This document shows positions 1 to 38,061 of a stretch of DNA of 38,061 bases, piece by piece. The DNA comes from Flavobacteriaceae bacterium. Lineage in GTDB: Bacteria > Bacteroidota > Bacteroidia > Flavobacteriales > Weeksellaceae. A model generated the notes under the pieces. That model worked only from the letters and a program-made list of their open reading frames with translations. It was not told the DNA's origin and made no database searches. The translations under genes and the position numbers were made by a program. The first letter of the stretch is position 1, and each line of letters begins with the position of its first letter. Location: the NCBI GenBank assembly GCA_031276535.1, contig JAISMV010000137.1, positions 1 to 38,061 of the forward strand. The letters run 5' to 3'.

Positions 1-106
1 GATACCGTATGCAGACTTTCCAAAGACCCTGCATATACGGGTGAAAGACCTCGATACCGGATGTGTACGTACCGACTCGCTGGAAATAAAAACCAATCCG
101 AAAGTA
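1..106 (+). repeat. Intragenic direct repeat, copy 1
   Basis: This stretch matches bases 889-994 at 102 of 106 positions with no gap, at a distance of 888 bases (296 codons). It encodes the 'IPYADFPKTLHIRVKDL' segment of the surface protein. The differences (34, 52, 61, 64) are single bases, so the modules were duplicated or homogenised recently. Confidence 0.95.
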
Positions 107-1981
107 CCGGCAGAGCCCGAAGAGCCGAAAATAACGGAATGCGACGGAGACGATGCTGACGGCAAGACCTACTTTGATCTTACCGCCGTATCCGGTTTGA
201 TAAGCGGCACTGACGACACAAACTATATCTATTACGAGACCCTCGCGGATGCGCAGGCAAACACTAATGCGATTTCGGATCCGGGACACTGGAAGAACCC
301 TACCCCATATAATCATCGTGTTTACGTCCGGGTGCAAAGAGCCGATCACTGCGATAATCTGGCAAGCATCCAAACCGTTGTCTATCCGTATATCAAGGTA
401 CAAGACCAACCGGATGTTACGGTATGTGAGTTCGAATCGGACGGCAAGACCCCGAGCCGGGTAGACTTGTGGGAAGAGGTTAAATTCATGCATTCGGAAG
501 TGAACTCGCTTCCGGAGTATCCGAACCTTCTCGACGATCTGGACATCACGTTCTATACCTCCGATACCTTGCAGATACCATCCACCGAGCTGTCCGCCTA
601 TCTGGTTCCTGTAGGAAAGACCAAGCTGAAGGTACGTTTCCAGAGCAAGACCACCAAATGTTATCAGATACGAGAGCTGACGATAACCAAAACGCCGGCA
701 CCGAAGCTTAACCAAGTATCGCATCTGTTATGCGACGACAATCTGGATGAAGTGTACGACCTCGTGCTAAGCACATTGGATACGGATATACCGTCCACTG
801 CGGGAAATTACGAAATAAGCTATCACGAAAGCGCCCTTGAAGCCGAAACGGCAGGCGGTACCGCGATAAATAAAGATTCCTTGTATACGATACCGTATGC
901 AGACTTTCCAAAGACCCTGCACATACGGGTGAAAGACCTGGATACCGGCTGCGTACGTACCGACTCGCTGGAAATAAAAACCAATCCGAAAGTAACCGTA
1001 TCTCCGGAAGTGGAATTAACCGCCTGCGATGGAGATAACAACGGATTTGCGGAATTTGATCTGACCTTGGTGCAAAATGCTATTTCTACAGAGTCGGATA
1101 TTACTTATACCTATTTCCTCTCTTTGGATGATGCCCAAAAGAATCAAAATCCGATTACTGCGATTACCGCATATACGAATTTAGTATCCAATCTGGATTC
1201 CGTATACGTAAGAGTGGAAGAAAATCCGGGTCTGAATACCCGATGTCCTTCCCTGAGCAGGATAAAATTACAGACCTATTATCCGCCTAATCCGCTGCCG
1301 AAGGCAGTAAGCATCTGTCCTAGAACGAAAACGATACTTGATGCGGGAGATTTCGATGAATATCTGTGGAGCACGGGAGAAACGACCAAAGAAATTACCG
1401 TAGGCGAGGCAGGAATTTACACCGTAACGGTAACCAAATACCTGAACTACGGCTTATCTTGTTCGGCGACATTCCAGGTGGAGGTAAATCTTTTAGAAGA
1501 GCCGGTTATCACAGACTTGCAGGAAGGAGACGATTATATCACGGTGATAGCCAAAGGGCCGCTTCCATTGGAATATTCCATAGACAATAAACATTGGCAG
1601 AGGAGCAATATGTTTACGGATCTGGGTGCAGGCATCTATACTTTCTATGTTCGTTCCTTGGCCAACGGATGCGAAGGAATACCATCCAAGGGAATAATAT
1701 TCAAGATCCCTAACGTAATTACCCCTAATGGCGATGGATACAACGATACATGGAGATTATGCGGTTTGGATCTGTTCGATACCACTTCTCATATAAAGAT
1801 ATTTGACCGTTACGGAAAACAGGTATTTGAACAAGACTCCCGTTCCTGCTTTATATGGGATGGAAAGTATTTGGGAAGAAACCTTCCGACGACTTCTTAT
1901 TGGTATATAATAACGATAGCCGACGGAAGGCAGTTCACCGGATGGATCTTGCTGCGAAACTATGATGAGGATTACCGGTAA
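2..1981 (+). CDS. Large repetitive surface protein, T9SS type B sorting domain (5' truncated)
   Basis: The frame is open from base 2, so the gene starts upstream of the window; the in-frame GTG at 41 is internal. About 660 residues are visible. They are built of tandem beta-rich modules, each with a pattern of 'CDxDxDGxxxFDL' followed by 'VYVRV' and a Cys-containing strand, typical of flavobacterial adhesin-like proteins. Near the end comes an SprB-like segment (visible sequence 'GIYTVTV'), then a C-terminal block of about 90 residues beginning 'NVITPNGDGYNDTWRL' and ending in the 'IKIFDRYGKQVFE...WDGKYLGRNLP' pattern. That block is the gliding-motility-associated CHU_C/TIGR04131 type B sorting signal, so the protein should be exported by T9SS and attached to the cell surface. 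The function of the visible modules is inferred as adhesive or structural; no enzyme motif is seen. One module is repeated almost exactly inside the visible part. Confidence 0.85.
   Translation: MPYADFPKTLHIRVKDLDTGCVRTDSLEIKTNPKVPAEPEEPKITECDGDDADGKTYFDLTAVSGLISGTDDTNYIYYETLADAQANTNAISDPGHWKNPTPYNHRVYVRVQRADHCDNLASIQTVVYPYIKVQDQPDVTVCEFESDGKTPSRVDLWEEVKFMHSEVNSLPEYPNLLDDLDITFYTSDTLQIPSTELSAYLVPVGKTKLKVRFQSKTTKCYQIRELTITKTPAPKLNQVSHLLCDDNLDEVYDLVLSTLDTDIPSTAGNYEISYHESALEAETAGGTAINKDSLYTIPYADFPKTLHIRVKDLDTGCVRTDSLEIKTNPKVTVSPEVELTACDGDNNGFAEFDLTLVQNAISTESDITYTYFLSLDDAQKNQNPITAITAYTNLVSNLDSVYVRVEENPGLNTRCPSLSRIKLQTYYPPNPLPKAVSICPRTKTILDAGDFDEYLWSTGETTKEITVGEAGIYTVTVTKYLNYGLSCSATFQVEVNLLEEPVITDLQEGDDYITVIAKGPLPLEYSIDNKHWQRSNMFTDLGAGIYTFYVRSLANGCEGIPSKGIIFKIPNVITPNGDGYNDTWRLCGLDLFDTTSHIKIFDRYGKQVFEQDSRSCFIWDGKYLGRNLPTTSYWYIITIADGRQFTGWILLRNYDEDYR
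889..994 (+). repeat. Intragenic direct repeat, copy 2
   Basis: This is the second copy of the 106-base repeat found at 1-106 in the same reading frame. After base 994 the two copies diverge sharply: copy 1 continues into an 'AEPEEPK' linker, copy 2 into 'TVSPEVE'. The homogenised block therefore ends inside the module boundary. Confidence 0.95.
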
Positions 1982-2002
1982 ACGGTAAGAGAAAAAAAGA
2001 AA

Positions 2003-2065
2003 AAACCTGAGTTCGGAATTAAGGATTGAGTAAACTGCTTAAAATCAAATTCCGAACCTGGGTTT
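2003..2065. terminator. Hairpin after the surface-protein gene
   Basis: Bases 2011-2020 (GTTCGGAATT) are the exact reverse complement of 2048-2057. The stem can extend outward through AAACC (2003-2007) with GGTTT (2061-2065) and inward through TTAAG (2019-2023) with CTTAA (2038-2042). It begins 22 bases after the stop codon. There is no clear T run on the plus strand, but an A-rich run (1992-2005) precedes it, which would be a T run for minus-strand transcription. It is probably a transcript-end hairpin. Confidence 0.5.
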
Positions 2066-2425
2066 AAATAAGTATCTGTGTTTTTTATCGGGTGACAGGT
2101 TCAACCGGTAAATGTGGAATTTTTCATGGTTTAACTTTTTAGTTTTATAAATGTTAGTTTATTTATAAATCTGATATTTAATACTTTAAATAAAGAGATT
2201 ATTCTTTTTCCGATATGATTGTTTTTCATTTCTTACTCTGAATCTCGGATATTTTATAATGATTTTGGGGATGTATGACCCTAATAGCATACTTTTTGAT
2301 ACACTTCTAAAATGTAAAATGATGTGACATAACCGAAAAGATAAAATAAGAAATTTATAAAGTGAAATTATTTTGTTTTTTACACGATCAGATTACGAAA
2401 TTTGCAGGCTTAATTTTCGGAATAA
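2066..2425. other. Intergenic region before the MarC-like gene
   Basis: This AT-rich stretch has no convincing ORF, RNA gene or repeat. The promoter of the MarC-like gene should lie here, but no clean TAnnTTTG box could be assigned with confidence; GAAATTTG at about 2397-2404 is a near miss. Confidence 0.4.
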
Positions 2426-3097
2426 ATGATAATACAAAATTTTATACATGTTTTTTCCGCAGCTATAGTAGCTCTGTTTCCGGTGGTGAATCCGATAGGA
2501 AATGCATTTATTGTTAATAATTTTTTAGAAGGTCTGGATGATACCCAGAGAAAATCCGTAGTTAAACAAATTACTATTTATTGTGTTTGCATCGGATTGG
2601 GAAGCTTGATAATCGGAAGGTTGATTTTGTTTCTTTTCGGACTTTCTATCCCCGTAATTCAGTTAGGGGGTGGATTGATGATCTGCAAAACGGCTTTAGG
2701 CTGGCTTTCGGATAACAACAAAATGAAAAGCGGAGAAAGAAAAAAGCAAACAATGGATAGGTTGGATTATGAAAATATTCAAAAAGATATTTTCTATCCG
2801 ATAACTTTTCCCATTATTATGGGGTCGGGAAGTATTTCCGTTATATTCACTCTGGCAGCTAGTAGTATGGTTGAGGGGAATTATTCTTTGACAATTATGA
2901 ATTACCTGATTATAGCTCTGGTGATCTTAATACTTTGTGCAATGGTTTATTTCTTCCTGTCCAATGCTTCTAAAATTGTAAACAGAATAGGAACGTCAGG
3001 AAATCAGATCATTAATAAACTGATAGCATTTTTCACCTTTTGTATTGGTATTCAGATAGCTTTAACAGGCATCTTCAAAATATTTCATATAGAATAA
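2426..3097 (+). CDS. MarC family integral membrane protein (UPF0056)
   Basis: The 223-residue protein has the length and six-helix pattern of the MarC family. It has the N-terminal 'ALFPVVNPIGNAFIV' segment (about residues 16-30), which carries the family's conserved P-x-x-N-P-x-G signature, and a second conserved 'YPITFPIIMGSGSISVIFTL' segment (about 124-143). The two halves look like an inverted pair of three-helix repeats joined by a charged loop around residues 95-118. The role of MarC proteins is unknown; the original link to multiple antibiotic resistance was not upheld for E. coli MarC, so no resistance function is claimed. The start at 2426 puts the first transmembrane helix at the N-terminus. 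No operon partner is evident. Confidence 0.88.
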   Translation: MIIQNFIHVFSAAIVALFPVVNPIGNAFIVNNFLEGLDDTQRKSVVKQITIYCVCIGLGSLIIGRLILFLFGLSIPVIQLGGGLMICKTALGWLSDNNKMKSGERKKQTMDRLDYENIQKDIFYPITFPIIMGSGSISVIFTLAASSMVEGNYSLTIMNYLIIALVILILCAMVYFFLSNASKIVNRIGTSGNQIINKLIAFFTFCIGIQIALTGIFKIFHIE

Positions 3098-3468
3098 CGG
3101 ACAGACAAAATAATTTTAACCCGAAACTTGGATTAAATAATAGCCGTATAGAAAAATCCGATTAAAAAACAGGTCATTACCTTAATTTATTAGTACTTTT
3201 GACGTATCTGTCAGGTCAGGTATGTTGTTTGTGTGAGATGCTTACCTAATTATAGGTAAATATAACTTTAAAATTGATGCGTATCTAACCGATCTCAGAG
3301 GAAAAGCGAGCCTTTTCATGATAGGAAAATAAAAACACAAGTATCTGTACCATCAGGATTTACCGGCAATAAAAACATCCGTAACATCCGGCAGTGATGA
3401 TAAAAATACATTTTGTTTTAATTTTTTATTCCTATCTTGCATTGTAATTTCATTTATATCTCAACAAA
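3098..3468. other. Intergenic region with a small palindrome
   Basis: No gene is seen. Notable items: a perfect 7-bp inverted repeat TTACCTA (3242-3248) / TAGGTAA (3253-3259) with a 4-base centre; a 6-bp stem GAAAAG (3301-3306) / CTTTTC (3312-3317) with a 5-base loop; and an isolated TACTTTTG (3194-3201) that fits TAnnTTTG but has no gene close behind it. The palindrome could be an operator, but nothing in the sequence proves it. Confidence 0.4.
3412..3440 (+). promoter_or_regulatory. Candidate promoter of the kinase/RapZ-C pair
   Basis: TTTG at 3412-3415 and TATCTTGC at 3433-3440 are spaced 17 bases apart, close to the Bacteroidota sigma-ABfr pattern (TTG-N17-23-TAnnTTTG) with one T missing in the -7 box. 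Transcription would start about 20 bases before the GTG start at 3469. Confidence 0.4.
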
Positions 3469-4488
3469 GTGTTTGAAAGAATACATATTTTTCTAAAAGA
3501 CTATTTCCTTTCTGAAAGTTTTACATTGGAGCCTATCACCAATAGTGCCTCAAATAGAAAGTATTACAGAGTTGGATTTCATGAGGATTCTTATATTCTT
3601 ACTTTTAGCAACAACCTTCCCGAAACCCGTACATTTCTATATTTTTCGGCTATCTTCAAAGAAAAAGGCATTGCCGTTCCCGCCATCCTTAAAGTAGACG
3701 ATTCCTATGAAATTTATTTGCAGGAAGATGTAGGCAATACTCATCTTCTCTCTCTTTTAATTGAACAAAAAGAAAATGAAACCATTAAAAAGTTATACCA
3801 AAAATCTCTGGACGAGCTTATTAAACTCCAGTTTCAGGTTTCCCAAAAAATAGATTATTCGTATTGTTACGACTTTTCGGAATTTACTGACACGTTGGTT
3901 TATAATGATCTTAATTATTTCAAATTTTATTTTTTTCAGCCGCTGGAAATTCCTTTTTACAACAAAAAATTACTGAATGAATTTTCCGATATAGCTCAAA
4001 CCATAAGCACATTAGCCCCTCAGGGATTCATGTATCGTGATTTTCAAACGAGAAACATTATGATTAAAAATTCCCAACCTATCTTTATAGATTATCAGGG
4101 AGGAATGAAAGGAAACACGGTTTATGATCTGGTTTCACTGCTTTGGCAGGCAAAAGCTCAACTGTCTTCAGACTTCAAAAAAGAATTAAAAAACTATTAT
4201 TTTCAACAAGTTATAAATAAAACAAACATTTCCGAAATTCAATTGGAGGAAGCCTATCAATATTGCCTGTTAATCCGATTATTGCAAGTTTTAGGCGTTT
4301 ACGGATTTCGGGGAATCTTACAAAAAAAATCACATTTTACAGAAAGTATCTCTTTTGGAATCAATAACCTGAAATCCTTTCTGAAAGAAACGAATTTCAT
4401 TTCCGATTATCCCGAATTGTTACGCATCATTCAGGAATTATTCACGGAAGAGACCCAAACCAAAATAAAAAAATTAATTAACAAATAA
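3469..4488 (+). CDS. Aminoglycoside-phosphotransferase-fold sugar kinase (AmgK-like)
   Basis: The 339-residue protein has the choline/aminoglycoside kinase fold. The N-lobe contains 'NRKYYRV' and 'LQEDVGN' (about 29-35 and 84-90). The catalytic loop 'YRDFQTRN' (189-196) has D191 as base and N196, and the metal-binding 'IDYQGG' (207-212) has D208. Family members of this type include AmgK, which phosphorylates the anomeric carbon of N-acetylmuramate or N-acetylglucosamine in peptidoglycan recycling. The next gene, 8 bases downstream, encodes a stand-alone RapZ C-terminal domain, and this pairing is seen in other Bacteroidota. The start is GTG; upstream there is no ATG or better ribosome site. 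A cell-wall sugar substrate is inferred; a MurU-like partner is not present in this window. Confidence 0.72.
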   Translation: MFERIHIFLKDYFLSESFTLEPITNSASNRKYYRVGFHEDSYILTFSNNLPETRTFLYFSAIFKEKGIAVPAILKVDDSYEIYLQEDVGNTHLLSLLIEQKENETIKKLYQKSLDELIKLQFQVSQKIDYSYCYDFSEFTDTLVYNDLNYFKFYFFQPLEIPFYNKKLLNEFSDIAQTISTLAPQGFMYRDFQTRNIMIKNSQPIFIDYQGGMKGNTVYDLVSLLWQAKAQLSSDFKKELKNYYFQQVINKTNISEIQLEEAYQYCLLIRLLQVLGVYGFRGILQKKSHFTESISFGINNLKSFLKETNFISDYPELLRIIQELFTEETQTKIKKLINK

Positions 4489-4496
4489 TTTCTACT

Positions 4497-4913
4497 ATGA
4501 TGAATACTCCCTTACATATAGTTGTGCAAAGTTTTTCCTATAGAAAAAGTTATCCCGAAGATCCCACAGGAAACGGAGGCGGATTTGTTTTTGATTGTAG
4601 AGGTATACTTAATCCTTACCGGTTCGGAGACCTGCGTTATTATACGGGAAAGGACAAGGAAGTTATTGATTTTTTCACTGAAAAAACAAAAATGCCCGAT
4701 TTTCTGGAATCGGTTAAAAAAATTGTTTCCATATCCATTGATGATTATCTGGAACGAAATTTTTCCGATTTACAAATTAATTTCGGCTGCACCGGAGGAC
4801 AGCACCGTTCGGTTTACTCGGCAGAACAAATTGCAGAATATATTAAAACAAAATATCCTCAGATAAAAATAACTCTCAGGCATACAAATGAAGAATATTG
4901 GGAAGTAAAATAA
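4497..4913 (+). CDS. Stand-alone RapZ C-terminal domain protein
   Basis: The 138-residue protein matches the C-terminal half of RapZ: 'GNGGGFVFDCRGILNPYRFGD' region (about 25-45), 'TGKDKEVIDF' (50-59) and the signature 'GCTGGQHRSV' (97-106). The N-terminal Walker-type ATPase domain of E. coli RapZ is absent. In E. coli the C-terminal domain binds glucosamine-6-phosphate and the sRNA GlmZ, linking amino-sugar supply to glmS control. Here the domain follows a sugar kinase by 8 bases, so co-transcription and a role in amino-sugar sensing are plausible, but RNA binding cannot be assumed. The ATG at 4497 is followed at once by a second in-frame ATG; either could be used. Confidence 0.8.
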   Translation: MMNTPLHIVVQSFSYRKSYPEDPTGNGGGFVFDCRGILNPYRFGDLRYYTGKDKEVIDFFTEKTKMPDFLESVKKIVSISIDDYLERNFSDLQINFGCTGGQHRSVYSAEQIAEYIKTKYPQIKITLRHTNEEYWEVK

Positions 4914-4985
4914 CACCTAATATGAATTTCTTATGAAATCTTTTAAAAAATTATTTTCACATTAAATTATCCAAAAACAAGACTC

Positions 4986-5801
4986 ATGTCAATACATTCA
5001 GAAATAAAAAAAGTAACTACCGAAACTTTTAGAAAAATGAAAGTTTCCGGTGAAAAAATATCCATACTTACCGCTTATGACTATTCTATGGCGAGGCTGG
5101 CAGATGAAGGAGGAGTAGACGCCATTTTGGTCGGAGATTCCGCTGCCAATACAATGGCAGGATACGAAACTACCTTACCTATTACTCTGGATCAGATGAT
5201 CTATCATGCTCAATCTGTTTACAGAGGGATACAAAGAGCTATGCTGATAGTAGATTTACCTTTTGGAACCTATCAGTCGGATCCGATACAAGCCTATCGT
5301 TCGGCAGTACGCGTGATGAAAGAAACCGGAGCTTCAGCCGTTAAAGTAGAGGGCGGACTGGAAATTAAAGACTCCGTTAAAGCCATAATAAATGCCGGAA
5401 TCCCCGTTATGGGACATCTAGGCTTGACTCCTCAGTCCATTAACAAGTTCGGTTCTTTCAAATTAAGGGCAAAGGAAGAAGCCGAAGCCGAAAAGCTGAT
5501 TTCCGATGCCGGATTATTGGAAGAATTAGGCTGTTTCTCCATAGTCTTGGAAAAAATCCCTGAAACTTTGGGAGAACAAGTCTCTAGAGAATTGTCCATT
5601 CCCACCATCGGAATCGGAGCGGGAAACCAAACGGACGGACAGGTACTGGTAATTCATGACTTATTGGGATTAAACAAAGATTTTAAACCAAAATTTGCCC
5701 GAAAATATCTTAATCTCCATGAACAGATTGTAAGCGCCGTTTCCCAATACGTTGCCGATGTGAAAAGCCAGGATTTCCCGAATAAAGAAGAAAGTTTTTA
5801 A
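4986..5801 (+). CDS. panB: 3-methyl-2-oxobutanoate hydroxymethyltransferase
   Basis: PanB transfers a hydroxymethyl group from 5,10-methylene-tetrahydrofolate to 2-oxoisovalerate, giving ketopantoate, the first committed step toward pantothenate and CoA. The 271-residue protein has the usual length and motifs: '[19 protein letters not shown]' (25-43), metal-binding '[12 protein letters not shown]' with D51, '[10 protein letters not shown]', 'VKVEGG' and C-terminal '[17 protein letters not shown]'. coaX, a later gene of the same pathway, lies at 19033. The last 14 codons (5757-5798) and stop reappear in degenerate form at 7099-7143, after the AAA ATPase gene, which suggests that something was inserted at the panB 3' end. 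Confidence 0.95.
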
Positions 5802-5875
5802 TTTTTTCCCTGCCTTTCCTCTTCAGGAGAAAGTGGAAAGACAGTTTCCAGTTCGATTGTTTTCTCGACTTTTAA

Positions 5876-5929
5876 GGAATTAAATCCAAAAAAGTTGCGA
5901 TATTTTAGGAATCAAATCCAAAAAAGTTG
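5876..5929 (+). repeat. Two 22-base direct repeats before the ATPase gene
   Basis: Bases 5876-5897 and 5908-5929 share the pattern GGAATyAAATCCAAAAAAGTTG with 21 of 22 matches and a period of 32 bases. The second copy abuts a perfect TAnnTTTG box. The pair could be an operator for the ATPase gene or part of the end of an inserted segment; a related string (TTAGGAATAAAGAAAAAAG) occurs at 7118-7136 on the other side of the gene. Confidence 0.8.
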
Positions 5930-5937
5930 TATTTTTG
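5930..5937 (+). promoter_or_regulatory. -7 promoter box of the ATPase gene
   Basis: TATTTTTG fits TAnnTTTG exactly and lies 21 bases before the chosen ATG at 5959. It overlaps the alternative TTG start at 5935, which argues that translation starts at 5959. No clear -33 TTG is seen at the usual distance. Confidence 0.5.
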
Positions 5938-5958
5938 TTTTTGTTAAAAATAATTTTT

Positions 5959-7080
5959 ATGATTAACCGAATCATTGTCAAGAACATAAAAAAACGGTTG
6001 AACAAAGGTAAAGCCATTATTTTATTAGGGGCGAGGCAAACCGGTAAAACAACACTGCTTCACCATATTTTTCCCCGACGGAAAGATGTTTTATGGCTCA
6101 ACGGAGATGAAACGGATATTCAAAATATATTTAAAAATGCTTCTGCAACACGGTTAAAAGCGCTTATAGGGAATAACAAAACCATTATTATTGATGAAGC
6201 ACAACGCATCAAAAACATCGGATTGCGTCTGAAGCTAATTACAGATGAAATTAAAAACATACAGTTGATTGCAACGGGAAGTTCTGCTTTTGAATTGAAC
6301 AATCTCGTTAATGAACCGCTAACAGGGAGAAAATGGGAATTTTCTCTATTTCCTATTTCTTTTCAGGAAATGGTTGATCATCATGGGATACTGGAGGAAA
6401 AAAGGATGCTGCCCCACCGTTTACTTTATGGATATTATCCGGATGTAGTAATCAATCATGGTTCTGAAAAAGATATTCTGAAACAGTTGTCAGACAGTTA
6501 TTTATACAAAGATATTTTACAATGGGAAAGAATTCAGAAACCCGATAGTTTGCTAAAATTGTTGCAGGCACTTGCTTTTCAAATCGGTAATCAGGTGTCT
6601 TATAATGAATTATCAAATATTTGCGGATTGGATCCTAAAACAATTGAAAAATATATCCTGCTTTTAGAAAAAACCTTTATCATTTTCAGATTGGGTTCAT
6701 TTCGAAGAAATTTGCGCAATGAATTGAAACAAAGCAAAAAAATATATTTTTACGATAATGGAATTCGCAATGCTTTGATAGCTAATTTTAACCAGATAGA
6801 AATGAGAAATGACAAAGGCGCCTTATGGGAAAATTTTATTATTTCGGAGAGGATGAAGAAATTGCATTATGATGAACTCTGGGTAAATTCATGGTTTTGG
6901 AGGACAAAAGACCAAAATGAAATTGATTATATTGAAGAAACCGACGGAAAAATCACGGCTTATGAAATTAAATGGAGTCCTCATGCAAAGGTGAAGATCA
7001 ATCCATCGTTTAAGCAGGCATATCATGCGGAACATTTGAAGGTCATAACTCCCGACAATTTTGAAGACTTTTTACTTTGA
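5959..7080 (+). CDS. AAA ATPase with C-terminal DUF4143 domain
   Basis: From ATG 5959 the protein has 373 residues. Walker A is 'GARQTGKTT' (24-32), Walker B 'IIIDEAQ' (76-82) and a sensor-like 'TGSS' (107-110). The C-terminal half has the DUF4143 pattern: 'WENFIISERMKK', then 'WFWRTKDQNEIDYIE' and 'AYEIKW'. The E-x-D-Y and E-x-K residues resemble a PD-(D/E)xK nuclease core. Proteins of this class are very common accessory genes in Bacteroidota and archaea; their function is not established, though defence or toxin-like roles have been suggested. The gene has its own promoter and separates panB from the pseudouridine synthase gene. Its flanks carry a copied panB tail, so it was probably acquired here. 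Substrate and role are unknown. Confidence 0.85.
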   Translation: MINRIIVKNIKKRLNKGKAIILLGARQTGKTTLLHHIFPRRKDVLWLNGDETDIQNIFKNASATRLKALIGNNKTIIIDEAQRIKNIGLRLKLITDEIKNIQLIATGSSAFELNNLVNEPLTGRKWEFSLFPISFQEMVDHHGILEEKRMLPHRLLYGYYPDVVINHGSEKDILKQLSDSYLYKDILQWERIQKPDSLLKLLQALAFQIGNQVSYNELSNICGLDPKTIEKYILLLEKTFIIFRLGSFRRNLRNELKQSKKIYFYDNGIRNALIANFNQIEMRNDKGALWENFIISERMKKLHYDELWVNSWFWRTKDQNEIDYIEETDGKITAYEIKWSPHAKVKINPSFKQAYHAEHLKVITPDNFEDFLL

Positions 7081-7083
7081 AAA

Positions 7084-7143
7084 CCAATATCATCTGCTCA
7101 TGTAAAAAGTCAATATCTTAGGAATAAAGAAAAAAGTTTTTAA
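7084..7143 (+). pseudogene. Degenerate second copy of the panB 3' end
   Basis: Bases 7099-7143 align without gaps to the last 45 bases of panB (5757-5801) with 35 matches, and the last 22 bases (7122-7143) match at 21. In the panB frame they read 'HVKSQYLRNKEKSF' plus stop, against '[14 protein letters not shown]' plus stop in panB. The frame is open from 7084. The simplest reading is that this is the remnant of the original panB end (or an end duplicated on insertion) left downstream of the acquired ATPase gene. Chance similarity of an A-rich stretch is less likely because the reading frame and stop both match. Confidence 0.6.
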
Positions 7144-7168
7144 TCATAAATTCACTGATTATTTCGAA

Positions 7169-7849
7169 ATGCTGAAAGATCAAATCCTTTTTGAAGACAA
7201 CCACTTGTTGATAATCAATAAGAAATCCGGACAAATTGTACAGGGAGATAAAACCGGAGATATTTCGCTTGTGGATGAAGTCAAGTCATACATTAAAGAA
7301 AAATACGCCAAACCCGGAAAGGTATTCGTGGGGTTGGTTCATCGTATAGACCGCCCTACTTCGGGGATAGTTATTTTTGCCAAAACAAGCAAAGCTTTGA
7401 GCCGGTTAACCGAAATGCTGAAAAAAAGGGAAATTACAAAAACCTATTGGGCAGTGGTAAAGAAGACCGACATCCCTGAAACGCAACGATTGGTACATTA
7501 TCTCAAAAAAAACGAAAAGAACAATAAGGCAATTGTGTATAAACGACCTACGGAAGGGGCAAAAGAAGCAATTTTAACGTACCGCATCATTAAACAATCT
7601 GAAAATTACCTGTTGTTGGAAGTTGATTTGGAAACCGGTCGGCATCATCAGATTCGTGCGCAGTTAAGCGCTATGGGCATTCCTGTTAAGGGAGATTTGA
7701 AATACGGATTTGAGCGTTCAAATTTGGACGGAAGTATTCATCTTTTGGCTCGTAAAATAGAATTCCTTCATCCGGTAAAAAAGGAAAAAATAATCTTAAC
7801 TGCTCCGGTTCCTCAAAATGATAACCTCTGGAAGAGTTTTGAGGAGTGA
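7169..7849 (+). CDS. RluA-family RNA pseudouridine synthase
   Basis: The 226-residue protein isomerises uridine to pseudouridine in rRNA or tRNA. The family motif II is 'HRIDRPTSGIVIFAKT' (58-73) with catalytic D61. 'ITKTYWAVVK' and 'LETGRHHQIRAQL' further on match the conserved strands that hold the RNA. There is no N-terminal S4 domain, so it is a short RluA/TruC-like form rather than RluC or RluD. It starts 88 bases after the ATPase stop and 25 bases after the copied panB tail; in several flavobacteria this gene is the direct neighbour of panB, as I recall, which fits an insertion between them. The exact RNA target cannot be read from sequence. Confidence 0.88.
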   Translation: MLKDQILFEDNHLLIINKKSGQIVQGDKTGDISLVDEVKSYIKEKYAKPGKVFVGLVHRIDRPTSGIVIFAKTSKALSRLTEMLKKREITKTYWAVVKKTDIPETQRLVHYLKKNEKNNKAIVYKRPTEGAKEAILTYRIIKQSENYLLLEVDLETGRHHQIRAQLSAMGIPVKGDLKYGFERSNLDGSIHLLARKIEFLHPVKKEKIILTAPVPQNDNLWKSFEE

Positions 7850-7901
7850 TTATTACTAGACAGTGCCATCTACGGATTAAAGAAATTTTGAAAGAACTGA
7901 C

Positions 7902-7956
7902 ACTCCGGTTAAACGCAAAATCAAGGATAAACTGCTTACAGCCGGAGAGTTTTTTT
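7902..7956 (+). terminator. Probable terminator after the pseudouridine synthase
   Basis: CTCCGG (7903-7908) pairs with CCGGAG (7942-7947) across a 33-base loop, followed closely by a run of seven T (7950-7956). The stem is short and the loop long, so strength is uncertain. Confidence 0.45.
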
Positions 7957-8020
7957 AGTCGGTATTCTTGTTTTAAACCTATCTCCCCAAAAGCATAACG
8001 TAATCCGGAACACTAAAAAA

Positions 8021-8048
8021 TACTGTACTGTTTAATTACAGTACAGTA
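8021..8048. other. Strong palindrome, with a promoter-like box downstream
   Basis: TACTGTACTGT (8021-8031) and ACAGTACAGTA (8038-8048) form a perfect 11-bp inverted repeat around a 6-base centre. It lies 36 bases upstream of TACTTTTG (8085-8092), a TAnnTTTG box on the plus strand, in a 379-base gap with no ORF. It could be a repressor operator for a small plus-strand transcript, or a terminator hairpin for one strand; a T-rich run begins about 15 bases after it. Confidence 0.5.
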
Positions 8049-8228
8049 TCATTTTCCTATTTTTTTTAAACTTGACAGTTTGTATACTTTTGGAAAAATT
8101 TAGTAAAAACTTGATTGTATAGTCAGAAGGCTTTAGGCTTTCATCAGAAAAGTTGATAAAATTTTTGTGCATAGAAATCATCTTTTAGTTGTTCATATAC
8201 TACTAAAACGATAACCTCTTAACTTTTA

Positions 8229-8813
8229 TTATATGAAAGCTCCTTTATTTTCAATTAACTTTCGCAGATTTATAATCGCATACCTCATCCGTCCTAAGGC
8301 GGTATTGATCCCTACATGGGTTTCTTCTGCTATTTCTTTGAAGCTAAGACCTTTATAGAATCGAAGTTCTAATACTTCTCTCTGATCATAGGGGAGAAAG
8401 TCTATCAATTTTTTAAGGTCAATATTAGTCTGCTCTCGGATCATCAGATCTTCAATAGAGGACTCTGAAATTTTCACAAAATCAAAAATATTATAATCTT
8501 CATTTTGTCCGCAAGATTCATTAATGATCTTGGTCTTTTTGAAAGTTCTGAAATGATCAATGATCAGATTATGAGAAATCCGCAACACCCACGGCAGAAA
8601 TTTCCCTTCCTCGTTGTATTTTCCTTCTTTTAAAGTTAAAATAACTTTTATGAAGACATCTTGGAATAAATCTTCTGTAAGTTCCGGATTATTTACTTTT
8701 CTGTTGATGTAATTGTACACCCTTACCTTATGTCTGTGCAACAACACTTCAAGAGCACTTTCTTTCCCGTTGACATAAGCGCGAACTAACTCGCTGTCGG
8801 TTTTTTTTATCAT
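8229..8813 (-). CDS. ECF-type RNA polymerase sigma factor
   Basis: The 194-residue protein carries sigma-70 region 2 (about 10-90; 'DLFQDVFIKVI' and 'FLPWVLRISHNLIIDHFR') and region 4 (about 135-188; 'LPYDQREVLELRFYKGLSFKEIAEETHVGINTALGRMR', a helix-turn-helix for -35 recognition). Regions 1 and 3 are missing, so it is a group 4 (extracytoplasmic function) factor. No anti-sigma factor gene is next to it: the upstream neighbour diverges and the downstream region is empty. It therefore may be controlled at transcription. The ATG at 8813 follows a TAnnTTTG box at 8883-8890 on the same strand. Confidence 0.9.
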   Translation of the reverse strand: MIKKTDSELVRAYVNGKESALEVLLHRHKVRVYNYINRKVNNPELTEDLFQDVFIKVILTLKEGKYNEEGKFLPWVLRISHNLIIDHFRTFKKTKIINESCGQNEDYNIFDFVKISESSIEDLMIREQTNIDLKKLIDFLPYDQREVLELRFYKGLSFKEIAEETHVGINTALGRMRYAIINLRKLIENKGAFI

Positions 8814-8882
8814 ACCCTACAGTATTAAATATTATATAGAGTAGAATTTTATTCGATAGGCTTATTTTACTTTTTATTTCTA

Positions 8883-8890
8883 CAAATGTA
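8883..8890 (-). promoter_or_regulatory. -7 promoter box of the sigma factor gene
   Basis: On the minus strand this reads TACATTTG, a full match to TAnnTTTG, 69 bases before the start codon. No good TTG -33 element is visible upstream. Confidence 0.4.
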
Positions 8891-9129
8891 AATATATTAT
8901 TTTAAACTCATGCATTTTGTGAAAAAAAAAATCTGTTTTTAAGACTATTTCTAATAAAACTTATCCCTTTTAATTTTAAATTTGCCTGTTATATGATTTT
9001 TATTAGCTTTTTAAATCTTTTTAAAACGCCTCAATAAACTATTGATTGTCAGATGTGAAAATCGGAATTTATAAATAATTAGACATAAAGATATTTTCCA
9101 TTATATTTTTTAAATATGGAACAAATTTA

Positions 9130-9137
9130 TATATTGC
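9130..9137 (+). promoter_or_regulatory. Candidate -7 box of the START-like gene
   Basis: TATATTGC resembles TAnnTTTG with one T missing, the same variant as at 3433 and 23280. It lies 20 bases before ATG 9158 and after an upstream in-frame ATG at 9116, supporting the shorter protein. Confidence 0.35.
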
Positions 9138-9157
9138 GAACTAAAATTTTTGTAAAT

Positions 9158-9538
9158 ATGAATAAAATAAAATATCAGTTGGAATTTGACATGAAATGTT
9201 CCACTACTCTTTTGTTTGAGTACATAGGAACTTCTTCAGGTATGAGTGAATGGCTTGCGGATGAAGTAACTGAGAGGGGAGATGAATTTACGTTTGTTTG
9301 GGGAGGACAGGAAGAAACGGCAAATTTGATCCGATACAAGGAAGAATCCTTTGTACGCTTTAGATGGCAAGAAGATGAGGGTACTAAGTGTTTTTGGGAA
9401 TTGGCCATTAACGTTGATGATGTTACCAATGATGTGGCTTTGGTCATTACTGATTTTGCCGAAGAAGATGATTTGGAACATTCCAAACTATATTGGACTA
9501 ATTTAATTGACGATCTTAGAAAGATCATAGGTTCATAG
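9158..9538 (+). CDS. START-like domain protein
   Basis: From ATG 9158 the product has 126 residues and begins 'MNKIKYQLEFDMKCSTTLLFEYI'. The pattern of an N-terminal strand, 'SGMSEWLADEV' helix, a run of strands with 'FTFVWGGQEETANLI' and a C-terminal helix 'YWTNLIDDLRKIIGS' is that of the SRPBCC/START fold found as a short single-domain protein across flavobacteria. Such domains bind hydrophobic ligands; no ligand is known for this family. An ATG 14 codons upstream is in frame but precedes the likely promoter. The class IV aminotransferase-like gene follows after 71 bases on the same strand. Confidence 0.75.
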   Translation: MNKIKYQLEFDMKCSTTLLFEYIGTSSGMSEWLADEVTERGDEFTFVWGGQEETANLIRYKEESFVRFRWQEDEGTKCFWELAINVDDVTNDVALVITDFAEEDDLEHSKLYWTNLIDDLRKIIGS

Positions 9539-9609
9539 GTTCTATCATTCATTTTTATCCGTTCTTCTTTCCATGCAGAGAAGAATGTTTTCTTTATTAT
9601 GGCTTTAAT

Positions 9610-10434
9610 ATGAAAATTATTTTTAACCAAAACTGCATAGAAGAAGAAGATCTATTTGTAAATTACACTAAAAAAAATTATTTTTCAGGTGATTTTGTTG
9701 CTGGTTTTTGCTGGTTTTTCCAAAATAAGTTTCTTTTTTGGGAAGATGTTTATTTTCAGCTTATGGCATCTTTAAGAAAAATGAGAATAAAGATCCCTCT
9801 TTCCTATACCCCCGAAATGTTTGAAAGTCAATTGAGGTTATTGTCTGATGAAATGCATATCTCAGAAGGAAGAATAAAAATAACTGTTTTCAGGGATCCG
9901 GAACAGGACACTTCTTTTATCATAGAATTTTTACCTCATCAAAACTTTCTATCCGACACCGAAAACGAAATAGATATTTATAAGGAAATCCTTATCTATC
10001 CTAATCTTCTATCTTCAATATCGGTCTTTCACCCTATTGATACCGTAGCTTTACAATATGTTCGGGAGAATGATCTGCAGGAGGTTATACTGCTTAATCA
10101 CGAAAAAAGAATAGCACGATCTATTTCCGGAAACATTTTCCTTATCCAGGACAACAATATTTACTCCAATCCTGCCTCCGAAGGCGCTTTAATCTCTGTT
10201 CTTAAAAAGAATTTCATTTCTTTTTTACGGGAGAAAACCGATTTTATCTATAGGGAAGAAAACATCTCCCCTTTTTTAACTCAATCAGCAGATGAATTAT
10301 TTATATTAAGTGATGAAAAGGGAATACTTCCTGTTACCAAAAACAGAAAAACAATTTTCAAAAAGAATATAATTCCTTCTCTCACCAAAAAATTTATCGG
10401 ATACGCTCTTGACCGGAATAAATCAATTCAGTAA
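9610..10434 (+). CDS. Degenerate class IV aminotransferase-fold protein
   Basis: The 274-residue protein has the length and layout of PLP class IV enzymes (branched-chain aminotransferase, aminodeoxychorismate lyase). Family landmarks appear in order: 'GDFVAGFCWFFQNKFLFWEDVYFQLMASL' region near the start, 'HPIDTVALQYV' (141-151), 'EVILLNHEKRIARSISGNIFLI' (158-179) and 'SNPASEGALISVLKK' (186-200). At the place where active enzymes have the Schiff-base Lys (usually 'K-x-x-N-x-L-x-Y'), this protein has Ile143. The Glu of the usual 'E-x-x-x-x-N-I-F' is Arg170, and the usual Thr-Pro is Asn-Pro. It may have lost transaminase activity. It overlaps the 3' end of the converging protease gene by 12 bases. 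Confidence 0.7.
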   Translation: MKIIFNQNCIEEEDLFVNYTKKNYFSGDFVAGFCWFFQNKFLFWEDVYFQLMASLRKMRIKIPLSYTPEMFESQLRLLSDEMHISEGRIKITVFRDPEQDTSFIIEFLPHQNFLSDTENEIDIYKEILIYPNLLSSISVFHPIDTVALQYVRENDLQEVILLNHEKRIARSISGNIFLIQDNNIYSNPASEGALISVLKKNFISFLREKTDFIYREENISPFLTQSADELFILSDEKGILPVTKNRKTIFKKNIIPSLTKKFIGYALDRNKSIQ

Positions 10435-11550
10435 CAATGTGATTATTTTTCCGTTTTTCAATTTCAGAATCATTTTATCTTTTTCCGACTCTTCTTTCAT
10501 AAAATAGTTCAGTTTTAAGCAATCAATATCAGACAGGTTTTTATTGTTGATCTGTAGGATAACATCCCCCAATTTCAATCCTGATCTTTCTGCCGGACTG
10601 TCTTTGTATAAAACATATACTTTTATATCGTTGTTCTTTTTTTTGGTTATGTTGAAACCTGTTTTGGATACATAAAGGGGAGTATCAGCAGCTAAGTCCG
10701 TATAGTAAATCTTCCTGAGTCCTTTGGGGATTATGATTTTCGTTTGTTGGAAAAAACCTAATCCCAAGGTCGTTTTCGCATTACTGGAATACTGGATTTG
10801 TTTTATGTAGTTTGTATTGTTGAGGTTCACCTCATCCGGATAAAAGAGACTTTTTGTGATGACATTTGAAAATTCCATACTTATTTGAACTCCCTTCGGA
10901 AGTTTTTTCCAATTTTTCCCGTCTTCGTAGCGGATAACTACAGATGAGGGATTTCCCGTGTCTAATAAATATTTGCTTTTCTGAAACGGATTGTTTTTGA
11001 GAAAAGTCTTGTCGGTATAAACATACAATTTGCTGAACGACTTTTTTAGATCAAAGTAGTTGTATCCTTCATTATTTACAGGTTCTTCGGAAGCGTATCC
11101 GGTCTGGTTTTTCAGGTCGAAAAACCAGTGGTATTTCTTTATAATATCCAAGCCTATCACCCCTATTATCCGGTTTTCGAAACAAGGGTTGTTGAACTCT
11201 TCCCAGTCCATTATTCCGATTTCAACATTTTTCAGCTTCAGTTCTCCTATCTGTATTTCGGAAAACTGCCCGTAGGAAGTTTTCTTTTTACCATAATACG
11301 TGTTGCTGTATCTCTGTAATTTCCATTTCTTTTTATAGCTGAGGGAAGAGCTCAAAGCGCTTTCTGAAAAGATAACCGTTTCACCGGAACCGGTGTCAAA
11401 GACAAAAACGCCTGAAACAGGCTTTCCGTTAATGGAAACCGAATCAATAAAGATCCGGTTCTTTCCGGGTTTCAGATGCAATTTATAGGTTTGGGCTTCC
11501 ACAAAAAGACCTGTACAGATTAACAGAAACAAGTAAAAGATTTTATTCAT
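10423..11550 (-). CDS. Secreted aspartyl protease-like protein with PDZ domain
   Basis: From ATG 11550 (375 residues) the product starts with a signal peptide 'MNKIFYLFLLICTGLFVEAQ'. Two retropepsin/pepsin-like motifs follow, 'FDTGSGET' (51-58) and 'LDTGNPSS' (196-203), so each half of a two-lobed active site has its Asp. A PDZ domain closes the protein (about 305-372; 'SPAERSGLKLGDVILQINN'). A role in periplasmic or surface proteolysis is likely; substrates are unknown. A longer reading from 11580 would begin upstream of the predicted transcript start and break the signal peptide, so 11550 was chosen. Its 3' end overlaps the converging aminotransferase-like gene by 12 bases. Confidence 0.82.
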   Translation of the reverse strand: MNKIFYLFLLICTGLFVEAQTYKLHLKPGKNRIFIDSVSINGKPVSGVFVFDTGSGETVIFSESALSSSLSYKKKWKLQRYSNTYYGKKKTSYGQFSEIQIGELKLKNVEIGIMDWEEFNNPCFENRIIGVIGLDIIKKYHWFFDLKNQTGYASEEPVNNEGYNYFDLKKSFSKLYVYTDKTFLKNNPFQKSKYLLDTGNPSSVVIRYEDGKNWKKLPKGVQISMEFSNVITKSLFYPDEVNLNNTNYIKQIQYSSNAKTTLGLGFFQQTKIIIPKGLRKIYYTDLAADTPLYVSKTGFNITKKKNNDIKVYVLYKDSPAERSGLKLGDVILQINNKNLSDIDCLKLNYFMKEESEKDKMILKLKNGKIITLLLN

Positions 11551-11577
11551 TTTGTCTTTTTCAACACAATAAAAGTA

Positions 11578-11585
11578 CAAATATA
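11578..11585 (-). promoter_or_regulatory. -7 promoter box of the aspartyl protease gene
   Basis: The minus strand reads TATATTTG, a full TAnnTTTG match, 27 bases before ATG 11550. This also rules against the ATG at 11580. Confidence 0.5.
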
Positions 11586-11824
11586 AGACCAGTGTTTATT
11601 TTTTCTTTAAGGATTTCCGTAATCAAAAGAATCAAATAACTGTAAAAATGCCTGAGAAATCAGTATTTTAGACTAACAAAAAGCACGTATGGCTCTATTC
11701 GTACAGCTGATGAATTATGAAAAAAAATTGCATAAATCTTTTCAAAAGGCTAATTTTGAATTAGCAATTCATAAATTACAGGTTTGAGTACATATTTAAA
11801 ACCGGAAATCAAATGGTTTTAAAC

Positions 11825-11848
11825 AAAAAAAGGCCGCAAAGAGCGACC
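11825..11848 (-). terminator. Intrinsic terminator (minus strand)
   Basis: On the minus strand GGTCGC (11848-11843) pairs with GCGGCC (11837-11832), including one G-T pair, around a 5-base loop, and is followed at once by seven T (11831-11825). It would end the hemJ-gldF-gldG-methyltransferase transcript, a small RNA from 11951, or both. Confidence 0.75.
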
Positions 11849-11951
11849 TCAAACTAAAACCACAAAAAAATGAGAAAGTGATTACTCTTCAGTGATGTAA
11901 CGTTGTCTTTTAAAAGAGTATTTTAAAAAACTCAAGAAAATCTCTTACTTT
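11825..11951 (-). ncRNA. Candidate small RNA of about 125 nt
   Basis: On the minus strand a full TAnnTTTG box (TATCTTTG, 11965-11958) is followed, about 115-130 bases on, by a textbook intrinsic terminator. There is no ORF with a recognisable start in between. The transcript would begin near 11951 and end in the T run at 11831-11825. It sits in a 532-base gap between the RsmI-like gene and the protease gene, both on the same strand. It could instead be a read-through tail of the upstream operon with a spurious promoter. No known RNA family was recognised. Confidence 0.4.
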
Positions 11952-11957
11952 CTTTTA

Positions 11958-11965
11958 CAAAGATA
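11958..11965 (-). promoter_or_regulatory. -7 box of the candidate small RNA
   Basis: The minus strand reads TATCTTTG, matching TAnnTTTG. It lies in the gap downstream of the RsmI-like gene, with no protein gene behind it before the terminator at 11825. Confidence 0.4.
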
Positions 11966-12082
11966 AAAAATATTATTTTATTTTTATATTCTTTACCAAT
12001 CAAATTATTTTATAGTGTATATAGGACGTTTTTATAAACCGTTATTTATACAGAATAAAAAAAGAATAAGTGTATGTAATAT

Positions 12083-12784
12083 TTATGCCTGAAGGATAAA
12101 AATAGTGGGCTTTTTGTGCAGATCGGGTTTCTTTTTTTTCCATTCTTTACAGGTTGCGGTTTTTACAAACTCATCAGGAAGTGTGATATGCGTGGCTATG
12201 CAAAGTTGGGTGGAGGGATTTAAATATTTTAACAGATCATCCAATAAAGAGGAGTTTCTGTAAGGCGTTTCCATAAATATCTGAGCAGATCTTTGGATTT
12301 TACTTGTCATTTCCAGTTTTTGTATGGTTTTTTTTCTTTCTACGGAATCTATGGGAAGATATCCGTTAAACGTAAAGTGTTGTCCGTTTAACCCACTGGA
12401 AATTAATGCCAAAATTATGGATGACGGTCCGTTAACGGGAACCACTTTCACCTCATTTCTATGACACCAGGCTACTAATAAGTTCCCGGGATCGGCAATA
12501 CAGGGCAATCCTGCTTCCGACAGCAATCCCATATCTTTTCCTTCTTTTAACGGTTGGGATAATTCTTCTATTTCCTGTTCTGCCGTTCTTTTATCTAATA
12601 CGGAAAACGAAAGTTCGTTTTGTATTACTTCGGGACAAAGATATTTAATGAATTTTCTTGCTGTTTTTTCATTTTCAGCGATAAAAAATTTCAATCGTTT
12701 TAGGATGTTTATTTCCTGTTCCGAAAATATTTCCTTAGGAGAAGTTTCTCCTAAATATGCGGGAAGTAAATATAAAACAGCCAT
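12083..12784 (-). CDS. RsmI-like tetrapyrrole-methylase-fold SAM methyltransferase
   Basis: The 233-residue protein has the tetrapyrrole methylase fold used by RsmI, which 2'-O-methylates C1402 of 16S rRNA. Motifs are the 'LLSEAGLPCIADPG' segment (87-100; RsmI proper has 'SDAGTP-ISDPG'), 'VVPVNGPSSIILALISSG' (114-131) and 'RSAQIFMETPYRNSSLLDDL' (about 163-182). It is shorter at both ends than E. coli RsmI and the N-terminal 'PIGN' loop is replaced by 'LPAYLGE', so it is the flavobacterial RsmI-like paralogue rather than certain RsmI. It starts 6 bases after gldG and is the last gene of the four-gene minus-strand operon. Confidence 0.8.
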   Translation of the reverse strand: MAVLYLLPAYLGETSPKEIFSEQEINILKRLKFFIAENEKTARKFIKYLCPEVIQNELSFSVLDKRTAEQEIEELSQPLKEGKDMGLLSEAGLPCIADPGNLLVAWCHRNEVKVVPVNGPSSIILALISSGLNGQHFTFNGYLPIDSVERKKTIQKLEMTSKIQRSAQIFMETPYRNSSLLDDLLKYLNPSTQLCIATHITLPDEFVKTATCKEWKKKKPDLHKKPTIFILQA

Positions 12785-12790
12785 TATTTT

Positions 12791-14458
12791 TCAACTAAAT
12801 TTTTTTCTTCTCCAAAATATAATTCCCAAACCGATAATCATAACAAACACAATGGGGATTGTCAGATTAAACCACTGCCAGTAAAGCCTGTCCATTACCA
12901 GAGTTTGTTTGTTCAACAACCGCATCTGTATGGTCCGGTTCCTTAACGACATTAATCCGTTGTCATCCAACAGATAATCCAGTGCATTCATCAAAAACTC
13001 TTCGTTTCCATACGTAACACCGGTAGAATAATCAAAGCCTAAAGGTAAGGGTTGTCCTTTTATCACCTGATTCCGGGCTATGTCTCCATCGGAAATAACG
13101 ATCATTTTATTCGACCGGGAAAGGGGAACAAAATTTTGAACTTCCGAAGACTCGATTCTATCCTTATAGGCAGAGGTAAACTTTCCTTCCATCAAAACAG
13201 CCATTATTTTCGGACCTTTATTATAAATGTTCAGATTGATGCTGTCTCTGTCGGACACTTTTGCTTCTTCCAGCAAAATATATGACGGCACTCCCTGCGT
13301 ACTTGTATAGGGAGAACTTTGGTACAGAATGGTTTTCTTCACTCCGGGAGTGTCCAACGTATCAATAGGTGAGGGGAATTGAAAACATACCGGATTTATA
13401 TTTTTTGTAATAGGATTATTGTTTAAGGAAAAGCCTAAAGGGAAGTACACCCATGGAACCTTTGCATTTTGAGCGTTACCTTGTATCTCTCCTACCTGCA
13501 CATTAATATAAGCCGGGTTTTGAATGTCTTTTATCACTTCCGAATTGATTCTTACCCCATAAGAAAACAACAGATCTGTCAGGTTCAGGGTATACGGATA
13601 TGCTAATATTTTACTGGAATTCAACAAAGTATCCATATCGGCGCTTACCTGATCTATTGCCCACAGAGTTTTTCCGCCTCTCATAATGTATTGGTCAATA
13701 GTTATCTTTTCTTCATCTGTAAATGCTTTTCGAGGTTTTGCTATAACAAGGGCATCAAACTTTTGCATATTCGGCAGATCTCCCAATTTCAGGGATTGAC
13801 CGTCTTTAGGAAAAATAGGTCCGAAGTTGTAACTCTGAATGATCCGGTCTACCCAGCTAAACATTTCCAATTTATTCAGTTCTTTCTGATTTACCAGAAT
13901 GCCTACGGTTTTCAAATGATCGTTGGAAAGTTTATCTATGGCGCTGATAAAGCCATATTCTAAATTCTCAACGGATCTTGTCATCTGCTCCTCTGCCGTT
14001 ATTCCTGCCTGTTCTACTATTAAAGGTACCGTATGTCCGTATCCTTTGTATTTAATGGTAGCATAGGGAAATAAAATTATTTGGGTAGATATTCCTTCCT
14101 TTTCCACTTTCAAGGCTGAGGGAGACATTCCCATCCCCTGCAATGTGTCCTGTGATATTTTCTCTTTTATGGGATCTACCAACTTGTAGGTAATATGAGG
14201 GTTGATTCTTTTAAACTCGTCTAAAATACTCAGTGTTTCCGATTGTAATTGCTTGAAATCCGCCGGGAAATCTCCTTCCAGATACACATCCACTTCCATA
14301 GGTTCATCTACTTTTTCAAGTATTTTCCTTGTGGTATCCGTCAGGGTATATCTTTTATCCGAGGTTAGATCAAACCGGTTATATAGAAAGCCCGATGTTA
14401 GAAATAATCCCAACAGTATCAAAAATAACAGACCTGTATTTTTCTTTATAAACTCCAT
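12791..14458 (-). CDS. gldG: Gliding-motility ABC transporter component GldG
   Basis: The 555-residue protein begins with a transmembrane helix (about 9-27) and the typical GldG stretch 'FDLTSDKRYTLTDTTRKIL'. A long periplasmic DUF4350/ABC-associated region follows, with 'EEQMTRSVENLEYGFISAI' and 'KTLWAIDQVSADMD', and it ends in a second transmembrane helix (about 530-549) with the charged tail 'RRKKFS'. With GldF and the ATPase GldA it forms an ABC transporter needed for gliding in Flavobacterium johnsoniae. Its ATG shares one base with the gldF stop (TAATG), indicating translational coupling. gldA is not in the window. Many non-gliding relatives keep gldFG, so gliding itself cannot be claimed. 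Confidence 0.92.
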   Translation of the reverse strand: MEFIKKNTGLLFLILLGLFLTSGFLYNRFDLTSDKRYTLTDTTRKILEKVDEPMEVDVYLEGDFPADFKQLQSETLSILDEFKRINPHITYKLVDPIKEKISQDTLQGMGMSPSALKVEKEGISTQIILFPYATIKYKGYGHTVPLIVEQAGITAEEQMTRSVENLEYGFISAIDKLSNDHLKTVGILVNQKELNKLEMFSWVDRIIQSYNFGPIFPKDGQSLKLGDLPNMQKFDALVIAKPRKAFTDEEKITIDQYIMRGGKTLWAIDQVSADMDTLLNSSKILAYPYTLNLTDLLFSYGVRINSEVIKDIQNPAYINVQVGEIQGNAQNAKVPWVYFPLGFSLNNNPITKNINPVCFQFPSPIDTLDTPGVKKTILYQSSPYTSTQGVPSYILLEEAKVSDRDSINLNIYNKGPKIMAVLMEGKFTSAYKDRIESSEVQNFVPLSRSNKMIVISDGDIARNQVIKGQPLPLGFDYSTGVTYGNEEFLMNALDYLLDDNGLMSLRNRTIQMRLLNKQTLVMDRLYWQWFNLTIPIVFVMIIGLGIIFWRRKKFS

Positions 14459-15186
14459 TATTTTTTTCTTTTAATCAGTTGGACTGAAAGTAAAATAAAA
14501 AGAAAAACAAAAAAGATGAAATATCCTAAATCACGGGTATCTACGATTCCTTTTGTGAAACTTATGTAATGCTGATAAAACCCTATTCTTTGTAAGATAT
14601 AATCCCGGTTTCCCAACAAATTATACGAGGCAAGATTTTCAAATCCGAAAAAACAGAAAAAACAGAAAAATACTCCCGTTATAAAAGCCAACACCTGATT
14701 CTTCACCAAAGAAGAGGAGAAAACACCTATTGCCGCAAAAGCCACGGATAGGGAAAGCAAGCCTATATACCCGCTAAAAATCGTCCCCAGATCAACGTTC
14801 CCTTCAGGCATGCTGATCATAAAAACAGTGTATACATAGATCAGTGTGGGAAACAGCGAAAATAAAACCAATACTAATATAGCAATATACTTTCCGATAA
14901 CTATGGATAAGACGGATATGGGTTTGGAAAAAAGCCATAGCAACGTTCCGTTCTGCTCTTCTTCGGCGATGCTTTTCATGGTCAGCGCCGGAATTAAAAA
15001 CATAAGTATCCACGGAGCCAGCACAAAAAAATTATTTAACGATGCCAGCCCTATATTGAAGACATTGAAATCGTTATCAAAAAACCATAAGAATAAAGAA
15101 CAAATCAATAAAAAAGCAGTAGCGACAATGTACGCCCCTAATGTCCCGAAATAAGACCAAAGTTCTTTTTTAAAGATTGAAAACAT
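14458..15186 (-). CDS. gldF: Gliding-motility ABC transporter permease GldF
   Basis: The 242-residue protein has six predicted membrane helices. The family pattern 'FKKELWSYFGTLGAYI' opens it, and 'PALTMKSIAEEEQNGTLLWLFSKPISVLSIVIGKYIA' lies around residues 64-100, as in ABC-2 type permeases. It is the membrane partner of GldG, whose start codon overlaps its stop. The preceding HemJ-like gene ends 10 bases upstream of its start, so the three appear co-transcribed. Length matches GldF of flavobacteria. Confidence 0.92.
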   Translation of the reverse strand: MFSIFKKELWSYFGTLGAYIVATAFLLICSLFLWFFDNDFNVFNIGLASLNNFFVLAPWILMFLIPALTMKSIAEEEQNGTLLWLFSKPISVLSIVIGKYIAILVLVLFSLFPTLIYVYTVFMISMPEGNVDLGTIFSGYIGLLSLSVAFAAIGVFSSSLVKNQVLAFITGVFFCFFCFFGFENLASYNLLGNRDYILQRIGFYQHYISFTKGIVDTRDLGYFIFFVFLFILLSVQLIKRKK

Positions 15187-15196
15187 ACTGTATTTA

Positions 15197-15769
15197 TTAC
15201 TTTTTCTTTCTTCTGTTTACAAATTTCACTACAAGCATTATCACGAATACCAGAACAATAAAGCTGATTAATAAGCTCAGCCACATTCCCATGAAGAATC
15301 CTTTAAAAACCACCATAAACACCACTGCAAAAAGAATGATCGTAGCCACCTCGTTCATCATTCTTAACCGAACCGAGGTAGTATGAAATTCCCCTTTAAT
15401 GATTTTTTTGATACATCTCCAACTCCAGTAATGATAAAGACCCAATCCTATAACAAAAACCAGTTTTATATGAAACCAAGGTTCTCTTAAAATATAAAAA
15501 CTAATGTCTCCCCGGGTATTGATCATCATAAGAATCCCGGTGACGGCCATAATAATTCCTGCCGGTACCGTAATAATATCCCATAAGCGAGATATCATAT
15601 AAGTATATTGTTTTCGGAGAATTTCTCCTTCAGGCTCAGGTTTTTCTTTAGTATCGATATAATAAACAAAAATCCGGATCAAGTAAAAAATTCCGGCAAA
15701 GTAGCTCACCATAAAGATAATATGAATTGCTTTAAGGGCATAATAACTAGGTATATCTGGTATATGCAT
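15197..15769 (-). CDS. hemJ: HemJ/CopD-family membrane protein
   Basis: The 190-residue protein has five or six hydrophobic helices. It shows the HemJ pattern 'LKAIHIIFMVSYFAGIFYLIRIFVYY' (12-37), with the conserved His, and 'PWFHIKLVFVIGLGLYHYW' in the middle. HemJ oxidises protoporphyrinogen IX to protoporphyrin IX in haem synthesis in bacteria that lack HemY or HemG. The hydrophobic tail after residue 150 is longer than in short HemJ forms. It is the first gene of the minus-strand operon that continues with gldF, gldG and the RsmI-like gene. The alternative annotation is an unassigned CopD-like protein. Confidence 0.7.
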   Translation of the reverse strand: MHIPDIPSYYALKAIHIIFMVSYFAGIFYLIRIFVYYIDTKEKPEPEGEILRKQYTYMISRLWDIITVPAGIIMAVTGILMMINTRGDISFYILREPWFHIKLVFVIGLGLYHYWSWRCIKKIIKGEFHTTSVRLRMMNEVATIILFAVVFMVVFKGFFMGMWLSLLISFIVLVFVIMLVVKFVNRRKKK

Positions 15770-15897
15770 TGTCTAAATTTAATTTTTGGCGAATTTACTA
15801 ATTTTAATGTAATTATTAGTTTTCTGCGCCTGTCATCCTAAATAAATTTTACAACTAAAAAAGAATGACCGCGTAATCCATACTTAAAAAACTTTTT

Positions 15898-16119
15898 TGA
15901 AGTGTATCCTGTACAATACAACCACTCATAATGACACTGTACCACCCTTTTCCCAATGGTTGAAAAATACACTTATTCTAAAAATATTCAAAGCAATAGC
16001 CGAAAATCGTCGGTCGTTCCGAAGATATGGAAGAAAAAACACTTCGTGCCGGATGGGAAGTAATCAAAGATCAGGTATTATTTATACGACAAGATTTATT
16101 ATCTTTGGAAGCACATTAG
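15898..16119 (+). pseudogene. Possible remnant of a small protein gene
   Basis: Bases 16000-16119 read 'SEDMEEKTLRAGWEVIKDQ' then 'VLFIRQDLLSLEAH' and a stop, which looks like genuine coding sequence: an amphipathic C-terminal helix with normal codon choice. The frame is closed by a stop at 15997. In a different frame just upstream, 15898-16020 reads 'QWLKNTLILKIFKAIAENRR', also protein-like. One frameshift near 16010 would join the two. No family was recognised. It could be a decayed gene whose stop now precedes meaB by 25 bases. Confidence 0.25.
16100..16107 (+). promoter_or_regulatory. -7 promoter box of meaB
   Basis: TATCTTTG matches TAnnTTTG and lies 37 bases before ATG 16145. It overlaps the last codons of the possible gene remnant. 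Confidence 0.45.
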
Positions 16120-16144
16120 TATTTTATAAAAAAAGAATTTAAAA

Positions 16145-17128
16145 ATGGCTACCCGACTTCCTGAACTAACCCAATTAAAAGAAAATATACTAAAAGGAAA
16201 TCTAGCAGCACTAAGCAAAGCTATCACCCTGACCGAAAGCCGTAAGGCCGAACATCGGAATTACGCTAATAAATTGTTGCAGGAGTTAATCCCTAATACG
16301 GGAAATGCGCTCCGGATAGGAATTACCGGAATTCCGGGGGTCGGAAAAAGTACTTTTATAGAAGCCTTAGGTTTATACCTTATTTCTTTGGGACATAAAA
16401 TTGCCGTGCTTGCCATTGACCCCAGCAGTCATATTTCGCATGGAAGTATTCTGGGCGATAAAACAAGAATGGAAGAGCTTTCAAAGAACCCTTCCGCTTT
16501 TATACGCCCTTCCCCATCTTCCGGAACCTTAGGCGGAGTTTCTTCTTCTACTTTTGAAACCGTATTGCTTTGTGAAGCTTCCGGGTACGATATTATTCTT
16601 ATTGAAACCGTAGGTGTCGGTCAGTCCGAAATAACGGTTTCTGAAATTTGCGACTGTTTTTTATATCTTACCATAGCTTTCACGGGAGATGAATTACAGG
16701 GAATCAAGCGGGGAATTATGGAAATGGCGGATGTAGTGTTTATCAATAAGGTAGATGAAAAACCTTCTCGTGCAGCCATTGATTCTCAGGCTAACATTAT
16801 CCGCGCTCTGAAACTGATGCCAAAAAAATTCTCGGGATGGGATATTCCTGTAATTCTGGGCTCTGCCATAGACAACAGAAATATTGATAAATGTTGGAAC
16901 AGTATTTTGGATTTTTTCACTCACGCAAAAGAAAGTAACTATTTCTACGAGCAAAGAAAAAAACAATTCTTACAGCGGTTTGAACATTTACTTTTCTACT
17001 ATTTCATGGAAAAAATAAAAGAAAAACACAAGTTACAGGATCAAACCGATAAAATAAAAGAAGAAGTGGAATCCTTCGCAGTTAACCCTTCCACGGCAGC
17101 TGAAAAATGGATTAATGAATTCTTTTGA
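16145..17128 (+). CDS. meaB: Methylmalonyl-CoA mutase-associated GTPase
   Basis: MeaB (ArgK family) is a G-protein chaperone that protects and loads the adenosylcobalamin-dependent methylmalonyl-CoA mutase. The 327-residue protein has the P-loop 'GIPGVGKST' (62-70), 'AIDPSSHISHGSILGDKTRME' (switch region), 'ETVGVGQSE' and the guanine-binding 'NKVD', and ends with the helical dimerisation arm. The typical N-terminal helical extension is present. The mutase genes themselves are not in this window, but two cobalamin riboswitches lie 10-18 kb downstream. Its own TAnnTTTG promoter lies 37 bases upstream; the M1 peptidase gene follows 50 bases after the stop. Confidence 0.93.
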   Translation: MATRLPELTQLKENILKGNLAALSKAITLTESRKAEHRNYANKLLQELIPNTGNALRIGITGIPGVGKSTFIEALGLYLISLGHKIAVLAIDPSSHISHGSILGDKTRMEELSKNPSAFIRPSPSSGTLGGVSSSTFETVLLCEASGYDIILIETVGVGQSEITVSEICDCFLYLTIAFTGDELQGIKRGIMEMADVVFINKVDEKPSRAAIDSQANIIRALKLMPKKFSGWDIPVILGSAIDNRNIDKCWNSILDFFTHAKESNYFYEQRKKQFLQRFEHLLFYYFMEKIKEKHKLQDQTDKIKEEVESFAVNPSTAAEKWINEFF

Positions 17129-17178
17129 CGAGACCATTGATTTTATTTTTAAATTATAACCTATTAATAACCTTCACA

Positions 17179-19026
17179 ATGAAAAAACTATTTTTTATCT
17201 GTTTTATAGTGACGGGATTTTCCCTTCAATCTCAAATCCATGCGTATTATCAGCAACAAGCTGATTACAAAATGGATATAAATGTTGATGCTAAAAATTT
17301 CCAATACAAGGGAATTCAAAATATCAAATACACGAATAATTCTCCCGATACTTTGTATGTTTTTTATTTTCATTTATATTGGAATGCTTTTCAGCCTAAT
17401 TCCATGATGGATCAGAGGCTTCAGCAGCTGGGAAAGAATGCGGATGGAAGAATGATCACTCCTGACGGAATTTCCCGAGTCTCTCAATTGAAATCAAACG
17501 AAACGGGATACCAAAAGATCAGTTCTCTGAAACAGGAAGGAATCCCTGTGAAATATACAGTGGAAGAAACCCTTTTGAAAGTACAATTAGCTCGTCCCAT
17601 TCTCCCGCATTCCACCACGGTTTTCGATATGGAATGGGAAGCTCAGGTGCCGATACAGATAAGAAGATCGGGGAGAAATAATTCGGAAGGTATAGACTTC
17701 ACCATGACCCAATGGTATCCTAAAGCAGTAGAATATGACTATGAAGGATGGCATACTTTTGACTATATAGCCAGAGAATTTCAGGGAGTTTTTGGGAATT
17801 ACGATGTGAAAATTACTATTGATAAAAACTATATCGTCGGCGCAGGAGGTGTATTGCAAAATCCGGAGGAAGTGAAAGGATATACGGCAAAAGCAAAGCC
17901 TGTTGTCAGGAATAACAAAATAGTGTGGCACTTCAAGGCGGAAAACATCCTTGACTTTGCATGGGCGGCGGATCCGGATTATACCGTGGAAAGCTTGCAG
18001 GTAGCGGAAGGCCCTTTAGTGTATCTGGTCTATCAAAAATCTGAAAAAACCAAATACTGGGAAGGATCTAAAGCCATTATCCCACAATATTTTCAAATCA
18101 TGAAGGAAAATTTCGGAGCTTATCCCTACCCTGTTTATTCTTTTATACAAGGAGGAGACGGAGGTATGGAGTACGGAATGTGCACTATGATCATGGGAAA
18201 TGCGGAATCTTTAGAGGATCTGGCAGGTCTTATGTTTCATGAGGCTTCTCACTCTTGGTTTCAACAGGTATTAGCCACGAATGAAAGTATGCGTGCCTGG
18301 ATGGACGAAGGATTTACTTCTTATGCCGAAGACATGGTAATGGCATCCATTTTCCCCGAAAGCGTGAAAAATTTTCCCAATCCTTATTTTAAAGCCGTTA
18401 ATGCGTACGCTTCTTTTGCAAGATCCGGGAAGGAGGAGGTTATGGGACTACTTGCCGATCATTATAAAGCCAACAATGCTTATTCCAGAGCCTCCTATAC
18501 CAAAGGGGAGATGTTTCTGGTACGTTTAGCCTATATCGTAGGGGAACAAAATTTTTCGAAAATAATGAAGGAATATTTTGAAACCTGGAAATTCAAACAT
18601 CCTACCGACCGGGATTTCATACATATAGCCCAAAAAATATCCCAAATGGATTTGAAGTGGTATTGGAATTACATGACCTATACTACCCGTCAGATTGATT
18701 ATGCAATTAAGAAGGTTGAGAAAAAAGGAGAAAATACCGTTGTTACTCTGGAAAATTCAGGGGATTTCCCTATGCCCGTTGAGGTACTTGTTATTTACAC
18801 CGATAATTCTCAGGAGATCTATAATATCCCTCTAAACATAATGCATAATTCTAAAAAACAAAAGTATGCGGCAACCTCAAAAATATTACCTTATTGGAAA
18901 TGGACGCAAAAGGAATATTCTTTCGAAATTCCCGCTTCCCCTGATAAAATAAAATTCATGATGATAGATCCCTCTCAACGTTTGGGAGATATTAATTATA
19001 ACAACAATGTACATCCTAAACAATAA
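17179..19026 (+). CDS. Secreted M1-family zinc metallopeptidase
   Basis: From ATG 17179 the protein has 615 residues and starts with a signal peptide ('MKKLFFICFIVTGFSLQSQ'). A longer reading from a TTG at 17125 overlaps meaB and would hide the signal peptide. The zinc site is 'HEASH' (354-358) with the third ligand Glu377 in 'MDEGF', 18 residues after the second His, which is the M1 spacing. The exopeptidase motif is 'GGMEYG' in place of the common GAMEN. These secreted M1 enzymes of Bacteroidota act in the periplasm or at the surface on peptides; the substrate is not known. No C-terminal T9SS signal is seen. coaX begins 6 bases after the stop. Confidence 0.9.
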   Translation: MKKLFFICFIVTGFSLQSQIHAYYQQQADYKMDINVDAKNFQYKGIQNIKYTNNSPDTLYVFYFHLYWNAFQPNSMMDQRLQQLGKNADGRMITPDGISRVSQLKSNETGYQKISSLKQEGIPVKYTVEETLLKVQLARPILPHSTTVFDMEWEAQVPIQIRRSGRNNSEGIDFTMTQWYPKAVEYDYEGWHTFDYIAREFQGVFGNYDVKITIDKNYIVGAGGVLQNPEEVKGYTAKAKPVVRNNKIVWHFKAENILDFAWAADPDYTVESLQVAEGPLVYLVYQKSEKTKYWEGSKAIIPQYFQIMKENFGAYPYPVYSFIQGGDGGMEYGMCTMIMGNAESLEDLAGLMFHEASHSWFQQVLATNESMRAWMDEGFTSYAEDMVMASIFPESVKNFPNPYFKAVNAYASFARSGKEEVMGLLADHYKANNAYSRASYTKGEMFLVRLAYIVGEQNFSKIMKEYFETWKFKHPTDRDFIHIAQKISQMDLKWYWNYMTYTTRQIDYAIKKVEKKGENTVVTLENSGDFPMPVEVLVIYTDNSQEIYNIPLNIMHNSKKQKYAATSKILPYWKWTQKEYSFEIPASPDKIKFMMIDPSQRLGDINYNNNVHPKQ

Positions 19027-19032
19027 AAAAAT

Positions 19033-19800
19033 ATGCTTTTAGTCGTAAATATCGGAAACAGCAACATACGTTTTGGTATTTTTAAAGGAGAGGATTGTGT
19101 CCACTCGTGGGTGATGAACACAAAGCCCTATAAAACCGAGGATGAGCTTTTTTCCCAGTTTAATATGACGTATCAGAACTATGGAATTAGTACCGATGAT
19201 ATAACGGAAATAGCCGTAGGTTCTGTCGTTCCCCATCTAACCTATCCGGTAAGGAAATCCCTGTCGCGGCTGCACAATGTAAGAACCGTACTGGTAAACA
19301 GGAATACTCCTACGGAACTACTGTCCGCATCTCCCCAGATGGGAACCGATTTATACGCCAACGTATACTACGCTCATAAAAAATATAAAGGAACTAAGAT
19401 CATCGTAGATTTTGGTACCGCTTTAACTCTCATTTGTGTAGATAAAAACGGTGAAGTTCGTGGCGCTATCATAGCAGCCGGAGTAGTTACATCCTTAAAT
19501 TCATTGATCAGTGCCACTGCGCAACTTTCAGATGTGGAAATGAGAATCCCTAAAAAGGTGCTGGGAAAGACAACGGATGAAAGCATGCAAAGCGGTATTG
19601 TTTTCGGTTTTGTCAGCATGGTGGAAGGATTGATAGACCGGATCAATACGGAATTGGGTGAAGAAACTTATGTAATTGCAACCGGAGGCACGGGACATAT
19701 TTTCGCTCCGTTGACCAACAGGATAAACATATACGACCGGTTTCATACCATTAAAGGATTAAGAGAGCTCTATCTAAACCACTTAGCTCAACACGCCTGA
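19033..19800 (+). CDS. coaX: Type III pantothenate kinase
   Basis: CoaX phosphorylates pantothenate in the first step of CoA synthesis and so acts downstream of PanB in the same window. The 255-residue protein has the ASKHA-fold motifs: phosphate loop 'NIGNSN' (6-11), 'GTDLYAN' (104-110) with Asp106 as the likely catalytic base, 'VDFGTALT' (125-132) and 'TGGTGHIFA'. The first motif is D-x-G-N-T in most type III kinases; here the Asp is Asn6. The gene starts 6 bases after the M1 peptidase stop, so the two are probably co-transcribed, and it ends at a strong bidirectional terminator. Its 3' end region is part of the tandem duplication that follows. Confidence 0.9.
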   Translation: MLLVVNIGNSNIRFGIFKGEDCVHSWVMNTKPYKTEDELFSQFNMTYQNYGISTDDITEIAVGSVVPHLTYPVRKSLSRLHNVRTVLVNRNTPTELLSASPQMGTDLYANVYYAHKKYKGTKIIVDFGTALTLICVDKNGEVRGAIIAAGVVTSLNSLISATAQLSDVEMRIPKKVLGKTTDESMQSGIVFGFVSMVEGLIDRINTELGEETYVIATGGTGHIFAPLTNRINIYDRFHTIKGLRELYLNHLAQHA

Positions 19801-19842
19801 CCGGATATAACCCGATTTCAACCGACAAATACGTATAAAAAA

Positions 19843-19871
19843 GAACGCCCTTTCAGGCGTTCTCTTTTTTT
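19843..19871. terminator. Bidirectional terminator between coaX and lipase copy 1
   Basis: GAACGCC (19843-19849) pairs with GGCGTTC (19856-19862) around a 6-base loop CTTTCA. It is followed by T runs (from 19864) on the plus strand and preceded by an A run that gives a T tail on the minus strand. A second copy lies at 21596-21615, where one stem pair has changed from A-T to G-C on both sides, so the structure is conserved. Confidence 0.85.
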
Positions 19872-19911
19872 ATATAATATACTCTCTTTTATAGGGTTAC
19901 AAAAATATATC

Positions 19912-21219
19912 TTATTTATGGGAACTAGTATATAGAGTAGCTTTTACATAGTAAGGCGCTATTCCCGCAACATGACCGAAGAGAGGAGCGTCAAAAAAAG
20001 TAACCTTACCCCCGGACTTATTTTGCTGGTCGGCAAAATCAAGTGCATTTTGGTAATATACACTCTCATCAGATGTTCCGTGTATCATTACAAATTTACA
20101 TTTGTTCTTCCATGGTTTCAGACTGTTTGTCTCAAGTAAGGATCTTATATGAGAAAATTTCGGATCGGTATCTAAATTTTTGATAAAATCTTCAGTATAC
20201 AGATCTGCAGGTTTGTTAGGTAAATATTTATCAGGATCCGCTTCATATCCGTTAAAATATTTAAGAGACTGACTGGCGTAAGGTTCCTTTAAAATGTCAT
20301 CAACTTTTATGTACGGATGTGCATTCATTTTATACCCCCATAAAGTATAAGGTATAAAGTATGAGCGTTCAGTGGTTTGGGAGTTTCTGGCAATATCTAA
20401 TATTTGTTTTAAATTGCAGGGAGTTCCTCCGGTAACAAGCAGTTCCACCTCGTATCCGAGAGAAGGAGTGGTTTCTATTTTACGAGCCAGTGAAGCAGCG
20501 ACAAATCCTCCTAAAGAATATCCGGTAATTATTAATTCCGGTTTGTATTTATATCCTTTGGAAGAAAGGAAAGTCCGAGTAGCTTTTAATAGATCCAACG
20601 TAGAAACTGACAGCGCTTCCGCATCCAGATAAGGATGTTGACATTGTCCCAGAGAAGATCCGAATCCGGGATAATCCGGAATAAGGACAACAAATCCCGA
20701 GTTAGCCTGTAAAGCCCAGACAGATAGATAATTATATGTTCCGTCATCCGTAAATTTAAAGGATCCTTTAAAGGCATTTGATGGTGCCGAAAGATCATAG
20801 GTATAAGTTGGTGGCGGAGCCACTATGATACGATGCTTGGAAAGGCGGTTCAACCAGGTCTTGTTAGGAACCAATATAACTGCGGATGTATTGATAAGAC
20901 TTCCGGAACGATTAGGATGATAAGATTTTGTAGTAATTTTATAGGCTATAACACTAGCTGGCAACGCTTCACCTTTTGCCGCAACAGGTCTTTCCCCCAA
21001 CTCCAGATTGGAAACATCCACACCCGACTCTTCCAGATGATCTCTTAACTCTCCCAATTGATCATAATTAAAAGAAAGTAATTCTTCCGAATCAGAAGTT
21101 TCTTTCTCACTTGGGGTAACTTCGCTTTCAAAAGTATCACTACCACCGCTGCATGACAGCACTAAGAACAGCATCCCCAACAACGAGACATAAAAAAGTT
21201 TAGTAAGAATTTTTTTCAT
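19912..21219 (-). CDS. Secretory lipase-like alpha/beta-hydrolase lipoprotein, copy 1
   Basis: The 435-residue protein begins with a lipoprotein signal; the lipobox Cys is at 23 ('LVLSCSGGSD') and an acidic, Glu-rich linker follows. The hydrolase domain (about 90-430) has the nucleophile elbow 'GYSLGG' with Ser235, a probable acid Asp384 in 'HGTSDE', and His416 in 'LFGHVAG'. 'PDYPGFGSS' precedes the nucleophile, as in LIP-type secretory lipases and related esterases. It should act on the cell surface or periplasmic face on lipids or esters; the exact substrate is unknown. A close paralogue lies immediately downstream in window order (21660-22964). Both share a conserved promoter box and terminator. 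Confidence 0.85.
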   Translation of the reverse strand: MKKILTKLFYVSLLGMLFLVLSCSGGSDTFESEVTPSEKETSDSEELLSFNYDQLGELRDHLEESGVDVSNLELGERPVAAKGEALPASVIAYKITTKSYHPNRSGSLINTSAVILVPNKTWLNRLSKHRIIVAPPPTYTYDLSAPSNAFKGSFKFTDDGTYNYLSVWALQANSGFVVLIPDYPGFGSSLGQCQHPYLDAEALSVSTLDLLKATRTFLSSKGYKYKPELIITGYSLGGFVAASLARKIETTPSLGYEVELLVTGGTPCNLKQILDIARNSQTTERSYFIPYTLWGYKMNAHPYIKVDDILKEPYASQSLKYFNGYEADPDKYLPNKPADLYTEDFIKNLDTDPKFSHIRSLLETNSLKPWKNKCKFVMIHGTSDESVYYQNALDFADQQNKSGGKVTFFDAPLFGHVAGIAPYYVKATLYTSSHK

Positions 21220-21271
21220 AATGCCTAATTTTTTTATTAAATCAAATAACTATATTTATTTATCATAACAA

Positions 21272-21279
21272 CAAAGTTA
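21272..21279 (-). promoter_or_regulatory. -7 promoter box of lipase copy 1
   Basis: The minus strand reads TAACTTTG, matching TAnnTTTG, 53 bases before the start codon. The same box is kept upstream of copy 2 (23007-23014). Confidence 0.55.
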
Positions 21280-21409
21280 TAATTTATATTCTAATATAAA
21301 ATATAAATTTTAAAAAAATTTAATCATGAGCCTAAAACACGGATTACATAAGGATAGTTAGAAATAAGATAATAAATAAATTCGTGTTTTAGCAGAAAAA
21401 AATACATAA

Positions 21410-21640
21410 AAAAGCCTGAAATGTACCTGTGAGAAGAGAGTTAAATCAGGTGCTTTCAATGGGATACATCGCTATGAATGCAAAGAATTCGGTTGTAATT
21501 ATACCGTAGAACTAAAATCAACAGCAAAATCCGGCTCAACAACAAACCTGACCGGATGTAACCCGACTTCAACAGGCAATATACCTATAAGAAAAAAGCG
21601 CCCTTTCAGGCGCTCTATTTTATATATAATATACTATCTT
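21410..21640 (+). pseudogene. Relic of an IS1-type transposase (N-terminal zinc finger)
   Basis: Bases 21419-21532 read 'KCTCEKRVKSGAFNGIHRYE' followed by 'CKEFGCNYTVELKSTAKS'. That is the InsA-type zinc-finger region of IS1-like transposases (pattern RYxCKxCGxNYTVxxKSTAK). One zinc Cys appears as Phe in 'KEFGC'. The frame is stopped just upstream (21407) and runs into the duplicated terminator without any further transposase sequence, so only a fragment remains. It lies exactly at the junction of the two lipase duplication units and is not found beyond unit 2. Confidence 0.65.
21596..21615. terminator. Bidirectional terminator, duplicated copy
   Basis: AGCGCC (21597-21602) pairs with GGCGCT (21609-21614) around the loop CTTTCA, with an A run before it that forms a T tail for the minus-strand lipase copy 2. 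The compensated base pair relative to 19843-19862 supports a real structure. Confidence 0.8.
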
Positions 21641-21659
21641 TTATAGGGTTATGATAAAT

Positions 21660-22964
21660 TTATTTATAGACAAGAGTATAGTAAGTAGCTTTTGCATAGT
21701 AAGGCGCTATTCCCGTAGTATGACCGAAGAAAGGAGCATCAATAAAAGTAACCTTACCTCCGTTCTTACCTTGTTGGTAAGCAAAATCATACGCATTTTG
21801 ATAATATACAAGATCATCAGATGTTCCATGTACCATTATAAACCTACATTTGTTCTTCCATGGTTTTATACTAATATCTTTAAGTAAGTCATTTATGTAA
21901 GCAAGTTTCGGATCGGTATCTAAATTTTTGATGAAATTTTCATTATATAGATCTGCGGTTTTATGAGGGAAATATGGGTCAACATCGGAATAAGTTCCGT
22001 CAAAATACTTCAAAGACTGACTGGCGTAAGGTTCATTGAAAACATCGCCCATATTTATATAGGGCTTCGCATTCATTTTAAATCCCCATAAAGCATACGC
22101 TACATAGTATGAGCTTGGGGTAGATTTGGAGGTTCTGACAATATCTACTATTTGTTTTATATTGCAGGGAGCTCCTCCGGCAACAAGCAGGTCTACCTTT
22201 AATCCGAGAGAAGGAGTGGTTTCTATTTTACGAGTCAGTGAAATAGCGACATATGCTCCTAAAGAATAACCGGTAACTATTAATTCAGGTTTGTATTTAT
22301 ATCCTTGGGAAGAAAGGAAAGTCTGAGAAGCTTTTAACAGATCTAACGTAGAAACTGACAGAGCTTCCGGATCCCGATACGGGTGCTGACACTGTCCCCA
22401 GGAAGAGCCGAATCCCGGATAGTCAGGAATAAGAACGACAAATCCCATGTGAGCTTGTAAAGCCCAGACAGATAGATAACTATATATTCCGTCGTCGGTA
22501 TGTGTAAAGGATCCTTTAAAAGCATTTGACGGCGCCGAAAGATTGTAGGTATAAGTCGGTGGCGGAGCCACTATGATACGATGCTTGGTATTGTTGTTCA
22601 ACCAGTTCTTATGAGGAACCAATATAACTCCGGATGTATTGATAAGACTTCCGGAACGATTAGGATGATATGATTTTGTGGTGATTTTATAGGCTGTAAC
22701 GGAAAGCGATAACGTCTGTCCCTTCGCTGCCGGCCTTTCCCCCAATTCCAAACTGGAGACATCCACACCCGAATCTTCCAGCTGGTTTCTTAACTCTTCC
22801 AATTGATCGTAATCAAAAGAAGTCAATTCTTCCGTTTCGGAAGCTCCTTTCTCAAGCGGAACAACCTCATTTTCAAAAGTATCACTTCCGCCACTGCACG
22901 ACAACACAAAAAGTGTCATCCCCAGCAAAGGGACATAAAGAAGTTTAGTAAAAAATTTTTTCAT
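21660..22964 (-). CDS. Secretory lipase-like alpha/beta-hydrolase lipoprotein, copy 2
   Basis: This 434-residue paralogue of the 19912-21219 product aligns over the full length with one residue less. The lipobox Cys is again at 23 ('FVLSCSGGSD'), the nucleophile elbow is 'GYSLGA', the acid is in 'HGTSDD' and the His in 'FFGHTTG'. Differences are concentrated in the Glu-rich linker and in the lid-like region between the nucleophile and the acid ('RTSKSTPSSYYVAY' against 'RNSQTTERSYFIPY'), which could mean diverged substrate preference. All catalytic residues are intact, so both copies may be active. It has its own promoter and terminator copies, so the genes can be expressed separately. Confidence 0.85.
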   Translation of the reverse strand: MKKFFTKLLYVPLLGMTLFVLSCSGGSDTFENEVVPLEKGASETEELTSFDYDQLEELRNQLEDSGVDVSSLELGERPAAKGQTLSLSVTAYKITTKSYHPNRSGSLINTSGVILVPHKNWLNNNTKHRIIVAPPPTYTYNLSAPSNAFKGSFTHTDDGIYSYLSVWALQAHMGFVVLIPDYPGFGSSWGQCQHPYRDPEALSVSTLDLLKASQTFLSSQGYKYKPELIVTGYSLGAYVAISLTRKIETTPSLGLKVDLLVAGGAPCNIKQIVDIVRTSKSTPSSYYVAYALWGFKMNAKPYINMGDVFNEPYASQSLKYFDGTYSDVDPYFPHKTADLYNENFIKNLDTDPKLAYINDLLKDISIKPWKNKCRFIMVHGTSDDLVYYQNAYDFAYQQGKNGGKVTFIDAPFFGHTTGIAPYYAKATYYTLVYK

Positions 22965-23006
22965 GATGTTTGATTTATTGAGTTAAAGTTTCATTTATCG
23001 TAATAA

Positions 23007-23014
23007 CAAAGTTA
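23007..23014 (-). promoter_or_regulatory. -7 promoter box of lipase copy 2
   Basis: The minus strand reads TAACTTTG, identical to the box of copy 1, and the bases around it (TTATAACTTTGTTAT type context) are also conserved, while neighbouring bases have drifted. Confidence 0.55.
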
Positions 23015-23279
23015 TAATTTTATCTTCTAATATACATAATATTATAATACAAATTTAAAATAAATTTAATCATAAACCTAAAACATAAATAACATAAATT
23101 TATTTTGAGATAAAACAATGAATAAATTCGTTTTTTATAATATTATTACTAATAAAACCGGTAAAAAAACAAAATAATATAGTAGGTACAGGGGGCGGGA
23201 AATACGGGAAATTTATTAAAATAGATTAACTAAATAGCAAAAAAAGAATTTCAAATCCCCGTTAACCATGAAAAAAAGT

Positions 23280-23287
23280 TATCTTGC
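23280..23287 (+). promoter_or_regulatory. Candidate -7 box of the DUF2147 gene
   Basis: TATCTTGC, the one-T-short variant also seen at 3433 and (as TATATTGC) at 9130, lies 24 bases before ATG 23312. Confidence 0.3.
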
Positions 23288-23311
23288 TCCTTCATTTATA
23301 ATGGAAAAAAT

Positions 23312-23740
23312 ATGAGAAAAAAAATATTTTCAGGTATACTCTTAGTGGTAATAAGCTATGCAGGATGCTTTGCACAATCTTTTACAGGGAAATGGAAAAA
23401 TATAGACGATGAAACAGGAAAACCCAAAGCCGTTATAGAAATATTTAAAAAGGGAGATCATTATTACGGAAAAATTCTTGAGCTCTTGATAAAACCTACC
23501 AATAATAATTGTGTCAAATGCACGGACGACCGTAAAAATAAACCTTTGTTGGGCTTGGAAATGTTACGGAGTATGACGTTGGAAGGAAAAGAATTAACAG
23601 GGGGTAAAATCTTAGACCCATCCAAAGGGAAAGAATATAAATGTACCATCAGTTTTGAAAACAGCAATAAATTAAAAGTAAGAGGATACATAGGAGTCTC
23701 CCTGATCGGCAGAAACCAATATTGGGAGAGGATGAAATAA
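23312..23740 (+). CDS. Secreted DUF2147 domain protein
   Basis: The 142-residue protein has a signal peptide ('MRKKIFSGILLVVISYAG', cleavage after about residue 21) and one DUF2147 domain with the usual landmarks: 'GKWKNIDDETGKPKAVIEIF' (25-44), 'YYGKILELL', the Cys pair 'CVKC', 'KPLLGLEML' and 'LTGGKILDPSKGKEYKC', ending 'VRGYIGVSLIGRNQYWERM'. The family is lipocalin-like in pattern and common in the periplasm of Bacteroidota and proteobacteria; its function is unknown. The gene stands alone, with divergent and unrelated neighbours. Confidence 0.88.
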   Translation: MRKKIFSGILLVVISYAGCFAQSFTGKWKNIDDETGKPKAVIEIFKKGDHYYGKILELLIKPTNNNCVKCTDDRKNKPLLGLEMLRSMTLEGKELTGGKILDPSKGKEYKCTISFENSNKLKVRGYIGVSLIGRNQYWERMK

Positions 23741-23938
23741 GGTTGTAAAAAATCAGACCGGTCATTCATGACGGGGAGGAGCCTTTTTATTTTCGCTGTT
23801 AACGTTTTATCGGAAAATCGTCTCAAAAACCGTTCACCGTGGTCAATCGACAGTGTTTCAGTGCCCCCGATTCAGATTCCCAAATACTATAAATTTAGGG
23901 GAAGAATAACAAAATATCAATAAAATAAAGAAAATTAG

Positions 23939-23946
23939 TATTTTTG
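23939..23946 (+). promoter_or_regulatory. -7 promoter box of the polyprenyl synthase gene
   Basis: TATTTTTG matches TAnnTTTG and lies 16 bases before ATG 23963, giving a very short leader. Confidence 0.5.
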
Positions 23947-23962
23947 TATAAATTTTAGAAAG

Positions 23963-24934
23963 ATGGGGTTTTTGAAAAAATATAAAAATATAATTGAGGC
24001 AGCCATTGAAGAATATAAATTTACGGATCAGCCGGCTCAGTTATATGAACCCATGAACTATATACTGCATTTAGGCGGAAAGCGGCTTCGCCCCGTGATT
24101 CTGCTGATGGCGTATAATTTGTTTAAGGATGATTTGAAACCGGCGGTTAAAGCGGCATTAGGAATAGAATATTTTCATAATTTTTCTTTAATGCATGACG
24201 ACATTATGGATCGGGCTGCTTTACGGAGAGGAAAAGAGACGGTTCATACGAAATACGATGAAAATATAGCGATTTTATCCGGTGACGCCTTGCTGGTAAA
24301 AGCATTTCAAATGCTGGAAGATCTAAACCCCGCTCTGTTTAAGCCCTGTTTTCAACTGTTTTCCCATACTGCTCTGAAAGTATGCGAAGGACAGCAGTAT
24401 GATATGAACTTTGAAGAACAAAATGACGTCTCATATGGTGAATACATTCATATGATCACCGGAAAAACGGCTGAGCTTTGCGCCTGTGCCCTGAAGATGG
24501 GAGCCTTGGTAGCGGAAGCCGATGAAGAAGATGCGGAAAATTTGTATGAATTCGGACTTCATTTGGGAATTGCCTTTCAATTGATGGATGATTATCTGGA
24601 TGTTTTCGGTGATTATGAAGTGGTAGGAAAAAAACATGCCGGGGATATCTGTGAAAATAAGAAAACCATTTTATACATACTTGCAAAACAGCAGGGAAAT
24701 GAAAAGCAGAGAGCAGAATTAGATTTTTGGTTTGATTCCAAAGAAGAAAAAACAGAAAAGATCCATACCGTAGTGAAACTATTTAAAGATTTGGATGTAG
24801 ACAAATTATGTCTGGAATTAATCAATGATTATACCGAACAGGCGCTGAATTGTCTGGAAAAAATTACGGCATCCGAAGAAAAAAAACAAGACTTTTACGA
24901 ATTGATGGATTATTTACTCATTAGAGAAAGTTAA
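23963..24934 (+). CDS. Trans-polyprenyl diphosphate synthase
   Basis: The 323-residue enzyme adds isopentenyl diphosphate units to allylic diphosphates. Motifs are 'GGKRLRP' (38-44), first Asp-rich motif 'DDIMD' (79-83), 'GQQYDM' and second Asp-rich motif 'DDYLD' (209-213). The fifth residue before the first motif is Phe74, and the motif has the short DDxxD spacing. In this family a bulky aromatic there limits the chain to C15-C20, so farnesyl or geranylgeranyl diphosphate is a more likely product than a long quinone side chain; this is inference. The GSCFA gene follows 7 bases after the stop, so the two are probably co-transcribed. Confidence 0.9.
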   Translation: MGFLKKYKNIIEAAIEEYKFTDQPAQLYEPMNYILHLGGKRLRPVILLMAYNLFKDDLKPAVKAALGIEYFHNFSLMHDDIMDRAALRRGKETVHTKYDENIAILSGDALLVKAFQMLEDLNPALFKPCFQLFSHTALKVCEGQQYDMNFEEQNDVSYGEYIHMITGKTAELCACALKMGALVAEADEEDAENLYEFGLHLGIAFQLMDDYLDVFGDYEVVGKKHAGDICENKKTILYILAKQQGNEKQRAELDFWFDSKEEKTEKIHTVVKLFKDLDVDKLCLELINDYTEQALNCLEKITASEEKKQDFYELMDYLLIRES

Positions 24935-24941
24935 TAATTTT

Positions 24942-25937
24942 ATGATATTCAGAACAGAATTAACCTATGATCCTCAAACTGTAACATTAGATTATTCCAG
25001 TAGGATATTTACTATCGGCTCCTGTTTTGCTACGGAAATTTCCGAAAAACTATCCGGATACAAATTTTCGGTGATGCATAACCCTTTCGGCGTTTTATTC
25101 CATCCTCCCGCTATTGAAAACGCATTGATGAGAATCTATTCCCGGGAAGAATATCAGGCTTCTGAAATTTATAAATACGAAGAATTATATTTAAGCTGGG
25201 ATCACCATTCCTCCTTCAATGACATTTCTGTGGAAAAACTGGTAAGCCGGATAAATAAAAATATACAGACCGCCAATAAATTCCTGCAAGAGGCAGATAT
25301 GATCATTATCACTTTGGGAACTGCTTTTGTGTACAAATTAAGACAATATGACCTGATGGTAGCCAATTGTCATAAAGTTCCCAATTCTCAGTTTTCAAAA
25401 ATCTTACTGGAAGATCATCAGATAAAAACATCCCTGAAGAATATAGTGGAGATGTTGACGAATATAGGGAAAAAAGGAATGAAGATCCTTTTTACTCTGA
25501 GTCCGGTGCGCCATATCAAAGACGGAATCATAGAAAATAACCGAAGCAAGTCGAGGCTGCTCAACGCCGTACACTCAGTAGTGGAATCCTATGCCAACTG
25601 CGAATATTTTCCTTCGTATGAATTTATGATGGATGACCTACGGGATTATCGGTTCTATAAAGACGATCTCATTCACCCGAATGATATGGCTGTCGATTAT
25701 ATTTGGGAAAAATTCAGAGATGCGCATATCTCCCCAAAAGTATTTCCTGTGATGGAAACCGTAAAAAAGATCAATTCCTCGCTTCAACACAAAGTCCGGA
25801 ATACCCATACGATTGCATACAAAAAATTTCTTTATACCACCGTTAAAGACATTCAGGAAGTAGAACCGTTCCTGCCTCAGGGAGCCTTTCAGGAAGAATA
25901 CATGGTATTAAGAAAAAGAATGAATGAATCGTATTAA
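24942..25937 (+). CDS. GSCFA domain protein
   Basis: The 331-residue protein shows the name-giving motif 'IGSCFATEI' (25-33), then 'HNPFGVLFHPPAIENAL', 'ITLGTAFVYKL', 'LSPVRHIKDG' and 'DLIHPNDMAVDYIWE'. The arrangement (GS near the start, N and H-P-N-D near the end) resembles SGNH/GDSL hydrolases. GSCFA proteins are widespread in Bacteroidota and have no proven substrate. Downstream, the TatD-type gene starts 29 bases after the stop. No signal peptide is present, so it is cytoplasmic. Confidence 0.88.
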   Translation: MIFRTELTYDPQTVTLDYSSRIFTIGSCFATEISEKLSGYKFSVMHNPFGVLFHPPAIENALMRIYSREEYQASEIYKYEELYLSWDHHSSFNDISVEKLVSRINKNIQTANKFLQEADMIIITLGTAFVYKLRQYDLMVANCHKVPNSQFSKILLEDHQIKTSLKNIVEMLTNIGKKGMKILFTLSPVRHIKDGIIENNRSKSRLLNAVHSVVESYANCEYFPSYEFMMDDLRDYRFYKDDLIHPNDMAVDYIWEKFRDAHISPKVFPVMETVKKINSSLQHKVRNTHTIAYKKFLYTTVKDIQEVEPFLPQGAFQEEYMVLRKRMNESY

Positions 25938-25966
25938 TTCGTAACAGTATAATTTAAACACTAAAA

Positions 25967-26737
25967 ATGCAACTGATAGACAGCCACACCCATTTATATT
26001 TGGAATCATTTGACGAAGATCGCGATGAAGTGATCCGGCGGGCGATGGATGCCGGAGTAGAACGATTTTATCTCCCCTCCATCGATTCCTCCCATTATTC
26101 CGGTATGGTGGAATTGAAAAACAGGTATCCCGAAACTATGTTCCTGATGGCAGGACTTCATCCCTGCGACGTAAAACCGGATACTTACGAAAAAGAACTG
26201 GCTTTCGTAGAAAAAAAGTTAACCGAAGAATCCTTTGCTGCCATAGGAGAAATTGGATTGGATCTATATTGGGATACCTCTACCTTGGAAATTCAGCAGC
26301 AGGCATTCCGAAAGCAGATCCAATGGGCAAAGGAGTATAAACTTCCTATAGTTATTCATGTAAGAGAAGCCTTTGAAGAAGTGTTGAAGATTCTACGGGA
26401 AGAAAGATCACCGGAAATACAGGGAATATTTCATTGCTTTACCGGAACTTTAGAGCAGGGAAAAGAAGCCATAGAACTGGGATTTTCTTTAGGAATAGGA
26501 GGAGTGGTTACCTTTAAAAACGGGAAAATAGATCAATTTTTAAAAGAAATACCTTTGCAGCATATTGTTCTGGAAACAGATTCTCCCTATCTGGCTCCGG
26601 TTCCCTATCGGGGGAAACGAAATGAACCGGCCTACATAAAACAAGTTGCAGAAAAACTTTCCGATATTTATGAAATTCTTCCGGAAGAAATCGGGAGGAT
26701 CACTACAGAAAACGCGTTGAAGATCTTCAAAATTTAA
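25967..26737 (+). CDS. TatD-family metal-dependent hydrolase
   Basis: The 256-residue protein has the TatD amidohydrolase pattern: 'DSHTHL' (5-10) with the two metal His, 'AIGEIGLDLYWD' with the bridging Glu, 'VIHVREA', 'FHCFTG' and 'VLETDSPYLAPVPYRGKRNEP'. TatD homologues act as 3'-5' DNases or D-aminoacyl-tRNA deacylase-like enzymes in the cytoplasm; the reaction here is not fixed by sequence. The length is standard and all metal ligands are present. It ends the gene group 23963-26737. Confidence 0.92.
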   Translation: MQLIDSHTHLYLESFDEDRDEVIRRAMDAGVERFYLPSIDSSHYSGMVELKNRYPETMFLMAGLHPCDVKPDTYEKELAFVEKKLTEESFAAIGEIGLDLYWDTSTLEIQQQAFRKQIQWAKEYKLPIVIHVREAFEEVLKILREERSPEIQGIFHCFTGTLEQGKEAIELGFSLGIGGVVTFKNGKIDQFLKEIPLQHIVLETDSPYLAPVPYRGKRNEPAYIKQVAEKLSDIYEILPEEIGRITTENALKIFKI

Positions 26738-26792
26738 GCCTGCTCAGCTAAAATAATTGAAAATATTTATTACGGTGTATTAAAATCTTTTG

Positions 26793-26800
26793 TACCTTTG
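26793..26800 (+). promoter_or_regulatory. -7 promoter box of the first riboswitch operon
   Basis: TACCTTTG matches TAnnTTTG and lies directly upstream of the cobalamin riboswitch, so the leader would begin near 26807. Confidence 0.55.
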
Positions 26801-26804
26801 GCTT

Positions 26805-27024
26805 CAGATTTTGGTGTCACAATTCCGTATCTTCGGAAACGTGATGAAAAGGGAATCAGGTGCAAATCCTGAACAGACCCGCTGCTGTAAGCTCCGCTAA
26901 GATCTTTGAACAATACTCAATCCACTGTTTCGAATGAGAAATGGGAAGGACGTTCAAAGAAGGAGTAAGTCAGAAGACCTGCCGAGATTATTATATAGTT
27001 AACAAAGCTTTCGGGAAATAGAGC
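26805..27024 (+). ncRNA. Cobalamin riboswitch 1
   Basis: The conserved core is plain: 'GGGAATCAGGTGCAAATCC' (26851-26869), 'GACCCGCTGCTGTAA' (26876-26890) and the B12 box 'AGTCAGAAGACCTGCC' (26968-26983). A short hairpin follows the aptamer: GCTTT (27007-27011) with AGAGC (27020-27024) around loop CGGGAAAT. Its position suits the regulatory P13/L13 hairpin that kisses L5 when B12 is bound. The same hairpin recurs after riboswitch 2 with a base-pair change. Binding of adenosyl- or other cobalamin would switch off the btuB-like operon starting at 27131. About 105 bases separate the hairpin and ATG; no strong terminator was identified, so the final mode of control is open. Confidence 0.95.
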
Positions 27025-27130
27025 TGAAGAACACAAGATTTAAAAAAATACTGATTTACATCCAGTCTTACTTTTTTTGTGATTTAATCTCCCTGTATAA
27101 TTTTCTGCAAGCGGTTAGAATTTTAATAAG

Positions 27131-29188
27131 ATGTTATTTAGATTTAGTATCATAAAAAAACAGTTCGCAACCGGTTTATTTTGTTTCTCTGTCCTTGCTT
27201 CCGCACAGGAGAGATCAGATAGTTTGCGGCAACTCAAAGAGATTGTTGTAATAGCAAGACCTTTCCAAAAAATCATTCCTTCCCAGAAACTTACCGGAGT
27301 ACAGTTAGAGAAGCTCAACAGTCATTCCGTTGCAGATGCATTGCGTTATTTTGCCGGCGTCCAGATAAAAGACTATGGCGGCATGGGAGGGCTTAAAACC
27401 GTCAATGTGCGCAATATGGGAAGCACCCATGTAGGCGTATTTTATGATGGCATACAGTTAGGAAATGCCCAAAACGGAGTGGTCGATCTAGGAAAATTCT
27501 CATTGGACGATTTGGATGAAATATCGTTGTATAACGGGCAGAAAAGTGAGATTTTCCAATCAGCCAAAGACTTTGCCTCCGCTTCGGCGATCTATATCAA
27601 GGCAAAGAAGCCCAAATTTGCAGACAACAAAAAAACAAATCTTCTGGTTCGGTATAAAGCCGGTTCGATACAATTGATCAACCCTTCGGTGCGGTTAGAG
27701 CAAAAGATCAACGATCGATGGAATTTCAGTCTAAGTTCGGAATATATTAGATCGGATGGAAAATATAAATTCCGATACAAACGCAATAACGTAGACGGCA
27801 CAGTTGCCTACGATACGGTTGCCACCCGTTGGAACAGCGATATAGAAGCCCTGCGGATAGAAAGCGGATTATACGGAACCGTACAGAACGGACATTGGGA
27901 AACCAAATTGTATTACTATGGTTCGGACAGAGGATTACCCGGAGCTATTGTGAAAAATGTCTGGTATAACGGAGAACGGCAGGGTGATAAGAATTTTTTC
28001 GCACAGGCAGGTTTTACAAAAGATATAACGAGCAAATACAAATTTCAGATAAAAGGAAAATATGCATACGATTACACCCACTACCTGTCACGAGACTCCG
28101 TCCTTTTCATGGGAAGCAGTGTAACGAAGAAAATGCAGTTTGATAATAGCTATTATCAGCAGGAATTCTATCTGACGGCAGTTAACGCATACTCCATATC
28201 TCCCATATGGGATGTATCCCTGTCCGCCGATTTTCAATATAACAAGTTAAATGCGACGATGCGGGGTGTTGGTACGCTGTTTACCTATCCGCAGCGATAC
28301 AGTCTTTGGAGCTCATTAGCCTCCTCGCTGGATCTGGGAAAGCTGAAAGCCCAGACAAGCATATTGGGAACTTTCGTTACGGAAGAAGTGAGGAATAATG
28401 CCGGATCTCCGGATAAATCCGAATTAGCTCCGGCTGTATTCATCGGGTATCGTCCCTTTGAAAAACACGATTTCAATATCAGAGCCTTTGCCAAAAGAAT
28501 ATTCCGCATGCCGACATTTAACGATCTGTACTATACCCAGATAGGAAACAGCGTCCTGAAGCCGGAATATACCAACCAATACAATTTGGGATTCAGTTAT
28601 AACAAATCCTTCACCCTGTCTTTTCTCAATGCGGTGGCAGTACAATTAGACGCATACTACATGGATGTCACCGATAAGATCATAGCGGCTCCGACCGGAA
28701 GTAATTTCCGATGGATGATGACGAACATGGGAAAAGTTGAAGGGAAAGGACTTGACGCCACTTTAGGGGTAAAAGGACATATCGGAACGGTGGAACTAAA
28801 TACGAACCTTACATATTCATACTCAAAAGTTCAGGATTTCACAAAGATAAACGGAGTGAAAATGTCATCCCATGGAGACCAGATTCCTTACACCCCCTGG
28901 CATAGCGGCTCCGTCATTCTGAATATCTCCCGAAATACATGGTTTCTTAATTATAGCTTCATGTATGTCGGCGAACGTTATGACGGGGCGGTAAACAATA
29001 TAGCCAGAAACCACATTGAGCCGTGGTATACCCACGACATTTCCATTCAAAAGGAATGGACCTACAAAAAGTATAAGATAAAAGGTTCCGTAGAGATGAA
29101 CAACGCTCTGGATCAATATTACGATGTTGTATTAAACTACCCGATGCCGGGACGAAATTTCAGATTTGTATTAAATATAAGCCTATGA
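27131..29188 (+). CDS. btuB: TonB-dependent cobalamin receptor (BtuB-like)
   Basis: The 685-residue outer-membrane protein has a signal peptide (cleavage near 'LASA-QE', residue 25), a TonB-box-like 'LKEIVVIA' (35-42), a plug domain (about 45-155; 'DALRYFAGVQIKDYGGMGGLKTVNVRNMG') and a 22-strand barrel ending in 'RNFRFVLNISL', with Phe/Leu-rich C-terminus. There is no N-terminal carboxypeptidase-like extension, so it is of the BtuB type, not a SusC. The cobalamin riboswitch upstream makes B12 or a cobinamide the likely ligand, imported with TonB energy. Its stop overlaps the start of the BtuG-like gene by four bases (ATGA), so translation is coupled. Confidence 0.93.
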   Translation: MLFRFSIIKKQFATGLFCFSVLASAQERSDSLRQLKEIVVIARPFQKIIPSQKLTGVQLEKLNSHSVADALRYFAGVQIKDYGGMGGLKTVNVRNMGSTHVGVFYDGIQLGNAQNGVVDLGKFSLDDLDEISLYNGQKSEIFQSAKDFASASAIYIKAKKPKFADNKKTNLLVRYKAGSIQLINPSVRLEQKINDRWNFSLSSEYIRSDGKYKFRYKRNNVDGTVAYDTVATRWNSDIEALRIESGLYGTVQNGHWETKLYYYGSDRGLPGAIVKNVWYNGERQGDKNFFAQAGFTKDITSKYKFQIKGKYAYDYTHYLSRDSVLFMGSSVTKKMQFDNSYYQQEFYLTAVNAYSISPIWDVSLSADFQYNKLNATMRGVGTLFTYPQRYSLWSSLASSLDLGKLKAQTSILGTFVTEEVRNNAGSPDKSELAPAVFIGYRPFEKHDFNIRAFAKRIFRMPTFNDLYYTQIGNSVLKPEYTNQYNLGFSYNKSFTLSFLNAVAVQLDAYYMDVTDKIIAAPTGSNFRWMMTNMGKVEGKGLDATLGVKGHIGTVELNTNLTYSYSKVQDFTKINGVKMSSHGDQIPYTPWHSGSVILNISRNTWFLNYSFMYVGERYDGAVNNIARNHIEPWYTHDISIQKEWTYKKYKIKGSVEMNNALDQYYDVVLNYPMPGRNFRFVLNISL

Positions 29189-30321
29189 AAAAAATAGTGT
29201 ACCTAACCGTTATTTTATCCTTCTGTTTCCTTGTCTCCTGCCGGGAGGACGAGGTTGTATATTATTCGGATTCAACTCCGGTTTCCCCGCCGGCGGTGGA
29301 GGGTAATATACGGGGATTTTATTTGCTGAACGAGGGCAATATGGGCATGAATCGTGCCACATTAGATTATTTCGATTATACGACAGGCGTGTATACCCGG
29401 GATATATATTCGGAACGAAACCCCACAATAGTAAAAGAATTGGGCGATGTAGGCAATGATATAAAGATCTACGGAAGCAAAGCATATGCCGTTATCAACT
29501 GTTCACATTACATTGAAGTATTTGATGTTAAAACAACTAAACACATCAAGGGGATACCGGTTCCCAACTGCCGCTATATGGCATTTCATGAAGGCAAAGC
29601 ATACATCAGCTCATACGCGGGACCCGTTGCCATTGATCCGAATGCGGAAGTCGGATTCGTTGCCGAAATAGATACAACGACCCTTGAACTGACAAGAAAA
29701 GTAACCGTTGGCTACCAACCGGAAGAAATGGTAGTAAATAACGGAAAACTGTATGTTGCCAACTCGGGAGGGTATCGTGTACCCAATTATGACAATACCG
29801 TTTCGGTTGTTGATCTGAAAACATTCACCGAGATAAAAAAAATCGAAGTTGGCATCAATCTCCTTCGTATGCAGATAAATAAACAGGGCGATATCTTTGT
29901 CAGCTCACGGGGCGATTATTACCACACTCCCTCCAACCTGTTTGTTATAGACAGTAAGACCGACATGGTGACGGATACATTGAATATCCCCGTAAGCGAA
30001 ATGTGCATGATGGGCGATTCCCTGTACTTTTACAGCGTGGAATGGAGTTACCTGACCAACAGCAATTCCATAACCTACGGCATTCTGGACACGAAGAACA
30101 AAAAGAAAATAACCGATAAATTCATTACCGACGGAACCGAAAAACAAATAATGATTCCCTACGGATTATCGGTAAATCCCGAAACAAAAGAGATCTTTGT
30201 CTGTGACGCACAAAACTATGTAGTAACGGGATATATTTATTGCTTTACCCCCGACGGTAAGCTTAAATGGAAAACAACTGCCGGGAATATACCCGGACAT
30301 TTCGCATTTGTATACAAATAA
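29185..30321 (+). CDS. BtuG-like beta-propeller surface lipoprotein
   Basis: The 378-residue protein carries a lipoprotein signal (Cys19 in 'LVSCREDE'). The acidic residues after the Cys fit the Bacteroidota export signal for surface lipoproteins. The rest is a YncE/DUF5074-type beta propeller with repeated strands such as 'GFYLLNEGNMGMNRATLDYFD', 'GKAYISSYAG', 'GKLYVANSGG' and 'GDIFVSSRGD'. In Bacteroides thetaiotaomicron, BtuG is a surface propeller that binds B12 with very high affinity and passes it to BtuB. Here the gene overlaps btuB (ATGA) under a cobalamin riboswitch, so the same role is likely. The sequence alone does not prove ligand binding. Confidence 0.85.
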   Translation: MKKIVYLTVILSFCFLVSCREDEVVYYSDSTPVSPPAVEGNIRGFYLLNEGNMGMNRATLDYFDYTTGVYTRDIYSERNPTIVKELGDVGNDIKIYGSKAYAVINCSHYIEVFDVKTTKHIKGIPVPNCRYMAFHEGKAYISSYAGPVAIDPNAEVGFVAEIDTTTLELTRKVTVGYQPEEMVVNNGKLYVANSGGYRVPNYDNTVSVVDLKTFTEIKKIEVGINLLRMQINKQGDIFVSSRGDYYHTPSNLFVIDSKTDMVTDTLNIPVSEMCMMGDSLYFYSVEWSYLTNSNSITYGILDTKNKKKITDKFITDGTEKQIMIPYGLSVNPETKEIFVCDAQNYVVTGYIYCFTPDGKLKWKTTAGNIPGHFAFVYK

Positions 30322-30335
30322 AATCAACAAAAAAT

Positions 30336-31337
30336 ATGAGAAAAATTTACTTTAAGTATTTACTGGCAGTATCGGTTTGCATGTTTACAGTAGCGTGCAG
30401 CAGTGATGATGACAATGATCCGGTTCCGAAACCGGAAAGCGCAAAGAGTCCGTATATCTCAAAGGTATATGACTTTATACCGGCAGTGGGACAGTTTACC
30501 AACGAACTGCCCAAGTACGAACCGGGAGACACCTATGAAACTATGGTGAAAAAAGCGGAAGACATGATAAAAGGAGAAAAACCGGCGGGAATGATTTCCT
30601 TGGGAGGCTTCGGAGGATATGTTGTCTTCGGATTCGACCACACGGTAGAGAACGTACCCGGAAAACGAGACATTCGCATTTCGGCTAATGCATTCTGGGC
30701 GGCAGCCAATCCGAACCCTGACGCAAACAAAAGAGGCGGAAGCTGCGAACCCGGAGTTATCATGGTTTCATACGACGCGAATGCCAACGGATTGCCCGAT
30801 GACCCATGGTATGAAATTGCAGGCAGTGAACATTCGAAATCAAAAAAGAACTATGAGATTACCTATTACCGCCCGGATCCCAATAAAAAACCCGTTCTGG
30901 ACGAAAAAGAATCTTATGCCACAGATGTTAAATATATCTACTGGACGGATAATCATGGAAAATCCGGGTATAAGATGAAAAACCAATATCATTCACAAAG
31001 TTATTATCCCGAATGGATCAAAGGAGACAAGATCACGTTTAAAGGAACATTATTACCTGATAACGCAGTGGAAGAAAGTGGCGAAGGCAAATATTGGGTA
31101 CAGTATTCTTTCGATTACGGATATGCGGACAATGCGCCCAATACGGACGACGAATCGGCTATAGACATTGATTGGGCGGTGGACGAGAACGGAAAAAAAG
31201 TTAACCTTCCGGGAGTGAATTTTGTAAAAGTATATAACGGACTGAATCAGGAATGCGGCTGGCTCGGAGAAACCTCCACCGAAATTTCAGGCGCTCAGGA
31301 TCTTCATCTGTTAGGAATATCAATTTCAACAAAATAA
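30336..31337 (+). CDS. Acidic surface lipoprotein of the cobalamin operon
   Basis: From ATG 30336 the protein has 333 residues; a longer reading from 30267 would overlap the BtuG-like gene and hide the signal. The lipobox Cys is at 21 ('FTVACSSDDDND'), followed by an Asp-rich surface-export signal. The body has conserved-looking stretches 'KVYDFIPAVGQFTNELPKY', 'SLGGFGGYVVFGFDHTVEN', 'GRRISANAF'-type strands, 'SCEPGVIMVSYDANANGLPDDPWYEIAGSE' and 'GVNFVKVYNGLNQECGWLGE'. Proteins of this type, called PKD-domain or cell-surface proteins, occur beside BtuB/BtuG in Bacteroides cobalamin loci. 'DANANGLPDD' may bind calcium. It starts 14 bases after its upstream neighbour. Function is inferred as part of surface B12 capture. 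Confidence 0.75.
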   Translation: MRKIYFKYLLAVSVCMFTVACSSDDDNDPVPKPESAKSPYISKVYDFIPAVGQFTNELPKYEPGDTYETMVKKAEDMIKGEKPAGMISLGGFGGYVVFGFDHTVENVPGKRDIRISANAFWAAANPNPDANKRGGSCEPGVIMVSYDANANGLPDDPWYEIAGSEHSKSKKNYEITYYRPDPNKKPVLDEKESYATDVKYIYWTDNHGKSGYKMKNQYHSQSYYPEWIKGDKITFKGTLLPDNAVEESGEGKYWVQYSFDYGYADNAPNTDDESAIDIDWAVDENGKKVNLPGVNFVKVYNGLNQECGWLGETSTEISGAQDLHLLGISISTK

Positions 31338-31346
31338 AAAAATACT

Positions 31347-33890
31347 ATGAAAAAAATTAATCTGGCGATCATTATGTTCTGCATAAGTTTTGGCATCTCT
31401 GCACAAAACCAGCTGACTAAGAATCTGCCGCCTCTGAAAGGATCCGTTGCATTAAAAAATGCAAAAACGGAGGAAACTCCCGTTGATTATACCAAGGGAG
31501 TGTTTTTTGTAAATGAAGACTGGTTCGGGCATAACAACAGTACGGTCAATTTCCTGTCAGATGAAGGAACCTGGGCGTATCGGATATTCAAGAAGGAAAA
31601 TCCCGGTCATGAGCTGGGCTGTACCACGCAATACGGAGCCATTTACGGCGGAAAATTCTATCTGGTGTCCAAGCAGTATCAGGATGTCGGAGCCAAAGTT
31701 CCCGGAAGCCGCTTGGCTGTATGCGATGCCACAACCATGAAGCTCATCAAGGAATTTGAATATTTCGGAAAAAATGCCAACGGTGTCTCTATCGCTGACG
31801 GGCGATCTTTTTTAGGTGTAGACGAGCACAAAGGATATATAGGTACCAGTAACGGCATCTTTACCTTTGATATCGACAATATGACAATCGGTTCGCAGAT
31901 TCCCGGAACTACCAGTAATACCGGTGGTTTGTACAGCGCACAAATAGGTACAATGCTTCGTGCAGCGGATAAAGTGTTTGCCGTCCATCAGAAAGAAGGA
32001 CTTCTTGTTATTGATCCGGTTAAGGACGAAGTGATCACTACCATTCAGGCGCCAAAGGATGGTACGCTTCAAAGAGGATTCGGTTCGGTCGTACAATCAA
32101 AAGACGGAATTCTATGGCTTAGTGTCGCTGAGAATCAATCAGGAGGTGGCGGCTCCTGTGATTATATGATACGGCTTGACCCCTGGACCTTAGACAGCAC
32201 CCGTGTATCCCTGCCTGCAGGAATGCAGATTCCCAACTCATGGTATGCCTGGACAGCCGACGGATTTTTTTCAAGTACGGCAGAGAATAAGATATATTGG
32301 AAAAATAATGGAGGATGGTTTAATGCCAGAAGAATTATATGCTACGATATTGATAAAAAAGAATTTAAGGAAATAATAAATACAGGAACTATTGATAAAA
32401 AGAAAGATTGGGGGATCTACGGCGCTTCCGTGCGTATTCATCCCGTTACGGATGAAATATACGCCTCTTTGTTTAAGCAATTCAATGATCCGGAATATAT
32501 AACGATTCGCATGAATAAAGAAGGCAAAATACTTCAGACCTATGAAATGGAGCAAAATTACTGGTTTCCGGCAATGCCCGTATTCCCCGATAATTATGAC
32601 CCTGCCATTGAACTTTCCGAACTTACCGTTTATCAGGATACGATAATCTCCTTGAATGACAAGATACTGGATAAGGACAATATGTCCGTTGCCATTGTCA
32701 AATCTCTCACCGGTGTTGACAATGCGCTGATAGATGCTTCCATTTACCGTGATGCATTGAAGATCACTCGCAAAGTTGCCGAAGGAAAGACAAAGTTCAC
32801 CCTGAAAGTAAACTCCAACGGTAAACTTCTGGAAAAAGAAATAATCGTTAACATTATAACGTTAACCTCCCCGAAAATAACCCAACAACCCGTATCGATA
32901 AGCAAATACTATGGAGAATCCGCCACCTTCTCCCTGACGGCGGAAGGAGGTCTTTTATCTTACCAGTGGTATAAGGACGGAGTCGCGATAGAGGGAGCGG
33001 ATCAACCCTCCTATACGATAGCCGATACCAACCTGAACAATGCTTCGCAGGGAGAATATTATTGTGAAGTGTCTAACCTTAAAGGAAAGGTTGTCTCTGA
33101 AAAAGCGACCCTGACCGTTTTGGGCAATATCCTGTCCAAGGTAGAGATCGACGGCGAAGAATGGGATATAACCAAAACCTATGTTGTGCCGGAAGGTAAG
33201 GCAGGCTCTCATCTGACCGTAGAGTTGTTTCCCGTAAACTCCAACATAGAAGTATATTACGGCGGAACGCTTTTGTCTGATAACACCTATAAGGTAAGCC
33301 TTTCCCAACCCTTCCATAAAGTTTATACCTTTACGTTGAAAGCCGGTAGCGGCTTTTCCGTCAATTATGGCGTTACAATAGAAAAACGCTTCAATTTCGA
33401 TGATATTGTAGTTACCCGTTGGAATAACTCTCTGATCGTGAACGATAACAGCACGACAAACGGAGGATTCGATTTTGTCGGGTATAAATGGTTTAAGGAC
33501 GGTGCGGAAATCGGTATCGGACAATACTATTCCGCAGGACAGAAAAAAACAGACCTGTTAAGCGGTAATTACGAGGTACAGCTGATAACCAAAGACGGAC
33601 AAACGCTGCGCACATGGAACAAATCGATCGCGTTGAAAAGCTCAACAGGCTTGAAGGCGTATCCTAATCCTTTGCAGAAAGGAGAATCCGTTTCCGTTCA
33701 GCTGGATATTGATCCGGAGCTGTTAACCGATGCGGTGATAGAAGTTTACAACATCAACGGAGCCAAGATCAGCAGCGTTAAGGCTGTCGGCGCCGTCACT
33801 CCGGTTGCCTTGCCCGCATCTTCCGGTACGTATATCATCAAGGTACGGTCGGGAGAGTTTTCAGAAACACAAAAGTTGATCGTGAAATAG
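31347..33890 (+). CDS. T9SS-exported DUF5074-type propeller with Ig-like domains
   Basis: The 847-residue protein begins with a signal peptide ('MKKINLAIIMFCISFGISAQ'). Residues about 45-420 form a DUF5074-like propeller ('GVFFVNEDWFGHNNSTVNFL', 'GGKFYLVSKQYQDVG', 'KGYIGTSNGIFTFDID'). An Ig-like domain follows (about 510-592; 'QQPVSISKYYGESATFSL', 'YQWYKDGV', 'GEYYCEVSN'), then a cadherin-like beta sandwich (about 595-680). A shared module 'KRFNFDDIVVTRWNNSLIV' comes next, and a T9SS type A sorting domain ends the protein (about 769-847; 'YPNPLQKGESVSVQL' to 'TYIIKVRSGEF'). It is the last gene of the first riboswitch operon (9 bases after the previous stop). A cobalamin-binding or cell-surface capture role is inferred. 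Confidence 0.82.
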   Translation: MKKINLAIIMFCISFGISAQNQLTKNLPPLKGSVALKNAKTEETPVDYTKGVFFVNEDWFGHNNSTVNFLSDEGTWAYRIFKKENPGHELGCTTQYGAIYGGKFYLVSKQYQDVGAKVPGSRLAVCDATTMKLIKEFEYFGKNANGVSIADGRSFLGVDEHKGYIGTSNGIFTFDIDNMTIGSQIPGTTSNTGGLYSAQIGTMLRAADKVFAVHQKEGLLVIDPVKDEVITTIQAPKDGTLQRGFGSVVQSKDGILWLSVAENQSGGGGSCDYMIRLDPWTLDSTRVSLPAGMQIPNSWYAWTADGFFSSTAENKIYWKNNGGWFNARRIICYDIDKKEFKEIINTGTIDKKKDWGIYGASVRIHPVTDEIYASLFKQFNDPEYITIRMNKEGKILQTYEMEQNYWFPAMPVFPDNYDPAIELSELTVYQDTIISLNDKILDKDNMSVAIVKSLTGVDNALIDASIYRDALKITRKVAEGKTKFTLKVNSNGKLLEKEIIVNIITLTSPKITQQPVSISKYYGESATFSLTAEGGLLSYQWYKDGVAIEGADQPSYTIADTNLNNASQGEYYCEVSNLKGKVVSEKATLTVLGNILSKVEIDGEEWDITKTYVVPEGKAGSHLTVELFPVNSNIEVYYGGTLLSDNTYKVSLSQPFHKVYTFTLKAGSGFSVNYGVTIEKRFNFDDIVVTRWNNSLIVNDNSTTNGGFDFVGYKWFKDGAEIGIGQYYSAGQKKTDLLSGNYEVQLITKDGQTLRTWNKSIALKSSTGLKAYPNPLQKGESVSVQLDIDPELLTDAVIEVYNINGAKISSVKAVGAVTPVALPASSGTYIIKVRSGEFSETQKLIVK

Positions 33891-33963
33891 AACGTTTCTT
33901 TCGGGTTGGGACAATCGTATTATATGCCTAATATATTGAAGAGGAATGGAATATCGGAAATAA

Positions 33964-34154
33964 GAGCCTGTTTAAATTTTATTGTGATTATTTTCTATTG
34001 CTATTTTTGAGATGGATTTTTTGCTTTTTATTTGAAGATTTAGCGGGCTAAATCAAGAAGAAAAAGAGAAAAAGACGCTCAAAAGAGCTTAAAAAGAATG
34101 CAAAATATAATTAGAACCTAAAAATAAATATTTGAGTAAAATTTAAACAGGCTC
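33964..34154. mobile_element. MITE with 18-bp terminal inverted repeats
   Basis: GAGCCTGTTTAAATTTTA (33964-33981) is the exact reverse complement of 34137-34154. The element is 191 bp, has no ORF, and is bounded by TAA on both sides (33961-33963 and 34155-34157), a 3-bp target duplication. The T-N-A target and the GAGCCTG end are like those of IS5-group elements (IS1031 subgroup), which would have to mobilise it in trans. An internal 8-bp stem, GATTTAGC (34037-34044) with GCTAAATC (34047-34054), is also present. Confidence 0.85.
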
Positions 34155-34284
34155 TAAGATTGCCCATAACCCGTAAAGAAGTTATGATTTAGTAATTAAA
34201 ACGGTAAAATAACAGTAAAAAAAGGTAAAATCATTCGGCTAAATATCACTATATAAAAAAACGGAATATTTTTATAGGTATGTC

Positions 34285-34315
34285 TTGCCGAAGAATTATT
34301 TTTCACCTATATTTG
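34285..34315 (+). promoter_or_regulatory. Promoter of the second riboswitch operon
   Basis: TTG (34285-34287), a 20-base spacer and TATATTTG (34308-34315) give a complete Bacteroidota promoter. A 7-bp inverted repeat, TATAGGT (34273-34279) and ACCTATA (34305-34311), spans the -33 element and runs into the -7 box; it may be chance or an operator. Confidence 0.6.
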
Positions 34316-34317
34316 TA

Positions 34318-34532
34318 TTCGGATTTTGGTGTCACGTTTCCGGTTCTTCGGAAACGTGGTGAAAAGGGAATCAGGTGCGAATCCTGAACAGACCCGCTGC
34401 TGTAAGCTCTGCCATAGTCTTTGGATAAGACCCGATCCACTGTCTTTTTTAAGATGGGAAGGAATTCAAAGATGGAGTAAGTCAGAAAACCTGCCAGAAT
34501 CATATAGTTTAAAAGCTTTCGTGGAATAAAGC
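34318..34532 (+). ncRNA. Cobalamin riboswitch 2
   Basis: The core matches riboswitch 1: 'GGGAATCAGGTGCGAATCC' (34366-34384), 'GACCCGCTGCTGTAA' (34391-34405) and B12 box 'AGTCAGAAAACCTGCC' (34480-34495), which has one base changed in the box. The following hairpin GCTTT (34515-34519) / AAAGC (34528-34532) with loop CGTGGAAT matches that of riboswitch 1, with one T-G pair replaced by T-A, so it is structurally conserved. It would repress the secreted-protein gene at 34651 when cobalamin is plentiful. About 118 bases lie between the hairpin and the start codon, with a weak stem around AGGTT (34559-34563) that could form part of the expression platform. Confidence 0.95.
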
Positions 34533-34650
34533 TGAAGACGATCGAAGTATAAACAGAGGTTTCGCATAACCTTGTTTTACTCTGTGCCTTCTTCTTTCTT
34601 ATACGAAAACTGTTAGTAGTATACTAGTAATTTTTAATCTCTAATTTACC

Positions 34651-35586
34651 ATGAGAATGAGAAAGATTTCGTTATTTTTAATGTTATGGGTCGTCAGCAT
34701 GGGGCTTTCTGCCCAAACTACACCCAAAAAAGTTCAGGGAATTATCCATGACGGGCTTCGCAACGCGAAGATCAGAACTCAGCCGAAGCAGGCCAAACAA
34801 CTCCAAAATCTTAAAAACAACACGGATACCATTAACTTCAACAGTATCCTGTTTTGGGTTGGAACCGGCGATAATCGCGCTGCACTGGTTATCAAATGGA
34901 ATGATAGCTTAGGAAACGTAAATGCCCGTGTATGGGGGTATAGATGGAATAAGAACGAAACCAAAACAAGCAAGGACCTGCTGACTGCCGTAGCCAATGC
35001 CGATCCCCGCTTTACTGTTCTGATGCAGGATACGGGTATATCTCCGGCCACAAAGGATACGCTCAATTACGCCATTAGCGGTATCGGTTATAACTTTACG
35101 GCAAGCAGGAGGGCGCCTGCTCTTTTCTTCGATTATGTCGGGGCAGGGAAAGATGATAATATTAGTTTTCATTATATCCCTCCTCCCAATACAGGTATGG
35201 GACAACATAGCGTTCCGGTAGATCCTTCGGGTGAAGCAGCTCTTGCTATCTCGGACGGAACCGCACCGGGGACAGGTCTTGGCAAAGGAGTGATTGAACA
35301 TCCGTTTAATTATCTGACCTATGGTTACCCTGCCTACGACTACGATCATTGGCAATTGCTACCACCACCGGATTCAACGCAAAGCTGGCGTGCCGGATGG
35401 TATGAAGGATACTGGAGTTTCTATACCAAAAATGCCCCTATCGGAAGTTGGGAATATTCAGAATGGGGAGCTTCCCAGCGCGTATTGCAGGATAATTACG
35501 TAGACGGCTGGAGCTTTTGTGGGAACATGAGCAGTTGGTACTGTGCCGATATGAGCGGAGAATATACGCCGGTTCCGGTTCCTTGA
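34651..35586 (+). CDS. Small secreted protein under cobalamin riboswitch 2 (WGYRW motif)
   Basis: The 311-residue protein has a signal peptide ('MRMRKISLFLMLWVVSMGLSAQ'); the start could also be the ATG at 34657. The central region reads 'ILFWVGTGDNRAALVIKWND', then 'ARVWGYRWNKNETKTSKDLL' and 'ADPRFTVLMQ'. I recognise this block as a motif of secreted proteins linked to cobalamin control in several phyla, but cannot name the family with certainty. The C-terminal part is rich in Trp and Tyr and has a close Cys pair, 'CGNMSSWYC'. No T9SS domain and no lipobox are present, so it is probably periplasmic or released. Aromatic-rich surfaces and the riboswitch suggest binding of corrinoid; that is inference. 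A 12-bp hairpin follows the gene. Confidence 0.7.
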   Translation: MRMRKISLFLMLWVVSMGLSAQTTPKKVQGIIHDGLRNAKIRTQPKQAKQLQNLKNNTDTINFNSILFWVGTGDNRAALVIKWNDSLGNVNARVWGYRWNKNETKTSKDLLTAVANADPRFTVLMQDTGISPATKDTLNYAISGIGYNFTASRRAPALFFDYVGAGKDDNISFHYIPPPNTGMGQHSVPVDPSGEAALAISDGTAPGTGLGKGVIEHPFNYLTYGYPAYDYDHWQLLPPPDSTQSWRAGWYEGYWSFYTKNAPIGSWEYSEWGASQRVLQDNYVDGWSFCGNMSSWYCADMSGEYTPVPVP

Positions 35587-35622
35587 AAATTGAATAGTAC
35601 CATTCTGGTGAATACACCTTAT

Positions 35623-35655
35623 ACCGAAGGGAATGACCGGGTTATTCCCTTCGGT
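35623..35655 (+). terminator. Strong hairpin after the WGYRW gene
   Basis: ACCGAAGGGAAT (35623-35634) and ATTCCCTTCGGT (35644-35655) form a perfect 12-bp stem around a 9-base loop. The T run after it is poor (TCTATAACTT), so it may attenuate rather than stop transcription into the next gene. Confidence 0.7.
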
Positions 35656-35697
35656 TCTATAACTTAAAAAATAAAATAAAAACTAATCTTTTATATA

Positions 35698-37515
35698 ATG
35701 AATAAAATTATACTTTTGTTTCTTTGTTTCTGCCCGGTCATGGGTTATGATGTAAAGGCAGGGAATATTCTAACCGTTACCAATACCGAAGATGTCGGCA
35801 CTGCGGCAACAGCGCCGGAAGGATCTTTTCGTAAAATACTGTCAAAAGCTGCCGAAGGAGATACCATTGTATTTGATCCTTCTTTGAAAAATGACACCAT
35901 TTATATAAGCCAAAGCATCACGTCAAGCATAAACAATCTGACTATCCGGGGAAACGGGATAACAATTTTTGGAAAAAAATCCAATTACCTAAGGTTTAGT
36001 TCGGCTTCTGTTACGGTAGAAAATATGGGGTTTAACGGGAAAATGTATTTAGCTTTATATAATATTACTAAAGGAATAGTTCGGGGCTGTATCTTTAACG
36101 GATGTGCGTCGGTGGGATTAATGATTCAAAAAACACTTTCGCTAGTAGAAAATAAGTATTGTTTGGTGGAAGGCTGCTCTTTCAGCAATATAGGTTCATC
36201 TTCCGGTGAAGCCATTGTCATTAGTAACTCGGCATCTACCCCCTTATCGGTAGACGTTGTTTCCTGCACCTTTGTCGACAATGTCTTACAATCGGAAAAA
36301 AGCGACAAAAAAGCGGGTATAACCATAAGCGCTTATAAATATGGAAGCCTGGAGCCGGTTGTAAGGATCGCCAATTGTGTATTCAGGAACAATAAGAACG
36401 TAGCAAAAGATCCGTTATATTATCAGGATCTTCCGGTGATCGCGTCAAAGGATCTAACTTCTTTGGGTTATAATATCATAGAAGGCAAGCTTTCATCGGA
36501 AGGAAGCCAGAAAATTCATGAAACAGATGTTCTGTCAGAAGATGTCGGAGAAGTATTCCGTCTGGAAGATTCCATATACAAGGTTTTAAAAACCGGAAAA
36601 GCCTATCAAAACTTCCCTGCCAACACCACAATTGCGGGAATCGAAATGCCTGAGCATGACGTTCTGGAAACTAAGATAGATTACACTCAGGCTACTCATA
36701 GCGGCGCCTGTCAGGAAGTTTTCACTTCTGATGATGCAAGTCTGTTCCAACTGATCTCCGAATACAAAGATATAGTCGACATAAAGGAAATCTATCCGGT
36801 TCCGTTGTCGCATACGGCTTCGACAGCCGTATTCACTGTGGTACCTGCCGCCCCGAAAGCAAAGGTTTATCTGGGAGAAACAGAACTGGAAAATAAACAA
36901 CTGACCGTAGACGTATCGAAACCATCGGTTCAGACAGTCACCTTTAAGATAGTTTCGGCAGACGAAACCAACACCGGTCTATACACCCTGAAAGTGGAAA
37001 AACGCTTCAATTTCGATGCGATCGTAATCACCCGTTGGAATAACTCCCTGATCGTAAACAACAACAGCGCAACAAACGGAGGATTTGAATTTGTCGGGTA
37101 TAAATGGTTTAAGGAGGGTACGGAAATCGGTACCGGACAATACTATTCCGCAGGACAGAAAAAAACAGACCTACTGGCAGCCGATGGCAAATACTGGGTA
37201 CAGCTGATAACCAAAGACGGACAAACGCTCCGCACATGGGAAAGCGAAAAAATAGCACTGAAAAGCTCAACAGGCTTGAAAGTATATCCGAATCCGTTAC
37301 AGGCAGGAGAAGCCGTTTCCGTTCAGCTGGACATTGATCCGGAGCTGCTAACCGATGCCGTGATAGAAGTTTACAATATCAACGGAGCTAAGGTCAACAG
37401 CGTTAAGGCTGCCGGTGTTATCACTCAGGTTGCCCTGCCTGCATCCGCGGGTATTTATGTCATCAAAGTCCGATCAGGAAATTTTGTTGAGGAAAAGAAA
37501 TTAATCATAAAATAA
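35698..37515 (+). CDS. Right-handed beta-helix-like protein, T9SS type A sorting domain
   Basis: The 605-residue protein starts with a signal peptide (to about residue 22). Residues about 25-310 carry repeated short strands of a parallel beta-helix, such as 'TIVFDPSLKNDTIYISQSI', 'LTIRGNGITIFG', 'CIFNGC', 'CSFSNIGSSSGEAIVIS' and 'CTFVDN'. A cadherin-like beta sandwich follows (about 360-432), then the same module and sorting domain as in the 31347 gene (about 434-605; 'KRFNFDAIVITRWNNSLIVN', 'YPNPLQAGEAVSVQLDIDPE'). It should be secreted and fixed to the surface by T9SS. It lies 43 bases after the hairpin at 35623-35655 and 22 bases before an outer-membrane barrel gene. Whether it belongs to B12 uptake is inferred only from position. 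Confidence 0.8.
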   Translation: MNKIILLFLCFCPVMGYDVKAGNILTVTNTEDVGTAATAPEGSFRKILSKAAEGDTIVFDPSLKNDTIYISQSITSSINNLTIRGNGITIFGKKSNYLRFSSASVTVENMGFNGKMYLALYNITKGIVRGCIFNGCASVGLMIQKTLSLVENKYCLVEGCSFSNIGSSSGEAIVISNSASTPLSVDVVSCTFVDNVLQSEKSDKKAGITISAYKYGSLEPVVRIANCVFRNNKNVAKDPLYYQDLPVIASKDLTSLGYNIIEGKLSSEGSQKIHETDVLSEDVGEVFRLEDSIYKVLKTGKAYQNFPANTTIAGIEMPEHDVLETKIDYTQATHSGACQEVFTSDDASLFQLISEYKDIVDIKEIYPVPLSHTASTAVFTVVPAAPKAKVYLGETELENKQLTVDVSKPSVQTVTFKIVSADETNTGLYTLKVEKRFNFDAIVITRWNNSLIVNNNSATNGGFEFVGYKWFKEGTEIGTGQYYSAGQKKTDLLAADGKYWVQLITKDGQTLRTWESEKIALKSSTGLKVYPNPLQAGEAVSVQLDIDPELLTDAVIEVYNINGAKVNSVKAAGVITQVALPASAGIYVIKVRSGNFVEEKKLIIK

Positions 37516-37537
37516 TAACGATATAGCAAACTAAAAC

Positions 37538-38061
37538 ATGAAAAAAATTTTAACATTAACCCTGACGGCATTACTGGCAGTTGGGAATTTAACGGCGCAA
37601 GATCAGTCCAAACATGAGTTTTCCCTATGGGGAACAGGGGGATTATCCGCTCTCAACTATAGCACGGATGTCGGTGACAGTAAAGGCGGTTTGGGAAGCT
37701 CTTTAGGGATAGGTTACAGCTATTCCCTTACAGATCAGTGGAGCATAGGAACAGGACTGGAACTGTCTTTCCACAACTCGAAAACAACATTCGACAGTTA
37801 TTCAGACTCCTATGCCAGCAATGACGGAGAGTATGATTTTGATTTCTATACAACGGTTTCGGGTTATGAAGAAAAACAAAATGCAGCGTTTCTGAATATT
37901 CCCGTAGTGGCACAATTTCAAACGCCCGTTTCAGGAGAAAATAAATTTTATGCTTCGGGAGGTATTAAGATAGGAATTCCCGTTACCGGAAAATATGAGA
38001 TATCAAATACCACCATGAAAAATTCAGGATATTACCCGATCTGGGATGTGGATATGTATTC
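37538..38061 (+). CDS. Outer-membrane beta-barrel protein (3' truncated)
   Basis: The frame is open from ATG 37538 to the window edge, giving 174 residues. A signal peptide ('MKKILTLTLTALLAVGNLTAQ') is followed by alternating strands of a small OmpA/porin-family barrel: 'FSLWGTGGLSALNYS', 'GGLGSSLGIGYSYSLTDQWSIGTGLELSFH', 'AAFLNIPVVAQFQTP' and 'KFYASGGIKIGIPVTGKYEI'. It begins 22 bases after the beta-helix gene, so the two probably share a transcript. The ligand or partner is unknown; a C-terminal OmpA peptidoglycan-binding domain cannot be excluded because the end is missing. Confidence 0.8.
   Translation, partial: MKKILTLTLTALLAVGNLTAQDQSKHEFSLWGTGGLSALNYSTDVGDSKGGLGSSLGIGYSYSLTDQWSIGTGLELSFHNSKTTFDSYSDSYASNDGEYDFDFYTTVSGYEEKQNAAFLNIPVVAQFQTPVSGENKFYASGGIKIGIPVTGKYEISNTTMKNSGYYPIWDVDMY

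Follow-up and report, generated by a model that had tools for sequence, protein, structure and literature searches.

The locus described here raises the question of whether a member of the Flavobacteriaceae captures vitamin B12 with proteins that it exports through T9SS. In gut Bacteroides, surface capture of B12 has been described as relying on lipoproteins and vesicles. The window, i.e. the whole stretch of DNA analysed (38,061 nucleotides), is the entire contig C55 of a 2.29-Mb genome in 152 contigs. The original prediction, made from the letters of this stretch, had placed two cobalamin riboswitches at the head of two neighbouring units with seven open reading frames, and had read all of these as an island coupling BtuB/BtuG-type uptake to T9SS-exported proteins.

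Layout of the two riboswitch units

Both riboswitches and all seven frames were found, so that the prediction is confirmed as an observation. The features are as follows.

26795..27000, + strand: cobalamin riboswitch 1 (RF00174, 100.3 bits, E 4e-24)
27131..29188, + strand: btuB, TonB-dependent B12 receptor of the BtuB1 type (match to PDB 8blw_A, Plug domain)
29185..30321, + strand: btuG, propeller lipoprotein, lid of BtuB (matches to 8ptd, 8ptf and 8blw_B)
30336..31337, + strand: btuH, predicted B12-binding lipoprotein (matches to the C-terminal half of 8blw_B and to 7biz)
31347..33890, + strand: btuK-like gene of 847 aa with signal peptide, propeller, Ig domain and T9SS tail (Pfam, TIGR04183, PDB 9s6c)
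31494-32588, + strand: DUF5074 propeller of the btuK-like gene (Pfam, 380 bits, residues 50-414)
33660-33887, + strand: T9SS type A tail of the btuK-like gene (TIGR04183, 42.5 bits, cut-off 23)
34310..34512, + strand: cobalamin riboswitch 2 (RF00174, 107.1 bits, E 4.6e-26)
34651..35586, + strand: WGYRW-domain protein, long type (Sec-type signal, by eye)
35623..35655, + strand: hairpin between the WGYRW gene and the beta-helix gene, where unit 2 may end (15 pairs, one of them G-U)
35698..37515, + strand: beta-helix protein (TIGR04183, 47.7 bits, cut-off 23)
from 37538: outer-membrane barrel, its gene cut by the contig end

The two RF00174 matches each span model positions 1-189, far above the gathering score of 31.5, and are the only matches in the window that exceed a gathering score. 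Unit 1 consists of riboswitch 1 followed by btuB, btuG, btuH and the gene for the 847-aa T9SS-tailed propeller protein; unit 2 consists of riboswitch 2 and the WGYRW gene.

The predicted BtuB-like receptor aligned over residues 32-683 with PDB 8blw_A, 'Vitamin B12 transporter BtuB1' of B. thetaiotaomicron, at E 1.2e-129. The ATGA overlap between btuB and btuG is present, as announced, and the BtuG-like propeller lipoprotein encoded behind it matched solved BtuG structures at E about 2e-48 (the BtuG1 part of 8blw_B, together with 8ptd and 8ptf). This protein also scored 61 bits against Pfam DUF5074, and its signal carries a lipobox-like motif, LVSC, judged by eye. The next gene, whose start is best placed at the ATG at 30336, had been described as coding for an acidic surface lipoprotein. 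A lipobox-like TVAC in the product agrees with the lipoprotein part of this description, but its identity as BtuH had been missed: it matched the BtuH part of 8blw_B, i.e. the C-terminal half, at E 1.6e-74 and 7biz (BtuH2) at E 1.6e-40. The residues of BtuH2 that contact B12 are given in the excerpt of PMC8941943 as Gln333, Asn399, Phe401, His476, Tyr510, Trp511, Trp577 and Leu578. All of them (8/8) are identical in the window protein, the chain numbering being taken as offset by 100 from the letters themselves. By sequence, the gene after btuG is thus a btuH. The BtuGH fusion of B. thetaiotaomicron therefore corresponds to two genes here.

The T9SS-tailed propeller and its conservation

The 847-residue propeller protein with a T9SS type A sorting domain was recovered as foreseen. 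With a tail above the TIGR04183 cut-off and SprA_N detected in its own genome (475 bits), the protein is predicted to be T9SS type A cargo. It resembles such cargo in its tail, its signal peptide and the SprA_N of its genome, and differs from the usual cargo in being a BtuK-like propeller encoded in a cobalamin-riboswitch operon.

The Ig domain of this protein gave a stronger PDB match than the propeller, to Ig repeats of a phage tail protein. Outside the Ig domain, the best PDB sequence match was 9s6c (titled BtuK1), at E 4e-11. The original prediction had proposed to compare the propeller with BtuG structures by structure prediction. This comparison was run on a fused relative, L025 (Epilithonimonas hungarica; pLDDT 72.8, pTM 0.62), whose propeller stands in for that of the window; in local alignments, the identity of the window protein to 79 such fusions ranges from 34.7 to 40.1%. 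Among 350,542 chains searched with Foldseek, the first rank was 9s6c, 'B12 Binding protein - BtuK1' (3e-15), ranks 2-17 were taken by sixteen BtuG-type chains, the weakest of them at 1.1e-10, and a propeller of another kind first appeared at 7.3e-9. The assignment to a BtuG-type propeller therefore holds in so far as the domain is BtuK/BtuG-like by sequence and by the predicted fold of a relative, but the window propeller appears closer to BtuK1 than to BtuG. It does not share the lipoprotein character of BtuK and carries a T9SS tail instead, so that it is BtuK-like in its domain and not in its anchoring. In the excerpt of PMC12751083, BtuK1 binds cyanocobalamin with a Kd of 8.9e-11 M (SPR), whereas the similar BtuK2 did not bind B12; a BtuK fold is therefore no guarantee of B12 binding.

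We used the WGYRW profile A3 to scan one genome per species in 84,980 species. We analysed the best 80 of the 228 relatives obtained; they come mostly from Chryseobacterium and also from Flavobacterium, Epilithonimonas and Soonwooa. In 76 of these best 80 loci of 228 the order was riboswitch, btuB, btuG, btuH and then a WGYRW domain fused to a BtuK-type propeller; as the 80 loci come mostly from one genus, they are not independent. A B12-box riboswitch pattern was present in 78 of the 80, once each and at btuB, and all seven of these 78 that were checked were RF00174-positive. The four exceptions to the order are of different kinds. All parts are present but drawn differently in L030 and L086, with the riboswitch inside the stop-to-stop frame of btuB and with broken frames; L092 is cut at a contig end; and in L023 (Epilithonimonas hispanica) the fusion is present, yet the 10 kb upstream of it contain neither a cobalamin riboswitch nor btuB. 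A T9SS tail was found in 63 of the 63 fusions scanned out of the 80, the broken L086 and 16 others (size limit) being left out. The T9SS-tailed propeller of a B12 operon, as predicted from the window, thus recurs in its relatives.

Variants of this arrangement were also found. In G262, a riboswitch of its own heads a unit of btuH and the fusion that includes neither btuB nor btuG. In G286, from another family of the class, the order is the same and the WGYRW and DUF5074 domains are on two distinct lipoproteins; the pair of WGYRW and propeller domains therefore recurs with another anchor. In the phylum sample, WGYRW is rare: it was detected in at least 8 of 395 genomes with profile A1 and in at least 9 of 395 with profile A2, the genome of the window included in both counts.

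The WGYRW domain family

The WGYRW protein of unit 2 is secreted according to the original prediction, in agreement with its Sec-type signal judged by eye. Neither a lipobox nor a TIGR04183 or Por_Secre_tail match was found in it. We also note that it shows no visible surface anchor. It matched no Pfam family at E 0.1 (DUF4465 included), no NCBIfam model above cut-off and no PDB entry below E 0.6; in PDB searches with the WGYRW profiles A1 and A8, every E-value was 0.39 or higher. The domain is thus covered by no family in Pfam, NCBIfam or the PDB. Against SCO2322_fam of NCBIfam, WGYRW proteins gave weak matches (E 0.014, 0.018 and 0.17) far below cut-offs, as they did against unrelated families (e.g. 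E 0.0007, with 19 bits for a cut-off of 400). An AF2 model of the window protein reached a pLDDT of 38.3. Its end, GEYTPVPVP, corresponds to the start of the linker to the propeller in fused relatives, and the window propeller begins just past the position of that fusion linker.

Besides this long type there is a short one, about 120 residues in length, which often occurs as tandem copies and often bears a T9SS tail (13 of 13 proteins scanned). The two types aligned over 118 columns in hhalign (99.1%, E 1.4e-18), which places them in one homologous family. A plasmid search with a short-type protein matched two records, via its C-terminal half only, and one with the long-type domain gave no match.

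Profile A2 matched 54 of 346 genomes of the order at E 0.01. Our short-type sample (n=21) comprises the 20 genomes with clear A2 matches (E 1e-19 or better) and G028; long-type fusions (about 1e-11 to 1e-15) were excluded, and matches of 4e-4 or weaker were taken as noise. Short-type WGYRW lies in a riboswitch-headed unit in all 21 loci, whose genomes are related, so that these are not 21 independent events. In 19 of them the riboswitch is inside the first flank, upstream and on the same strand (L008, L009 and L020, and 16 of the 18 others); the two misses, L144 and L161, fall in riboswitch-headed units when longer flanks are taken (L171 and L172). Ten domain-bearing genomes, about 40.6 Mb in all, contain 30 riboswitches over cut-off, so that a 3.4-kb stretch would have one by chance in about 0.25% of cases. 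In the related loci examined, the WGYRW domain is therefore nearly always under a B12 riboswitch. The placing of the WGYRW gene in a B12 unit is thereby upheld by these 21 loci and by the order in 76 of 80 long-type loci.

The neighbours of short-type WGYRW include B12 genes of several kinds. In G028 (L138) the riboswitch is followed by WGYRW-T9SS, CobT, CobS and a CobC-like histidine phosphatase. BtuB-like receptors lie nearby in L139, L172-L174 and L176, and BtuG/DUF5074-like propellers in L139, L172 and L173. With the longer flanks, WGYRW was found behind btuB in L172 and behind a propeller gene in L171, where a T9SS-tailed DUF5074 propeller sits directly under its own riboswitch. Taken with the conserved order and the T9SS tails of the fusions, these short-type riboswitch units indicate that T9SS-tailed B12-linked proteins are, as judged from sequence, a conserved flavobacterial arrangement.

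Comparison with known systems and competing readings

B12 locus 1 of B. thetaiotaomicron holds BtuK1, BtuK2, BtuH1, BtuB1, BtuGH and BtuJ1. The window has in common with it a cobalamin riboswitch, a BtuB1-type receptor, BtuG and BtuH sequence and a BtuK-type propeller. That locus encodes BtuG and BtuH as one fusion protein, and its accessory proteins are predicted to be lipoproteins (excerpt of PMC12751083). The window has one gene for each of the two, bears a T9SS tail on its BtuK-type propeller and contains a WGYRW gene in addition. A scan of seven window proteins matched none of them to DUF4465, the BtuJ domain. The BtuJ/DUF4465 family (IPR027828) resembles the system predicted here in that its members are extracellular B12 binders, part of them with C-terminal export motifs; they are jelly-roll proteins, while the window system combines a propeller with an unnamed domain. 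We take IPR026444 and IPR013424 to be the T9SS and PEP-CTERM tails. According to the excerpt of PMC12751083, these C-terminal export motifs are present in 38% of 824 sequences of the DUF4465/BtuJ family, and according to that of PMC13398666, 40% of the members of one DUF4465 cluster lie together with PF16819 propellers. The principle is therefore partly known, and the statement that such export had not been described must be narrowed: it fails for DUF4465/BtuJ, but it stands for BtuK-type propellers and for WGYRW, for whose T9SS export, or existence as a domain, we found no paper among the matches listed in the open-licence literature. The locus is thus made of known pieces in a new arrangement, with one unnamed domain family.

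We consider it likely that this arrangement is a cobalamin-repressed capture system of the outer surface, with a T9SS-exported BtuK-type propeller and a WGYRW module. When B12 is scarce, both riboswitches would permit expression of units 1 and 2; such riboswitch control is known in Bacteroides. By homology, BtuB with its BtuG lid would import B12 and BtuH would hold B12 on the surface, as both are known to do in Bacteroides. The BtuK-type propeller would, as its tail suggests, be exported through T9SS and then be fixed to the surface or released. WGYRW would be a second exported B12-linked module, fused before the propeller in most relatives and encoded by a separate gene here, which would most likely bind cobamides, or help the propeller to hold them or to pass them to BtuG-BtuB. 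Related descriptions are found in excerpts of several papers: the lid mechanism of BtuB-BtuG (PMC10404256), the ability of BtuG to take B12 from intrinsic factor (PMC6143338) and, in Flavobacterium psychrophilum, a cobalamin riboswitch that precedes a TonB receptor (PMC9723704). More tentatively, and with somewhat less than even confidence, we propose that WGYRW could be a new class of extracellular cobamide-binding domain, unrelated to BtuG, BtuH, BtuJ and BtuK, displayed through T9SS either alone in tandem or fused to a propeller, the two domains holding B12 before it reaches BtuG-BtuB. If flavobacteria (Chryseobacterium, Flavobacterium, Epilithonimonas) do export B12-capture domains via T9SS, this would be a second export route in vitamin competition, and a domain nameless in Pfam and NCBIfam would gain a testable ligand. 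In genomes without annotation, WGYRW could further serve as a marker of B12 regulons.

The T9SS propeller and WGYRW might instead belong to the B12 regulon without binding the vitamin, as surface scaffolds or as helpers of vesicle formation. BtuL of B. thetaiotaomicron, which like BtuK2 bound no cobalamin, promotes early vesicle release (excerpt of PMC12751083), and WGYRW has no relative of known function. However, the sequence and fold matches of the propeller point to BtuK1, which is the binder, and to BtuG structures, many of them with bound B12, and in G028 WGYRW adjoins B12 salvage genes with no propeller beside it. We therefore regard non-binding roles as unlikely.

Somewhat less probable still is a kinship with the beta domain of intrinsic factor and transcobalamin, of which WGYRW would be a bacterial form that clamps B12 against the propeller. 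The order of helix, YW motif and glycine-containing segment is similar, and the short-type profile aligned with the mammalian beta domain at P 0.011 in hhalign, with none of 150 column shuffles as good and a score of 20.2, against 9.0 for the reversed profile. Yet the hhalign probability of this alignment was only 3.8%, and the signal faded for the long type (P 0.055, 5 of 150 shuffles as good) and the merged profile (P 0.07, 8 of 200). Moreover, no PDB match was obtained by profile, the target was picked after the motif had been seen by eye, and DUF4430 was present in none of 148 genomes of the phylum. This family is presumably that of the intrinsic factor/transcobalamin beta domain. Among eight control slices of fusion proteins, seven scored at most 16.9 against the short type, and one reached 24.7, compared with 20.9 for the realigned short type. 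This last slice appears to hold the start of a T9SS tail, which L008:819-1266, the final row of A8, also enters; we therefore take this control to be contaminated.

Returning to the capture system, the parts of the first interpretation that stand are the riboswitches, BtuB/BtuG, the T9SS propeller and WGYRW, while the beta-helix and barrel genes, which it counted among the B12 genes, find no support as such. The hairpin stretch before the beta-helix gene folds at -28.2 kcal/mol (z -3.95), a value that none of 200 shuffles reached. No T tract follows it and the terminator scan gives no site between the WGYRW and beta-helix genes; co-transcription of the latter with WGYRW is nonetheless unlikely. 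A single B12 island of all seven genes is very improbable: the genes are collinear, WGYRW and the beta-helix gene are not separated by a terminator-like site followed by a T tract, and the T9SS-tailed beta-helix protein and the propeller protein have about 245 C-terminal residues in common (65% identity), but that stretch contains the T9SS tail, the hairpin separates the two genes, no beta-helix homologue better than E 5.5e-5 was found in 98 other relatives (two matches, 5.5e-5 and 1.6e-4), and neither the N-terminal 331 residues of the beta-helix protein nor the barrel had a homologue at E 1e-3 in 94 B12 loci, the 80 loci above among them. As components of B12 capture, the beta-helix protein and the barrel are thus unsupported. 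In favour of the island, a gene in L172 whose product looks by eye like a beta-helix protein lies past the B12 operon, behind an ORF on the opposite strand.

Finally, the genome of the window carries four RF00174 riboswitches, two of them in the window. The one on contig C33 precedes a gene that reads, by eye, like the B12-independent metE, and the one on C119 precedes a second btuB-btuG-btuH set. A second BtuK-type T9SS propeller is also encoded elsewhere in this genome (L135); WGYRW is absent from it, and a fusion-like leader is kept.

T9SS-tailed proteins in the window and its genome

The 847-aa propeller protein and the beta-helix protein of the window have about 245 C-terminal residues in common (33165-33887 and 36778-37512; 65% identical, 160/247 columns). 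This stretch is a T9SS tail preceded by a stalk. Two more T9SS proteins are found elsewhere in the same genome, the contig of the second one ending near the gene, on its upstream side.

L134 7627-9711, CHU_C-type T9SS protein with a PKD domain, 695 aa, downstream of the second btuB-btuG-btuH set
L135 8280-9980, (-), second BtuK-type DUF5074 propeller with a T9SS tail

B12 loci of relatives

In the unit L171, a cobalamin riboswitch of its own is directly followed by a T9SS-tailed propeller and then by a WGYRW-T9SS gene. T9SS-tailed proteins were also detected in riboswitch-headed B12 operons at three further loci.

L171 2506-3783, (-), BtuG/DUF5074 propeller, T9SS-tailed, 426 aa
L172 4395-5378, (-), T9SS-tailed protein
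L173 5351-6325, (-), T9SS-tailed protein
L174 7387-8331, (-), T9SS-tailed protein
L172 492-2588, (-), 699-aa protein, judged by eye to resemble a beta-helix surface protein
L023 7629-12142, B12 locus of Epilithonimonas hispanica

The L172, L173 and L174 T9SS-tailed proteins, possibly a further B12 surface protein, have an N-terminal motif in common (near GQPGSTAI or GQSGSTAV). Apart from the tail, none of the three matches a Pfam family, and a PDB search with one of them (L174) returned nothing below E 0.4. The 699-aa gene at L172 lies beyond the B12 operon, with an opposite-strand ORF in between, and no relationship of its product to the window's beta-helix protein was detected in sequence search.

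At L023, neither a cobalamin riboswitch nor btuB was found within 10 kb upstream, and btuH is split over two frames; the gene fusing WGYRW to a BtuK-like propeller is still open. This looks like a B12 locus in decay.

A MITE-like repeat

Window 33963-34155, MITE-like element whose inverted repeats, 19 nt long, match perfectly
C119:7292-7486, MITE-like copy immediately 3' of btuH in the second B12 operon

At least 40 near-full copies of this element, the window copy counted, are present in the 2.29-Mb genome (40 of the 223 first-look candidates were scored); among these 40, the others are 93-97% identical to the window copy. One copy lies between the second btuB-btuG-btuH set and the CHU_C-type T9SS gene, and several contigs carry one at or near their start.
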